Below, piece after piece: positions 1-64,000 of a stretch of DNA of 64,000 bases. Made by a program: the position numbers and the translations under genes. Position 1 is the first letter of the stretch. Every line of letters starts with the position of its first letter. A model generated the notes under the pieces. That model ran no database searches and had not been told where the DNA came from. It saw only the letters and a program-made list of their open reading frames with translations. Source of the stretch: Thermomonas brevis (GTDB lineage: Bacteria > Pseudomonadota > Gammaproteobacteria > Xanthomonadales > Xanthomonadaceae); contig NZ_CP060711.1 in NCBI RefSeq assembly GCF_014395425.1, positions 1 to 64,000 of the forward strand, given 5' to 3'.

Positions 1-545
1 CGCTGGACGTGACGAAGTTCGGCGCGATCTACGCCGGCGCGCAGAAGAACCTCGGGCCGGTCGGCATCACCGTGCTGATCGTGCGCCGCGACCTGCTGGA
101 ACGCGAAGGCCAGCCGCGCGCGCCGATCTTCGACTACCGCGCGCAGGCGAACGCCGAATCGATGCTCAACACGCCGCCGAGCTGGAACTGGTACGTGCTG
201 GGTCTGACCGTGAAGTGGATGCTGGACGAGGGCGGCGTCGCCGAGTTCGCCCGCCGCAACGCGCGCAAGGCGGCGCTGCTGTACGCGGCCATCGATGGTT
301 CCGGCGGCTATTACCGCAACGAGGTCGCGACGGCCGCGCGTTCGCGCATGAACGTGCCGTTCTTCCTGCACGATCCGGCGCTGGACGCGGCGTTCCTGTC
401 CGAAGCGAAGCAGGCCGGATTGGTGGCGCTGAAGGGCCATCGCGTGCTGGGTGGGATGCGCGCCTCGCTCTACAACGCGATGCCGGAGGCGGGCGTGCAG
501 GCATTGGTCGATTTCATGCGGGAGTTCCAGAAAACTCATGGCTAA
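1..545 (+). CDS. serC: Phosphoserine aminotransferase SerC, C-terminal part (5' end outside window)
   Basis: The reading frame is open from the window edge to a TAA at 543-545, so about the last 180 residues are present. SerC is a cytosolic PLP enzyme that transaminates 3-phosphohydroxypyruvate with glutamate in serine synthesis (and 3-hydroxy-4-phosphohydroxythreonine in pyridoxal phosphate synthesis). The motif [10 protein letters not shown] near the start carries the PLP-binding lysine, and the tail [17 protein letters not shown] is typical of the family. It is the first visible gene of a tight serC-pheA-hisC-aroA operon: its stop overlaps the pheA start by 8 bases, which suggests translational coupling. 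Identity is secure; only the N-terminal part is missing. Confidence 0.95.
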
Positions 546-1767
546 GAAGAAGGGCGAGGCACCGAAGAAAGCCTCGAAGCCGTCGTCCCCGCGCAAGCGG
601 GCATCCAGCGGCGTTGCGTCTGCGTCCAAGGCAAGGGCGCCGGACTCCCGCCTGCGCGGGAGTGTCGAGCACAGCCAGCCCGAGCAGAAGAAGCCCGACC
701 TGGCGCAGGTGCGCCAGCAGATCGACGGCATCGACCAGCAGATCCAGACCCTGATCGCCGAGCGCGCGCGCTGGGCGCATCAGGTCGGCAAGGCCAAGGG
801 CAAGCTGGCGGCGGCGGTCGATTACTACCGCCCCGAGCGCGAGGCGCAGGTGCTGCGTCGGGTGGTGGACCGCAACGACGGGCCGCTGTCCGACGACGTG
901 CTGGTGCGGCTGTTCCGCGAAGTCATGTCGGCCTGCCTCGCCCAGCAGGAGCCGCTGAAGATCGGCTACCTCGGCCCCGAAGGCACCTTCAGCCAGCAGG
1001 CGGTGCACAAGCATTTCGGCCATTCCGCGCACGGCCTGCCGCTGGGCAGCATCGAGGAAGTGTTCCAGGAAGTGGCCGCCGGCAACGCCGATTTCGGCGT
1101 GGTGCCGGTGGAGAACTCCGGGCAGGGCACCATCCAGGTGACGCTGGACATGTTCCTGACCTCGCCGCTGCGCATCTGCGGCGAAGTGGAGCTGCGCGTG
1201 CATCAATACCTGCTGTCGCGCAGCGGGCGGATCGAGGACGTGGAGCGCATCTTCGGCCATCCGCAGGCGCTGGCGCAGACCGGCGGCTGGCTGCGCACGA
1301 ACCTGCCGGGCGTGGAGAAACTGCCGGTGTCGAGCAATGCCGAGGGTGCGCGCCGCGCGCGGCAGGCCGACGATTCCGCCGCCATCGCCGGCGAGTCCGC
1401 CGCCGTCGTGTACGGCTTGAAGAAGATCGCCGGCCCGATCGAGGACCGCAGCGACAACACCACCCGCTTCCTCGTCATCGGCCGGCAGCCGTTCCCGCCG
1501 TCCGGCAACGACCGCACGTCGCTGCTGGTGTTCATCCGCGACCGTCCCGGCGCGCTGTACGGCGTGCTGGAACCGCTGGCGCGGCGCGGCATCAGCATGA
1601 ACCGGATCGAGTCGCGGCCCGAGCACGGGCACAAATGGCAGTACGCGTTCTTCATCGACGTCACCGGCCACTGCGACGAGTCGCCGCTGAAGGACGCGCT
1701 GGACGAGATCGGCGCGCAGGGCGATTCGGTGCGGGTGCTGGGCTCGTACCCGGTGGCGATCGCATGA
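538..1767 (+). CDS. pheA: Bifunctional chorismate mutase / prephenate dehydratase (P-protein) with a REP-encoded N-terminal extension
   Basis: The 409-residue enzyme converts chorismate to prephenate and then phenylpyruvate for phenylalanine synthesis. A chorismate mutase helix bundle lies at about residues 53-135 (begins [18 protein letters not shown]). Prephenate dehydratase spans about 141-320 ([13 protein letters not shown], then SDNTTRF), and an ACT feedback domain with an ESRP motif follows to the end. The ATG at 538 overlaps the serC stop. Residues 2-52 are a basic extension not usual in P-proteins. Residues about 15-44 are encoded by an inverted pair of REP-like repeats (581-667). No ATG, GTG or TTG occurs in this frame between the ATG and residue 58, already inside the mutase domain, so the repeat must be translated. 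The stop overlaps hisC (ATGA). Confidence 0.95.
581..667. repeat. Inverted pair of REP-like repeats inside pheA
   Basis: Two 28-base units, 581-608 and 640-667, face each other across a 31-base spacer. Each matches the cleaner copies elsewhere in this window (for example near 58466 and 58521) at 23 of 28 positions and keeps the hairpin core CCCGC..GCGGG. The 87-base total equals 29 codons, so an insertion of this size keeps frame. The second unit encodes DSRLRG, also seen in the translated copy at the start of kmo. Confidence 0.75.
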
Positions 1768-2879
1768 CCGAGTTCGAGGGCTTGGCGAACGCCGGCATCC
1801 GCGCATTGCGCGCCTACGATCCCGGCCACGACCTGGTCGCGCTGCGCCGCGCCGCCGCGCCCGCGCGGCTGGTGGAACTGGGCTCCAACGAGAATCCCTA
1901 CGGGGCCAGCCCGAAGGCGAAGCAGGCCATCGTCGATGTGCTGGCCGGCCTGCACATCTATCCCGATCCGCTGGGCGGCGACCTCAAGCGCGCGCTGGCG
2001 GCGAAGCACGGCGTCGATGCCGCCAACCTGCTGCTGGGCAACGGCACCCACGAGCTGCTGATGCAGCTCGCGCAGGTGTTCGCCGGGCCGGACGACGAGG
2101 TGGTGGCCTCGCAATACGGTTTCGCCGTGTACGCGCTGGCCGCGCAGGCGACGGGGGCGACGCTGCGGCTGGCATCCGCGCTGCCGCGCGACGCCGCGAT
2201 GCCGCGCGGGCACGATCTGGATGCGCTGCGCGCCGCCATCGGCCCGCGCACCAAGCTGGTCTATCTCGCCAATCCGAACAATCCGACCGGCACGTGGTTC
2301 GGCGACAAGGCGTTCGAGGACTTCCTTGCCGGCGTGCCGGAGCACGTGCTTGTCGTGGTGGACGAAGCCTACGCAGAGTTCGTCGATGCGCCGGAGTACG
2401 CCAGCGCGCTGGCGCTCGTGGCACGACATCCCAATTTGATCGTCACCCGCACCTTCAGCAAGGCTTATGCGCTGGCTGGGCTGCGTGTGGGTTACGCGGT
2501 GGCGCATCCGCAGCTGATCGCGGTGATGGAACGGGTGCGCGAGAGCTTCAACGTCAATGCATTGGGCCTCGCCGCTGCGGAAGCGGCGCTGGCCGACGCG
2601 GCGCATCTGGCCGCGTCGGTGGCGGGCAATCGCGAGCAGCGGCAGGCGCTGGCCGAGGCGCTACGCGCGCGCGGGCTGGCGGTGTCGCCGTCGCAGACCA
2701 ATTTCCTGCTGGTGGAGTTCGGCGACGCCACCGCGTACATCGAAGCGGCGCTGGTCGAACGCGGCGTGATCCTGCGCCCGATGGGCGGCTACGGGCTGGG
2801 CGACTGCCTGCGCATCACCGTTGGCACGGCGGACGAAAACGCACGCCTGCTGGCGGCATTGGACGAGGTGATGGCGTGA
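1764..2879 (+). CDS. hisC: Histidinol-phosphate aminotransferase
   Basis: A 371-residue fold-type I PLP aminotransferase. The N-terminal ELGSNENPYG, central NPNNPTGTW and RTFSKAYALAGLR (PLP lysine at about residue 233) are the HisC signature. HisC converts imidazole acetol phosphate to histidinol phosphate; related enzymes can also transaminate aromatic keto acids. Lying between pheA and aroA, it could serve phenylalanine/tyrosine synthesis as well as histidine; that second role is inference. The ATG overlaps the pheA stop (ATGA), and its own stop overlaps a GTG that probably starts aroA, so these genes look translationally coupled. Confidence 0.93.
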   Translation: MTEFEGLANAGIRALRAYDPGHDLVALRRAAAPARLVELGSNENPYGASPKAKQAIVDVLAGLHIYPDPLGGDLKRALAAKHGVDAANLLLGNGTHELLMQLAQVFAGPDDEVVASQYGFAVYALAAQATGATLRLASALPRDAAMPRGHDLDALRAAIGPRTKLVYLANPNNPTGTWFGDKAFEDFLAGVPEHVLVVVDEAYAEFVDAPEYASALALVARHPNLIVTRTFSKAYALAGLRVGYAVAHPQLIAVMERVRESFNVNALGLAAAEAALADAAHLAASVAGNREQRQALAEALRARGLAVSPSQTNFLLVEFGDATAYIEAALVERGVILRPMGGYGLGDCLRITVGTADENARLLAALDEVMA

Positions 2880-4195
2880 GCGGAACGATGGACTGGCGCG
2901 CGCGCGCCGGCGCGCCGCTGCGCGGGACGCTGGCGATCCCCGGCGACAAGTCAGTGTCGCACCGCGCGGTGATGTTCGCCGCGCTGGCCGACGGCACATC
3001 AAGGATCGACGGCTTCCTCGAAGGCGAGGACACCCGCGCCACCGCCGCGATCTTCGCGCGCCTGGGCGTGCGCATCGAAACGCCTTCGCCGTCGCGGCGG
3101 ATCGTGCACGGCGTCGGCATCGACGGCCTGCGCGCGCCGGACGGCCCGCTGGACTGCGGCAACGCCGGCACCGGCATGCGCCTGCTGGCGGGGCTGCTGG
3201 CGGGGCAGCGTTTCGATGCCGTGCTGGTGGGCGATGCGTCGCTGTCGAAGCGCCCCATGCGGCGCGTGACCGTGCCGTTGGCGAAGATGGGCGCGCGCAT
3301 CGACACCGAGGAAGGCGGCGTGCCGCCGCTGCGCATCCACGGCGGGCAGCGGCTTGTTGGCATCGACCACACGCTGGAGGTCGCCAGCGCGCAGGTGAAA
3401 TCCGCGCTGCTGCTGGCCGGCCTGTACGCCGACGGCGAAACCGTGGTGCGCGAGCCGCACCCGACGCGCGATTACACCGAACGAATGCTGGCCGCGTTCG
3501 GCGCGGACATCGAGTTCTCGCCCGGCTACGCGCGGCTGCGCGGCGGCCAGCGTCTGCGGGCCACCGACGTGGCGGTGCCGGCGGATTTTTCCTCGGCGGC
3601 ATTTTTCATGGTCGCGGCCAGCATCGTGCCGGGTTCGGAACTGCGCTTGAGTCAGGTGGGCCTGAATCCGCGCCGCACCGGCCTGTTGCAGGCGCTGCGG
3701 ATGATGGGCGCGGACATCCGCGAGGAGAACGCGGCGACCCACGGCGGCGAGCCGGTGGCCGACCTGCTGGTGCGCTACGCGCCGCTGCGCGGCATCGAGG
3801 TGCCGGAGGCGCTGGTGCCGGACATGATCGACGAGTTCCCGGCGCTGTTCGTGGCCGCCGCCTGCGCCGACGGCCCCACCGTGGTGCGCGGCGCGGCGGA
3901 ACTGCGAGTCAAGGAATCCGATCGCCTTGCGAGCATGGCCGCCGGCCTGCGCACGCTGGGGCTGCGCATCGACGAAACGCCGGACGGCGCGACGATCTTC
4001 CCCGGCGCGTTGCGGGGCGGCGCCGTGGAAAGCCACGACGACCACCGCATCGCGATGGCGTTCGCGGCAGCGGCGCAGCGCGCGGAGGGTGAAGTATTGA
4101 TCCGCGATGTGGCGAACGTCGCCACCTCGTTCCCCGGATTCGACGCGCTGGCGCGCGGGGCAGGATTCGGACTGGAGAACGCCGCCGTCGAATGA
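2876..4195 (+). CDS. aroA: 3-phosphoshikimate 1-carboxyvinyltransferase (EPSP synthase)
   Basis: A 439-residue enzyme that transfers enolpyruvyl from PEP to shikimate 3-phosphate, the sixth step of the shikimate pathway. Visible family motifs are GDKSVSHRAVMF near the N-terminus (substrate-binding lysine and serine), NCGNAGTGMRLLAG-type glycine-rich sequence (as DCGNAGTGMRLLAG), and RVKESDRLASM near residue 343. The start chosen is the GTG at 2876, which overlaps the hisC stop as GTGA and gives an N-terminus MSGTMDW. An ATG at 2888 is a reasonable alternative. It is the last gene of the serC operon; the next gene downstream is convergent. Confidence 0.95.
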   Translation: MSGTMDWRARAGAPLRGTLAIPGDKSVSHRAVMFAALADGTSRIDGFLEGEDTRATAAIFARLGVRIETPSPSRRIVHGVGIDGLRAPDGPLDCGNAGTGMRLLAGLLAGQRFDAVLVGDASLSKRPMRRVTVPLAKMGARIDTEEGGVPPLRIHGGQRLVGIDHTLEVASAQVKSALLLAGLYADGETVVREPHPTRDYTERMLAAFGADIEFSPGYARLRGGQRLRATDVAVPADFSSAAFFMVAASIVPGSELRLSQVGLNPRRTGLLQALRMMGADIREENAATHGGEPVADLLVRYAPLRGIEVPEALVPDMIDEFPALFVAAACADGPTVVRGAAELRVKESDRLASMAAGLRTLGLRIDETPDGATIFPGALRGGAVESHDDHRIAMAFAAAAQRAEGEVLIRDVANVATSFPGFDALARGAGFGLENAAVE

Positions 4196-4222
4196 CGGGG
4201 GCGATGGGGTGCGATCAAGCCT

Positions 4223-4606
4223 TCAGGCGCTTGCGGGCGCTTGACGCACCTTGCGGCGGGCGGCCGGCAGCGAACACAGGCCGTCCGCGAACAGGTGGCC
4301 GGCGAAGCCAGCGGCCCAGGCGCCGAGGAACATGTCCTCGGCGAAGGCCATCGCCAGCACCAGCAGGCCGACGCCGCACAGCCATCCGAGGACATTGGCG
4401 GTTCTTGCGCCGGTGCCTGCCGCGATCGCCCGCGAACGGAGGCGGCCGGCCATGCAGCCCAAAACGATCCCGGCGAACGCGAACCACCATGGCCGTGGCA
4501 CGGTGGTGGCGAACGCGGCGACGGCCGCGATGCCCCAGAAGGCCGTGACGGCGAGCTTCAGGGGCATCATTCGGGACGGCTGCATGGCGTCCGACGCGTG
4601 GCTCAC
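4223..4606 (-). CDS. Small integral membrane protein, last gene of the ytrA operon
   Basis: About 127 residues with three to four hydrophobic stretches (for example LKLAVTAFWGIAAVAAF, WWFAFAGIVLGCMAG, VLGWLCGVGLLVLAMAF), so probably an inner-membrane protein. I do not recognise the family. The start is uncertain: a GTG at 4606 overlaps the stop of the upstream gene as GTGA, and an ATG lies at 4585 (120 residues). The overlap suggests co-translation with the DUF2884-like lipoprotein gene. It ends 27 bases from the convergent aroA stop. Its place at the end of an operon of ABC transporter and exported-protein genes suggests an envelope role, which is inference only. Confidence 0.6.
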   Translation of the reverse strand: MSHASDAMQPSRMMPLKLAVTAFWGIAAVAAFATTVPRPWWFAFAGIVLGCMAGRLRSRAIAAGTGARTANVLGWLCGVGLLVLAMAFAEDMFLGAWAAGFAGHLFADGLCSLPAARRKVRQAPASA

Positions 4607-5280
4607 TCGCTGGTGACCGCCACGCCCTTGCCCTTGACGTCCTTGCCGCAGTCGTCGATGTCGTCCTGCGTCATCGTGGCGTAGGGCTTGAACGCGGGCA
4701 GCGAGGCGGCCAGCGCCTGCTGGGTGGCCAGCAGCGGCGGCAGCTGGTTGCACAGCTTCATCGCTTCGGCCTCGATCTTCCTGCCTTCCGCTTCCATGCG
4801 CGCCTCGAAGTCCTTCTGGCCCTTCTCGCCGCCGAAGATCACGCCGAACACGCCGCCCAGCGCCTTGCCGGCGAGGTCGGCGCCCTTGGAGCCGATCGCC
4901 ATGCCGGCCTCGGCGATGCCGAGGATCTGGCCGCGGTAGGTGAGCAGCTGGCTGCGCTGCGCGGCATCGACCGGCACGGTCTTGCCTTCGATCAGCAGGT
5001 CGCCCTTCGGGGTGATCTCGGCCTTGGGCAGGCCGGTGTCGGTGCGGCCGAAGTGCTTGCCGTTGATGTTGATGTCCATGTCGCCGCTGATGCTCAGGTT
5101 GCCTTCGCGCAGCTCCTTGCGCGCTTCGGCCATCGCCTGTTCCACCTGCCGGCCGATGAAGCCGGTCGCGGCGTCGGCGGAAGGAGGCGCGGGCGGAGCG
5201 GGGGGCGACGGCGGCTGGCTGCAAGCCAGCAGCGGCGCGCAGGCGATCAGGGCGGAGGCCAGAAACGCGGTGTGTTTCAT
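4603..5280 (-). CDS. DUF2884 (YggN-like) putative lipoprotein
   Basis: A 225-residue exported protein. The N-terminus has a positive start, a hydrophobic run and a lipobox ending LLAC (cysteine 20; LIAC at 14 is an alternative), followed by a proline/serine-rich linker, which indicates a lipoprotein. The mature part has the pattern AEITPKGDLLIEGK, then QRSQLLTYRGQILGIAEAG and small-residue helices, resembling the DUF2884/YggN family; this assignment is by eye. It is clearly a paralogue of the next gene upstream (5298-5999), which has the same motif order. Function is unknown. It lies 17 bases after that paralogue and overlaps the downstream membrane-protein gene. Confidence 0.7.
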   Translation of the reverse strand: MKHTAFLASALIACAPLLACSQPPSPPAPPAPPSADAATGFIGRQVEQAMAEARKELREGNLSISGDMDININGKHFGRTDTGLPKAEITPKGDLLIEGKTVPVDAAQRSQLLTYRGQILGIAEAGMAIGSKGADLAGKALGGVFGVIFGGEKGQKDFEARMEAEGRKIEAEAMKLCNQLPPLLATQQALAASLPAFKPYATMTQDDIDDCGKDVKGKGVAVTSE

Positions 5281-5297
5281 CGCATCGTTCTCCAGGT

Positions 5298-5999
5298 TCA
5301 GCGGCTTGCGAATTCGCGGCGGACGTCGTCTTCGCAGTCGGTGACGTCCTTCGCTTCCAGGTTGGCATAGGGGCGGAACTGCGGAACGCTGGCGGACAAG
5401 CGCTGCTGCGACGCCCGAACCCGCGGCAGCATCCGGCAGATGGTGCGCACGCCCGGTTCCACCTGCTCCTTGACGGTGCGCTCGATGCGCCGCTCCAGAC
5501 TGCCGGTCATGGCGCCGAACAGCAGGCCTACCCAGGAACCGTCCACCGCCTGCAGGGCCGCTTCCGCGCTCTGCTGGCCGATGTCGATGCCGGTCTTCGC
5601 GACTTCCACCACCAGCCCGCGGTAGGCCAGCAGCTGGCGGCGCTGGCTGGGGTCGATCTGCTGCGCCGTGCCGTCGATCAACAGGTCGCCGGCCGGGGTG
5701 ATTTCCGCGCGCGGCAGGGCATTCTTGCTTTGCTTGGCGTGGTTGCTGCGCTTGCCGAACTGCAGGCTGTTGTCCAGTTCCAGGTTGCCTGTCTCCAATT
5801 CCTGCTTGGCCTTGGCTAGGTCGGCGCGCACTTCCTTGCGCGCGTCGGCCAGGTCGGCGCGTATGTCCCTGCGCGCGTCGGCCAGGTCCTGCAGGATGTC
5901 CGAGCTGCCGGTGGCGGATTCGCGAGGCGGTTGGGCTTGGGCCGCCAGCGGCAGCAACAGGCACAGGGCGGCGGGCAGGAGGATGCGGGGCTTGTTCAT
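5298..5999 (-). CDS. DUF2884 (YggN-like) secreted protein
   Basis: A 233-residue protein with a cleavable-type signal peptide (hydrophobic core LLPAALCLLLPLAAQAQ with an AQA-type cleavage site and no lipobox). Residues about 35-75 are a charged alpha-helical region with an 11-residue periodicity (RRDIRADLADARKEVRADL), likely coiled-coil. The C-terminal half (AEITPAGDLLIDG, QRRQLLAYRGLVVEVAKTG) matches the neighbouring lipoprotein. The pair therefore looks like an ancient duplication with divergent anchoring, one free in the periplasm and one lipidated. The start is the ATG complementary to 5997-5999, placed 56 bases after the permease gene. Confidence 0.7.
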   Translation of the reverse strand: MNKPRILLPAALCLLLPLAAQAQPPRESATGSSDILQDLADARRDIRADLADARKEVRADLAKAKQELETGNLELDNSLQFGKRSNHAKQSKNALPRAEITPAGDLLIDGTAQQIDPSQRRQLLAYRGLVVEVAKTGIDIGQQSAEAALQAVDGSWVGLLFGAMTGSLERRIERTVKEQVEPGVRTICRMLPRVRASQQRLSASVPQFRPYANLEAKDVTDCEDDVRREFASR

Positions 6000-6055
6000 C
6001 GAAGTCTCCGTTGGACGGGGATGCGGTGGCGTCGGTTCGTGTGGTGCGGCTGGAC

Positions 6056-7084
6056 TCAGCCTTCGTCGCGCCAGCGGCGCAGGCGGACGGCGGCGGCGAT
6101 CATCGCGACGCCGGCGGCGGCGCCGACCCACAGCTGCGGCGTCGCCAGCACCGAGTACATCGCGCGGATCACGTCCATGTCGGGGAAGTGGCGCAGGTTG
6201 GTCAGCTTCATATCCATCGCCAGGACCGAGGTGCCGGGGAACACGCCGCCCAGCAGGTGGGCCACCACGTTCTTCCAGAACCAGCCGCTGCTGAGGTCGA
6301 ACGAGTTCATCAGGTCGAACCAGCTGATGAACACGCCGGCGAACACCGGGATCATGATCGCCCACAGGAACGGCTTGCTCCTGGACCAGGCCGAGCACAG
6401 CAGCAGCCAGCCGACGGTGGGCAGCGCCCACAGCGCGTAGACGGGGATCGCCGCGATCGCCACGCCGGCGTTGGCCAGCAGGTTGCCGGGGCTCCACAGC
6501 AGCACGAACGGGTTGCCGTGGTGGATCAGCACGAACACGCTGAGCAGCAGCAGGAACGCGATCATGCAGGCGATGCCGACGCCGGTGGCGATGGCCGGGG
6601 CCACCAGCAGCGCGCTGATCGCCTTCGACAGCACGGTGTCGCGGTCGGACACCGGCAGCGACTTCCAGAACAGCACGCTGCGGTCCTTGCGCTCGTCGAA
6701 CAGGCTGCCCAGGCAGTAGAAGAACACCACGAAGCCCAGCACCAGCATCGGCCAGAACATCGCGGTGGCGGTGCTCATGCTGACGCCGTCGGCGAGCTGG
6801 CGCACGTCGTCGGCCGACATGTTCTCGGTGAGCAGGCGCAGGTCGAGGCCGTTGATGGTGACGTTGCCGGAGCGGCGCGCGGCCACCTCGCCGAAGATCA
6901 GCGCCATCGTGGTGAGCAGCAGGGAGATCCCGCCGGCCCAGATCGGCGCCCAGAAGAAGCCGCCCTTGTGCTCCCAGAACTCGCGGCGCAGCAGCAGCTT
7001 CAGCTTGTGGGTGGGATGCGGCGGGGTGCGCAGGGGGCCGGACTTGGCGACATCCATGCCCGAAACGTCGATGGCGGCGTTCAT
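6056..7084 (-). CDS. ABC transporter permease (ABC-2 type) of the ytrA operon
   Basis: A 342-residue membrane protein. About 40 cytoplasmic residues precede six or so hydrophobic segments (for example FWPMLVLGFVVFFYCLGSLF and ALLVAPAIATGVGIACMIAF). The motif LFDERKDRSVLFWKSLPVSD between segments 2 and 3 is the kind of coupling region seen in ABC-2 permeases. The large extracytoplasmic loop between segments 1 and 2 is also usual. Its start overlaps the stop of the ATPase gene (ATGA), so the two subunits are almost certainly co-translated. The substrate cannot be read from the sequence. In related YtrA systems the transporters are linked to envelope or antibiotic stress, which is analogy. Confidence 0.85.
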   Translation of the reverse strand: MNAAIDVSGMDVAKSGPLRTPPHPTHKLKLLLRREFWEHKGGFFWAPIWAGGISLLLTTMALIFGEVAARRSGNVTINGLDLRLLTENMSADDVRQLADGVSMSTATAMFWPMLVLGFVVFFYCLGSLFDERKDRSVLFWKSLPVSDRDTVLSKAISALLVAPAIATGVGIACMIAFLLLLSVFVLIHHGNPFVLLWSPGNLLANAGVAIAAIPVYALWALPTVGWLLLCSAWSRSKPFLWAIMIPVFAGVFISWFDLMNSFDLSSGWFWKNVVAHLLGGVFPGTSVLAMDMKLTNLRHFPDMDVIRAMYSVLATPQLWVGAAAGVAMIAAAVRLRRWRDEG

Positions 7085-7944
7085 GCGTAGGTTCCTTTCA
7101 TGGTGGCGACGAACAGGTCGGCCAGGCCCGGCGTGCGGGTCTCGCCCAGTTCGCGCAGGCGTTCGGGGGCGGCGCCGTCGAACAGCATCACGGTCTTGCC
7201 GAAGGGCAGGGCGCGCTCGTCGATGGGATTCAGGGCGCGGGCGGCGTCCTGCTTGCCGGCGTCCACCAGCACCTCGGTGTAGCGCTCGCCCAGCGAATCC
7301 ATGCTCGCGTTCAGCGCGATCCGGCCGTCGCGGATGAAGACCACGTCGGTGAGGATGTGCTCGATCTCCTCGACCTGGTGGGTGGTGACCAGGATGGTCT
7401 TCTCCTCGTCGAAGTAGTCCTCCAGCAGGCGCTGGTAGAACTGCTTGCGGTAGAGGATGTCCAGGCCCAGGGTCGGCTCGTCCAGCACCAGCAGGCGGGC
7501 GTCGATCGCCATCACCAGCGCCAGGTGCAGCTGCACGATCATGCCCTTGGACATCTCGCGCACCTTCATGCCCGGCTTGAGCTGGGTGCCTTCCAGGAAG
7601 CGCCGGCACCGGGCGGCGTCGAAGCGCGGGTGCACGCCGGAGACGAACTCGATGGCCTGCGCCACCGTGATCCAGCGCGGCAGCACCGCCACGTCGGCGA
7701 TGAAGCAGACGTCGTTCATCAGCTCGTCGCGCTGGCTGCGCGGGTCCTTGCCCAGCACCTTCAGGTCGCCGTCGAACGGGACCAGGCCCAGGATCGCCTT
7801 GAGCGCAGTGGTCTTGCCCGCGCCGTTGGGGCCGATCAGGCCGACGATGCGGCCGGCGGGAATGTCGAAGTCGGCGCCGGCGAGCGCGACCTTGTTCTTG
7901 TAGGCCTTGCGCAGGCCCCGTGCGGAAACGACGGATGCGTTCAT
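7081..7944 (-). CDS. ABC transporter ATP-binding protein of the ytrA operon
   Basis: A 287-residue nucleotide-binding subunit. Walker A is GLIGPNGAGKTTALKAI at about residues 30-45 and Walker B is ARLLVLDEPTLGLD, followed by a switch histidine in LVTTHQVEEIEH. The ABC signature is unusual: in place of LSGGQ the sequence reads MSKGMIVQLHLALVM, a form seen in some YtrB/YhcH-like ATPases. It would energise the permease encoded next. The start taken is the ATG at 7944, which shares one base with the stop codon of the GntR gene (TGATG). A longer open frame exists upstream but is antisense-like and lacks support. Confidence 0.9.
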   Translation of the reverse strand: MNASVVSARGLRKAYKNKVALAGADFDIPAGRIVGLIGPNGAGKTTALKAILGLVPFDGDLKVLGKDPRSQRDELMNDVCFIADVAVLPRWITVAQAIEFVSGVHPRFDAARCRRFLEGTQLKPGMKVREMSKGMIVQLHLALVMAIDARLLVLDEPTLGLDILYRKQFYQRLLEDYFDEEKTILVTTHQVEEIEHILTDVVFIRDGRIALNASMDSLGERYTEVLVDAGKQDAARALNPIDERALPFGKTVMLFDGAAPERLRELGETRTPGLADLFVATMKGTYA

Positions 7945-8315
7945 CACTTCGGCCCCCACTTGCCCTTGGGATCCAGCAGTTCCTCGATGCTCAGGCCCAG
8001 GCGCTGGATGCGCTCCAGCACCAGCGGCCATTCCTCGCGCAGGAAACGTTCGCGTTCGCTCTGCAGCAGGCGCGCGTTGGCGCCCTCGGTGACGTACATG
8101 CCAAGACCCCTTCGTTTCTCGACGAGTTGTTCGTCCGCGAGCTCCTGGTAGGCGCGCGAGACGGTGATCGGATTCAGCTGGTACTCGGCCGCCACCTGGC
8201 GGACCGAGGGAAGCGCGTCGCCCGGCTTGAGGTCCCCGTCGAGCATCATTGCCACGACGCGTTCCTTGAGCTGGCGGTAGATCGGAGCGCTATCGCTCCA
8301 TTCGACGGCAGTCAT
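7944..8315 (-). CDS. GntR-family transcriptional regulator, YtrA subfamily
   Basis: A 123-residue protein with an N-terminal winged helix (IYRQLKERVVAMMLDGDLKPGD, LPSVRQVAAEYQLNPITVSR, then a wing LVEKRRGLGMYV) and only about 45 further residues. This short C-terminal helical region is diagnostic for the YtrA subfamily, which dimerises without a large ligand-binding domain. It lies directly before ABC transporter genes, as YtrA regulators generally do, and probably represses this operon. A 22-base near-palindrome at 8588-8609, upstream of the first gene and overlapping the -10 box, is the likely operator. The inducer is unknown. Confidence 0.9.
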   Translation of the reverse strand: MTAVEWSDSAPIYRQLKERVVAMMLDGDLKPGDALPSVRQVAAEYQLNPITVSRAYQELADEQLVEKRRGLGMYVTEGANARLLQSERERFLREEWPLVLERIQRLGLSIEELLDPKGKWGPK

Positions 8316-8318
8316 GGC

Positions 8319-8561
8319 TCAGCCCTGTGGGTTGAAAAAGGAGAAGAACGGCATCCGCACCGACTGGTACGAGCGCCGCGCGGCCGGGTGGTCGCCGCGG
8401 GTGGCGGCGACGACGGCCTCGGTCGATCCGGCGGCGCTCGCGGCGAGGGCGGGCGCCAGGTCGGCGGACGGCTCGGCGGGGGCGCTGAACAGCAGCGCGA
8501 CCACCAGCAGCGCGCTGCACGCCATCGCGGCCGTCAGGGAGTTGTGGAGCTTGCGGTTCAT
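8319..8561 (-). CDS. Small membrane-anchored protein, first gene of the ytrA operon
   Basis: Eighty residues: a short basic N-terminus (MNRKLHNSLTAAM), one hydrophobic segment (SALLVVALLFSAPAE), then an alanine-rich stretch and a basic tail ending MPFFSFFNPQG. It could be a single-pass inner-membrane protein or an exported peptide. I recognise no family. The ATG at 8561 lies about 27 bases inside the operator-proximal end of the leader, and the stop is only three bases before the ytrA ATG, so it is the first cistron of the operon. A regulatory or anti-stress micro-protein role is possible but not shown. Confidence 0.6.
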   Translation of the reverse strand: MNRKLHNSLTAAMACSALLVVALLFSAPAEPSADLAPALAASAAGSTEAVVAATRGDHPAARRSYQSVRMPFFSFFNPQG

Positions 8562-8587
8562 GGTGAACTTCCTGCTCTGGGTGTTCG

Positions 8588-8609
8588 GTGTTGTAGACAA
8601 CTATAACAC
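8588..8609. promoter_or_regulatory. Palindromic operator of the YtrA-type regulator
   Basis: A 22-base near-palindrome with outer arms GTGTT and AACAC and inner half sites TAG and CTA. It lies upstream of the first gene of the operon and contains the -10 hexamer, so bound repressor would block RNA polymerase. Confidence 0.7.
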
Positions 8610-8627
8610 TAAGATTTTCCCCGTCAA
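8600..8627 (-). promoter_or_regulatory. Promoter of the ytrA operon
   Basis: Read on the minus strand, a -35 box TTGACG (8622-8627) is followed by 16 bases and a -10 box TATAGT (8600-8605). This is the best sigma-70 promoter match in the window. The -10 box lies within the palindromic operator. Confidence 0.75.
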
Positions 8628-8752
8628 GCGCCGGATCACCCAACTGAAGTCATAGGCGCGGCGGCGGCGCGGAAGCGGCCCCGAAGCCGCTTCGCCTGAA
8701 CCGCGCATGCCGCGAGGCGCGCGCAGGATTGCCCGCCGTCATGGAAGCGGAC

Positions 8753-8758
8753 GACAAT
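8753..8758 (+). promoter_or_regulatory. Possible -10 box upstream of the first FKBP gene
   Basis: GACAAT, with TTGCCC 18 bases upstream (8729-8734). Transcription would start near 8765, where an in-frame ATG occurs, but the signal peptide and a GGAG sequence favour translation from 8813. Confidence 0.4.
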
Positions 8759-8812
8759 AGGCGGATGCCGTGTCCGCGCGGCGTTCCAGAGCCGCTCCCG
8801 GAGACCCACACG

Positions 8813-9727
8813 ATGAAGTTGTCATTGCGCGCGCTGGGCGCGCTGCTTGCCGCCACGCTGGTGTCCGGCGCGGTACTGGCGCAGGACGGCGCGACGCTCG
8901 GCGAGCGCGAGAAGGTCGGCTACATGCTGGGCCAGGACGCGGCGCGATCCATCGGCCCGGGCCTGCCGGACCTCGACCTGGCGGCGTTCCAGCAGGCGGT
9001 GGAAACCGCGATGGCCGGCGGCAAGCCGGCGCTCGACGCCGAGGAAGCCAGGAAGACCGCGCAGGCGCTGATGGCGAACATCGGCGCGCGCCGCTCGGGG
9101 CAGCCGCCGGTGGCGCTGGACCGCAGCAAGGCGGGGCAGCTGGCCGGCGCCAACATCGGCAGCACGCTGGCGGGCCTGGCCGGCCAGTTCGACATGCCGA
9201 TGTTCATGCGCGGCCTGAAGGACGGCGCCGATCCGGCCGCGAAGCCCGTCCTGGATCTGGCGCAGATCGCCGAAGTGCGCAGCGCGTTCGCCGCCCGCAT
9301 GGCCGCCGCCCGCGAGGCCGAACGCAAGGCGCAGGGCGAGGCGGCGCTGACCCAGGAGCAGGCGTTCCTGGCCAGTAACAAGCTGGTCAAGGGCGTGTTC
9401 ACCACCCCCAGCGGCCTGCAGTACATGGTGCTGAAGCAGGGCGACGGCGTGCGCCCGCGGCCGGGCCAGCGGGTCAAGGTGAACTACGTCGGCACCCTGC
9501 TGGACGGCACCAAGTTCGACAGTTCCTACGATCGCGGCGAGCCCGCCGAATTCGGCCTCGACCAGGTCATCAAGGGCTGGACCGAGGGCGTCGGCATGAT
9601 GCCGGTCGGCGCCAAGTACCGTTTCTGGATTCCGGCCGCGCTCGGTTACGGTGAGCGGGGCATGGGCCGCGACATCCCGCCCAACGCCACCCTGACGTTC
9701 GACGTTGAACTGCTGGGCGTCGAATGA
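8813..9727 (+). CDS. Exported FKBP-type peptidyl-prolyl isomerase (Mip/FkpA-like)
   Basis: A 304-residue periplasmic foldase. A signal peptide (about residues 1-24, ending AVLAQ) precedes an alpha-helical Mip-type dimerisation region with repeated helices ([15 protein letters not shown]). The C-terminal FKBP domain covers about residues 205-304: [58 protein letters not shown] and LGYGERGMG. The ATG at 8813 is preferred because GGAG lies about nine bases before it and the signal peptide begins there. An in-frame ATG at 8765 would add 16 residues before the signal. It is followed after 73 bases by a second FKBP gene. Confidence 0.9.
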
Positions 9728-9800
9728 GTCCAACCCGATCGTGATCGCGTTCCCGCCGGCATCCGCCGCCACCCCTTTCGCACCCCGGAGTTTCCCGCAG

Positions 9801-10580
9801 ATGAAGCCGTTCGCCCGTTCCACCGCCCTCGCCGTCGCCACGCTGCTCGCGCTGTCCGCCTGCAAGGGCGAGAACAAGCCCGTCGACGTGTCGTCCTCCA
9901 GCAGCGCCGAGGCCGGCAAGGCCGCGACCGACAAGACCGGCTATCCGGGCCTGCCGACCGAGAAGGAGCAGGTCAGCTACGCCATCGGCACCGCGATGGG
10001 CAAGCAGCTGTCCGAGATCAAGGACGAGGTCAACGTCGACACCGTGGTCAAGGCGCTGCGTACGCAGATGGACGGCGGCAAGTCGCTGATCAACGACGAG
10101 CAGGCCCAGCAGATCATGCAGGCGTTCAGCCAGAAGATGCAGGCCAAGCAGATCGCCAAGATGATGGAAGACGCCAAGGCCAACCAGGAGAAGGGCGACA
10201 AGTTCTTGGCCGAGAACGGCAAGAAGGCCGGCGTGGTCACCACCGCCTCGGGCCTGCAGTACCAGGTGCTGACCGAGGGCAAGGGCGCCAAGCCCGCCGC
10301 CAGCGACGGCGTGAAGGTGAACTACAAGGGCACCCTGCTGGACGGCACCGAGTTCGACAGCTCCTACAAGCGCGGCGAGCCGGCGGTGCTGCCGCTGCAG
10401 GGCGTGATCCCGGGCTGGGCCGAGGGCCTGCAGCTGATGTCGGTGGGCGGCAAGTACAAGTTCTGGATCCCGGCCAAGCTGGCCTACGGCGAGCAGGCGC
10501 CGCCGATGATCGGCCCGAACCAGGTGCTGGAGTTCGAAGTCGAGCTGCTGGACATCGTCAAGCCGCCGGCCGGCAAGTAA
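9801..10580 (+). CDS. FKBP-type peptidyl-prolyl isomerase lipoprotein (Mip-like)
   Basis: A 259-residue protein. Its N-terminus carries a hydrophobic run and the lipobox LSAC (cysteine 21), so it should be a lipoprotein, unlike its soluble neighbour. A serine-rich linker leads to the Mip helical region ([18 protein letters not shown], then a long charged helix) and an FKBP domain at about 150-255 ([55 protein letters not shown]). It isomerises prolyl bonds during envelope protein folding. The two tandem FKBP genes look like a duplication with different localisation. A strong intrinsic terminator follows at 10597. Confidence 0.9.
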
Positions 10581-10596
10581 CCGCCCCGGCGAACGA

Positions 10597-10629
10597 GGGG
10601 ACGTATCCTTGCGATGCGTCCCCTTTTTC
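10597..10629 (+). terminator. Intrinsic terminator after the FKBP genes
   Basis: An 11-base-pair stem (10597-10607 with 10613-10623, one G-T pair, loop CTTGC) is followed at once by a run of five T. Confidence 0.9.
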
Positions 10630-10657
10630 TTTTCTCCATCCCACCCACGGAGAACGC

Positions 10658-12016
10658 ATGCGCGTCTGCATTTTCGGCACCGGCTACGTCGGCCTGGTGA
10701 CCGGCACCTGCCTGGCGGAAGTCGGCCACGACGTGGTCTGCGTCGACGTCGACGCGGCCAAGGTCGAAGGCCTGAACAACGGCGTGGTGCCGATCTACGA
10801 GCCGGGCCTCACCCCGATGGTGAAGGCCAACCACACGGCGGGCCGGCTGCGCTTCACCACCGACGCGGCGGCCGGCATCGCGCACGGCGACGTGCTGTTC
10901 ATCGCGGTCGGCACGCCGCCGGACGAGGACGGCAGCGCCGACCTGCAATACGTGCTGGCGGTGGCCCGCACCATCGGCCGGCACGTCGAACGGCCGGCGG
11001 TGGTGGTGGACAAATCGACCGTGCCGGTCGGCACCGCCGACAAGGTGCGCGCGACGATCGCCGCCGAGCTGGCGGCGCGCGGCGCGGAGGTCGCCTTCGA
11101 GGTGGTCTCCAACCCCGAGTTCCTGAAGGAGGGCGCGGCGGTCGAGGACTGCATGCGCCCGGACCGCATCGTGATCGGCACCGGCAGCGCGTCCGCGCTG
11201 GAAACGCTCAAGCGCCTGTACGCGCCGTTCAACCGCAACCACGAGCGCATCGTGGCGATGGACGTGCGCTCGGCCGAGCTGACCAAGTACGCCGCCAACG
11301 CGATGCTGGCGACCAAGATCAGCTTCATGAACGAGATCGCCAACATCGCCGAGCAGGTCGGCGCCGACGTGGAGATGGTGCGCAAGGGCATCGGTTCCGA
11401 TCCGCGCATCGGCTGGCATTTCATCTACCCGGGCGCCGGCTACGGCGGCTCCTGCTTCCCCAAGGACGTGCAGGCGCTGGCGCGGACCGCGCAGCAGCAC
11501 GGCCTGCAGCCGCGCCTGCTGGAGGCGGTGGAAGCGGTGAACGATGCGCAGAAGGGCCATCTGTTCGAGCTGATGCAGCGCCACTACGACCTCGGCGAGG
11601 ACGAAGGCCTGCGCGGCAAGACCGTCGCGGTCTGGGGCCTGGCGTTCAAGCCGAACACCGACGACATGCGCGAGGCGTCCAGCCGCCGCCTGCTGCAGCA
11701 GCTGTGGGACGCTGGCGCGAGCGTGCGCGCCTATGATCCCGAGGCGATGGACGAAACGCGGCGCATCTTCGGCCAGCGCGACGATCTCGTGTTGTGCGAA
11801 TCGGCCAACGCCGCGCTGGACGGCGCCGATGCGCTGGTCGTGGTCACCGAATGGAAGCAGTTCCGCAGTCCGGACTTCGCGACGCTGAAGCATGCGCTGG
11901 CCGACGCGGTGGTGTTCGACGGCCGCAACCTGTACGACCCGGCCGAGGTCGAAGCCGCCGGCATCGCCTATTACGGCATCGGCCGCGGGCGCTCGCTGCG
12001 GACGGAGCAGGCGTGA
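10658..12016 (+). CDS. ugd: UDP-glucose 6-dehydrogenase
   Basis: A 452-residue cytosolic NAD enzyme that oxidises UDP-glucose to UDP-glucuronate for exopolysaccharide or lipid A decoration. The N-terminal Rossmann motif is [16 protein letters not shown]. The catalytic cysteine, at about residue 266, lies in [16 protein letters not shown]. The conserved [18 protein letters not shown] and the C-terminal [16 protein letters not shown] also fit. Length is usual for the family. The ATG follows the terminator of the previous unit by about 30 bases. Its stop shares one base with the ATG of slyX, so the two are co-translated, an apparently chance pairing of functions. Confidence 0.95.
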
Positions 12017-12243
12017 TGGCCGACCTCGAACAGCGGCTGGTCGACCTGGAAACGCGGCTGGCGTTCCAGGAGCAGGCGCTGCTGGAGCTGAGCGACGCGC
12101 TCGCCGCCGCGCGCAGCGAGGAGGCCGGCAACGCGCTGCGCCTGCATCGCGCGCTGGAAGAATTGCGACAATTGCGCAGCGCGATGGCCGCAAGCCCGGT
12201 CACCGGCGATGCCGCCAGCGAACCGCCCCCTCCGCATTACTGA
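12016..12243 (+). CDS. slyX: SlyX family protein
   Basis: A 75-residue, largely coiled-coil protein (LEQRLVDLETRLAFQEQAL, then a second heptad region ALRLHRALEELRQLRSAM) ending in the PPPHY tail that is characteristic of SlyX. The cellular role of SlyX is not established; in enterobacteria it lies next to slyD, an FKBP-type isomerase, and here it is one gene away from two FKBP genes. The ATG overlaps the ugd stop by one base. Confidence 0.88.
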   Translation: MADLEQRLVDLETRLAFQEQALLELSDALAAARSEEAGNALRLHRALEELRQLRSAMAASPVTGDAASEPPPPHY

Positions 12244-12258
12244 CCGTCCGATTCCGCC

Positions 12259-12936
12259 ATGAGCAACTCCCTCCGCGACCAGCTGCTGGGCCTGGGCTTC
12301 AAGGATGCCCCGAAGCCCGCGCCGCGCCCGAAGCACGACTCCCCGAAAGCGAAAGCCGGGCAGGGCGGCTTGCCCGCGCATGCGGGAAAGCACACCCATG
12401 CGGGCAAGCCTGCGCACGCCGGCCGACCAGCCCATGCGGGGAAACCCGCGCACGCCAGCAAGCCGTCGCAGCGCCAGCACAAGCCGACGCATCCGAAGGG
12501 AGCGCGGCGCGAGGACATCGATCTCGCCAAGGCCTATGCGATCCGCGCGCAGAGGGAGAAGGACGAGCGCATCGAGGCCGAGCGCCTGAAACAGGAGGAA
12601 GCGCGCCTGCGCCGCGAGGCCAAGGCGAAGCTGGAAGCCTTCCTGAAGGACAAGGCGCTGAACGCGGCCGATGCCGAGCATGTCCGCCATTTCGAATACG
12701 GCGGCAAGATCAAGCGCATCCACGTCACCGCCGACCAACTGAAAGCGCTCAACGCCGGCGAACTCGGTGTGGTGCAGATGAACGGCCGCTACCTGCTGGT
12801 GGATGCCGCCACGCTGGCCGAGGCCGAAACGATCTTCGCCCAGGCCGTGGCGCTGAAGGTCGATCCGAATGCGCCCGCGCAGGACGATCCGTATTCCGAT
12901 CCGCAGTACCAGGTGCCGGACGATTTGGTTTGGTAG
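12259..12936 (+). CDS. DUF2058 (YaiL-like) protein with a His-Ala-Gly-Lys repeat tract
   Basis: A 225-residue charged protein. The family start MSNSLRDQLLGLGF is followed by a low-complexity region. Residues about 39-69 are five imperfect copies of HAGKPA. After that come a highly charged helix (REKDERIEAERLKQEEARL) and the C-terminal DUF2058 core (HFEYGGKIKRIHVTADQLKAL, GRYLLVDAATL, and the tail PDDLVW). DUF2058 proteins are described as possible nucleoprotein or polynucleotide-binding regulators, but the function is unproven. The repeat tract appears to be an insertion between the conserved N-terminal and core segments. A long hairpin with a T run follows the stop. Confidence 0.85.
   Translation: MSNSLRDQLLGLGFKDAPKPAPRPKHDSPKAKAGQGGLPAHAGKHTHAGKPAHAGRPAHAGKPAHASKPSQRQHKPTHPKGARREDIDLAKAYAIRAQREKDERIEAERLKQEEARLRREAKAKLEAFLKDKALNAADAEHVRHFEYGGKIKRIHVTADQLKALNAGELGVVQMNGRYLLVDAATLAEAETIFAQAVALKVDPNAPAQDDPYSDPQYQVPDDLVW
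12373..12465 (+). repeat. Five imperfect 18-base coding repeats (HAGKPA) in the DUF2058 gene
   Basis: The tract encodes HAGKHT, HAGKPA, HAGRPA, HAGKPA, HASK. At DNA level several units contain CCCGC or GCGGG around GCAT, resembling the core of the REP-like hairpins elsewhere in the window. Confidence 0.65.
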
Positions 12937-12940
12937 AAGC

Positions 12941-13026
12941 AGGAGTGAGCGGAGAGAAGTGAGGAGCGAGCGAAAGTCCTTGCTCCTGCTCACTCCTCAC
13001 TTCTCTCCGCTCATTCCTCGTTTTTT
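12941..13026 (+). terminator. Long inverted repeat with T run between DUF2058 and metH2
   Basis: Arms of 26 bases (12941-12966 and 12993-13018) are complementary apart from one G-T position, with a 26-base loop. A run of six T at 13021-13026 follows. It serves as a strong terminator for the plus-strand gene and ends within the stop region of the convergent metH2. Confidence 0.85.
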
Positions 13027-15709
13027 CACTCCGGGTCGTAATCGAGGTTGAACGACAGCCAGCGCTCCGCCTGCGCCAGCTCCACGCCCTTGCGACGCGC
13101 GTAGTCGGCGACCTGTTCCTTCGAGACGCGGCCGACCACGAAATACTTGCTGTCCGGATGGCTGAAATACAGCCCGGACACGCTGGCCGCCGGATACATC
13201 GCGAAATGGTCGGTCAGCTCGATGCCGGCGTTCGCGGTGGCGCCCAGCAGATCGAACAGCACGCGCTTCTCGCTGTGCTCCGGGCAGGCGGGATAGCCGG
13301 GGGCGGGGCGGATGCCGCGGTAGGCTTCGGCGATCAGCGCCTCGTTGTCCAATGCCTCGTCCGGCGCGTAGCCCCAGAGCTCGGTGCGTACGCGCTGGTG
13401 CAGGCGTTCGGCGAAGGCTTCGGCGAGGCGGTCGGCCAGCGCCTTGAGCAGGATCGCGCTGTAGTCGTCGTACTCGGCGCGGAAGCGTTCCAGGTGCGGC
13501 TCGATGCCGAGCCCGGCGGTGACCGCGAACGCGCCGACCCAGTCCTGCCTGCCGCTGTCCTTCGGCGCGACGTAGTCGGCCAGGCACAGGTTGGGGCGTT
13601 CGACCGGCTTGTCGACCTGCTGGCGCAGGAAGCGCAGCCAGCGTTCCTCGCCGTCCACCTGCAAGGCCACGTCGTCGCCGACGCTGTTCGCCGGCCAGAA
13701 GCCGAACACGCCCTTCGCGGTCAGCCACTTCTCGGCGACGATCCTGTCGAGCATCGCCCGCGCATCGCGGTACAGCTCGCTGGCCTGCACGCCGACCACG
13801 GCATCGGTGAGGATCGCCGGATAGTGGCCGGCCAGTTCCCAGGCGTTGAAGAACGGCGACCAGTCGATGCACTCGACCAGTTCGGCCAGCGGATAGTCGT
13901 CGAGCACGTGCAGGCCGGGCTGGTTCGGTGCGGGCGGCGCGTAGTCCGTCCAGTCGAACTTGAAGCTCTGCGCGCGCGCCTTCTCCAGCGACACCAGCCG
14001 CTTGCCGTCGCCGCGGTTGCGGTGGCGCTGGCGCACGTCGGCATAGTCGTTGGCGGCGGCCTGCACGAAGTCGTCGCGCAGTTCCGGCGACATCAGCGAC
14101 TGCGCCACGCCGACCGCGCGCGAGGCGTCCTTCACCCAGATCGTCGGCGACTTGTAGTGCGGGTCGATCTTCAGCGCGGTATGCGCGCGCGAAGTCGTCG
14201 CGCCGCCGATCAGTAGCGGCATGGTGAAGCCCTGCCGCTGCATCTCCTTCGCCACGTGGCTCATTTCCTCCAGCGACGGCGTGATCAGGCCGGACACGCC
14301 GATCATGTCGGCATTGGCCGCTTTCGCCGTGTCGAGGATCTTCTGCGCCGGCACCATCACGCCGAGGTCGATCACCTCGAAGTTGTTGCAGGCCAACACC
14401 ACGCCAACGATATTCTTGCCGATGTCGTGTACGTCGCCCTTGACGGTCGCCATCACGATCTTGCCGTTGCTCTTGCCGACGTCGCCGGTGCGCAGCTTTT
14501 CCGCTTCGATCCAGGGCAGCAGCCAGGCCACCGCCTTCTTCATCACCCGCGCCGACTTCACCACCTGCGGCAGGAACATCTTGCCGGCGCCGAACAGGTC
14601 GCCGACCACGTTCATGCCGTCCATCAGCGGGCCTTCGATCACGTCCAGCGGGCGCCTGGCCTGCTGGCGCGCTTCCTCGGTGTCTTCCTCGACGTACTGG
14701 TCGATGCCGTGCACCAGCGCGTGCGAGAGCCGCGCCGCGACCGGCTGCTGGCGCCATGCGAGGTCTTCGGTCTTCTTCTCGCCCTTTTTCTTCTTGTAGT
14801 TGTCGGCGATGTCCAGCAGGCGTTCGGTGGCGTCGCTGCGGCGGTTCAGCACCACGTCCTCGACACGCTCGCGCAGCGTCGCGTCCAAGTCGTCGTACAG
14901 CGGCAGCGCGCCGGCGTTGACGATGCCCATGTCCATACCGGCCCTGATCGCGTGGTACAGGAACACCACGTGGATGGCCTGCCGCACCGGCTCGTTGCCG
15001 CGGAAGGAGAACGACACGTTGGAGACGCCGCCGGAGATGTGGCTGTGCGGGAAGCGCCGGCGCAGCTCGCGCGCGGCGTCGATGAAGTCGACCGCGTAGT
15101 TGTCGTGCTCCTCGATGCCGGTGGCGATGGCGAAGCAGTTGGGGTCGAAGATGATGTCCTCGGGCGGGAAGCCGATCTGCTCGGTCAGCAGCTTGTACGC
15201 GCGCGAGGAAATCTCCACCTTGCGCTGCGCGGTGTCGGCCTGGCCCACTTCGTCGAAGGCCATCACCACCACCGCCGCGCCGTAGCGGCGCACCAGCCGC
15301 GCCTGCCGCAGGAACTCGGCCTCGCCTTCCTTCATCGAAATGGAATTGACGATGCCCTTGCCTTGCAGGCATTTCAGGCCGGCCTCGATCACCTCCCACT
15401 TCGAGGAATCCACCATCACCGGCACGCGGGCGATGTCCGGCTCGGCGGCGATCAGGTTGAGGAACTCGACCATCGCCTTCTTCGAGTCGAGCAGGCCCTC
15501 GTCCATGTTGACGTCGATGATCTGCGCGCCGTTCTCCACCTGCTGGCGGGCGACCACCACCGCCTCGTCCAGCCGGCCTTCGAGGATCAGCTTCTTGAAC
15601 TGCGCGCTGCCGGTGACGTTGGTGCGCTCGCCGACGTTGATGAAGTTCGACTCGGGCGTGATCTGCAGCGGCTCCAGGCCGCTGAGGCGGGTGTTGCGGG
15701 CGAGGGCGC

Positions 15710-15713
<4 letters not shown>
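13026..15713 (-). CDS. metH: Methionine synthase, folate-, cobalamin- and AdoMet-binding modules (second part of split MetH)
   Basis: An 895-residue protein that starts exactly where the homocysteine module of ordinary MetH ends. Domains in order: pterin-binding domain ([17 protein letters not shown], then [20 protein letters not shown]), a cobalamin cap, the B12-binding domain with [14 protein letters not shown] (cobalt-ligand histidine near residue 429), and the activation domain binding S-adenosylmethionine ([19 protein letters not shown] near the end). With the product of the upstream gene it would transfer methyl from methyltetrahydrofolate to homocysteine. The ATG overlaps the metH1 stop (ATGA), so equal production of the two parts is likely. 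The full domain set is intact, so this is gene splitting, not decay. Confidence 0.94.
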
Positions 15714-16813
<1,100 letters not shown>

Positions 16814-16827
16814 GCTTTGCTCCTGCT

Positions 16828-16850
16828 CGTCATTCCCGCTTTCGCGGGAA
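16828..16850. repeat. Single REP-like repeat just upstream of metH1
   Basis: A partial copy of the family beginning CGTCATTCCCGC with the pairing GCGGGAA. Its distal end lies 15 bases before the metH1 ATG (minus strand). The joining sequence GAGCAAAGC-ATG is shared with sbcB. Confidence 0.7.
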
Positions 16851-16866
16851 CGGCGGCCGTGTCGTG

Positions 16867-17796
16867 TCAGGGCTTCACGCCAGTCAGCGAAATCACCTCG
16901 AAGTGCGGCGGGCGCCGCTCGCGGGTAACGGTTTCGCAGTTGGCGATGCTCAGTCCGGCCTTCTCGGCGAACTTGCGCAATTCCTTTTCGGTGAAGCCCA
17001 TGTTCACATGGCCATAGGCTTCGACCGCATTGCGGTGCTCGTGGCGGGCCAGGCTGGACAGCAGCAGCCGGCCGCCGGGGCGCAGCACGCGCGCGGCCTC
17101 GGCCACCGCCTGCGCTGGCTTGGCAGCGTAGGTCAGGGCGTGCATCAGCACCACCAGGTCGAAGCTGGCGTCGGCGAACGGCAGCGCGTGCATGTCGCCC
17201 TCGCGCACCTCCACGTTCGGGTAGCGGCGCAGGCGTTCGCTGGCGGCGGCCACCACGCGCTGGCTGGAATCGACGCAGACGTAGCGGTCGGCGTGCGGGG
17301 CCAGCAGTTCCGCCAGCACGCCGTCGCCGGAGGCGATGTCCAGCACGTCGCCCGGCCACAGCAGCGGCAGCGCGGTGCGCGCCAGCGCCTCCCAGGTGCG
17401 GCCCGGCGAGTAGTGGCGCTCCATGTCGCCGGCCACGCTGTCGGCCCAGTTCTGGTCGGCGGCGCGCATCGCCAGCACCGCCGGCACGCGTTCGGCGTCC
17501 TGGCGCAGCAGCGGATCGTCGCTGCCGGTGCGGATCGACTGCCACAGCATGCGCTGCGCCGGTTCGATGGCGGCGTCGTCGAAGCGGTAGTAGGCCGACA
17601 CGCCGGCGCGGCGGTCGCGCACCAGCCCCGCCTCCTTGAGCTTGGCGAGGTGGGTGGAGACGCGCGGCTGCGCGAGCTGGGTGATCGCCGACAGTTCGGC
17701 CACGGTCAGCTCCTCGCCTTCCAGCAGTGCGAGCAGGCGCACGCGGGTGGCGTCGGCGAAGACCTTCAGGTGCGCGGACCAGCCTTCCAGATCCAT
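16867..17796 (-). CDS. ArsR-family regulator fused to a SAM-dependent methyltransferase domain (SahR-like)
   Basis: A 309-residue two-domain protein. Residues 1-85 form an ArsR winged helix ([39 protein letters not shown]) without the usual metal-binding cysteines. Residues about 140-300 are a class I methyltransferase fold ([15 protein letters not shown] as motif [21 protein letters not shown]). ArsR regulators next to methionine-cycle genes, such as SahR, respond to S-adenosylhomocysteine. Because this protein precedes metH1-metH2, I infer it senses SAH or SAM through the fused domain and represses the operon. Whether the domain still methylates anything is unknown. A palindrome lies directly before its start. 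Confidence 0.85.
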
Positions 17797-17799
17797 ATA

Positions 17800-17825
17800 T
17801 ATCTTTCCATCGCGATTCAGAGATA
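17800..17825. promoter_or_regulatory. Palindromic operator before the ArsR-methyltransferase gene
   Basis: A 26-base palindrome with TATCT and AGATA ends, ATCG-CGAT at the centre and 10 of 13 half-site positions matching. It starts four bases upstream of the ATG (minus strand) and includes the likely ribosome-binding GGAAAG, so bound protein could affect both transcription and access to the start. Confidence 0.65.
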
Positions 17826-18018
17826 AGTGTCTCGCGATGGGGGCCGCCGGTCAAGCCGCGGGCGATGCGCGCGGAAACCCGCCGTGGGGATTGGCGATTC
17901 GTCGTAGCGGCGATGCGGAACGCGCAGTGTACGCGGCGCGCATGGGCGTTTCGCAGCGAGGCCGGCGGCGAAGCGCCGGGCGCGGCCCGCACGGCTACGG
18001 TTCCGCGCGGCGCGGGGC

Positions 18019-18024
18019 TACAAT
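18019..18024 (+). promoter_or_regulatory. -10 box of the acyl-CoA dehydrogenase gene
   Basis: TACAAT in the context GGGCTACAATGG. The in-frame ATG at 18023 overlaps this box and so would not be in the transcript, which supports the GTG start at 18056. Confidence 0.55.
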
Positions 18025-18055
18025 GGCGCCACTTCGAAGACGCAGAGGGGCGGTC

Positions 18056-19204
18056 GTGGATTTCGGATTCAGCGAAGAACAACTGATGCTGCAGGACGTG
18101 GCGCGGCGCATCGCCCGCGAGAAGATCCTGCCCAGCGCCGAACACCACGACCAGACCGGCGAATTCCCGCTCGACAACATCCGCACCCTCGGCGAGAACG
18201 GCCTGATGGGCATCGAGGTGCCGGCCGAGTACGGCGGCGCCGGCATGGACCCGGTGGCCTACGTGCTGGCGATGGTGGAGATCGCCGCGGCCGACGCCGC
18301 CCACAGCACGATTGTCTCGGTGAACAATTCGCTGTTCTGCAACGGCATCCTGACCTTCGGCACCGAGGCGCAGAAGCAGAAGTACGTGCGCGCGATTGCC
18401 GAAGGCCGCGAGATCGGCGCGTTCGCGCTGACCGAGCCGCAGTCCGGCTCCGACGCCACCGCGATGCGCTGCCGCGCGACGAAGCAGGCCGACGGCACTT
18501 TCGTCGTCAACGGCAAGAAGAGCTGGATCACCTCCGGCCCGGTCGCGAAGTACATCGTGCTGTTCGCGATGACCGAGCCGGACAAGGGCGCGCGCGGCAT
18601 CACCGCGTTCATGATCGACACCGACCGCGCCGGCTTCCACCGCGGCAAGACCGAGCCGAAGCTGGGCATCCGCGCCTCGGCCACCTGCGAGATCGAGTTC
18701 GCCGACTACGTCGTCCAGCCGGACGAGGTGCTGGGCGACGAGGGCCACGGCTTCAAGATCGCCATGGGCGTGCTGGACGCCGGCCGCATCGGCATCGCGT
18801 CCCAAGCCATCGGCATCGCCCGCGCCGCCTATGAGGCCACGCTGGCCTACGTGAAGGAGCGCAAGGCGTTCGGCCAGCCGATCGGCGCGTTCCAGATGAC
18901 CCAGGCCAAGATCGCCGACATGAAGTGCAAGCTGGACGCGGCGCTGCTGCTGACGCTGCGCGCGGCGTGGCTGAAGGGGCAGGGCAAGCGCTTCACCACC
19001 GAGGCGTCGGTGGCCAAGCTGACCGCGTCGGAAGCGGCGATGTGGATCAGCCACCAGGCGCTGCAGATCCACGGCGGCATGGGCTATTCGAAGGAGATGC
19101 CGATCGAGCGCTACTTCCGCGACGCCAAGATCACCGAAATCTACGAAGGCACCAGTGAAATACAGCGCCTGGTCATCGCCCGCGGCGAAACCGGCCTGCG
19201 CTGA
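18056..19204 (+). CDS. Acyl-CoA dehydrogenase (short/branched-chain type)
   Basis: A 382-residue FAD enzyme of fatty acid or branched-chain amino acid oxidation. Family motifs: [13 protein letters not shown] at the start, [14 protein letters not shown] (flavin contact), and the C-terminal [20 protein letters not shown] and [14 protein letters not shown] with the catalytic-base glutamate. These resemble short-chain or isobutyryl/2-methylbutyryl-CoA dehydrogenases; the exact substrate cannot be fixed. The start is a GTG with AGAGGGG just upstream. An in-frame ATG at 18023 overlaps a good -10 box and is rejected. The gene is followed by a GC-rich hairpin. Confidence 0.9.
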
Positions 19205-19221
19205 CGACAACAACGACCCAG

Positions 19222-19250
19222 ACGGCCGCGCCCCCTGCGCGGCCGTTTCC
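19222..19250 (+). terminator. GC-rich hairpin after the acyl-CoA dehydrogenase gene
   Basis: A perfect 10-base-pair stem (19222-19231 with 19237-19246, loop CCCCT) followed by TTTCC. The T run is short, so termination may be partial. Confidence 0.65.
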
Positions 19251-19270
19251 CTTTGGAGGCTACGATCCAG

Positions 19271-22200
19271 ATGAACAAGACAGTCGAGACGAATGCCGGC
19301 GAGGACCTGAAACCCATCCTCGACGCGCTGGCCAAGCGCGTGGGCAAGGCCGGGCAGGCCGAGGCGCGGGCGTTCGCGGGCGCCTTCTACCGGCGCATGG
19401 ACGCCGAGGAGATCGCCAGCCGCGGCGCCGCCGGCTGGGCCGAGCTGGCCGCCGACATGCTGGAGTTCGCGCGCATCCGCAAGCGCGGCAAGGCCAACGT
19501 CCGCCTGTTCAATCCCGCCGACTCCGCGCACACCGTGCTGCAGATCGTCAACGACGACATGCCGTTCCTGGTCGATTCGGTGACCATGGCGCTGGCCGAG
19601 GCCGGCATCGGCGTGCACGTGCTGGGCCACCCGGTGATCCGCCTGAGCCGCGACAAGGCCGGCAAGCTGGCGTCGATCGGCGAGGGCGAGCCCGAGTCGC
19701 TGATGCACCTGGAGATCGACCGCCAGCCGCAGGCGGCGATGGCCTCCGTGAAGGCGCGCATCAACGGCGTGCTGGAGGACGTGCGTTCGATCGTGAACGA
19801 CTGGGAGCCGATGCGCGCGCGCATGCGCGAGGTGGCCGAGGAACTGGCGACCCGCAAGCTGCCGGTGGGCGAAGCCGGCCGCAAGGAGGCGCAGGAGTTC
19901 CTGCGCTGGGCCGCGGACGACCACTTCACCTTCTTCGGCTACCGCGAATACAAGGTGCAGAAGCAGGGCAAGGACGAGGTGCTGGCGGCGGTGCCGGGCA
20001 GCGGCATGGGCCTGCTGCGCGGCGACGACGGCGGCAAGCCGCGCCCGATCAAGTCGCTGGCCGCGCACTTCATGCCGCAGTCCGGTTCCGAGGACGCGCT
20101 GATCCTGACCAAGACCAACGCCCGCGCCACCGTCCACCGCCCCGGCTACATGGACTACATCGGCGTGCTCGAATTCGACGCCAAGGGCCGCGCGGTCGGC
20201 GAACAGCGCTTCCTCGGCCTGTACACCTCCAGCGCCTACACCCGCCGCCCGTGGGACATCCCGCTGGTGCGCGAGCGCCACGCCCACGTGATGGAGCGCT
20301 CCGGCCTGAGCGGCAGCAGCCACAGCGGCAAGGCGCTGCGCCACATCCTGGAAACCCTGCCGCGCGACGAGCTGTTCCAGTCCAGCGAGGAGGAACTGTT
20401 CCGCACCTGCATGGGCATCCTCGGCCTGCAGGAACGCGTGCGCAGCAAGCTGTTCCTGCGCCGCGACCGCTACGGCCGCTACTACTCGGCGCTGGCCTAC
20501 GTGCCGCGCGAGCGCATGAGCACGCAGGTGCGCCACCGCATCGAGGCGATGCTGCGCGAGGCGCTGGACGGCGATCGCATCGACACCAACGTGCAGATCG
20601 GCGATTCGCCGCTGGCGCAGCTGCACATCATCGTGCGGCCGTCGGCCAACGCCGCCGCCAACGCCGAGATCGACATGCCGACGCTGGAAGCGAAGCTGGC
20701 CGAGATCGTGCGCGACTGGCGCGACGACCTGCGCGAGCGGCTGGTCGCCCGCCACGGCGAGGAGGCCGGCCTGAAGCTGGCCGCGCGCTTCGGCCGCGCC
20801 CTGCCGGCGGGCTACATCGAGGAGGTCAGCCCCGGGGCCGCGGCCGACGACGTGGAACACCTGGCCGCGCTGTCCGGAGAAGGCGACCTGCGCCTGTCGC
20901 TGTCGCGCGCCCCGCACAAGAACGACAGCCTGCGCCTGAAGCTGTACCGGCCGCTGCGCGACATCCCGCTGTCCGACGCGTTGCCGATGATGGAGAACAT
21001 GGGCCTGCGCGTGATCACCGAGCATCCCTACCGGATCGACGCCGAGAGCGGGCTGGCCTTCATCCAGGACTTCGAGGTCGAGTCGCTGCAGGGCGAGCTG
21101 GACGTCGATGCGCTGGACGAGAACTTCGAGGACGCCTTCGCCCGCATCTGGCGCGGCGACGCCGAGAACGACGGCTTCAACCGGCTGGTGCTGGCCGCCG
21201 GCCTGTCGTGGAAGCAGGTCGCGATGCTGCGCGCCTACTGCAAGTATCTGCTGCAGACCGGCGTGACCTTCTCGCAGAGCTACATGGAAGCCACGCTGAT
21301 CCGCTACCCGCTGCTGGCGCGGCTGCTGGTCGAGCTGTTCGAGGCGCGCTTCGACCCGGCGACCGGCAAGGAGAGCGACGCCGAGATCAAGCGCGGCATG
21401 GAGCGCTTCGGCGCGCAGCTGAAGGCGCTGGCCGCCGGCGACGAGGCCGCGATGGCCGCGCTCAAGGCGCTGGTGGCGACCCGCACCGGCAACCGCGACA
21501 AACAGGTCGAGGCCGCGCGCGGCGCGCTGCTGGGCCTGCTGGACCGCGTCGCCAGCCTGGACGAGGACCGCATCCTGCGCAGCTTCATCGGCGTGATCGA
21601 CGCCACCCTGCGCACCAACTACTACATCGAGTACAAAGACGGCCTGCGCAAGGACGGCGGCCCGGCCGACTACCTCGCCTTCAAGTTCGACACCGCCAAG
21701 GTGCCGGACCTGCCGAAGCCGCGCCCGTACCGCGAGATCTGGGTCTGCGGCCCGCGCGTGGAAGGCACCCACCTGCGCTTCGGTCCGGTGGCGCGCGGCG
21801 GCCTGCGCTGGTCGGACCGCCGCGAGGACTTCCGCACCGAGGTGCTGGGCCTGGTCAAGGCGCAGATGGTGAAGAACACCGTGATCGTGCCGGTGGGCAG
21901 CAAGGGCGGCTTCTATCCCAAGCAGCTGCCGAGCCCGGCGGTGGACCGCGACGCGTGGTTCGCCGAGGGCGTGGCCTGCTACAAGCGCTTCATCAACGGC
22001 CTGCTGGACATCACCGACAACATCGTCGACAACAAGATCGTGCCGCCGGCCGGCGTGGTCCGCCACGACGGCGACGACCCGTACCTGGTGGTCGCCGCCG
22101 ACAAGGGCACTGCGACCTTCTCCGACACCGCCAACGGCATCGCCCAGGCGCACGGCTTCTGGCTGGACGACGCGTTCGCCTCGGGCGGCTCGGTGGGCTA

Positions 22201-24193
22201 CGACCACAAGGGCATGGGCATCACCGCGCGCGGCGCGTGGGAATCGGTCAAGCGCCACTTCCGCGCGCTCGGCCGCGACAGCCAGACGCAGGACTTCACC
22301 GTGGTCGGCATCGGCGACATGTCCGGCGACGTGTTCGGCAACGGCATGCTGCTGTCCGAGCACATCCGCCTGGTCTGCGCGTTCGACCACCGCCACGTCT
22401 TCCTCGATCCGGCCCCGGACGCCGCGGCCTCGTTCAAGGAGCGTTCGCGCCTGTTCAAGGTGCCGCGTTCGAGCTGGGCGGACTACGACGCGAAGCTGAT
22501 CAGCAAGGGCGGCGGCGTGTATCCGCGCTCGCTGAAGTCGATCGAGATCACCCCGCAGGTGCGCGAGGCGCTGGGCATCGACGCCGGCATCAAGTCGATG
22601 ACCCCGACCGAGCTGATGAGCGCCGCGCTGAAGGCGCCGGTGGACCTGCTGTGGAACGGCGGCATCGGCACCTACGTCAAGGCCTCCACCGAGACCAACG
22701 CCGACGTCGGCGACCGCGCCAACAACGCGCTGCGCGTCAACGGCTCCGACCTGCGCTGCAAGGTGGTAGGCGAGGGCGGCAACCTCGGCATGACCCAGCT
22801 CGGCCGCATCGAGGCCGCGCAGGTGGGCGTGCTGCTCAACACCGACTTCATCGACAACTCCGCTGGCGTGGACACCTCCGACCACGAGGTCAACATCAAG
22901 ATCCTGCTCAATGGCGAGGTGCAGAAGAAGCGGCTCAAGCTGGCCGAGCGCAACAAGCTGCTGGCGGCGATGACCGACGAGGTCGCGCAGCTGGTGCTGA
23001 ACGACAACTACCGCCAGAACCAGACCCTGAGCCTGATGGAGCGGATGAGCGCGGCGCGCCTCGGCTCGAAGATGCACTTCATCACCACGCTGGAGTCGCA
23101 GGGCCTGCTGGACCGGCAGATCGAATACCTGCCGACCGATGCGCAGATGGCCGAGCGCAAGCTGCGCGGGCAGGGCCTGACCCGGCCGGAGCTGTGCGTG
23201 CTGCTGTCGTATTCCAAGCTGGTGGCGTTCCCGCAGCTGCTGGACTCGGACGTGCCGGAAGACCCGTACCTGTCCAAGGAGCTGGAGCGCTACTTCCCGG
23301 CGCCGCTGCAGAAGAAATATGCCAAGGCGATGGAGAACCACCGCCTGAAGCGCGAGATCATCGCCACGGCGGTGACCAACTCCACCATCAACCGGATGGG
23401 CGCGACCTTCCTGATGCGCATGCAGGAAGACAGCGGCCGCAGCATCGGCGAGATCGCCCGCGCCTACACCATCACCCGCGAGACGCTGGACGCGCGCGAG
23501 CTGTGGGCGAAGATCGACGCGCTGGACGGCAAGGTGGCCGAGTCGGTGCAGATCGACGCGTTGCAGGTGATCTGGGAGCTGCAGCGCGGCTTCACCCGCT
23601 GGCTGCTGGCGCGGCCGGGCGCGGTGCCGGCGATCACCACCGCGGTGGAGCGCTACCACGAAGGCTTCCGCGACATCCTCGCCGGCGAGGGCATCCTGCC
23701 GCCGTCGCAGCGGCCGGAGTACGAGGCCAGCCGCAAGGACTGGCGGGCCAAGGGCGTGCCGGCGGCGCTGGCCGACCAGCTCGCCGCGCTGCCGTACCTG
23801 GAGTCGAGCGCCGACATCATCGAGCTGGCGCGCGAGCGCAAGCTGCGCACGATCGAGGTCGCCAAGGTCTATTTCCGCCTGGCCGACGCGCTGCACGCGC
23901 CGTGGCTGCGCGCGCAGATCGAGGCGCTGAAGGTGGAGGGGCGCTGGCACGCGGTGGCGCGCGGCGTGCTGCGCGACGAGCTGTTCGCGCAGCTGCGCTC
24001 GCTGACCGCGCAGGTGCTGGCGATGCCGGGCAAGGAGCCGGACGCCAAGGTGCAGGCGTGGCTGTCGCGCGACGACGCCTCGCTGCGCTTCACCCTGGCG
24101 ATGCTCACCGAGCTGGCCGCGCAGAAGACGCTGGACTACCCGACCGTCTCGGTGGCGGTGCAGCGCGTGGCGCAGCTGGCCCAGCGCGGCTGA
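19271..24193 (+). CDS. gdhB: NAD-specific glutamate dehydrogenase, large (about 180 kDa) class
   Basis: A 1640-residue enzyme catalysing oxidative deamination of glutamate to 2-oxoglutarate. Its length matches the GDH-180 class of Proteobacteria. Long N-terminal regulatory ACT-like segments come first ([20 protein letters not shown]). The catalytic core begins near residue 838 ([35 protein letters not shown]), then [14 protein letters not shown] and [18 protein letters not shown] helical C-terminal domain completes it. The ATG at 19271 has GGAGG eleven bases before it; a TTG at 19253 in frame is unlikely. It is apparently monocistronic, with hairpins on both sides. Confidence 0.95.
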
Positions 24194-24199
24194 TGCCGT

Positions 24200-24234
24200 G
24201 CACCTTCTCCCCGCCCTGTGCGGGGAGAAGGTGC
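24200..24234. repeat. Perfect 15-bp hairpin after the glutamate dehydrogenase gene
   Basis: Arms GCACCTTCTCCCCGC (24200-24214) and its exact complement (24220-24234), loop CCTGT. No T run follows, so it may be a dispersed palindrome or a partial terminator. Confidence 0.75.
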
Positions 24235-24249
24235 CTACAGGCGGATGAG

Positions 24250-24278
24250 GCGAAGGCGGACGCAAGTCCGCCTTTCGC
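24250..24278 (+). terminator. Second hairpin between glutamate dehydrogenase and nadK
   Basis: A 12-base-pair stem with one bulged base (24250-24261 with 24266-24278) closed by a GCAA tetraloop of the stable GNRA type. TTTC lies within the 3' arm. Together with the preceding hairpin it probably ends the upstream transcript. Confidence 0.5.
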
Positions 24279-24311
24279 GTTTCCGCGGCTGACCCTGGAC
24301 GGGCCGGCTGC

Positions 24312-24317
24312 TAAGCT
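24312..24317 (+). promoter_or_regulatory. -10 box of nadK, six bases before the ATG
   Basis: TAAGCT followed by six bases and the nadK ATG at 24324. Transcription would start at or next to the ATG, giving a leaderless mRNA. Confidence 0.5.
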
Positions 24318-24323
24318 CGCCGC

Positions 24324-25094
24324 ATGACCACGCCAAGACTCGCCCTGCTGGCCAGCCCGACCGAAGACGCGCAAGCCGCGCTGGCCGTGCTGTCGAAGCG
24401 CTACGGCACGCTGGCGCCGCAGGACGCCGACGTGATCGTGCCGCTGGGCGGCGACGGTTTCATGCTGCAGACGCTGCACCGCCACGGCGGGCTGGGCAAG
24501 CCGGTGTACGGGATGAAGCTGGGCACGGTCGGCTTCCTGATGAACCAGTTCCGCGAGGACGAAGACCCGCTGGCGCGCATCGCCGACGCCGAGCCGGCGG
24601 TGCTGCATCCGCTGGAAATGCTGGCGCAGACCGAATCCGGCGCCACCGTCGGCTCGCTGGCCTACAACGAGGTTTCGCTGCTGCGCCAGACCCGCCAGGC
24701 CGCGCACGTGACCATCGAGCTCAACGGCGAGGTCCGCCTCGACGAACTGATCTGCGACGGCGTGATGCTGGCCACGCCGGCCGGCAGCACCGCCTACAAC
24801 TTTTCCGCGCACGGGCCGATATTGCCGCTCGGGGCCAACGTGATGGCGCTGACGCCGATCGCGCCGTTCCGACCGCGGCGCTGGCGCGGCGCGGTGCTGA
24901 AGTCGGGCACGGAGGTGCGCTTCCGGGTGCGCGATCCGCTCAAGCGGCCGGTCAGCGCGACGGCGGATTCACACGAGGTGCGCGACGTTACCGAGGTATT
25001 GGTGCGCGAGTCGCGCGACCGCAGCGTCACCCTGCTGTTCGACCCCGAGCACAATCTCGAAGAAAGGATATTGATCGAGCAGTTCGCGGTGTGA
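24324..25094 (+). CDS. nadK: NAD kinase
   Basis: A 256-residue cytosolic kinase making NADP from NAD and ATP. The nucleotide-binding motif is [14 protein letters not shown], then [24 protein letters not shown] (the conserved NE) and [20 protein letters not shown]. Length is slightly shorter than E. coli NadK but usual for Xanthomonads. No Shine-Dalgarno sequence is evident; a -10 box ends six bases before the ATG. The stop lies 29 bases before the ATG chosen for the GGDEF/EAL gene. Confidence 0.94.
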
Positions 25095-25123
25095 CGTTTC
25101 CCTTCCGCATGCACGGAGCGCAG

Positions 25124-27757
25124 ATGCCGTTCGAGGCCCACGACATCGAAACGTCCGCCGCCGGCCTGGGCTCCAGGCGGCGGGTGCCCGCGTGGGCCTG
25201 GGCGGCGGTCGCGTTCCTGCTCGGCATGGCCCTGACCTTCTGGCTGGCGGAAGGCGAGCGGCGGCGCAGCGAGCGCGACGAACGCCACCTGTTCGTCATG
25301 GAAGTGGAGAACGCCGCCGCCGCGATCCACGTCCAGCTCGACCAGTGCGAGCACCTGATCCGCGCGTTCCAGTCGATCTTCCTGGCCTCGGACAACGTGT
25401 CGCCGGAGGAATACGCCCGCGCCTACGAGAACATGCAGTCCAACAGCGTGGTCCGGATCAGCCTGCAGGCGCTGGCCTACGTGGAGCGCCAGCGCCGTGC
25501 CGACGGCGACCACTACGTCACCGCGATGTTCGCCCCGGAGCAGGGCAACGAATCGATCCGCGGCCTCGACATCACCACCCAGCCGATGAACCTGGAGGCG
25601 CTGCTGCGTTCGCGCGACACCGACCAGGTGACCATGTCCGCGCCGTTCGACCTGCGCCAGGCCAGCGGCTCAGGCTTCATCCTGCGCCTGCCGATCTACG
25701 CGTCCGGCACCGTCCCGACCACGGTGGAGGCGCGCCGCGCGGCGATCATCGGCTCGGTCGGCGCCTCGTTCCGGATTTCCGACCTACTCGCCTCGACGGT
25801 GTCGGAAGCGCCCGCGCTGCTGGCCGACCTGGCGGTGGAGGACATCAGCGGCCCCGCGCCGAGGCAGCTGTACCTGCACCGCTTCGGCGAGCGCGCGGAC
25901 AAGCCGGCGCACACGGTGAAGCTGCGCTTCGGCGGGCGCACCTGGAACGTCGTCGCCTATCCGCGCGCGACGCCGAACGAGCGCGACGGCTGGGAGCTGG
26001 TGCTGTGGATCGGCGCGGTGATCAGCGCGCTGCTGGCGGCGCTGACCTGGTCGCTGGTCAGCACGCGCGAACGGGCGATCGCGCTGGGCACCTCGATGAG
26101 CCAGCGCTTCCGCGCCAGCGAGGAGCGCTTCCGCAAGCTCAACGAGCTGCTGCCCTGCCTGGTGCTGCTGGCGCGCAAGGACGACGGCACCGTCGTCTAC
26201 CGCAACGCCGCCGCGCGCGACAAGCTGGCGATGGACGACGGCAGGGCCGGCCTGTCGTCGCTGCTCGACGCCGACAGCATCGCCCGCCTGTGCGGCGGCA
26301 GCGAGGGCGACCTGGCCGCGGTGGAAGTGCAGATGCGCGACGCCGCCGGCGCGCTGTTCTGGGCCAGCGCCTGGGTCAGCTCGATCGAGCTGGACGGCAA
26401 CCCGATGTGGCTGCTGGTCGCCAGCGACGTGTCCGAGCAGCGCCAGCTCACCGAGAGCCTCAGTTATCAGGCCAGCCACGATTCGCTGACCCGGCTATAC
26501 AACCGCCGCGAGTTCGAGGCGCGCGCGCAGGCCATGCTCGCGCGCGCCGACCGCGGCGACGGCGCGCTGCTGTTCATCGACCTCGACCAGTTCAAGCTGA
26601 TCAACGACACCTCCGGCCACCGCGCTGGCGACGAGCTGCTGGTGCAGCTGGCGACGGTGATGCGCGAGAAGCTGCGTCCCGAGGACGTGCTGGGGCGGCT
26701 GGGCGGCGACGAGTTCGGCGTGCTGCTGTCCGGCGTGCCCACCATCGAGGCCGCGCTGCAGGCGGCGGAGCGGCTGCGGCGCTGCATCGAAGGCTTCATC
26801 TTCGGCTGGGAGCAGCGGACCTACACGATCAGCGCCAGCATCGGCGCGGTCATGCTGGCGAACGCCACCTCGCTGAAGGAGCTGTTCGCGCATGCCGACG
26901 CCGCCTGCTACCTGGCCAAGGAAGCGGGGCGCAACCGCGTCCACGTGTACGCGGAAGACGACACCGCCATCACCAGCCGGCTGGGCGAGATGGAATGGGC
27001 CAACCGCATCCGCGACGCGCTGCGCGACGGGCGGCTGCTGCTCGACTACCAGGAGCTGCATCCGCTGCGGCCGGGCAATGGCGAAGGCGCGCACATCGAA
27101 CTGCTGCTGCGGCTGCGCGGCGAGGACGGCGGCGAAGTGCTGCCCGGCGCGTTCCTGCCGGCGGCCGAACGCTACGGCCTGATGCCGCTGATCGACCGCT
27201 GGGTGGTGGAAACCGCGCTCGGCAACATCGACCGCATCCATCCCGACGGCGGCCGGCTCGCGACCTGCGCGATCAACCTGTCCGGCGCCAGCCTGGAGGA
27301 CGCCGGCCTGTTCGAGCGGATCGCGCAGCTGGTGGCGCTGTACCAGATCGACGCGCGCCGGCTGGTGTTCGAGATCACCGAGACCGTGGCGATGCGCGAT
27401 TTCGCCGCCTCCAGCGCGCTGATCGCGCGGCTGCGCTCGCTGGGCTGCCGGGTGGCGCTGGACGATTTCGGCGCCGGCATGTCCTCGTTCGGCTACCTGA
27501 AGAACCTGGAGCTGGACATGGTGAAGATCGACGGCAGCTTCGTGCAGAACATGGCCAGCGACCGCATGTCGCAGTCGATCATCCGCGCGGTCACCGACAT
27601 CGCCCACCAGCAGGGGCTGACGGTGGTCGCCGAATGGGTGTCGTCGAAGGAGCTGCTGGACATGCTCGCGTCGATGAACGTCGACTACGCGCAGGGCTTC
27701 GCGCTGCACCGGCCGCAGCGGGCCCTGTTCCAGCGCGACGCGCAGCACCATGGCTGA
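25124..27757 (+). CDS. Membrane-bound CHASE-PAS-GGDEF-EAL protein (cyclic di-GMP metabolism)
   Basis: An 877-residue protein. A membrane segment (AWAAVAFLLGMALTFWL) is followed by a CHASE-like periplasmic sensor (about residues 50-290) and a second membrane segment (LVLWIGAVISALLAALTW). Next come a PAS domain (about 335-440), a GGDEF domain with intact RLGGDEFGVL at about 527-531, and an EAL domain from about 650. In the EAL domain the signature reads ELL instead of EAL. The glutamate is kept, and NLSG, FEITET, DDFG, KIDGSF and YAQGF are present; AEGVE is replaced by AEWVS. Both cyclase and phosphodiesterase activity are possible. The start at 25124 has CGGAG six bases before it; ATG 25109 and GTG 25091 are alternatives. 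Confidence 0.9.
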   Translation: MPFEAHDIETSAAGLGSRRRVPAWAWAAVAFLLGMALTFWLAEGERRRSERDERHLFVMEVENAAAAIHVQLDQCEHLIRAFQSIFLASDNVSPEEYARAYENMQSNSVVRISLQALAYVERQRRADGDHYVTAMFAPEQGNESIRGLDITTQPMNLEALLRSRDTDQVTMSAPFDLRQASGSGFILRLPIYASGTVPTTVEARRAAIIGSVGASFRISDLLASTVSEAPALLADLAVEDISGPAPRQLYLHRFGERADKPAHTVKLRFGGRTWNVVAYPRATPNERDGWELVLWIGAVISALLAALTWSLVSTRERAIALGTSMSQRFRASEERFRKLNELLPCLVLLARKDDGTVVYRNAAARDKLAMDDGRAGLSSLLDADSIARLCGGSEGDLAAVEVQMRDAAGALFWASAWVSSIELDGNPMWLLVASDVSEQRQLTESLSYQASHDSLTRLYNRREFEARAQAMLARADRGDGALLFIDLDQFKLINDTSGHRAGDELLVQLATVMREKLRPEDVLGRLGGDEFGVLLSGVPTIEAALQAAERLRRCIEGFIFGWEQRTYTISASIGAVMLANATSLKELFAHADAACYLAKEAGRNRVHVYAEDDTAITSRLGEMEWANRIRDALRDGRLLLDYQELHPLRPGNGEGAHIELLLRLRGEDGGEVLPGAFLPAAERYGLMPLIDRWVVETALGNIDRIHPDGGRLATCAINLSGASLEDAGLFERIAQLVALYQIDARRLVFEITETVAMRDFAASSALIARLRSLGCRVALDDFGAGMSSFGYLKNLELDMVKIDGSFVQNMASDRMSQSIIRAVTDIAHQQGLTVVAEWVSSKELLDMLASMNVDYAQGFALHRPQRALFQRDAQHHG

Positions 27758-28670
27758 GTTCGATCCCGCGACCTCGCCCGACCGGATTCCGCCGCCGCTG
27801 GTGGTGGCGATCACCGCGCGGGCGCTGTTCCACATGGAGGACAGCCACGCGCTGTTCGAGCGCGAGGGCATCGTCGCGTTCGCGGAGCACCAGCGCCAGC
27901 ACGAGAACGACGTGCTGCCGCCGGGCATCGCCTTCCCGCTGGTGCGCAAGCTGTTGGCGCTGAACGAGGACGCGCCGCGGGTCGAAGTGATCCTGCTGTC
28001 GCGCAACTCGTCGGACACCGGCCTGCGCGTGTTCAACTCGATCCAGCATTACGGGCTGGGCATCGTGCGCGCCACCTTCACCGCCGGCGCGCCGGTCTGG
28101 CCCTACATCAGGCCGTTCGGCGCGCAGCTGTTCCTGTCGGCCAACCCGGAGTCGGTGCGGCAGGCGCTGGAGGCCGGCGTGGCGGCCGCCACCATCCTGC
28201 CGGAGAAGGCCAGCGAGCCGCGCCAGCGCCAGCTGCGCATCGCCTTCGACGGCGACGCGGTGATCTTCGGCGACGAGAGCGAGCGGGTGTCGCGCGAGCA
28301 GGGCGTGGAGGCGTTCGGCCGCCACGAGCGCGAACGCGCGCACGAGCCGCTGTCGGGCGGCCCGTTCCGCGGCTTCCTGGCGGCGCTGCACGACCTGCAG
28401 GCGGCGTTTCCGCCCGGCGCGGCCTCGCCGATCCGCACCGCGCTGGTCACCGCGCGCTCTGCGCCGGCGCACGAGCGGGTGATCCGCACGCTGCGCGAAT
28501 GGGGCGTGCGGCTGGACGAGGCACTGTTCCTCGGCGGGCGCGACAAGGGCCCGTTCCTGGAAGCGTTCGGCGCCGACATCTTCTTCGACGACTCGCCCCA
28601 CAACATCGATTCGGCGCGCCGCCACGTGGCCGCGGGGCACGTGCCGCATGGCGTCGCGAATAATCGATAA
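27750..28670 (+). CDS. 5'-nucleotidase (cytosolic 5'-nucleotidase I-like family)
   Basis: A 306-residue protein resembling the cytosolic 5'-nucleotidase family (pfam06189 type): LVVAITARALFHMEDSHALF near the N-terminus, EVILLSRNSSDTGLRVFNSI, then IAFDGDAVIFGDESERV as a HAD-like core and a late DIFFDDSPHNID acidic motif. Such enzymes dephosphorylate nucleoside monophosphates. The ATG overlaps the end of the upstream GGDEF/EAL gene by eight bases, so the two are co-translated. A link between cyclic di-GMP breakdown products (pGpG, GMP) and this enzyme is an attractive inference but not shown. Confidence 0.8.
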   Translation: MAEFDPATSPDRIPPPLVVAITARALFHMEDSHALFEREGIVAFAEHQRQHENDVLPPGIAFPLVRKLLALNEDAPRVEVILLSRNSSDTGLRVFNSIQHYGLGIVRATFTAGAPVWPYIRPFGAQLFLSANPESVRQALEAGVAAATILPEKASEPRQRQLRIAFDGDAVIFGDESERVSREQGVEAFGRHERERAHEPLSGGPFRGFLAALHDLQAAFPPGAASPIRTALVTARSAPAHERVIRTLREWGVRLDEALFLGGRDKGPFLEAFGADIFFDDSPHNIDSARRHVAAGHVPHGVANNR

Positions 28671-28678
28671 CGGCCGCG

Positions 28679-29233
28679 TTATTCCGGCAGACGCAGCCCG
28701 GCCAGCTTCCAGCTCAGGCCGTCGCGACGGAACTCGAACACCACCGGCCGGCCTTCCGCGTTCCGCACGGTGGCGGTGAACAGCGAGGGCGAAACGTAGC
28801 CGGTCTTCGCGTCCTTGAGCGGATCGACGGCGCGGGCCTCGCCGTCCGCGTCGACCTTGCCGGCGACGCGGTGCGCCAGCGCGCTGCCCTGCAGCAGGGT
28901 GGCGATGCCGGCGGGCGAGACCATCGCGTCGATGGCCGGCTGCGCGATCAGCGCGGTGACGTCGCCGACGGTGCGCGCGGTTTCGCTGGGACCGACGCGC
29001 CCCATGATGCCGCGGGCGATGCGCTCCTGGATCTGCGGGCGCACGTTCTCCCGCAGCTTGTCGAAGTCCACGAACCGCCACAGCTCGCCGTACTCCCCGG
29101 CCGCGACCAGATTGCGGATGCCGTTGATCGCCAGGTACGGGCCGGCGACGACGTAGGCCAGCACCGCCAGCAGCAGCGCGATCAGGACGGCCAGCGCCCA
29201 CTTGCGTCTCTTCGACACGACGTTCTTCGACAC
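28679..29233 (-). CDS. DUF2939 membrane-anchored protein
   Basis: About 184 residues: an N-terminal basic segment (SKRRKWAL), one transmembrane helix (AVLIALLLAVLAYVVAGPYL), then an extracytoplasmic domain with AINGIRNLVAAGEYGELWRFVDFDKLRENVR, split here as the DUF2939 pattern of a residue-limited helix followed by VDF. Function is unknown. The start is uncertain among GTG 29233 (GGGAG eight bases upstream, chosen), GTG 29218 and TTG 29260. The two GTGs belong to a small direct repeat TCGTGTCGAAGA. The gene is 36 bases downstream of sbcB and convergent with the 5'-nucleotidase gene, with eight bases between stops. Confidence 0.65.
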   Translation of the reverse strand: MSKNVVSKRRKWALAVLIALLLAVLAYVVAGPYLAINGIRNLVAAGEYGELWRFVDFDKLRENVRPQIQERIARGIMGRVGPSETARTVGDVTALIAQPAIDAMVSPAGIATLLQGSALAHRVAGKVDADGEARAVDPLKDAKTGYVSPSLFTATVRNAEGRPVVFEFRRDGLSWKLAGLRLPE

Positions 29234-29269
29234 GACGGCGACTCCCGGGATTCGGCGCAAGTGTAGCGG

Positions 29270-30718
29270 TCAGTCGCCGAGGCCGGCGGCGAGGCCGTCG
29301 CCCCAGTCGGCCAGCCGGCCCAGCAGGGCGAGCCTGGCGCCGTCGTCCGCGTACTCGGTGCGCAGCGCGGCGATCTCCGCGCGGTACTGCGCCAGCGTGG
29401 TTTCGGACAGGCCGGCGTCGCCCAGCAGGCGCCGGCGGCGATAGTCGTCCCATTGCCCGCGTTCCGCCGGCAGCAGGCTGTCCGGCCAGTTGCGGGCGCG
29501 GTAGCGCAGCAGCAGCTCGGGCAGGCGCGCGTCGCGGAAAGCGTATTGCGCCTTCGCCAGCAGGTGCGGCGGGGTGCCGCGCACCTGCGCGCACAGGCGC
29601 TTGTCGCCGTCGCCGATGAAGCCGTCGTACAGCGCGGCGTCCGCATCCACGTCGCCGGCCGGGCGTTCGCGCGCGAACACGCGGCGCATCTTCTCGGCCA
29701 GCGCCGGGCCGGCGGCGCGGATGCGTTCGGCGCGCGCCAGCGCCGTTTCCGGATCGATGCCGAGGCGGGCGAAGTCGGCGGCGCGCAGGTGGTCCCAGCG
29801 CACCAGCGCCGGACACTTGTTGACGTGCACTTCCTTCAGCGGGATGCGGGTCTCGCCGTCCGGCAGGTCTTCCTGGCGAACGTACAGGCGCGCGGCGATG
29901 GCCTCGGCGTCGAGGTCGAGCAAGGCGTCCGGCTCGCAGTCGAGGTCGTACACGATGACCCGCGAGTCGATCTGCGGATGCCGCGCCAGCGGCAGCACCG
30001 GCGCGGCGCACAGGCGCGTGGCCGGGTAGCGCTGCGAGACGTGCAGCAGCGGCGCCATCGCCACCGTGTCCAGCAGCGAAGCGGCGAAGCGCTTGTCGCG
30101 CAGGCGCAGCGCGTACTCCCACAGGCGCGGCTGCGCCCGGCGGAACAGGCGGGCGACGCCGATCAGCGCGCGCACGTCGGACAGCGCTTCGTGCGCCTCG
30201 CCGACGCGCAGGCCGTTGTCCTCGGCGAGGTGTTCCAGCCGGAAGCTGGTGCCCTTGCCGTCCTCGCGCGGGCGCCAGGCGATGCCGTCGGGGCGCAGCG
30301 CGTGCATCAGCCGCAGCGCGTCGAGCAGGTCCCAGCGCGAGTTGCCGCCGCGCCACTCGCGCTCGTAGGGATCGAAGAAGTTGCGGTACAGCCCGTAGCG
30401 GACGAACTCGTCGTCGAAACGCAGCGAGTTGTAGCCGACGGTGCAGGTCTCCGGCCGGCCCATTTCCTCCATGATGCGGGCGAACGCGGCGGCCTCGTTG
30501 ACGCCGTCGCGCAGCGCGTCCTGCGGGGCGATGCCGGTGACCAGCGCGGCGCCGGGCGAGGGCAGCAGGTCGTCGGCCGGCTGCACGAAGAAGCTGATCG
30601 GCTCGTCGATCTCGTTCAGTTCGGCGTCGGTGCGGATCGCCGCGAACTGGGCGATGCGGCTGCGGCGCGGGTCGATGCCGAAGGTTTCGAGGTCGTAGAA
30701 AAGGAAGCTGGCGCTCAT
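29270..30718 (-). CDS. sbcB: Exodeoxyribonuclease I
   Basis: A 482-residue 3'-to-5' exonuclease for single-stranded DNA in recombination and mismatch repair. The DEDDh catalytic motifs are visible: FYDLETFGIDPRRSRIAQFA (ExoI), CTVGYNSLRFDDEFVRYGL (ExoII) and GEAHEALSDVRALI (ExoIII). The SH3-like and C-terminal helical regions complete the usual ExoI length. The ATG follows GAGCAAAGC, a leader shared with metH1, and an inverted pair of REP-like repeats fills the 146-base gap to kmo upstream. Confidence 0.94.
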   Translation of the reverse strand: MSASFLFYDLETFGIDPRRSRIAQFAAIRTDAELNEIDEPISFFVQPADDLLPSPGAALVTGIAPQDALRDGVNEAAAFARIMEEMGRPETCTVGYNSLRFDDEFVRYGLYRNFFDPYEREWRGGNSRWDLLDALRLMHALRPDGIAWRPREDGKGTSFRLEHLAEDNGLRVGEAHEALSDVRALIGVARLFRRAQPRLWEYALRLRDKRFAASLLDTVAMAPLLHVSQRYPATRLCAAPVLPLARHPQIDSRVIVYDLDCEPDALLDLDAEAIAARLYVRQEDLPDGETRIPLKEVHVNKCPALVRWDHLRAADFARLGIDPETALARAERIRAAGPALAEKMRRVFARERPAGDVDADAALYDGFIGDGDKRLCAQVRGTPPHLLAKAQYAFRDARLPELLLRYRARNWPDSLLPAERGQWDDYRRRRLLGDAGLSETTLAQYRAEIAALRTEYADDGARLALLGRLADWGDGLAAGLGD

Positions 30719-30727
30719 GCTTTGCTC

Positions 30728-30853
30728 GTTATTCCCGCCAAGGCGGGAATCCAGTGACTTTCGTACAAGTCGCCGCGATTCTCCCGAGGAGCGAAGACAC
30801 TGGATACGCAGACACAAGGTCTGCGAAACGATGCCCGCCTTCGCGGGAATGAC
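30728..30853. repeat. Inverted pair of REP-like repeats between kmo and sbcB
   Basis: One unit at 30728-30754 and its inverted partner ending at 30853 with core GCCCGCCTTCGCGGGAATGAC-type sequence. The second unit is interrupted after CTGGAT (ending 30805) by about 25 bases holding a small hairpin (CGCAGAC..GTCTGCG). The spacer ends AAGACACTGGAT, as in the pair before lysS. Confidence 0.75.
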
Positions 30854-30864
30854 GGGCACGGAAA

Positions 30865-32250
30865 TCACGCATCGGCCAATGGCTCCAACTTCACCAGCAC
30901 GGCCGCATCCGTCGCCGCCCAATCCACGCCGTCCAGCGACACCAGCCCGCGCGTCGCCTCGACCAGAATGTCGCGCTGCACCTCGCTGCGGTGCAGGGCC
31001 ATGGCGTAGGGAATCCGCATGAACGTGACCATCGCGTAATGCGGCACGAAGCGGCCGGGATGGCGCTCCTGCAAGGCCAGTTCGAGCTGGCGCTGGAGCA
31101 GGAACTCCGCGTCGTCCACCTTGTCGCGCATTTCGATGTAGTTCTCCAGCGCCATCTTCTGGATCGCCTCGGCGTTCGGCTTGCGCTCGGCCTCGAAGGC
31201 GGCGAACGCCTCCGCCAGCGACGGCGTGCGCTCCAGATGCTCGGCCAGCGCCACGCAGTCCTCGAACGCGCAGTTCATGCCTTGGCCGTGGAACGGCACC
31301 ATCGCGTGCGCGGCGTCGCCCAGCAGCACCGCCTGGCCGCCGAGGTGCCAGCGATCGAGGTAGAGCGTGGCGAGGCTGCCGACCGGATTGGCCTCGTAGT
31401 CGTGGCGCAGCGCCGGGATCAGCGGCAGGGTGTCCGGGAACTGCGCATCGAACAGCGCCATCGCCTCGTCGCCGTTCTGCACCTGCTCGAAACTGGGGTG
31501 GGCGCCCGCATGCGGCATGAACAGCGTCACCGTGAAGGTGCGCTCGTCGTTGGGCAGAGCGATGCACATGTAGTGGCCGCGCGGCCAGATGTGCAGCGCA
31601 TTGGGCTCGATGCGGAAGCCGCCGTCGGCGGCCGGCGGGATTTCCAGCTCCTTGTAGCCGTGGTCCAGCCATTCGGTGCGTTCGCCCAGCGACCGCACCT
31701 TCGCCATCTCCGCGCGCAGCGTCGAGCCGGCGCCGTCCGCGCCGACCAGCGCGTGGAAGGGGCGGGCCACGGTTTCCGCGTGGTGGCGGAAGGTGGCGAC
31801 GTGGTCGACGAAATCCACCCGCTCCAGCGCGTGGTCGAAGTGCAGGCGCGCGCCGTGCGACTCGGCGATGTCGAGCAGCACCAGGTTGAGCTCGCCGCGG
31901 TTGATCGACCAGATCACTTCGGAATCGTCGCGGCCGTAACGCTGCAGGCCTGGCTCGCCGTGCAGCGGATGCACGTAGCGGCCGCGCATCATCACCGCCT
32001 GCTTCAGCACCGCGTCGTCGGCGCCGGCTTGGCGCAGCGCGTGCAGGCCGCGTTCGGCCAGCGCGAGATTGATCGAGCGTCCGCCGGCATAGCCTTCCAC
32101 ACGCGGATCGCCGCGCCGTTCGTACACGTCCACCGACCAGCCGCGCCGGGCCAGCAGGATGGCGAGCAGGGCGCCGGCCAGGCCGCCGCCGATGAGGGTC
32201 AAATGCTCGTCATTCCCGCGAAGGCGGGAATCCAGCTTTTCCGATGTCAT
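30865..32250 (-). CDS. kmo: Kynurenine 3-monooxygenase with cassette-encoded N-terminus
   Basis: A 461-residue FAD monooxygenase hydroxylating kynurenine to 3-hydroxykynurenine. Visible are the Rossmann motif LTLIGGGLAGALLAILLARR, GRSINLALAERG, and GDAAHAMVPFHGQGMNCAFE. Residues 1-16 are not ancestral: residues 5-15 (with DSRLRGND) come from a REP-like inverted repeat that bounds the GIY-YIG cassette. The ATG at 32250 lies 41 bases inside the end of the GIY-YIG gene in another frame, so re-initiation or coupling is likely. TTG at residue 17 is the only later start before the FAD motif. The original start (Met-Ala-His-Leu) is still recognisable at the end of kynU. Confidence 0.93.
   Translation of the reverse strand: MTSEKLDSRLRGNDEHLTLIGGGLAGALLAILLARRGWSVDVYERRGDPRVEGYAGGRSINLALAERGLHALRQAGADDAVLKQAVMMRGRYVHPLHGEPGLQRYGRDDSEVIWSINRGELNLVLLDIAESHGARLHFDHALERVDFVDHVATFRHHAETVARPFHALVGADGAGSTLRAEMAKVRSLGERTEWLDHGYKELEIPPAADGGFRIEPNALHIWPRGHYMCIALPNDERTFTVTLFMPHAGAHPSFEQVQNGDEAMALFDAQFPDTLPLIPALRHDYEANPVGSLATLYLDRWHLGGQAVLLGDAAHAMVPFHGQGMNCAFEDCVALAEHLERTPSLAEAFAAFEAERKPNAEAIQKMALENYIEMRDKVDDAEFLLQRQLELALQERHPGRFVPHYAMVTFMRIPYAMALHRSEVQRDILVEATRGLVSLDGVDWAATDAAVLVKLEPLADA
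32207..32238. repeat. Left inverted repeat of the GIY-YIG cassette
   Basis: A REP-like unit starting TCGTCATTCCCGCGAAGG and ending ATCCAGCTT. It contains the GIY-YIG stop codon on one side and encodes kmo residues 5-15 on the same strand in another frame. Confidence 0.85.
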
Positions 32251-32545
32251 GCGCGTCCCCGATTATCTTCGGCCACAGGTCTTTCCATGCTGGATTCAGG
32301 GATTCGATGAGCCGTGTTTTCCAGGCGCGATTCCATTTCTTCAGTTGCTTCTCGCGTTGAATTGCCGATTCCATCGAATCGTGTTGCTCGTACCAAACGA
32401 GATGCTCGACTCCGTACTGCTTGGTGAAACCGTCAGCGACATGGTTTCGATGCTGCCACGTTCTTGCAATCAGATTGCTGGTCACGCCGATGTAGAGAGT
32501 GCCTTGATAGTGGCTTGCGAGGATGTAGACGGCAGGCTGCTTCAT
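32210..32545 (-). CDS. Small GIY-YIG family nuclease carried by the cassette
   Basis: A 111-residue single-domain protein of the small GIY-YIG family related to the UvrC N-terminal nuclease. Motifs: VYILASHYQGTLYIGVTS (GIY and YIG strands), LIARTWQHRN with the catalytic arginine, QYGVEHLVWYEQHDSMESAI, and REKQLKKWNRAWKTRLIE with the metal-binding glutamate and conserved KKWNR. The last residues (GFPPSRE) are read from the left inverted repeat, where the stop falls. The gene lies on the same strand as kynU and kmo and overlaps kmo by 41 bases. Its codon use is more A/T-rich than its neighbours. Small GIY-YIG proteins of this kind are multicopy in many Proteobacteria; their role is not settled. 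Confidence 0.9.
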   Translation of the reverse strand: MKQPAVYILASHYQGTLYIGVTSNLIARTWQHRNHVADGFTKQYGVEHLVWYEQHDSMESAIQREKQLKKWNRAWKTRLIESLNPAWKDLWPKIIGDAHDIGKAGFPPSRE

Positions 32546-32564
32546 TGTTTCGAGACAAGATCAC

Positions 32565-32596
32565 AAGCTGGATGCCCGCCTTCGCGGGCATGACGA
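32565..32596. repeat. Right inverted repeat of the GIY-YIG cassette
   Basis: A REP-like unit beginning AAGCTGGATGCCCGCC and ending CATGACGA. It abuts the kynU stop codon (32597-32599) and matches the left repeat in inverse at 30 of 32 positions. Confidence 0.85.
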
Positions 32597-33865
<1,269 letters not shown>

Positions 33866-33881
33866 GAGAGGAGAGCCTTTT

Positions 33882-33978
33882 GACGCGGATCAGAGCCGAC
33901 AAGAGCGGATAAAGCGAACAGGGAAGCAGAAAAAGAACGATTCATGGCGATCCGCGTTCATCCGCCCTGATCCGCGTC
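33882..33978. repeat. Inverted repeat between ACMSD and kynU
   Basis: GACGCGGATCAG (33882-33893) and its exact complement (33967-33978) lie about 73 bases apart. The intervening sequence contains further GCGGAT / ATCCGC words, so a long imperfect hairpin is possible. It occupies most of the 145-base gap upstream of kynU. Confidence 0.6.
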
Positions 33979-34010
33979 CAGAAAGCTTTGCTTCGCGTTC
34001 GGAAGAAGGG

Positions 34011-35021
34011 TCACGCAAATCTGGATGCCGGCAGCCCCAGCCATTCCAGCGCGGTGCCGTGGTAGAGCCGCGCGCGCTCGCCATCGGCCAGGCCGAGCCG
34101 CTCGATGCCTTCGCCCGGCACCTGTTCGCCCAGCGGGAACGGATAGTCGGTGCCCAGCATCACCCGTTCGCTGCCGCAGGCTTCCAGCAGGTAGCGCAGC
34201 GCCGCGTCGTCGGCGACCCAGGAATCGAAATACAGCCGCTTCAGGTATTCGCGCGGATTGCGGAAGTTGTCGGTGGCGACCAGATCGGGCCGCATGTTGA
34301 AGCCGTGCTCGATGCGGCCGATGGTGTAGGGGAAGCTGCCGCCGCCGTGGGCCAGCGCGACGCGCAGCTTCGGCAACCGTTCCAGCACCCCGCCAAAGAC
34401 CAGGCAGCAGGCCGCGCGCGATTGCTCGGCAGGCATCCCGACCAGCCACGGCAGCCAGTATTTCGGCATCGAGTCCGCGCCCATCATGTCCCAGGGATGC
34501 ACGAGGATGGCCGCACCCAGGTCGGCGGCGGCCTCGAAGAACTCGAACAGCTCCGGCGCGTCGAGGTTCCAGTCGCCGATGTGCGAACCGATCTGCACGC
34601 CCTGCAACCCCAGCTCGTCCATGCAGCGCTCCAGCTCGCGCACCGCCAGCGAAGGCGACTGCAGCGGCACCGTGCCGATGCCGGCGTAGTGGCGCGGGAA
34701 GTCGCGACAGGTCTGCGCCATGTGGTCGTTGAGCGACTTGTGCAGTTCCAGCGCCTGGTGCGCCTTCGCCCAGTAGCTGAACATCACCGGCACGGTGGAC
34801 AGCACCTGCACCTGCACGCCGAAGCCGGCGTAGTCGTCGATGCGGATCTGCGGGTCCCAGGTCTTCGGCCAGATCTCGCGGAAGAACTTGCCGTCCTTGT
34901 AGATGCGATGGCGGCCGTCGTCGCCGTGGTGGATCACCGGGAAGCGGTTGTCGCCGTATTTGGCGGCAAGGTCGGGCCAGTCGCGCGGCAGGTAGTGGGC
35001 GTGGGTGTCGATCTTGAGCAT
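34011..35021 (-). CDS. 2-amino-3-carboxymuconate-6-semialdehyde decarboxylase (ACMSD)
   Basis: A 336-residue amidohydrolase-fold decarboxylase that removes CO2 from the ring-opened product of 3-hydroxyanthranilate and so diverts flux away from quinolinate and NAD. Metal ligands are visible: [12 protein letters not shown] (HxH), [10 protein letters not shown] (histidine) and [12 protein letters not shown] (aspartate). It precedes kynU on the same strand, in line with tryptophan catabolism through 3-hydroxyanthranilate. Tryptophan 2,3-dioxygenase, kynurenine formamidase and 3-hydroxyanthranilate dioxygenase are not in the window. The ATG lies six bases after a TAGAAT box, suggesting a leaderless mRNA. 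Confidence 0.9.
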
Positions 35022-35027
35022 GGCCCG

Positions 35028-35033
35028 ATTCTA
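35028..35033 (-). promoter_or_regulatory. -10 box of the ACMSD gene, six bases before the ATG
   Basis: TAGAAT on the minus strand followed by CGGGCC and the ATG. Transcription would begin at or beside the start codon. Confidence 0.6.
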
Positions 35034-35070
35034 GGGCCATGCCGCCGCGCGTGCGCTTCGGACGAAGGCG

Positions 35071-36729
35071 TCAGCCGTTTTCCAGCAGCCGCTTCGCCGC
35101 CGCGCGCGCTTCGCGGCTGACTTCCGCGCCGCCCAGCATCCGCGCGATCTCGTCGACGCGGCCGGCGGCGTCCAGCGCGGCCACCGAGGACTGGGTGATG
35201 CCGTCCTGCGCCGCCTTGCTCACGCGGTACTGCGCGTGGCCGGCGGCGGCGACCTGCGGCTGGTGGGTGACGCACAGCACCTGCTTCGATGCGCCCAGCG
35301 CGCGCAGCTTCGCGCCCACCGCGGCGGCCACCGCGCCGCCGATGCCGGCATCGACCTCGTCGAACACCAGGGTCGAAGCCGCGTCCTGCCCCTGCGTGGC
35401 GACCTCGATCGCCAGCGAGATGCGCGAGAGCTCGCCGCCCGAGGCCACCTTGCGCAGCGGGCGCGGCGGCTGGCCGGGATTGGCCGAGACCAGGAACTCG
35501 GCGCGCTCGCCGCCGAGCGGATCGGGTGCGTCGCCGGCGTTGGCTTCCAGCGCGGTCTCGAAGCGCCCGCCCTGCATGCCCAGTTCGTCGATCAGCGCGG
35601 TAATGGCCGCGGCCAGCGCGTCGCCGGCCTTGCGGCGCGAGGCGGCGAGGGCGGCGGCGGCCGCGCGCCAGTCTTCCAGCGCGGCGGCGATGTCGCGGTC
35701 GAGCCGTTGCAGGCGCGCGTCGGCGTCGGCCAGCGAATCGAGTTCCGCGGCCAGCGCGTCGCGGTGCGCGGCCAGCCTGTCGGGGGCGACGCGGTGCTTG
35801 CGCGCCAGGTCCTGCACGCGGACGAGCTGGCGTTCGATGTCGGCCAGCGCGTCGGGATCGAGGTCGAGGTCGCCGCGGACGCGTTCCAGCAGCGCCAGCG
35901 CTTCGTCGAGCTGGATCGCGGCCGAGTCGAGCATCGCATCGACGTCGGACAGGCGCGGCTCGTTCGAGGCTTCGCGCTGCAGGCCGCCGCGCAGATGCTG
36001 CAGGCGGCGGGTGAGGGCGTCGTCGCCGCCCAGCGCGTCCAGCGCCGAATCGCAGGCGGCGATCAGCGAGGCGGCGTGGGCGTGGCGGCGATGGCTGGCG
36101 TCGAGTTCCGCCAGCGCGTCGGGTTCCAGCGGCTGCGCCTGCAGTTCGTCCAGCTGGTGTCGCAGCCAGCCCTGGCGTTCGGCCACGTCGCCGCGGGCGA
36201 GCAGGGCGTCGCGCTCCTGCTGCAGCGCCTTCCAGCGCCGCGCCGAGTCGGCGACGGCCGCCAGCAGCTGCGGATGGCGTGCGAAGTCGTCCAGCAGGCG
36301 GGTCTGCTGCGGGCGCATCAGCAGCGCTTGCTGGGCGTGCTGGCCGTGGATTTCCACCAGCAGTCCGGCCAGTTCGGCCAGCTGCGCGATCGTCACGGCG
36401 CGGCCGTTGATCCATGCCTTCGAGCCGCCGTCGGCGCGCAGGGTGCGGCGCAGCTGGCAGGCGCCGTCGTCGTCCAGTTCGACCTCGGCCAGCCAGGCGG
36501 AGGCGGCGGGACAATCGTCCAGCGCGAACTCGGCCGACAGCTCGGCGCGCTGCGCGCCGTGGCGCACCGCGCCGGCGTCGCCGCGCGCGCCCGACAGGAA
36601 GCCCAGCGCGTCCACCAGCAGCGACTTGCCGGCGCCGGTTTCGCCGGACACGACGGTCAGGCCCGCGCCGAAGTCCAGTTCGGCGTGGGCCACTACGGCG
36701 AAGTCGCGGATCGACAGGCGGGTCAGCAT
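35071..36729 (-). CDS. recN: DNA repair protein RecN
   Basis: A 552-residue SMC-like ATPase for double-strand break repair. Walker A is VVSGETGAGKSLLVDAL at about residues 28-44, followed by the RecN-specific LLVEIHGQHAQQALL. Long coiled-coil arms run over about 155-390. The C-terminal half of the ATPase site has VASGGELSRISLAIEV (signature) and TLVFDEVDAGIGG (Walker B). It diverges from hrcA across 76 bases. On its own side a CACAAT box lies eight bases before the ATG. No LexA-type box was recognised there. Confidence 0.95.
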   Translation of the reverse strand: MLTRLSIRDFAVVAHAELDFGAGLTVVSGETGAGKSLLVDALGFLSGARGDAGAVRHGAQRAELSAEFALDDCPAASAWLAEVELDDDGACQLRRTLRADGGSKAWINGRAVTIAQLAELAGLLVEIHGQHAQQALLMRPQQTRLLDDFARHPQLLAAVADSARRWKALQQERDALLARGDVAERQGWLRHQLDELQAQPLEPDALAELDASHRRHAHAASLIAACDSALDALGGDDALTRRLQHLRGGLQREASNEPRLSDVDAMLDSAAIQLDEALALLERVRGDLDLDPDALADIERQLVRVQDLARKHRVAPDRLAAHRDALAAELDSLADADARLQRLDRDIAAALEDWRAAAAALAASRRKAGDALAAAITALIDELGMQGGRFETALEANAGDAPDPLGGERAEFLVSANPGQPPRPLRKVASGGELSRISLAIEVATQGQDAASTLVFDEVDAGIGGAVAAAVGAKLRALGASKQVLCVTHQPQVAAAGHAQYRVSKAAQDGITQSSVAALDAAGRVDEIARMLGGAEVSREARAAAKRLLENG

Positions 36730-36770
36730 GGCTGCGCATTGTGCCTGCGGGCGCGATGCGCGGGTAGCGG

Positions 36771-36799
36771 TTGCATGCGCGCGGGCGGACGCTTACAAC
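36771..36799 (+). promoter_or_regulatory. Promoter of hrcA
   Basis: TTGCAT (36771-36776), then a -10 box read as TTACAA or TACAAC (36793-36799). The latter ends six bases before the hrcA ATG, so the transcript may lack a leader. No CIRCE element (TTAGCACTC-N9-GAGTGCTAA) is present. Confidence 0.55.
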
Positions 36800-36805
36800 C
36801 TGCGC

Positions 36806-37858
36806 ATGGCCCGCCGCCCCGCTCCCGACATCGCCCTCGACCCGCGCGCGCGCCAGCTGCTGCGCACGCTGGTGTCGCGGCACATCCGCGACGGCGAGCC
36901 GGTGGGCTCGCAGACGCTGGCGAAACACGCCGGGCTGGATGTCAGCGCGGCCACCATCCGCAACATCCTGGCCTCGCTGGAGGACGCCGGCCTGCTGGCC
37001 GCACCGCACAGCTCGGCCGGGCGGGTGCCGACCGCGCAGGGCTACCGGCTGTTCGTGGATTCGCTGCTGCAGGTCAAGCCGCTGGGCAGCGAGGACGTCC
37101 ATCGGCTGCGCAGCGGGCTGCCGGCGGGCGCGGGCACGCAGGCGCTGCTGGGCAGCACTTCCGAGCTGCTGGCGGCGATGACCCATTTCGCCGGCATGGT
37201 CAGCGTGCCCAGGCGCGAGAGCTTCGCCTTCCGCCAGATCGACTTCGTGGCGCTGGACCCGCAGCGGGTGCTGGCGATTCTGGTGTTCGCCGACGGTGAG
37301 GTGCAGAACCGGGTGGTGCAGGTGCGGCGGGCGTTCTCGTCGTCGGAGCTGGAGCAGGCGGCGAACACCCTGAACGCCCATTTCGCCGGGCAGTCGCTGA
37401 GCCTGATCCGCGCCGCGCTGCTGCGCGAACTGCGCGACGCCCGCAGCGAGATGGAGCGGTTGCTGGCGTCCTCGGTGGAGCTGGCCGAGCAGGCGTTCGC
37501 CCCGGCCCGCGAGGACGACATGCTGGTGGCCGGCCAGACCCGCCTGCTGGGGTTGCAGGAGCTGGGCGACCTCGACCGCCTGCGCGCCCTGTTCGACGCC
37601 TTCGCCGAAAAGCGCGAGCTGCTGCAGCTGCTGGAGCGCACCGCCAAGGCGCCGGGCATGCGCGTGTTCATCGGCGAGGAAACCGGGCTGGCGCCGCTGG
37701 AAGGCATGTCGCTGGTGACCGCGCCCTACGGCCGCGACGGGCAGGTGCTGGGCGTGCTGGGGGTGATCGGCCCCAGCCGGATGGCCTACGAGCGGGTGAT
37801 CCCGGTGGTGGAGGCCACCGCGGCGGCGCTGGGGGCCGCCTTGAATCCCGACGCCTGA
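36806..37858 (+). CDS. hrcA: Heat-inducible transcription repressor HrcA
   Basis: A 350-residue repressor. An N-terminal winged helix (LRTLVSRHIRDGEPVGSQTL, SAATIRNILASLEDAGLL, HSSAGRVPTAQGYR) is followed by the GAF-like dimerisation domain, with VFIGEE and VTAPYGRDGQVLGVLGVIGP near the end. HrcA normally binds CIRCE elements before groESL or hrcA operons and is helped to fold by GroEL. No CIRCE sequence is visible anywhere in this operon, so its target is probably elsewhere. A sigma-32 promoter for grpE is embedded across its 3' end. Confidence 0.95.
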   Translation: MARRPAPDIALDPRARQLLRTLVSRHIRDGEPVGSQTLAKHAGLDVSAATIRNILASLEDAGLLAAPHSSAGRVPTAQGYRLFVDSLLQVKPLGSEDVHRLRSGLPAGAGTQALLGSTSELLAAMTHFAGMVSVPRRESFAFRQIDFVALDPQRVLAILVFADGEVQNRVVQVRRAFSSSELEQAANTLNAHFAGQSLSLIRAALLRELRDARSEMERLLASSVELAEQAFAPAREDDMLVAGQTRLLGLQELGDLDRLRALFDAFAEKRELLQLLERTAKAPGMRVFIGEETGLAPLEGMSLVTAPYGRDGQVLGVLGVIGPSRMAYERVIPVVEATAAALGAALNPDA

Positions 37859-37868
37859 ACCCCCATAG
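37840..37868 (+). promoter_or_regulatory. Sigma-32-type heat-shock promoter for grpE
   Basis: CTTGAA (37840-37845), a 15-base spacer and CCCCATAG (37861-37868) match the sigma-32 consensus CTTGAAA / CCCCATNT closely. The -35 box lies within the last codons of hrcA. Confidence 0.75.
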
Positions 37869-37912
37869 CCCTGCACGGTGCGGCAGTCGGCCGCGTATTT
37901 CGAACCGTGGAC

Positions 37913-38410
37913 ATGAGCAACGATCCCAGCCAGGAAGTGAACGAGGACGCCGACGCGGCGCAGCACGACGAACTGGAGGCGCTGCGCGCCGAGGTCGAGC
38001 AGCTGAAGGCGCAGTCGCTGCTGGAGCGCGCCGACCTGGAGAACCAGCGCAAGCGGCTGGCCCGCGACATCGAACAGGCGCGCAAGTTCGCCAACGAGCG
38101 CCTGCTCAGCGACCTGCTGCCGGTGTTCGACAGCTTGGATGCCGGCCTGTCCGCGGCGGGCGAGGGCGACGCGCTGCGCCACGGGCTGGAGCTGACCTAC
38201 AAGCAGCTGCTGAAGGTCGCCACCGAGAATGGCATGACCCTGCTCGACCCGACCGGCCAGCCGTTCGACCCGGAACACCACCAGGCGATCAGCCAGGGCG
38301 AGGCGGAGGGCGTCGCCCCCGGCCACGTCATCACCGTGTTCCAGAAGGGCTACCTGCTCAACGGGCGGCTGCTGCGCCCGGCGCTGGTGATCGTCGCCAG
38401 GCACGACTGA
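37913..38410 (+). CDS. grpE: Nucleotide exchange factor GrpE
   Basis: A 165-residue co-chaperone that releases ADP from DnaK. An acidic N-terminus and long coiled-coil helix ([35 protein letters not shown]) are followed by the beta-wing domain with [14 protein letters not shown] and [20 protein letters not shown], the family signature. The ATG at 37913 is chosen; an in-frame GTG six bases earlier is less likely. It is probably transcribed from the sigma-32 promoter just upstream as well as by read-through from hrcA. Confidence 0.95.
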
Positions 38411-38440
38411 AACGGCGCCCCGGCGCATCGCCGCGCGGCT

Positions 38441-38469
38441 CTTGAAGGCGGGCGCGGCATCCCCAGATA
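38441..38469 (+). promoter_or_regulatory. Sigma-32-type heat-shock promoter for dnaK
   Basis: CTTGAA (38441-38446), a 14-base spacer and CCCCAGATA (38461-38469), placed about 45 bases before the dnaK ATG in a 104-base gap. Confidence 0.7.
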
Positions 38470-38514
38470 GCAACCATCGGCGCACGGCGCCAACGACATT
38501 ACAGAGGGAACACC

Positions 38515-40440
<1,926 letters not shown>

Positions 40441-40511
40441 TCCGGCAGGCAGGCAATGCGACGGGCAGGCCGGTGGTCTGCCCGTCGCCGTGAAGGGAAC
40501 AGGTTGGCCCG

Positions 40512-41654
40512 ATGAGCAAGCGCGATTACTACGAAGTCCTGGGCGTGGCCCGCAACGCCGGCGAGGAGGAGCTGAAGAAGGCCTACCGCCGCTGCGCGAT
40601 GAAGCACCACCCGGACCGCAACCCCGGCGACAAGGCCGCCGAGGCGGCGTTCAAGGAATGCAAGGAAGCCTATGAAGTGCTGAGCGACGGCGGCAAGCGC
40701 CGCCTCTACGACCAGCACGGCCACGCCGCGTTCGAGCACGGCATGGGCGGCGGCAACGCCGGCCCCGGCTTCGGCGGGTTCGGTGGCGCCGACATGGGCG
40801 ACATCTTCGGCGACATCTTCGGCAACATCTTCGGCGGCGGCGCGCGCCAGCAGGGGCCGCGCCGCGGCGCCGACATCGGCTATGTGATGGAGCTGGACCT
40901 CGAGGAAGCCGTCGGCGGCGTCGAGAAGCAGATCCACATTCCCACGCTCGCCACCTGCGAACCCTGCAAGGGCAGCGGCTCGGAGGACGGCAAGGTCGAC
41001 ACCTGCTCCACCTGCGGCGGGCGCGGCCAGGTCCGCATGCAGCGCGGCCCGTTCATGATGCAGGCGCCGTGCCCGCACTGCGGCGGCGCCGGCAAGACCG
41101 TCGCCAACCCGTGCAAGCACTGCAACGGCAACGGCCGGGTCGAGGAGGAGAAGACGCTGGCGGTGAAGATCCCGGCCGGCGTGGACAGCGGCGACCGCAT
41201 CCGCTTGGCGGGGGAGGGCGAGGCCGGTCCGGCCGGTGCGCCGCCCGGCGACCTGTACGTGGAAGTGCGGGTGCGTCCGCACGAACTCTTCGAGCGCGAC
41301 GGCGACGACCTGCACTGCGAGATCCCGATCCGCATCTCGCAGGCCGCGCTGGGCGACACCGTGCGCGTGCCCACGCTGGACGGCGAAGTGGAGCTGCGCA
41401 TCCCGGTGGAAACCCAGAGCGGCAAGGTGTTCCGCCTGCGCGACCGCGGCGTGAAGTCGGTGCGCAGCCGCCAGCCGGGCGACCTGTATTGCAAGGTGGT
41501 GGTGGAAACCCCGGTCAACCTGACCGCCGAGCAGCGCGAGCTGCTGGAGCAGTTCGAGACCACCTTCGTGGGCGAGAACGCGCGCCGCCATTCGCCGAAG
41601 TCGGCCACGTTCTTCGACGGCGTCAAGGGCATCTGGGAACGGATGAAATCCTGA
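40512..41654 (+). CDS. dnaJ: Co-chaperone DnaJ (Hsp40)
   Basis: A 380-residue type I Hsp40. The J domain carries the HPD motif in [12 protein letters not shown] glycine/phenylalanine-rich linker ([16 protein letters not shown]) follows. The zinc-binding region has four CxxCxGxG units ([32 protein letters not shown]), and the C-terminal client-binding domains follow ([15 protein letters not shown]). DnaJ stimulates the DnaK ATPase. A hairpin with a T-rich tail downstream probably ends the heat-shock operon. Confidence 0.98.
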
Positions 41655-41685
41655 CAGCGGCAACCAATTCCGTTTCCTAGAATGG

Positions 41686-41714
41686 ACGCCCGGACTTCCC
41701 GGGCGTTCTTCTTT
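41686..41714 (+). terminator. Terminator after dnaJ
   Basis: An 8-base-pair stem (ACGCCCGG with CCGGGCGT, 41686-41693 and 41699-41706, loop ACTTC) followed by a T-rich tail (TCTTCTTT). A TAGAAT box at 41679-41684 just before it could belong to tyrA. Confidence 0.8.
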
Positions 41715-41728
41715 CCGGACACCGCATC

Positions 41729-42844
41729 TTGGGCAAGACCTCTCCCGTCATCGGCATTGTCGGCAGCGCCGGCGCCTACGGACGCTGGCTGCGCGCGTTC
41801 TTCGAGACCCGCATGGGCCTGCGGGTGATCGGCCACGACCCGGCAGACGCCGCATCGGAAAGCGAAGAGGCCCTGCTGGAACGCGCCGACGTGCTGCTGT
41901 TCTCCGCGCCGATCCGGAGCACGCCCGCGCTGATCGACCGCTACGCGCGGCTGTCCGCCGGCCGCGAAGCGGGGAAGCTCTGGCTGGACGTCACTTCGGT
42001 CAAGGCCGAGCCGGTGGCGGCGATGCTGCGTTCGCACGCGGAAGTGGCGGGCCTGCATCCGATGTCGGCGCCGCCCAAGTCGCCGACGCTCAAAGGCCGC
42101 GTGCTGGTGGTCTGCGAGGCGCGGCTGTCCGCGTGGAAGCCGTGGCTGGACGCGCTGCTGGCGGCGCTGGAAGCCGAATGCGTGCGCGCCGCGCCGGAGC
42201 GCCACGACCGCGCGATGGCGCTGGTGCAGGCGATGGTGCACGCCAGCCACCTCGCTCAGGCCGGCGTGCTGCGCGGGCAGGCCGGGCTGGCGGGCACGCT
42301 GGCCGAGCTGATGCCGTTCCGTTCGGCCTCGTTCGAAATGGACGCCGCCATCGCCGCGCGCATCCTGTCGCTGAATCCCGCCATCTACGAGGACATCCAG
42401 TTCGGCAACCCGCATGCGCGGGACGTGCTGCGCGGGCTGGCGTCGCAGCTGGCGCGGCTCGCGGCGCTGGTCGGGCAGGGCGACGACGATGCGCGCGCCG
42501 CCTTCCGCGCGGAGTTCCTCGACGCCAACCGCGACGCGTTCGGCGCGCCGGCGCTGGCGGATGGCAACTACACCTTCGAGCGGCTCGGCTACCTGCTGGC
42601 CGATCTGTCCGACGCGCACACCCTGAGCATCCACCTGCCGGAAGACCGGCCGGGCTCGCTGCGCGCCCTGCTGCACGTGTTCGAGCGCCACGGCGTCAGC
42701 ATCGCCTCGCTGCATTCCTCGCGCACCCAGGCCGGCGAACTGCATTTCCGGCTGGGCTTCAACAGCGGCACCCGGCCCGACCAGCTGGCGGCCGTGGCGG
42801 AAGAACTGGACCGGACCGGCATCGGCCGGGTATTGCCCGGATGA
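41729..42844 (+). CDS. tyrA: Prephenate dehydrogenase with C-terminal ACT domain
   Basis: A 371-residue enzyme oxidising prephenate to 4-hydroxyphenylpyruvate for tyrosine. The N-terminal Rossmann sequence VIGIVGSAGAYGRWLRAFFE resembles the T-protein form and not classic GxGxxG. VAGLHPMSAPP carries the catalytic histidine, and residues from about 290 form an ACT domain (LSIHLPEDRPGSLRALLHVF), likely for tyrosine feedback. The start is a TTG: no in-frame ATG or GTG lies before the Rossmann strand, and the next ATG is at residue 29, inside the fold. pheA at the other end of the window supplies the competing branch. Confidence 0.88.
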   Translation: MGKTSPVIGIVGSAGAYGRWLRAFFETRMGLRVIGHDPADAASESEEALLERADVLLFSAPIRSTPALIDRYARLSAGREAGKLWLDVTSVKAEPVAAMLRSHAEVAGLHPMSAPPKSPTLKGRVLVVCEARLSAWKPWLDALLAALEAECVRAAPERHDRAMALVQAMVHASHLAQAGVLRGQAGLAGTLAELMPFRSASFEMDAAIAARILSLNPAIYEDIQFGNPHARDVLRGLASQLARLAALVGQGDDDARAAFRAEFLDANRDAFGAPALADGNYTFERLGYLLADLSDAHTLSIHLPEDRPGSLRALLHVFERHGVSIASLHSSRTQAGELHFRLGFNSGTRPDQLAAVAEELDRTGIGRVLPG

Positions 42845-42901
42845 GCGGTCGGCCGCGGCCGGCAGCCGGCGCACGGAGCCGCGGAACCATGACGGCCATC
42901 A

Positions 42902-45199
42902 ATGATCTGGACTCCCGGCTGGGGTACTGTTACCGACGGGCCATTCCCTCTAGAGCAGCAACGCCATGACATTCCGTTCCCCCGCGGAATCCCCCAACCA
43001 TCGCAGCAGGCCGCGGGCCCGCTGCTCGACGCGTTGCAGAAGCACGTGCTGGACCGCGCCGCGCCGGCGTTGGACAGCGCGCTGTCCGACCTCGACGACT
43101 ACCTGTTCGACCGCAGCCAGAACGGCGAGGAAACGCTGGGCCTGATGGCCCTGCGCGACATGCGCCGCGCCCGCGGCGAAATCTCGCAGCAGTTCCGGCA
43201 GGCGGTGCTGAACCGCTTCCGCGGGCTGCGCGACCGGCACGCGGGCGGCGCCCAGGACGACGGCAGCGCCGCCGGCCTCAGCCTGCTGTCCGAACAGGAC
43301 CTGGAAGAACAGCTCGCGGTCGAGCAGCTGGCCGCGTCCGTGCTGCGCACCCACGCCCCCGCCTTCGAGATCGCCAGCAGGCGCCTGTCCGCGATCGCCG
43401 GGCAAGGCGACCTGCCGCCGCGCGAGAACCCGCTGGCGCCCACCTTCCTGGCCCGCGCGCTCGGCAGCGCGATGGATCGGCTGGACCTGGACGCCGATCT
43501 GCGGATCGTGGTGTTCAAGTTCTTCGAGCGCGAACTCGGTGGCGCGCTCGGCGAAATCTACGACCGCAGCAACACCCTGATGGCGACCGCCGGCGTGCTG
43601 CCGGAACTGCGCGCCAACGCCCGCCCGCAGCAGGCGCACCGCGCCGCGCCGTCGCACGCGCAGCAGGCGCAAGCTGCCGCCGCGCCGCATCCGGCCGGCA
43701 TGCCGCAGCACGACACCGTGCCGCACGATGCTGGCCATAGCCAGATGCAGATCAGCGCGTCCGACCAGGCCGCGTTCGCCAGCATGCTCGGCATGCTGCA
43801 GGGCTGGCGCAACGCCACCGGCGTGGCCGCCGCGCCGGGCGCGCAGCCAGCCGGCCCGGCGCTGCCCACCAACGATCTGATGTCGATCCTGTCGCTGATG
43901 CAGCAGGACGGCGGCCCGCGCTTCAACCCGGCGGGCGAGGCGGAGCAGCAGTCGCTCGCCAGCCAGCTGCGCCAGCAGATGACCCAGAGCGCGCGCAAGC
44001 TGGGCGTCACCGGCGACAACCTCAATCTGGACGGCCTGGACAACGACGCGGTCGATCTGGTCGCGCTGCTGTTCGACGTGCTGCTGGACGGCCCGCAGTT
44101 CGACACCCAGATCCGCCAGATGATCGGCCGCATGCTGGTGCCCTACGTGAAGGTGGCGGTGCGCGACCGCCGCATGTTCCTGTTCAAGGAGCACCCGGCG
44201 CGCAAGCTGCTCAACACCGTCGCCGAAGCCTGCGAAGGCAACCGAGGCGAGGCGCCGCAGGAACGCGAACTGCTCACCCACGTCGACCACACCATCGACC
44301 GGCTGGTGGCCGAGTTCAACGAGGACGTGGCGATCTTCGAAACGCTGGAGCAGGAGCTGCGCGCCTACATGGCCCAGCACCGCAAGCGCTTCGAGCTGGC
44401 CGAGAAGCGCACCGCCGAGGCCCAGCGCGGGCGCGAGCGGCTGGAGCACGCGCGCAGGGTGGTGGCCGACGACCTCGCCGCGCACCGCGGCGACCGCACG
44501 CTGCCGCCGGTGATCGACGAGTTCCTGTCCCGGCACGTCAACCACCATCTGGTGCAGGTGGTTCTGCGCGACGGCAAGGGTGCGCCGCGCTACAACGACG
44601 CGATGCAGGCGGTGGATCGGCTGCTGGCGGCCTGCGACAAGCTCGCCGCCGGCCTCACGCCGGAGAAGCTGCCACCGCTGCCCGAAGCCGGGCTGCTGGA
44701 CATCCTGGCCAGCGCCGGCTGCACCGAGGACGCCGCGCAGGCGGCGCTGGACGCCCTGCGCGATGCGCTGTCGCGGCTCGCCAGCGGCGAATCCGCGCTG
44801 GACGACGACGTGCGCATGCCGCCGCAGGCGGAGCTGCCCGAGCCGGCGCAGCCGCAGCCCGAACCGCAGCCGCAGCTTGAAGTCGTGGCCGGCACCGCAG
44901 GGCTGGATTTCGACGCCGCGATGCTGGCGCGCGTGCGCAAGCTGCAGGTCGGCGACTGGCTGCAGCTCGCCGCCACCGACGGCCATTTCGCCCCGGCCAA
45001 GGTGTCGTGGATCAGCCCGATCTCTTCGCGCCTGCTGCTGGTGAACCGGCGCGGAATCCGCGTGCTGGTCGCCTCGGTCGAGGAACTGGCGGTGATGGCG
45101 AAGCTGGGCAAGGTGGCGCTGCGCGAAGGCGAGAACGCGTTCGAGGATGCGATGCACCAGGTGGTGGGGCGTTTGCAGAGCGTGTCGGAGCGCGTGTAG
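42902..45199 (+). CDS. DUF1631 family protein, N-terminus uncertain
   Basis: A 765-residue cytoplasmic protein of the DUF1631 family, whose function is not established. A helical N-terminal part (RSQNGEETLGLMALRDMRRARGEI) is followed by a His/Ala/Gln-rich linker (about 235-280) and the conserved central helical core (LVALLFDVLLDGPQFDTQIR, FLFKEHPARKLLNTVAEACE, HVNHHLVQVVLRDGKG). After a proline/glutamine linker the C-terminal 100 residues look PilZ-like (LQVGDWLQLAATDG, SSRLLLVNRRGIRVLV). The listed ATG lacks a clear ribosome-binding site. A different-frame ATG at 42966 would join this frame if one C were missing from the run at 42991-42995. Confidence 0.78.
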   Translation: MIWTPGWGTVTDGPFPLEQQRHDIPFPRGIPQPSQQAAGPLLDALQKHVLDRAAPALDSALSDLDDYLFDRSQNGEETLGLMALRDMRRARGEISQQFRQAVLNRFRGLRDRHAGGAQDDGSAAGLSLLSEQDLEEQLAVEQLAASVLRTHAPAFEIASRRLSAIAGQGDLPPRENPLAPTFLARALGSAMDRLDLDADLRIVVFKFFERELGGALGEIYDRSNTLMATAGVLPELRANARPQQAHRAAPSHAQQAQAAAAPHPAGMPQHDTVPHDAGHSQMQISASDQAAFASMLGMLQGWRNATGVAAAPGAQPAGPALPTNDLMSILSLMQQDGGPRFNPAGEAEQQSLASQLRQQMTQSARKLGVTGDNLNLDGLDNDAVDLVALLFDVLLDGPQFDTQIRQMIGRMLVPYVKVAVRDRRMFLFKEHPARKLLNTVAEACEGNRGEAPQERELLTHVDHTIDRLVAEFNEDVAIFETLEQELRAYMAQHRKRFELAEKRTAEAQRGRERLEHARRVVADDLAAHRGDRTLPPVIDEFLSRHVNHHLVQVVLRDGKGAPRYNDAMQAVDRLLAACDKLAAGLTPEKLPPLPEAGLLDILASAGCTEDAAQAALDALRDALSRLASGESALDDDVRMPPQAELPEPAQPQPEPQPQLEVVAGTAGLDFDAAMLARVRKLQVGDWLQLAATDGHFAPAKVSWISPISSRLLLVNRRGIRVLVASVEELAVMAKLGKVALREGENAFEDAMHQVVGRLQSVSERV

Positions 45200-45246
45200 C
45201 GCGGACACGTTCCGCGCCACGCGCGGCGTTTCGCGTTGTTTCGAGA

Positions 45247-45267
45247 CGGCGGGGCTGGTCCCCGCCG
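45247..45267 (+). terminator. Hairpin after the DUF1631 gene
   Basis: CGGCGGGG and CCCCGCCG form a perfect 8-base-pair stem with loop CTGGT. There is no T run, so termination strength is uncertain. Confidence 0.5.
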
Positions 45268-45304
45268 CTTCGCGTTCGGGCTTGCCGCTGTCGCGGCTGC
45301 CGGC

Positions 45305-45310
45305 TAGCCT
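45305..45310 (+). promoter_or_regulatory. -10 box of dapB, six bases before the ATG
   Basis: TAGCCT followed by six bases and the dapB ATG at 45317. It fits the leaderless arrangement seen at several genes in the window. Confidence 0.45.
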
Positions 45311-45316
45311 GCGCGC

Positions 45317-46033
45317 ATGGATGCGCATCCTCCCGTTCGACTGTTGATCCACGGCGCCACCGGCAGGATGGGGCAGGCATTGCTGCGCCTGTGTCGCGAG
45401 GAAACCACCGGCTGCGAGGTCGTGGCGGCGGTGGCGCGGCGGGTGGATACGCGCGTGGTCGACGGCGTGCCGCGGTTCACCGCGGCCGAGCTGTCCGGCG
45501 TGCCGGCGTTCGACGTTGCCATCGACTTCAGCCTGCCGGAAGGCTTCGACGCCATCCTCGCCCTGTGCGTCGCCCGCGGCACAGCGCTGGTGTCCGGTAC
45601 CACCGGCCTGTCCGATGCGCAGAAGGCTGCGCTGGATGCCGCATCGACCACCATCCCGCTGGCCTGGGCCAGCAACTTCAGCCTCGGCGTGGCGGTGCTG
45701 CACGATCTGGTCGAGCGCGCGGCGAAGCTGTTGCCCGGCTGGGACTGCGACATCGTCGAAGCCCACCACACCCGCAAGCTGGATGCGCCCTCGGGCACCG
45801 CGCTGACGCTGGGCACGGCGGCGCAGGCGGGCGGGGCGGACCCGCATTACGCCTCGATCCGCGCCGGCGACATCGTCGGCGAGCATCTGGTGCAATTCGC
45901 CGCCGCCGGCGAGCGCATCGAGCTGGTCCACCGCGCCACCAACCGCGACATCTTCGCGCGCGGCGCGCTGCACGCCGCTGCGCGCCTGAATGCGCGCGCG
46001 CCCGGACGCTACCGCGTCGCCGATCTGCTCTGA
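45317..46033 (+). CDS. dapB: 4-hydroxy-tetrahydrodipicolinate reductase
   Basis: A 238-residue NAD(P)H reductase of lysine and diaminopimelate synthesis. The N-terminal Rossmann motif is LLIHGATGRMGQALL, and the catalytic signature is IVEAHHTRKLDAPSGTALTL. VSGTTGLSDAQ and WASNFSLGVAVLHDL also match the family. The length is slightly below the E. coli enzyme but usual for Xanthomonads. It leads the dapB-carA-carB-greA string, separated from carA by a 116-base gap with its own -10 box. Confidence 0.94.
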   Translation: MDAHPPVRLLIHGATGRMGQALLRLCREETTGCEVVAAVARRVDTRVVDGVPRFTAAELSGVPAFDVAIDFSLPEGFDAILALCVARGTALVSGTTGLSDAQKAALDAASTTIPLAWASNFSLGVAVLHDLVERAAKLLPGWDCDIVEAHHTRKLDAPSGTALTLGTAAQAGGADPHYASIRAGDIVGEHLVQFAAAGERIELVHRATNRDIFARGALHAAARLNARAPGRYRVADLL

Positions 46034-46061
46034 AACGCTAGCGCCCGGCGGCGCGCGCCGG

Positions 46062-46067
46062 TACAAT
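46062..46067 (+). promoter_or_regulatory. -10 box of carAB
   Basis: TACAAT about 82 bases upstream of the carA start. No good -35 box is visible. The leader holds two short hairpins (near GCCGCTTCGGC and TTGCAACCTGACGCAA), with no recognisable riboswitch. Confidence 0.5.
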
Positions 46068-46149
46068 TCGCCCTCGCCTGAACCCCCTCAGCTCCGAACC
46101 GGCACCGCCGCTTCGGCGCTTTCTTGCAACCTGACGCAAGGCGACGCAC

Positions 46150-50532
<4,383 letters not shown>

Positions 50533-50536
<4 letters not shown>

Positions 50537-51012
50537 GCAGGGCACCCATCACCGCCAAGGGCGCGCAGCGGCTGCGCGCGGAGCTGGAAGAACTGAAGTC
50601 GGTCAAGCGTCCCGCCGTGATCGAGGCGATCGCCGAAGCGCGCGCCCACGGCGACCTCAAGGAAAACGCCGAATACCACGCCGCGCGCGAGCAGCAGGGC
50701 TTCATCGAAGGCCGCATCAAGCATCTGGAAGCCGAGCTGTCGCATGCCCAGATCATCGACGTGTCCACGCTGAACGCCGGCGACAAGGTGGTGTTCGGCG
50801 CGACCGTGGTGCTGGTGGACTGCGACACCGACGAGGAGAAGACCTACCAGATCGTGGGCGACCTCGAAGCCGACATCAAGCAGAGCCTGATCGCGATTTC
50901 CTCGCCGGTGGCGCGCGCGCTGATCGGCAAGAGCGAGGGCGACGCCATCACCATCGAAGCCCCCGGCGGCACGCGGGAGTACGAGATCGTGGCGGTGCGG
51001 TATCAGGGCTGA
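50533..51012 (+). CDS. greA: Transcription elongation factor GreA
   Basis: A 159-residue factor that rescues backtracked RNA polymerase. The N-terminal coiled-coil bears [20 protein letters not shown] and the tip sequence [20 protein letters not shown] with its acidic residues. The C-terminal FKBP-like domain ends [14 protein letters not shown] and [10 protein letters not shown]. The start overlaps the carB stop, as in other Xanthomonads. A REP-like hairpin follows the stop. Confidence 0.97.
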
Positions 51013-51019
51013 TGCCGGC

Positions 51020-51039
51020 ATGCCCGCGCAGGCGGGCAT
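51020..51039. repeat. Single REP-like hairpin after greA
   Basis: ATGCCCGC and GCGGGCAT form a perfect 8-base stem with loop GCAG, in the family context ending ATCCGGCG. It lies 8 bases after the greA stop and may also act as a 3'-end stabiliser. Confidence 0.7.
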
Positions 51040-51121
51040 CCGGCGTCCTTGCGCTTCGATCTGGCGGGAATCGCTTCCTCATCCCGCTTGATTCGTCAGT
51101 TTGGCCTTCGAATCCCCATCC

Positions 51122-52051
51122 ATGTCCTTGACGCTGCTGCTCCCGTCGGCTTCGCGCTTCGCCGGCGTCGCCTTGCCGCCCGTGCTGGCGAAGGCGTTGG
51201 GCTGCGCTGATCGCATGCGCGCCGATGCGGGCGAACACGCCTTGCTGACCCGCCACTTCGACCTGCTGCCGCGCGGCTGGCCAGCGGCGGCGTTGACCCG
51301 CCTGCTCGACGCCGGCGAAGACGATGCGCGCCACGGCGCATGGCTGCGCGCCGATCCCGCGCACATCCGCCCGGACATCAATGGCGCGCGTCTGCTCGGC
51401 ATCGGCGCGAACCTGGGCATGGAGCAGGCCGACGTGGATGCGCTGCTGCCGGCGCTGCGCCCTCTGTTCGGTGACGCCGGTTTCCAACTGGAAGCCCCGC
51501 ATCCGTCGCGCTGGTACCTGCGCCTGCCGCGAGAGGCGAAGCTGCCCGCGTTCGCATCGCCGGATGAGGCGCTGGGCGACGACGTGTTCGACCACTTGCC
51601 GAATGGCAATGAGGCGCGACGTTGGCGGGCGCTGGAAAGCGAGGTGCAGATCACCCTGCACAATCATCCGCACAACGCGGCGCGGCTGGCCGCCGGCAAG
51701 GTGCCGGTGAACGCGCTGTGGTTCTGGGGCGGCGGAGTGTTGCCCGATGCCATGTCATCCGCCGCGCCGGCCGTGTATTCCGACGATCCCGCCGTGCTGG
51801 GCGTGGTGCGATTGGGCGGGCTGCAAGGGAGGCCGCTGTCCGCGTTCCAGCAGGGCGCAGGCGATGCGCTGGTCGACCTGCGCGGGCAGCGCGATGCGCG
51901 TGCGCTGGTGGAGCGCTGGCTGCTGCCGGCGGCGGCCGATGCCGGGAAGCGCGCGACGACGTTCGACTTCGCCGATGGCCTGGCGTTCGCGCTGCGTCCG
52001 AACCAGCGCTGGCGCTTCTGGCGCAAGCCGCTGTCCGATCTGCCCGCATGA
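51122..52051 (+). CDS. rpfE: RpfE-like protein of unknown function
   Basis: A 309-residue cytoplasmic protein lying between greA and recJ, the position of rpfE in the Xanthomonas rpf cluster. Visible sequence includes MSLTLLLPSASRFAGVALPP, HFDLLPRGWPAAALTRLLDA, a central SRWYLRLPREAKLPAF, and NALWFWGGGVLPD (aromatic-glycine motif). The family is sometimes labelled a regulatory or phosphoglycerate-mutase-related protein, but I see no catalytic motif that would support an enzyme. The symbol rests on synteny and general resemblance. Ten bases separate it from recJ. Confidence 0.7.
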   Translation: MSLTLLLPSASRFAGVALPPVLAKALGCADRMRADAGEHALLTRHFDLLPRGWPAAALTRLLDAGEDDARHGAWLRADPAHIRPDINGARLLGIGANLGMEQADVDALLPALRPLFGDAGFQLEAPHPSRWYLRLPREAKLPAFASPDEALGDDVFDHLPNGNEARRWRALESEVQITLHNHPHNAARLAAGKVPVNALWFWGGGVLPDAMSSAAPAVYSDDPAVLGVVRLGGLQGRPLSAFQQGAGDALVDLRGQRDARALVERWLLPAAADAGKRATTFDFADGLAFALRPNQRWRFWRKPLSDLPA

Positions 52052-52061
52052 GCTTCACGGC

Positions 52062-53771
52062 ATGAGCACCGTGCGCCGTATCGTCCGCCGCCCATCGGTC
52101 GAACTCATGGGCGATTGGCCCGTGCACTGGCCCGTGCACTGGCCCGAGCTGCTGCGCCGCGTGCACGCCGCGCGCGGCAGCGATGCGCGCACGGCGATGC
52201 CTCGGCTGGCCGACCTGCTGCCGCCCGACGGCCTGAACGGCATGGCCGAGGCGGTGGAGTTGCTGCGCGTCGCCATCGCCGCCGATGCGCACATCTTGGT
52301 GGTCGGCGATTTCGACTGCGACGGCGCCACCGCCTGCGCAACGGGCGTGCGCGGCCTGCGCATGCTCGGCGCGCGGCGCGTTTCGCACGCGGTGCCGAAC
52401 CGCATCGTGCACGGTTACGGGCTGACGCCGGGGCTGGTGGAGGAACTCGATGCGCTGAAGCCCGACCTGCTGGTCACGGTGGACCACGGCATCGCTTGCC
52501 ATGCGGGGATCGCCGCGGCGAAGGCGCGCGGCTGGCAGGTGTTGGTGACCGACCACCACCTGCCAGGACCGACGCTGCCGCCGGCCGACGCCATCGTCAA
52601 TCCCAACCAGCCGGGCGACGGCTTCGCCAGCAAGGCGCTGGCCGGCGTCGGGGTGATGTTCTACGTGCTGCTGGCGCTGCGCGCGAGGCTGGGCGTGCAG
52701 GCCGACCTCGCCGCGCTGCTCGATCTGGTCGCCGTCGGCACGGTGGCCGACATGGTGCCGCTGGACGCCAACAACCGGGCGCTGGTGGGCGCCGGACTGC
52801 GGCGGCTGCGGGCGGGGCAGGGCTGTGCGGGCCTGCGCGCGTTGATCGAAGTGTCGGGCCGCCGCGACGCCACCCTGTCCACCGCCGACATCGGTTTCGC
52901 CATCGGGCCGCGCATCAATGCGGCGGGCCGGCTGGAAGACATGGGCATCGGCATCGAATGCCTGCTCACCGACGATGCTCGGCAGGCGCGCGAGCTGGCG
53001 TCGATCCTGCACGGCATCAACGACGAACGCCGCGCCCTGCAGGCCGACATGCAGGACGTGGCCGATGCGAGGCTGGACGGCATCGATGCGACGCACGCGG
53101 CCTGCCTGTTCGATCCGGACTGGCATCCGGGCGTGGTCGGCCTCGTCGCGTCGAAGGTGAAGGAGCGCCTGCACCGTCCCGCGATTGCCTTTGCCCCGGC
53201 GGAGCCGGACAGCGACATGCTGCGCGGTTCGGCGCGCTCGATTCCCGGCTTCCACATCCGCGACGCGCTCGCGCTGGTGGACGCACGCCATCCCGGCCTG
53301 ATTCCGCGCTTCGGTGGTCACGCGATGGCGGCGGGCCTGAGCCTGCCGCGCGATGCCTTCCCGGCGTTCCGCGACGCCTTCGTGCAGGTCGCGCGCGAAC
53401 TGCTGGACGAAGCGCTGCTGACAGAAGAACTGCGCAGCGACGGCGGATTGCGCGCCGACGAATTGCAGGCAACTGTCGCGCTGGCGCTGCGCGACGGCGG
53501 CCACTGGGGGCAGGGCTACCCCGAGCCGCTGTTCGACGGCGAGTTCGAGGTGCTGGGCTTCCGCGTGCTGAAGGAGCGCCACCTCAAGCTGGAGCTCGGC
53601 CTCGACGGCCGTCGCTGCAACGCCATCCATTTCAACGGCTGGGACGGCGAGGAGCCGGCATCGCGCATCCGCATCGCCTACCGGCTGACGCCGGACGACT
53701 ATCGCGGCGGAGATGCCGTCCAGCTCGTGGTGGTGCACCGGGAGCGCGCGGCTCAGGCAGCGGTGGGATAG
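52062..53771 (+). CDS. recJ: Single-stranded-DNA-specific exonuclease RecJ
   Basis: A 569-residue 5'-to-3' exonuclease for recombination and repair. The DHH-family motifs are ILVVGDFDCDGATACATG (motif I), LLVTVDHGIACHAG, VLVTDHHLPG (DHH) and VGTVADMVPLDANNR. The DHHA1 domain contains RGSARSIPGFHIRDAL and FGGHAMAAGLSLPRD, and an OB-fold tail follows. An in-frame duplication of 12 bases near the start encodes a repeated PVHW. The 3' end overlaps the convergent PAP2 gene by 19 bases. Confidence 0.95.
   Translation: MSTVRRIVRRPSVELMGDWPVHWPVHWPELLRRVHAARGSDARTAMPRLADLLPPDGLNGMAEAVELLRVAIAADAHILVVGDFDCDGATACATGVRGLRMLGARRVSHAVPNRIVHGYGLTPGLVEELDALKPDLLVTVDHGIACHAGIAAAKARGWQVLVTDHHLPGPTLPPADAIVNPNQPGDGFASKALAGVGVMFYVLLALRARLGVQADLAALLDLVAVGTVADMVPLDANNRALVGAGLRRLRAGQGCAGLRALIEVSGRRDATLSTADIGFAIGPRINAAGRLEDMGIGIECLLTDDARQARELASILHGINDERRALQADMQDVADARLDGIDATHAACLFDPDWHPGVVGLVASKVKERLHRPAIAFAPAEPDSDMLRGSARSIPGFHIRDALALVDARHPGLIPRFGGHAMAAGLSLPRDAFPAFRDAFVQVARELLDEALLTEELRSDGGLRADELQATVALALRDGGHWGQGYPEPLFDGEFEVLGFRVLKERHLKLELGLDGRRCNAIHFNGWDGEEPASRIRIAYRLTPDDYRGGDAVQLVVVHRERAAQAAVG
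52117..52140 (+). repeat. Two tandem 12-base units in recJ
   Basis: GGCCCGTGCACT occurs twice in a row, followed by GGCCCG, encoding WPVHWPVHWP at about residues 19-28. It keeps frame and probably arose by slippage. Confidence 0.8.
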
Positions 53772-54712
53772 AGCCGCAATCGTCCCGTAAGCCAGACGGT
53801 GGCGCCCAGCACGAACAGGGTAGAGGCAGCTGTCAGCGACAGGCGAAAAACATCGCCGTCGCCGAAGTGCTGGAGCAGGACATGCGAGCCGAATCTGCCG
53901 AGCAGGTAGACGGCGAATGCCAGCGCCACCCGCCCCAGCCGCATGGCGAACGTCGCCGGCGCATCGTCGGGCCAGCCGATGCGCGCGAACAGCGCGGCCA
54001 GCAGCGCCAGTGCCAGCAACTGGCCCGCCGTGGCCAGATCGACCAGCGGCAGCCAGCACGATGCGATGCCCGCCAGCAGCGCCAGCGCCGGCAACGCCAG
54101 ACGATGCGTCTGCGGACGCCGCCACAGCCACCACGCGGCGCCGGCACCCAGCAGCCCCAGGCAAGCGCCGCCCAGCACGTCGCCGAGGAAATGCCGGCCC
54201 AGGTACAGGCGCGAACACGCCATCAGCACCGGCCACAGCGCGATGGCCACGGCGATGCCGCGTCGCCGCCGCAGCGGCGCGAACATCAGCAGCAGGCTGG
54301 CGCAGAAGGCAGTGGCCGCGGCGACATGACCGCTGGTGAAACCGAAGTCGGGATCGTGGAGCGCCCGCGCGGCGGTGATGGCCTGCTCCGACGGCAGCCC
54401 GAACGCCGCCTGCGCGCCGCCGCGCTCGGTCAGCCATTGCCTGTTCGTTTCGCCCTTGTCCAGAACGCGCGCATCCACCTGCACCGGGCGCGGCAGGCCC
54501 AGGCCGTCCTTGATGGCATGCGTGCCCAGCCCGGTCAGCAGCAGCGCCAGCATCACGCCCAGCATCGGTCGCAGGCGCAGGCCGAAGCCGAGCACCAGCA
54601 CCGCGGCGGCGTAGAACCCTTCCTGCCCGAACAGCGAGATCGCCTGCATCAGCCAGGTCAGCCACGGCCTGGCGAAGGATTGCAGCCAGAGATTGGGGTC
54701 GACTTCGAACAT
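53753..54712 (-). CDS. PAP2-family membrane phosphatase
   Basis: A 319-residue polytopic protein. The lipid phosphatase motifs are complete: KDGLGLPRPVQ (KxxxxxxRP), FGFTSGHVAAATAF (SGH) and CSRLYLGRHFLGDVLGG (SRxxxxxHxxxD type). Six core segments are followed by three to four further hydrophobic segments in the C-terminal 120 residues. It would dephosphorylate a lipid such as undecaprenyl pyrophosphate or phosphatidylglycerol phosphate; the substrate is not determinable. It lies four bases after the acyltransferase gene on the same strand, and both are inserted between recJ and rpfD. Confidence 0.88.
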   Translation of the reverse strand: MFEVDPNLWLQSFARPWLTWLMQAISLFGQEGFYAAAVLVLGFGLRLRPMLGVMLALLLTGLGTHAIKDGLGLPRPVQVDARVLDKGETNRQWLTERGGAQAAFGLPSEQAITAARALHDPDFGFTSGHVAAATAFCASLLLMFAPLRRRRGIAVAIALWPVLMACSRLYLGRHFLGDVLGGACLGLLGAGAAWWLWRRPQTHRLALPALALLAGIASCWLPLVDLATAGQLLALALLAALFARIGWPDDAPATFAMRLGRVALAFAVYLLGRFGSHVLLQHFGDGDVFRLSLTAASTLFVLGATVWLTGRLRLYPTAA

Positions 54713-54716
54713 GGGC

Positions 54717-55916
54717 TCAGGGCACCGGTTGGGGAAGAGGACGCGGGGCTGCAGTGTGCGGCATCGGTTTGAGCCCGAACAACGGCCGCAGCCAGCCGAT
54801 GCGGCGGATCAGCGCTTCGTGCAGCAGCAGGCAACCGGCGATCGTGCCCGCCACCACCAGCGAGGCTTCGACGCCCGCGCCCAGCCGCATCGGGATCAGC
54901 CACCAGGCGAGGGCGACGATCAGGGTCTGGTGCAGGATGTACCAGGAGAACACCGCCTCGCTGCAATAGGGCAGCCAGCGGAACGGACGGTCGAGCAGGG
55001 CGCGGCCCCAGCCGAAGATCGCCAGCAGCGCCATCCACGTATAGACGACGCGGGCGATGCGCTCGATGGTGTACCACGGGACGTGCAATGCCCAGTCGGG
55101 CGTCGGCCCGGCAGGCGGGTGATGGCCGAACCAGCGCAGGCCGAGTTCCACGCCGATCGCCAGCAGCGCCACCACCAGCGTTCGCCAGCGCAGCCGGCAC
55201 GCCCAGTTCCAGAATCCCGTGCCGGTCGCCAGCACGTAGCCCAGCAGGAACAGCGGCAACGATTCCGCATGGACGACCCAGTCGTCGAACAGGGCGTGGG
55301 TTTCCTCGAAATGCGGTGCCAGCCAGAGGCGGACGCCCAGCAGCCAGAGGATCGGCAGCGCCAGCAACAGACCGGCCGACAGCCGCGTGGGCTCCGCATT
55401 CCCCAGCCGTTCCCGCAGCCGCCGCAGCAGCGGAACCGCCGCCAGCAACAGCAGGGTGTAGGGCAACAGATAGGCCAGGTACCACAGGTGGTTCCAGGTC
55501 GGGGTGAGCATGCACTGGCCGGCGCGGCACAGCCCGTGGGTGAGGTAGAGCGGGTAGAAGTGCGCGAAGCTGCCGGTGTAGCCGTATTGCGAGATGATCT
55601 GGAAGAAGGTCTGCGGCGGCACCACCACCAGCATGCCGAACGCCAGCGGCACCAGCAGGCGCAGGCTGCGCGATCCGGCGAAGCGCCAGCGGCGGCCTTC
55701 GATCCCCGCCAGGCCGAGGGCGATGCCGGAGATCATGAACAGCAGCGGCATCCGCCAGCGGTTCAGCGCGATCATCGGGTACTGCAGCCATTCGGCCAGG
55801 TACGTGCTCTTGATGTGGAAGTCCCACTCGGCCACGTAGACCATCGCCGAGTGGTAGAGAATCAGCAGCGAGAAGGCGATGACGCGCAGGGCGTCGATGT
55901 CGTGGCGGCGTTGCAT
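54717..55916 (-). CDS. Acyltransferase family 3 membrane protein (OpgC-like)
   Basis: A 399-residue inner-membrane protein with about ten hydrophobic segments. The family-3 acyltransferase start RRHDIDALRVIAFSLLILYH holds the conserved basic and histidine residues. WRMPLLFMISGIALGLA and WYLAYLLPYTLLLL fit the same family, which O-acylates or succinylates extracytoplasmic glycans. The acceptor is unknown. The gene is divergent from rpfD across 154 bases and is followed by the PAP2 gene. A joint role in envelope glycan or lipid modification is inference from adjacency. Confidence 0.85.
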   Translation of the reverse strand: MQRRHDIDALRVIAFSLLILYHSAMVYVAEWDFHIKSTYLAEWLQYPMIALNRWRMPLLFMISGIALGLAGIEGRRWRFAGSRSLRLLVPLAFGMLVVVPPQTFFQIISQYGYTGSFAHFYPLYLTHGLCRAGQCMLTPTWNHLWYLAYLLPYTLLLLAAVPLLRRLRERLGNAEPTRLSAGLLLALPILWLLGVRLWLAPHFEETHALFDDWVVHAESLPLFLLGYVLATGTGFWNWACRLRWRTLVVALLAIGVELGLRWFGHHPPAGPTPDWALHVPWYTIERIARVVYTWMALLAIFGWGRALLDRPFRWLPYCSEAVFSWYILHQTLIVALAWWLIPMRLGAGVEASLVVAGTIAGCLLLHEALIRRIGWLRPLFGLKPMPHTAAPRPLPQPVP

Positions 55917-56058
55917 GCGGACGGGCCGGTAGCGGGATTGCGCCCAGCGTCCGCGTCGCCGGGCCGTCCTTCCAGCCCGGAGTGACCGCGCGATGCGGGT
56001 TTGGGACGAGCCGCGGAACGCAGGGACGAGCCGGGGACGGCGCGATCGGGCCCGCCCC

Positions 56059-56064
56059 TACAAT
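56059..56064 (+). promoter_or_regulatory. -10 box of rpfD, six bases before the ATG
   Basis: TACAAT in CCCCTACAATGCGCGG-ATG. The start of transcription would coincide with the start codon. Confidence 0.6.
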
Positions 56065-56070
56065 GCGCGG

Positions 56071-56949
56071 ATGGATCCGACGCCACCGACCCTGTACCAG
56101 CGCTACCAGCCGTGGCGCCGCTCCCTCGAGATCGGATTCTGGGTCGTCCAGTACCTGGTCGGCGCGCTGGCCAACAGCATCACCGTCAACATGGACGTGC
56201 GCCGCCTGCACCTGGGCTTCAGCGCCTGGCAGCCGGCGGCATGGGAGATCAGCTCCGCCGCGACGGCGCTGGCGCTGGTGCCGGCGGTGGTCTGGTTCAC
56301 CCGCCGCTTCCCGCTGCACCTGGACGATTGGCGGCGGATGCTGCCGTTGCACCTGCTGGGCAGCCTGGTCTGGTCGCTCCTGCACGTGATCGGGATGGTG
56401 GCGATCCGCAAGGCGGTCTATGCCGGCATGGGCGAAAGCTACGATTTCGGTTCTTGGTGGCGTGAGTTCGGCTACGAATACCTGAAGGACGTGCGCTCCT
56501 ACGCCAGCGTGGTGCTGACCATCGAGGGCTACCGCCTGGTCCTGCGCCGCCTGCAGGGCGAGGCGATGCTGCTGTCGCTGCCCGACGAAGGCCCACCGGT
56601 GGAGCCGGTGGACCGGCCCGAGCGCTTCCTGGTCCGCAAGCTGGGCCGCGAATTCCTGGTCGCCGCCAACGACATCGAATGGCTGCAGGCCTCCGGCAAC
56701 TACGTGAACCTGCGCGTGCGCGGCCACGACTACCCGCTGCGCAGCACCCTCGGCGGCATCGAGGCGAAGCTCGACCCGGCCCGGTTCGCACGGGTGCACC
56801 GCAGCTACATGGTCAACCTCGACCGCGTCGCCTCCATCGAACCGCTGGAAACCGGCGACGCCCGCGTGCACATGCAGGACGGGGCGAAGCTGCCGTGCAG
56901 CCGTACCTACCGCGCGGACCTGCGGCAGCGAGCAGGGCTGGAAGGGTAG
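56071..56949 (+). CDS. rpfD: Membrane-bound LytTR-type regulator (RpfD-like)
   Basis: A 292-residue protein with four hydrophobic segments in the first 150 residues (FWVVQYLVGALANSITVNM, ATALALVPAVVWFTRRF, LPLHLLGSLVWSLLHVIGMV, SYASVVLTIEGYRLVL). A LytTR DNA-binding domain follows at about 190-290 (GREFLVAANDIEWLQASGNY, ARVHRSYMVNLDRVASIEPL). It has no response-regulator receiver domain, so it is probably a one-component membrane sensor. The position between recJ and prfB matches rpfD of the Xanthomonas cluster. The divergent acyltransferase gene is a possible target. No Shine-Dalgarno is seen; a -10 box abuts the start. Confidence 0.8.
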   Translation: MDPTPPTLYQRYQPWRRSLEIGFWVVQYLVGALANSITVNMDVRRLHLGFSAWQPAAWEISSAATALALVPAVVWFTRRFPLHLDDWRRMLPLHLLGSLVWSLLHVIGMVAIRKAVYAGMGESYDFGSWWREFGYEYLKDVRSYASVVLTIEGYRLVLRRLQGEAMLLSLPDEGPPVEPVDRPERFLVRKLGREFLVAANDIEWLQASGNYVNLRVRGHDYPLRSTLGGIEAKLDPARFARVHRSYMVNLDRVASIEPLETGDARVHMQDGAKLPCSRTYRADLRQRAGLEG

Positions 56950-56964
56950 AGCTGGCCGGCTTCG

Positions 56965-57183
56965 TCAACCGATCTTCGTCAGCGCTGCCCCGTAGTGCGC
57001 GGCCACGTGGTCGGTCTTGTCGCTTTTGATTTCGTACTGCGGTTTGTCCGGCGAGGCATGGTGCCGGTGCTCCTTGTAGTCGAAATCGGCCACGTGCACC
57101 TTCACGATCCGGCCGCTGACGTGGCCGGCCTCCGAGTTCCAGCGCACGTGGTCGCCGACCTTGAACTGTTGCGCATCGCCCAT
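56965..57183 (-). CDS. DUF2945 / hypervirulence-associated TUDOR-domain protein
   Basis: A 72-residue protein that is nearly all one small beta domain: QFKVGDHVRWNSEAGHVSGR, IVKVHVADFDYKEHRHHASP, PQYEIKSDKTDHVAAHYGAAL. This is the pattern of the short DUF2945 (HVA1 TUDOR) family, found widely in bacteria and fungi with no settled function; TUDOR-like folds often bind nucleic acids or modified ligands. The ATG at 57183 follows AGGGAG. The gene is convergent with rpfD (15 bases between stops) and divergent from prfB. Confidence 0.85.
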   Translation of the reverse strand: MGDAQQFKVGDHVRWNSEAGHVSGRIVKVHVADFDYKEHRHHASPDKPQYEIKSDKTDHVAAHYGAALTKIG

Positions 57184-57313
57184 TTCCGACTCCCTCTGTC
57201 CCTTAGGTGAGTGTGACCCGATCCTCGGGAGGCCGGCGTGAGCGCAGCGATCCGCCGTCGCCGCGGCCACGCGCTGCTAAACTAACCGGCTCACCCGAAT
57301 CCGCGGTTTCCCC

Positions 57314-58442
57314 ATGATCGAGCTCAATCCCATCCGAGCCCGCATCGCCGACCTGACCGGCCGGCTCGATGCGCTCCGGGGGTATCTTTGACTACGACGC
57401 CAAGCGCGAGCGCCTGGAAGAAGTAGAACGCGAACTGGAACATCCCGACGTCTGGAACGATCCCGCCCGCGCGCAGGCGCTGGGCCGCGAGCGTTCCATG
57501 CTGGACAAGACCGTCAACGGCATCCGCGACCTGCACGACGGCCTGAACGGCGCAGGCGAGCTGCTCGACCTGGCCGAGATGGAGGACGACGAGGAAACCG
57601 CGCTGGCGGTGGTCGTCGACGTGGACCGTTTCCAGAAGGGCGTGGAGCAGATCGAGTTCCAGCGCATGTTCTCCGGCAAGATGGATTCGGCGAACGCGTT
57701 CGTGGACATCCAGGCCGGCGCCGGCGGCACCGAGGCGCAGGACTGGGCCGAAATGCTGCTGCGCATGTACCTGCGCTGGGCCGAGTCGCGCGGCTGGAAG
57801 GCCGAACTGATGGAAGCCAGCGGCGGCGACGTGGCCGGCATCAAGTCCGCCACCTTCCGCGTCGAGGGCGAATACGCCTACGGCTGGCTGAAGACCGAGA
57901 TCGGCGTGCACCGGCTGGTGCGCAAGTCGCCGTTCGATTCCGACAACCGCCGCCACACCAGCTTCACCTCGGTGTTCGTCGCGCCGGAAGTCGACGACGA
58001 CATCGACATCGAGATCAACCCGGCCGACCTGAAGACCGACGTGTACCGCTCCTCCGGCGCGGGCGGCCAGCACGTCAACAAGACCGAGTCGGCGGTGCGC
58101 ATCACCCACGTGCCGACCAATACGGTCGTCGCCTGCCAGACCGAGCGCAGCCAGCACGCCAACCGCGATCGCGCGATGAAGATGCTGAAGGCGAAGCTGT
58201 ACGAGCTGGAAGTGCAGAAACGCAACGCCGAGAAGGACGCGCTGGAAGCCACCAAGGCCGACATCGGCTGGGGCAGCCAGATCCGCAACTACGTGCTGGA
58301 CCAGAGCCGCATCAAGGACCTGCGCACCGGCATCGAGCGCAGCGATACCCAGAAGGTGCTGGACGGCGATCTGGACGAGTTCGTGGAAGCCAGCCTGAAG
58401 TCCGGGCTGGAGGCCGGGGCGAAACGGAGCGACGCGGCGTAA
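57314..58442 (+). CDS. prfB: Peptide chain release factor 2, with programmed +1 frameshift
   Basis: RF2 recognises UGA and UAA stop codons. Translation starts at the ATG at 57314 and meets an in-frame TGA at 57389-57391. A +1 shift at CTT-T (skipping base 57389) continues in the second frame to 58442, giving about 375 residues. The coding join is 57314-57388 and 57390-58442. The second frame carries [20 protein letters not shown], the GGQ motif in [18 protein letters not shown], and the tail [16 protein letters not shown]. The product regulates its own level: low RF2 favours the shift. lysS follows after an inverted pair of REP-like repeats. Confidence 0.96.
57377..57391 (+). promoter_or_regulatory. 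prfB programmed frameshift site
   Basis: The classic RF2 element: an internal Shine-Dalgarno-like CGGGGGT, three bases, then CTTTGAC. The slippery CTT codon is followed by the in-frame TGA. Confidence 0.95.
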
Positions 58443-58465
58443 TGCCGCGTTGACGCGCTCTTGCT

Positions 58466-58547
58466 GTCATTCCCGCGAAGGCGGGAATCCAGCGACGTTG
58501 ATCCTTCCCGCAACAAGACACTGGATTCCCGCCTTCGCGGGAATGAC
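58466..58547. repeat. Inverted pair of REP-like repeats between prfB and lysS
   Basis: Two 27-base units, 58466-58492 and 58521-58547, are exact reverse complements apart from context, separated by 28 bases. They are the cleanest copies in the window (core CCCGCGAAGGCGGG). The second unit ends nine bases before the lysS ATG. The lysS frame is open through the pair, but the start at 58557 is supported by family length. Confidence 0.85.
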
Positions 58548-58556
58548 GAGCAAAAA

Positions 58557-60062
<1,506 letters not shown>

Positions 60063-60083
60063 GGGCCGGGCTGCACCGGAGGC

Positions 60084-60104
60084 GCGCCCGGCATGGCCGG
60101 GCGC
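60084..60104 (+). terminator. Hairpin after lysS
   Basis: A perfect 9-base-pair stem GCGCCCGGC / GCCGGGCGC with loop ATG, followed by TTGCC. The lack of a T run makes termination uncertain. Confidence 0.55.
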
Positions 60105-60181
60105 TTGCCAATGCGGCGTATTACGGGGAGGATGCGGGCATCGCATGTTCCCGCGTCACGGCCGCATAAGGGGGCGTCGCC

Positions 60182-61240
60182 ATGGATGTCGTGATCGTCG
60201 ATGACCAGCCCTCGATCCGCACCTACGTTCGCGGCATCGTGGAGAACATCGGCCCGCAGATCGTGGCCCACGATTTCGAGGAGCCCGAGGCGGCGCTGGA
60301 GTGGTGCAGCCGCAACCGTCCCGACCTGCTCCTGCTGGACTACCGCATGCCCGGCATGGACGGGCTGGAGCTGGCCAAGACCTTCCGCAAGCCGCTGCGC
60401 AACCGCGACGTCCCCATCGTCCTGATCACCGTGGTCGGCGACGAGCCGCTGCGGCAGGCGGCGCTGGAAGCCGGGGTGATCGACTTCATGGTCAAGCCGA
60501 TCCGGCCGCTGGAACTGCGCGCCCGCTGCCGCAACCTGCTGCAGCTGCGCCAGCAGTCGGAGTCGGTCAAGCAGCGCGCGCTGTCGCTGGAGCAGCGCCT
60601 GCTGGCCAGCATGCACGAGGTCGAGGAGCGCGAGCGCGAAACGCTGTCGCGGCTGGCGCGCGCCATCGAACTGCGCGACAGCGGCACCAGCGCCTTCCTC
60701 GAACGCATGGCCCACGTGGCCGGGCTGATCGCCGAGGGACTGGGCCTGCCGGAAGAACAGGCGCGCACCATCGAACTGGCCGCGCCGCTGCACGACATCG
60801 GCAAGATCGCGATCCCCGACGCAGTGCTGATGAAGCCGGGCCCGCTGGACGAACGCGAACGCGATCGCATGCGCGAGCATCCGCGCATCGGCTACCAGCT
60901 GCTGCAGGACAGCCAGAACCGCTTCATCCAGGCCGGCGCGCAGATCGCGCTGCGCCACCACGAGCACTGGAACGGCAACGGCTATCCGGACGGATTGGCG
61001 GGCGAGGCGATCCCGATCGAGGCGCGGGTGGTGACCGTGGCCGACGTGTTCGACGCGCTGCTGTCGCCACGCCCGTACAAGGAGGCGTGGAGCATGGAGC
61101 GCGCGCTCGAATACATCGGCTCGCAGAGCGGCAAGATGCTGGACCCCGCCTGCGTGCGCGCGCTGATGGCCAACCTGCCGGGCCTGTACGGCATCTGCGA
61201 CCGCTACTCGCACGTGGCGGTGCGGCAGGACTGGCGCTGA
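60182..61240 (+). CDS. rpfG: Two-component response regulator RpfG with HD-GYP domain
   Basis: A 352-residue cytoplasmic regulator. The receiver domain (residues 1-125) has [14 protein letters not shown] and [13 protein letters not shown] with phospho-acceptor aspartate 53. A linker helix ([18 protein letters not shown]) leads to the HD-GYP domain with HD at 204-205 ([18 protein letters not shown]), [14 protein letters not shown] (GYP near 267-269) and [19 protein letters not shown] domains hydrolyse cyclic di-GMP to GMP. In Xanthomonas RpfG is activated by RpfC on DSF perception. It is two bases upstream of rpfC. Confidence 0.96.
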
Positions 61241-61242
61241 GC

Positions 61243-63423
61243 ATGGGCGCGATGCTGGCCCTGGTGCGCTCGCGGCTGCACGGACGTGCGGACAGCGAGC
61301 ACGCGCAGGTGTTCGTGCGCATCGCCATCACCTCGATCTTCTCCGCCTACCTGGGCTGGGAGGTCGGCAGCGGCGGCGGCACCCCGGCGCTGTTTGCGAC
61401 CTGGCTGATCCTGATCGGCGAGCTGGTGCTGTCGCTGGGCCTGCTGGCCGCGATCGTGCTGTCGCCGGCGCCGTCGCACCCGCGCCGCTGGCTGGGCATG
61501 CTGGCCGATTACGCGGCGATGGGCGGGGTCATGCATTTGCAGGGCGAATCGGCGGCGCCGCTGTACGCCGTGTACCTGTGGGTGACGATCGGCAACGGCA
61601 TGCGCTACGGCCCGCGCTACCTGTTCGCCGCCACCGCGCTGGCGGCGGTGTCGTTCGGGTCGATGATGCTGTCCACCGGCTACTGGCTGGCCAATCCCTA
61701 CCTGTCCTGGGGGCTGCTGATCGGGCTGGTGGCGGTGCCGCTGTACTTCGCGTCGCTGCTGCGGGCGCTGACCGCGGCGGCCGAGGAGGCGCGTCGCGCC
61801 AACCTCGCCAAGAGCAGCTTCCTGGCCAACATGAGCCACGAGTTCCGCACGCCGCTGAACGGGCTGTCCGGCATGTCGGAATTGCTGGCCAGCACCCGGC
61901 TCGACGCCGAGCAGCGCGGCTACCTGGAAACCATCCAGGCCGCCGCGCGCTCGCTGCTGGCGCTGGTCGAGGACGTGCTGGACATCTCGGTGATCGAGGC
62001 CGGCAAGCTGCGGCTCAAGCAGGAGGCGTTCGATCTCAACGCGCTGCTGGAGCAGATCAACCTGATGCTGCGCCCGGAGGCGCGCTCCAAGCGGCTGGAC
62101 TACGTGGTCATCGTGCAGCCGGACGTGCCGATCCGGCTCAACGGCGATCCGGCGCACCTGCAGCAGGTGCTGGTGAACCTGCTCAGCAACGCCATCAAGT
62201 TCACCGCCTCGGGCGAGGTGCGGATGACGGTGGCGAAGTCCGGCGAGCCCGGCCCCGGCCGCGTGCGGCTGCGCTTCACCGTCTCGGACACCGGCATCGG
62301 CATCCCCGCGTCGGCGCGCGCGCGGCTGTTCGAAGCGTTCGAGCAGGCCGACAACAGCCTGTCGCGCCGGCATCGCGGCAGCGGGCTGGGCACCACCATC
62401 GCCAAGGGCCTGACCGAGGCGATGGGCGGGTCGATCGGCTTCGAGAGCAACGAGAACATCGGCAGCCGGTTCTGGGTCGAGCTGCCGTTCGAACTGGCGG
62501 CGGAGGCGGTCGCGGTCGCCGCGGAAGACGGTTTCGGCGCGCCATCGTCCGCCGTGGCGGATGCGCCGGAAGCGCCGGCCAACATCATTTCCTTCGGCGA
62601 TCCGTTCCTGCGCCATCGCGCGCGGGTGCGCTCGGTGCGTGTGCTGGTTGCCGACGACCACGCGGCCAACCGCATGCTCCTGCAAGGGCTGCTGCAGAAG
62701 GCCGGGCACCGGGTGATGACGGTCGACGACGGCGAAGCGGCGCTGGACGCGCTGGCCGGCGGCGATTTCGAGCTGGCGCTGGTGGACCTGCACATGCCGA
62801 CCCTGAGCGGCATCGACCTGTTGCGCCAGCTGCGGGTGATGGAGGCGGGCGCGCGCTCGCGGACGCCGGTGCTGATCGTCAGCGCCGACGCCACCCGCGA
62901 TTCGGTGCAGGCCTGCATGGACGCAGGCGCACGCGCGTTCGTCACCAAGCCGTTCTCCGTCTCGCGGCTGCTGGACACCATCGCCGGGATCGTGTCGGGC
63001 GAGGGCGCCGCGGCGGTGCCGGAGCCGCCGCGTCAGCACGTGCACGCGTCCACCGAGCAGGTGCTGGACCCGTCGGTGCTGGACGAATTCGCGCTGCTCG
63101 GCATGGACAAGGCGTTCGAGGCCGAGTTCGTCGGCCAGTGCGTGACTGACGCGCGCGTGGCGGTGGCGCGGATGCGGCAGGCGGGTTCGGAAGGCGACTG
63201 GGAAGCGCTGCGCGAACAGGCGCACGCGCTCAAGGGCATCGCCGCCAACCTCGGCCTGGTGCAGTGCGCACGCCTCGGCGGCGTGCTGATGCAGATGACT
63301 TCGTTCGAGATCGCCAGGGACTGGCAGCGCCACTGCGATACCCTCGCGCAGCGACTGCGCAGCGGCGAACAGGCGCTGGAAGCGCGCGGGAGCTGGCGTC
63401 CCGCGCGCGAAGACAGCCAGTAG
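61243..63423 (+). CDS. rpfC: Hybrid sensor histidine kinase RpfC (DSF receptor)
   Basis: A 726-residue membrane kinase. About 180 N-terminal residues hold five or so membrane segments ([39 protein letters not shown] and others). The phospho-acceptor histidine 199 lies in [12 protein letters not shown]. ATPase motifs are [26 protein letters not shown] and [13 protein letters not shown] receiver domain follows with [12 protein letters not shown] (aspartate near 515). An HPt domain closes the protein with [11 protein letters not shown] (histidine 661). These positions nearly match X. campestris RpfC. It perceives DSF, phosphorylates RpfG and restrains RpfF. Twelve bases separate its stop from that of convergent rpfF. 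Confidence 0.95.
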
Positions 63424-63435
63424 CGGCGGCCGCGG

Positions 63436-64000
63436 TCAGGCCTGCGCCGCGGCGTGCTCGCCATGCCGGCGGTACTGCGCGCGCACCAGCCGTTCCATCG
63501 TGCGCATCGACTTCTCGCCGAGCTGCAGCGCGGTGTCCACCCAGACTTCGGTGATCGCCATCATTTCCTCCAGCGTCACCGGCTGGGCCATCGCCCGCAC
63601 CTTGTGCATGGCGCTGCGCGCGTGCGGGATCCGGCGGTTGCCGCGGATCACGTCCTCGACCGCCTGTACGCCCTGGCCGCGCGGCGCCAGCACGTCCACC
63701 AGACCCATCTTGTGCAGCTCTTCGCTGGACAGCACGTCGCCGCTCAGCATCAGCTGCTCGGCCTTGTGCGGCGGAATGCGCTTGCACAGGAAGGAGTAGG
63801 CGCCCATGCCCGGGAACAGGTCGAACAGCACTTCCGGCAGGCCCATGCCCACGCCTTCCTCGGCGACGATGGTGTGGCAGCTGAGCGCGGCCTCGAAGCC
63901 GCCGCCGAGCGCGTCGCCCTGCACCAGCGCGATGCTGTGCGCGCCGGCGTCGAGCCCGGCGTGGAAGGCGTGCACGCCGCGCACGCACTGGCGCGCGTAG
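63436..64000 (-). CDS. rpfF: DSF synthase RpfF, C-terminal part (5' end outside window)
   Basis: About 188 residues are present, open to the window edge. RpfF is a crotonase-fold enzyme that makes the cis-2-unsaturated fatty acid signal DSF from acyl-ACP. Both catalytic glutamates appear to be present: one in VQGDALGGGFEAAL and one in GMGLPEVLFDLFPG. The remaining sequence (ITEVWVDTALQLGEKSM, MERLVRAQYRRHGEH) is the usual RpfF tail. It is convergent with rpfC, as in Xanthomonas, and shares a GC-rich end with no clear terminator between them. Confidence 0.93.
   Translation of the reverse strand, partial: YARQCVRGVHAFHAGLDAGAHSIALVQGDALGGGFEAALSCHTIVAEEGVGMGLPEVLFDLFPGMGAYSFLCKRIPPHKAEQLMLSGDVLSSEELHKMGLVDVLAPRGQGVQAVEDVIRGNRRIPHARSAMHKVRAMAQPVTLEEMMAITEVWVDTALQLGEKSMRTMERLVRAQYRRHGEHAAAQA

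What the first reader, a model, noticed from the sequence alone, without database searches (positions are those of the whole stretch)
32199..32604. A 390-bp GIY-YIG nuclease cassette with REP-hairpin inverted ends and an 8-bp target duplication
Seen: one small GIY-YIG gene lies between 32-base inverted repeats (30 of 32 matching). Each end is itself a hairpin of the REP-like family found elsewhere in the window. The two differing bases are self-consistent within each hairpin, as if each end were under selection to fold. Directly outside lie TCAAATGC and TCAAGTGC. The interior is poorer in G+C than its surroundings. Inference: this is a minimal mobile unit in which a GIY-YIG nuclease, not a Y1 transposase (RAYT), is paired with REP sequences. 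If the nuclease acts on the hairpins, it would be a second kind of REP-mobilising system. Small multicopy GIY-YIG proteins are known in Proteobacteria; I am not aware of a described element with this architecture.
Basis: partly seen in the sequence, partly recalled or inferred. Interest (0 to 1): 0.92.

Follow-up and report, generated by a model that had tools for sequence, protein, structure and literature searches.

The report
REP-hairpin mobile unit carrying GIY-YIG nuclease
A tiny mobile DNA unit whose only gene encodes a GIY-YIG DNA-cutting enzyme is bounded by short palindromes of a widespread bacterial repeat family for which no partner enzyme had been reported, so the enzyme is a strong candidate for what spreads those repeats.

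Summary
The cassette is real. A 111-aa GIY-YIG nuclease gene lies between inverted hairpins (32208-32234, 32569-32595) matching CGTC-1 REPs (CGTC tag, 8-bp stem, 4-nt loop, CCA tail). Di Nocera et al. [quoted passage not shown] ten full-text searches, with capped lists, showed no paper linking them to GIY-YIG. Of 72 relatives with complete flanks, 64 have such a hairpin within 200 bp, against 7 of 137 shifted windows. In 120 Pseudomonadota genomes, 19 of 31 with the nuclease are repeat-rich against 9 of 89 without (OR 14). RAYT is more weakly associated overall, but matters among nuclease carriers. In two genomes with informative paralogues, homology starts at the hairpins and stops outside; in a third only one end does. 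kynU-KMO is empty in 16 of 19 genomes of the genus. The 8-bp target duplication is not supported. Two relatives of an occupied Sphingobium site carry one palindrome there, like an excision scar. Best reading: a REPtron-like unit with an Slx1-like nuclease instead of a RAYT, and the genome's at least 35 REP pairs as gene-less derivatives. Nuclease action on the hairpins is inferred, not shown.

The parts
32210..32545 (-). GIY-YIG nuclease gene, 111 aa; its last codons (GFPPSRE) and stop codon are supplied by the hairpin
   Evidence: ORF; PF01541 E 7.5e-14; Y7, Y18, G20, R28, E65, N84 invariant in the 30 aligned sequences
32208..32234 (+). CGTC-1 REP unit at one end: CGTC tag, 8-bp stem ATTCCCGC/GCGGGAAT, loop GAAG, tail CCA (tag outward, tail toward the gene)
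   Evidence: definition of CGTC-1
32569..32595 (-). CGTC-1 REP unit at the other end, stem ATGCCCGC/GCGGGCAT
32199..32206 (+). TCAAATGC, the supposed left copy of a target duplication; overlaps the outer tip of the element, not supported as a duplication
32597..32604 (+). TCAAGTGC, the supposed right copy; contains the kynU stop codon
30865..32250 (-). kynurenine 3-monooxygenase-like gene (KMO); the open frame now starts inside the cassette ([23 protein letters not shown]), reading through the hairpin
   Evidence: same in-frame arrangement visible in the two other occupied congeners; gene name from sequence knowledge, no family search was run on it
32597..33865 (-). kynureninase-like gene (kynU); the cassette sits between its stop codon and KMO
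   Evidence: gene name from sequence knowledge, no family search was run on it; junction compared
58465..58548 (.). gene-less inverted REP pair (REPIN-like) with the same kind of ends, 30-nt spacer
30727..30854. second gene-less inverted REP pair of the window, with a nested extra hairpin in one unit (coordinates worked out)

Best explanation
The cassette is an autonomous, REPtron-like mobile unit. Its ends are CGTC-1 REP hairpins and its single gene encodes a one-domain GIY-YIG nuclease, the dedicated partner of those REPs. Proposed working: the nuclease, whose predicted fold is nearest to UPF0213 and the branched-DNA nuclease Slx1, recognises the CGTC-tagged hairpins when they extrude as a cruciform or on single-stranded DNA at a replication fork, and cuts at or near both. 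The freed unit, or a copy, is joined into new sites with host help, without target duplication and sometimes with loss of target bases. Inverted REP pairs are gene-less derivatives mobilised in trans, and single double-tagged palindromes are excision scars. Shown: the unit's boundaries in two genomes, occupied and empty sites, the cis association, genome-level co-occurrence, hairpin types that differ between nuclease lineages. Inferred: that the nuclease cuts the hairpins, where it cuts, and how joining occurs.
For: Gene plus inverted hairpins in the window. A second own-genome copy, 67% identical, has the same layout between cydA and cydB and its own stem variant. Of the 80 relatives kept from genome contigs, 55 have a hairpin within 200 bp upstream, 59 downstream, 42 both; density 7.5-12.8 per kb within 50 bp, 0-0.32 beyond 600 bp. 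With complete flanks 64 of 72 against 7 of 137 shifted windows; within 150 bp upstream hairpins point tail-inward 53 to 11, downstream 52 to 30. Empty sites: kynU-KMO 16 of 19 genomes of the genus, own included; cydAB 3 of 5. Boundary: four cassettes of genome G104 match 37-40 of 40 bases inside the left hairpin and 9-19 of 40 just outside; two of G163 likewise 39 and 10. Co-occurrence: 19 of 31 nuclease-positive against 9 of 89 negative genomes are repeat-rich, 2409 against 357 copies; for RAYT OR 3.1, and no significant effect among nuclease-negative genomes. Cassettes of different lineages carry different hairpin types. Of 35 REP pairs 24 have regular ends, 22 of them typable at both: 12 A/A, 8 B/B, 2 mixed; the 5' end of one cassette is type A, the other cassette nearer B. 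Nearest folds UPF0213 and Slx1.
Against: No activity data. GIY-YIG enzymes are hydrolases (recalled), so rejoining needs host enzymes or an unknown step. Among the 31 nuclease-positive genomes, 14 of 16 with a RAYT are repeat-rich but only 5 of 15 without (p 0.003), so a RAYT contribution is not excluded. Some genomes have many repeats without a detected nuclease (G086 164, G102 50, G151 39; congener G021 41), and 12 of 31 nuclease-positive genomes have few repeats of the searched pattern; several carry other hairpin types, not all do. The boundary result rests on 2 of 8 genomes with several copies: in G098 homology of two copies ends at the right hairpin but begins at the gene start, and the other five gave no informative pair. 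The stem type of the second own cassette has no dispersed copy in the listing of its own genome, and only 10 of 35 repeats of G022 have that genome's cassette type. The odd hairpin of congener G014 occurs only 4 times, all within 2 kb. Of 42 loci with hairpins on both sides 27 have the expected facing pair nearest the gene. Shifted control windows are mostly coding, not matched intergenic sequence.
Confidence: 0.68

Rival explanations
1. Homing-type parasite: the GIY-YIG gene is a free-standing homing endonuclease that cuts REP pairs already present and is copied into them by repair; the REPs spread by another agent.
For: GIY-YIG nucleases include classical homing endonucleases (recalled). At the Sphingobium site two relatives carry a single REP palindrome where others carry the cassette. 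In G098 two copies share the gene and right hairpin but not the left one.
Against: Repeats are scarce where the nuclease is absent (9 of 89 genomes with >=5 copies), not what a parasite of independently spread REPs predicts. Empty kynU-KMO and cydAB sites hold no REP. The four G104 paralogues begin at the hairpin, with unrelated flanks.
Confidence: 0.17
2. The REPs and the cassette are moved in trans by a RAYT or another tyrosine transposase; the GIY-YIG gene is a passenger.
For: The own genome has one Y1 transposase gene. RAYT presence is associated with the repeats (OR 3.1, p 0.018), and within nuclease carriers 14 of 16 with RAYT against 5 of 15 without are repeat-rich (p 0.003).
Against: No CGTC hairpin lies within 1.5 kb of the own Y1 gene. 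Among nuclease-negative genomes RAYT makes no significant difference (7 of 50 against 2 of 39, p 0.29), and 5 of 15 nuclease carriers without RAYT are still repeat-rich. Di Nocera et al. 2013 found no tyrosine transposase gene flanked by CGTC units (passages).
Confidence: 0.09
3. The hairpins are ordinary terminators or mRNA-stabilising REPs, and a host nuclease gene merely sits in an intergenic spot between them.
For: REPs sit mostly downstream of genes and may act in RNA (abstract). Another GIY-YIG gene of the genome, not of this group, also has a single hairpin about 180 bp away.
Against: 64 of 72 relatives against 7 of 137 shifted windows; homology of paralogous copies begins at the hairpin in two genomes; presence and absence between congeners at two different operons.
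Confidence: 0.03

Closest known systems
CGTC-1 REPs (Di Nocera, De Gregorio and Rocco 2013, PMC3733652; include dRS3 of Neisseria and RPE-6 of Rickettsia)
   Same: Tag, 8-bp stem beginning AT, 4-nt loop, CCA tail, many copies, inverted dimers: the ends of this cassette match the published definition.
   Different: The paper reports no associated transposase, and the passages I saw discuss only transposases; here a GIY-YIG gene sits between two units and recurs beside such units in several phyla.
REPtrons: RAYT (TnpA-REP, HUH/Y1 transposase) with GTAG REPs, and REPINs
   Same: One gene flanked by inverted hairpins with a conserved tetranucleotide; non-autonomous inverted pairs dispersed in the genome; no target duplication seen here.
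   Different: Enzyme of an unrelated superfamily (GIY-YIG hydrolase), tag CGTC instead of GTAG, cassette itself sometimes present in several copies per genome.
GIY-YIG homing endonuclease genes (I-TevI type, recalled)
   Same: Same catalytic domain; small selfish unit present or absent between relatives.
   Different: No extra DNA-binding domain (111 aa, one domain), not in an intron, bounded by REP hairpins, paralogous copies with unrelated flanks.
UPF0213 proteins and Slx1
   Same: Nearest solved relatives by sequence (1zg2, 1ywl) and by fold (1zg2, then Slx1, none under E 0.001).
   Different: Slx1 has an added domain and a partner protein (recalled); I know of none that is bounded by REPs.

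Membership tests
CGTC-1 REP | terminal unpaired CGTC (variants TGTC, CCTC) | tested here: met
   both ends of the cassette; definition
CGTC-1 REP | 8-bp stem starting with A-T pairs, 4-nt loop, CCA tail | tested here: met
   ATTCCCGC-GAAG-GCGGGAAT-CCA and ATGCCCGC-GAAG-GCGGGCAT-CCA
CGTC-1 REP | many dispersed copies, mostly inverted dimers | tested here: met
   91 strict matches at 85 places; at least 35 inverted pairs and 27 rows of single units among the fetched places
GIY-YIG nuclease superfamily (PF01541) | Pfam score over cut-off and conserved Y, Y, R, E, N (roles recalled) | tested here: met
   52.2 bits against 22.6; invariant residues in A1
GIY-YIG nuclease superfamily (PF01541) | DNA cleavage activity | not testable with these tools
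   needs purified protein
RAYT/REPtron | Y1/HUH transposase gene between GTAG REPs | tested here: not met
   only gene in the unit is GIY-YIG; tag is CGTC; own Y1 gene has no CGTC hairpin within 1.5 kb
Classical insertion sequence | fixed-length target duplication | tested here: not met
   35 REP pairs plus this cassette, empty sites, paralogous cassettes
Homing endonuclease gene | empty allele carries the uninterrupted recognition site (here a REP) | tested here: inconclusive
   kynU-KMO and cydAB empties hold no REP; at the Sphingobium site two of the four fetched relatives lacking the gene hold one REP palindrome

The most novel reading that the evidence does not exclude
Single-domain GIY-YIG nucleases are the long-missing mobilising enzymes of the CGTC REP super-family, a form of prokaryotic DNA mobility that uses no known transposase chemistry: hairpin ends, a structure-selective hydrolase and host joining. 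It would account for repeats across several phyla, including those named dRS3 and RPE-6, and rhizobial elements like those flanking the S. meliloti copy.
Probability: 0.58. Interest if true: 0.93.

Novelty: categorically new. Interest (0 to 1): 0.85.

Why it matters
CGTC REPs occur in many bacteria, and a 2013 survey left open how they spread because no transposase was linked to them. A small nuclease gene found between two such REPs, with such a hairpin beside it in 64 of 72 relatives, with empty sites and, in two genomes, sharp ends, makes that question directly testable in vitro and in E. coli K-12. If right, it adds an enzyme superfamily to the short list that moves DNA in prokaryotes and gives a compact hairpin-cutting enzyme of about 100 residues. 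It may also offer a function for a large group of proteins that carry at most a generic name (7991 of 8000 scored candidates at E <= 1e-10; most of these were not examined for REPs).

Tried and rejected
Target duplication: tested on 36 units (35 REP pairs and the window cassette; make-up checked) with mismatched pairs as control. Best z 3.6 among many offsets and lengths tried, no consistent length or position. A mild excess exists: the longest shared direct repeat averages 4.1 against 3.6, and 4 of 36 share one of 6 or more against 1.2 expected. Not accepted as a rule.

RAYT as the mover: tested by genome co-occurrence and local flanks; disfavoured, but the association within nuclease carriers speaks for it.

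Phage carriage: no match in 50,697 phage records at E 1e-5 and 18 loci in IMG/VR by a pattern-based scan; not a main route in these collections.

Rfam: nothing near a gathering score at the locus. NCBIfam: no family at E 0.001.

S. meliloti and Rhizobium sp. CIAT894 plasmids gave no clean empty sites in the rows listed, because the flanking repeats or an IS dominated the matches. Boundary comparison (20 stretches of 8 genomes): informative in G104 and G163, one-sided in G098, weak in G057 (68% over the gene only), no match between copies in G112, G069, G073 and G144.

Types A and B of the REP-pair inner ends were defined after looking at the pairs; arms that pair with each other could also agree, so this is weak support.

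Hairpin-type tree: long against short hairpins need 7 changes on the protein tree, below all 200 shuffles (minimum 8). Taxonomy is a confounder (class tally), so weak support only.

Literature: 10 searches. GIY-YIG with 'repetitive extragenic palindromic' and with dRS3 gave 0 papers. The broader searches gave up to 571 papers of which at most 20 were listed, so absence in print is not proven. Of PMC3733652 I saw the abstract, outline, passages and sections 6 and 14; of PMC9465073, PMC12306157, PMC6006769 and PMC5082802 only passages; the rest only as listings. The library lacks most subscription papers and holds no preprints.

Full report
What is there. The window is from a 3.44-Mb single-contig genome; among its nearest named protein relatives are Thermomonas entries. 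At 32208-32595 a GIY-YIG gene (minus strand, 111 aa; PF01541 E 7.5e-14) lies between two inverted hairpins. The arms are 35 nt and 91% complementary; the two base differences inside each hairpin are compensatory. Interior G+C is 0.52 against 0.71-0.72 outside. The stop codon and last residues of the protein are read from the hairpin.

The hairpins are a known repeat family. CGTC-ATTCCCGC-GAAG-GCGGGAAT-CCA fits the CGTC-1 family of Di Nocera et al. 2013 (PMC3733652; abstract, passages and sections 6 and 14 seen): tag, 8-bp stem starting AT, 4-nt loop, CCA tail, mostly inverted dimers. [quoted passage not shown] The own genome has 91 strict matches at 85 places (0 for the reversed pattern). Among the places fetched there are 35 distinct inverted pairs, tags outward and tails inward (one search prints 36 because one pair appears twice). 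Of these 35, 11 have irregular inner ends, 2 are undecided at one end, and 22 can be typed at both: 12 A/A, 8 B/B, 2 mixed. The 5' inner end of the window cassette is type A (12 against 7) and its 3' end is undecided (9 against 9); both ends of the second cassette are nearer type B (11 against 7, 9 against 5). This fits gene-less derivatives of the two cassettes, although the types were defined after looking and arms that pair with each other could also agree.

A second copy and empty sites. A 67%-identical copy lies between cydA and cydB with its own stem variant (gene names from sequence knowledge). Of 25 genomes of the genus, 19 (own included) gave a KMO locus: the kynU-KMO junction is empty in 16 and occupied in 3 (own, G018 and a degraded copy in G008). 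cydB was found in 5 of 25; that junction is occupied in 2 (own, G022) and empty in 3. The empty kynU-KMO junctions carry some 20-30 nt, including the usual KMO start, that the occupied site lacks, and in all three occupied genomes KMO can be read from inside the cassette ([14 protein letters not shown]...).

The association is general. Density is 7.5-12.8 per kb within 50 bp and 0-0.32 beyond 600 bp. Of the 72 with complete flanks, 64 have one on at least one side, against 7 of 137 windows shifted by 1500 bp, most of which will be coding. The hosts named include Gamma-, Beta-, Alpha- and Zetaproteobacteria, Campylobacterota, Planctomycetes and Chloroflexi; many are MAGs, where binning error is possible. 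Eight copies from the plasmid collection were inspected, of 33 records with a match. The six alphaproteobacterial ones show their own hairpin types on both sides (for example CGTCATCCCAGGGCTTGACCCTGGGATCCA in Rhizobium), and the Azospirillum one sits between sufB and sufC; the Aeromonas one has a clear hairpin upstream. The cyanobacterial one is flanked by related GTCATTCTGAG repeats.

The hairpins as ends of the mobile unit. I compared copies within 8 genomes. In G104 four cassettes lie at four places. From the left hairpin inward they match 37-40 of 40 bases; the 40 bases just outside match 9-19 of 40. At the right end the best pair matches 39 of 40 inside and 12 outside; pairs with L253 match 25 inside and 16-19 outside because of indels, and one copy has a damaged right end. 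The two G163 copies behave alike: left 39 inside and 10 outside, right 35 and 21. In G098 two copies share gene and right hairpin, but their homology begins at the gene start, not at the upstream hairpin. G057 gave only a 68% match over the gene; the remaining four genomes gave no match between copies.

No target duplication is seen in the three complete G104 copies, and 35 REP pairs plus the window cassette show no consistent one, apart from a mild excess of short shared words.

Genome-level co-occurrence. In 120 Pseudomonadota genomes drawn evenly (analysis), 19 of 31 with the nuclease have 5 or more CGTC repeats against 9 of 89 without (OR 14, p 5e-8; 2409 against 357 copies). For RAYT (PF01797) the OR is 3.1 (p 0.018); among nuclease-negative genomes 7 of 50 against 2 of 39 (p 0.29), but among nuclease carriers 14 of 16 against 5 of 15 (p 0.003). 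So a RAYT contribution is not excluded, though nuclease carriers without RAYT include lineages whose hairpins the pattern does not catch. These p-values ignore phylogeny. In the genus (25 genomes) the five clear nuclease carriers have 76, 36, 35, 27 and 1 repeats; the other 20 (one with a weak match, 15 repeats) have 0-15, except G021 with 41. The carrier with 1 repeat (G014) has a different hairpin type at its cassette, found in none of the other 24 genomes but only 4 times in its own, all within 2 kb. In G022 10 of 35 repeats are of its cassette's stem type; in the own genome the stem type of the second cassette appears only at that cassette.

Scars. In Sphingobium megaplasmids 7 records hold the whole cassette region. 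Of four partly matching records fetched, two (TYG64, TYG74) hold at the same place one palindrome that fits the left arm of one REP joined to the right arm of the other; two show no REP there. The own genome has six double-tagged palindromes of this kind by pattern, five of them read, two with mismatched arms. They look like excision products, by enzyme or by deletion between short repeats; the data do not separate these.

Protein. The residues expected to be catalytic (roles recalled) are invariant in the 30 aligned sequences. The AlphaFold2 model has mean pLDDT 84. Nearest folds are UPF0213 and Slx1, best Foldseek E 0.003, none under 0.001; by sequence 1zg2 E 2.8e-7 and 1ywl 3.2e-5. A structure-selective nuclease is therefore a natural guess for a protein that lives between hairpins.

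Verdict. That this is a mobile unit with CGTC REP ends and a GIY-YIG gene is well supported. That the nuclease is the mobilising enzyme is the best explanation of the co-occurrence and of the lineage-specific hairpins, but it is untested. A homing-type parasite of REPs remains the main rival, a RAYT contribution the second. I call it categorically new because, as far as I know, no transposase of prokaryotic elements belongs to this superfamily and my searches, with capped lists, showed none described for these repeats; the repeats themselves are known.

Noticed in passing
own genome, loci L021, L024, L137, L143 and others; window about 30800-30830: Several REP units carry an extra 25-30-nt hairpin (CGCTTCTGACAGACG...CGTCTGTC or TCGCAGACC...GTCTGCG) inserted within one arm just before the CCA tail: a nested repeat family.
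   Followed up: no
30865-32250: KMO in the window reads in frame from inside the cassette, so a REP hairpin may be translated as its N-terminal extension (DSRLRGND), as in the two other occupied congeners.
   Followed up: partly
L119 (own genome 3355465-3355791): The single RAYT-like gene of the genome is flanked by repeated GGGGTCAGAGTCG-type sequences, not by CGTC REPs.
   Followed up: partly
L165 / L228 (congener G018): An array of an 18-bp repeat (CCGCTCGATGCCGGCTTT) lies between kynU and the cassette.
   Followed up: no
L231 (congener G014): The cassette with the odd hairpin lies between two near-identical copies of about 33 bp at the start of a gene that looks, by eye, like a type I restriction S subunit.
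   Followed up: no
own genome, loci L010, L014, L018, L121, L144: Solitary palindromes with a CGTC tag at both ends, candidate excision scars; a sixth at 3202382 was seen only by pattern.
   Followed up: partly
L191 (Sinorhizobium meliloti pSymB): The GIY-YIG gene is flanked on both sides by long mosaic repeats with CTCATCCCTGTGC hairpins; from memory these resemble rhizobial RIME elements.
   Followed up: no
L196 (Planktothrix agardhii plasmid): A GIY-YIG copy lies between an MmeI-like enzyme gene and the DISARM gene drmA, amid GTCATTCTGAG repeats.
   Followed up: no
640-665: A degenerate hairpin of the same family (5 mismatches) on the minus strand.
   Followed up: no
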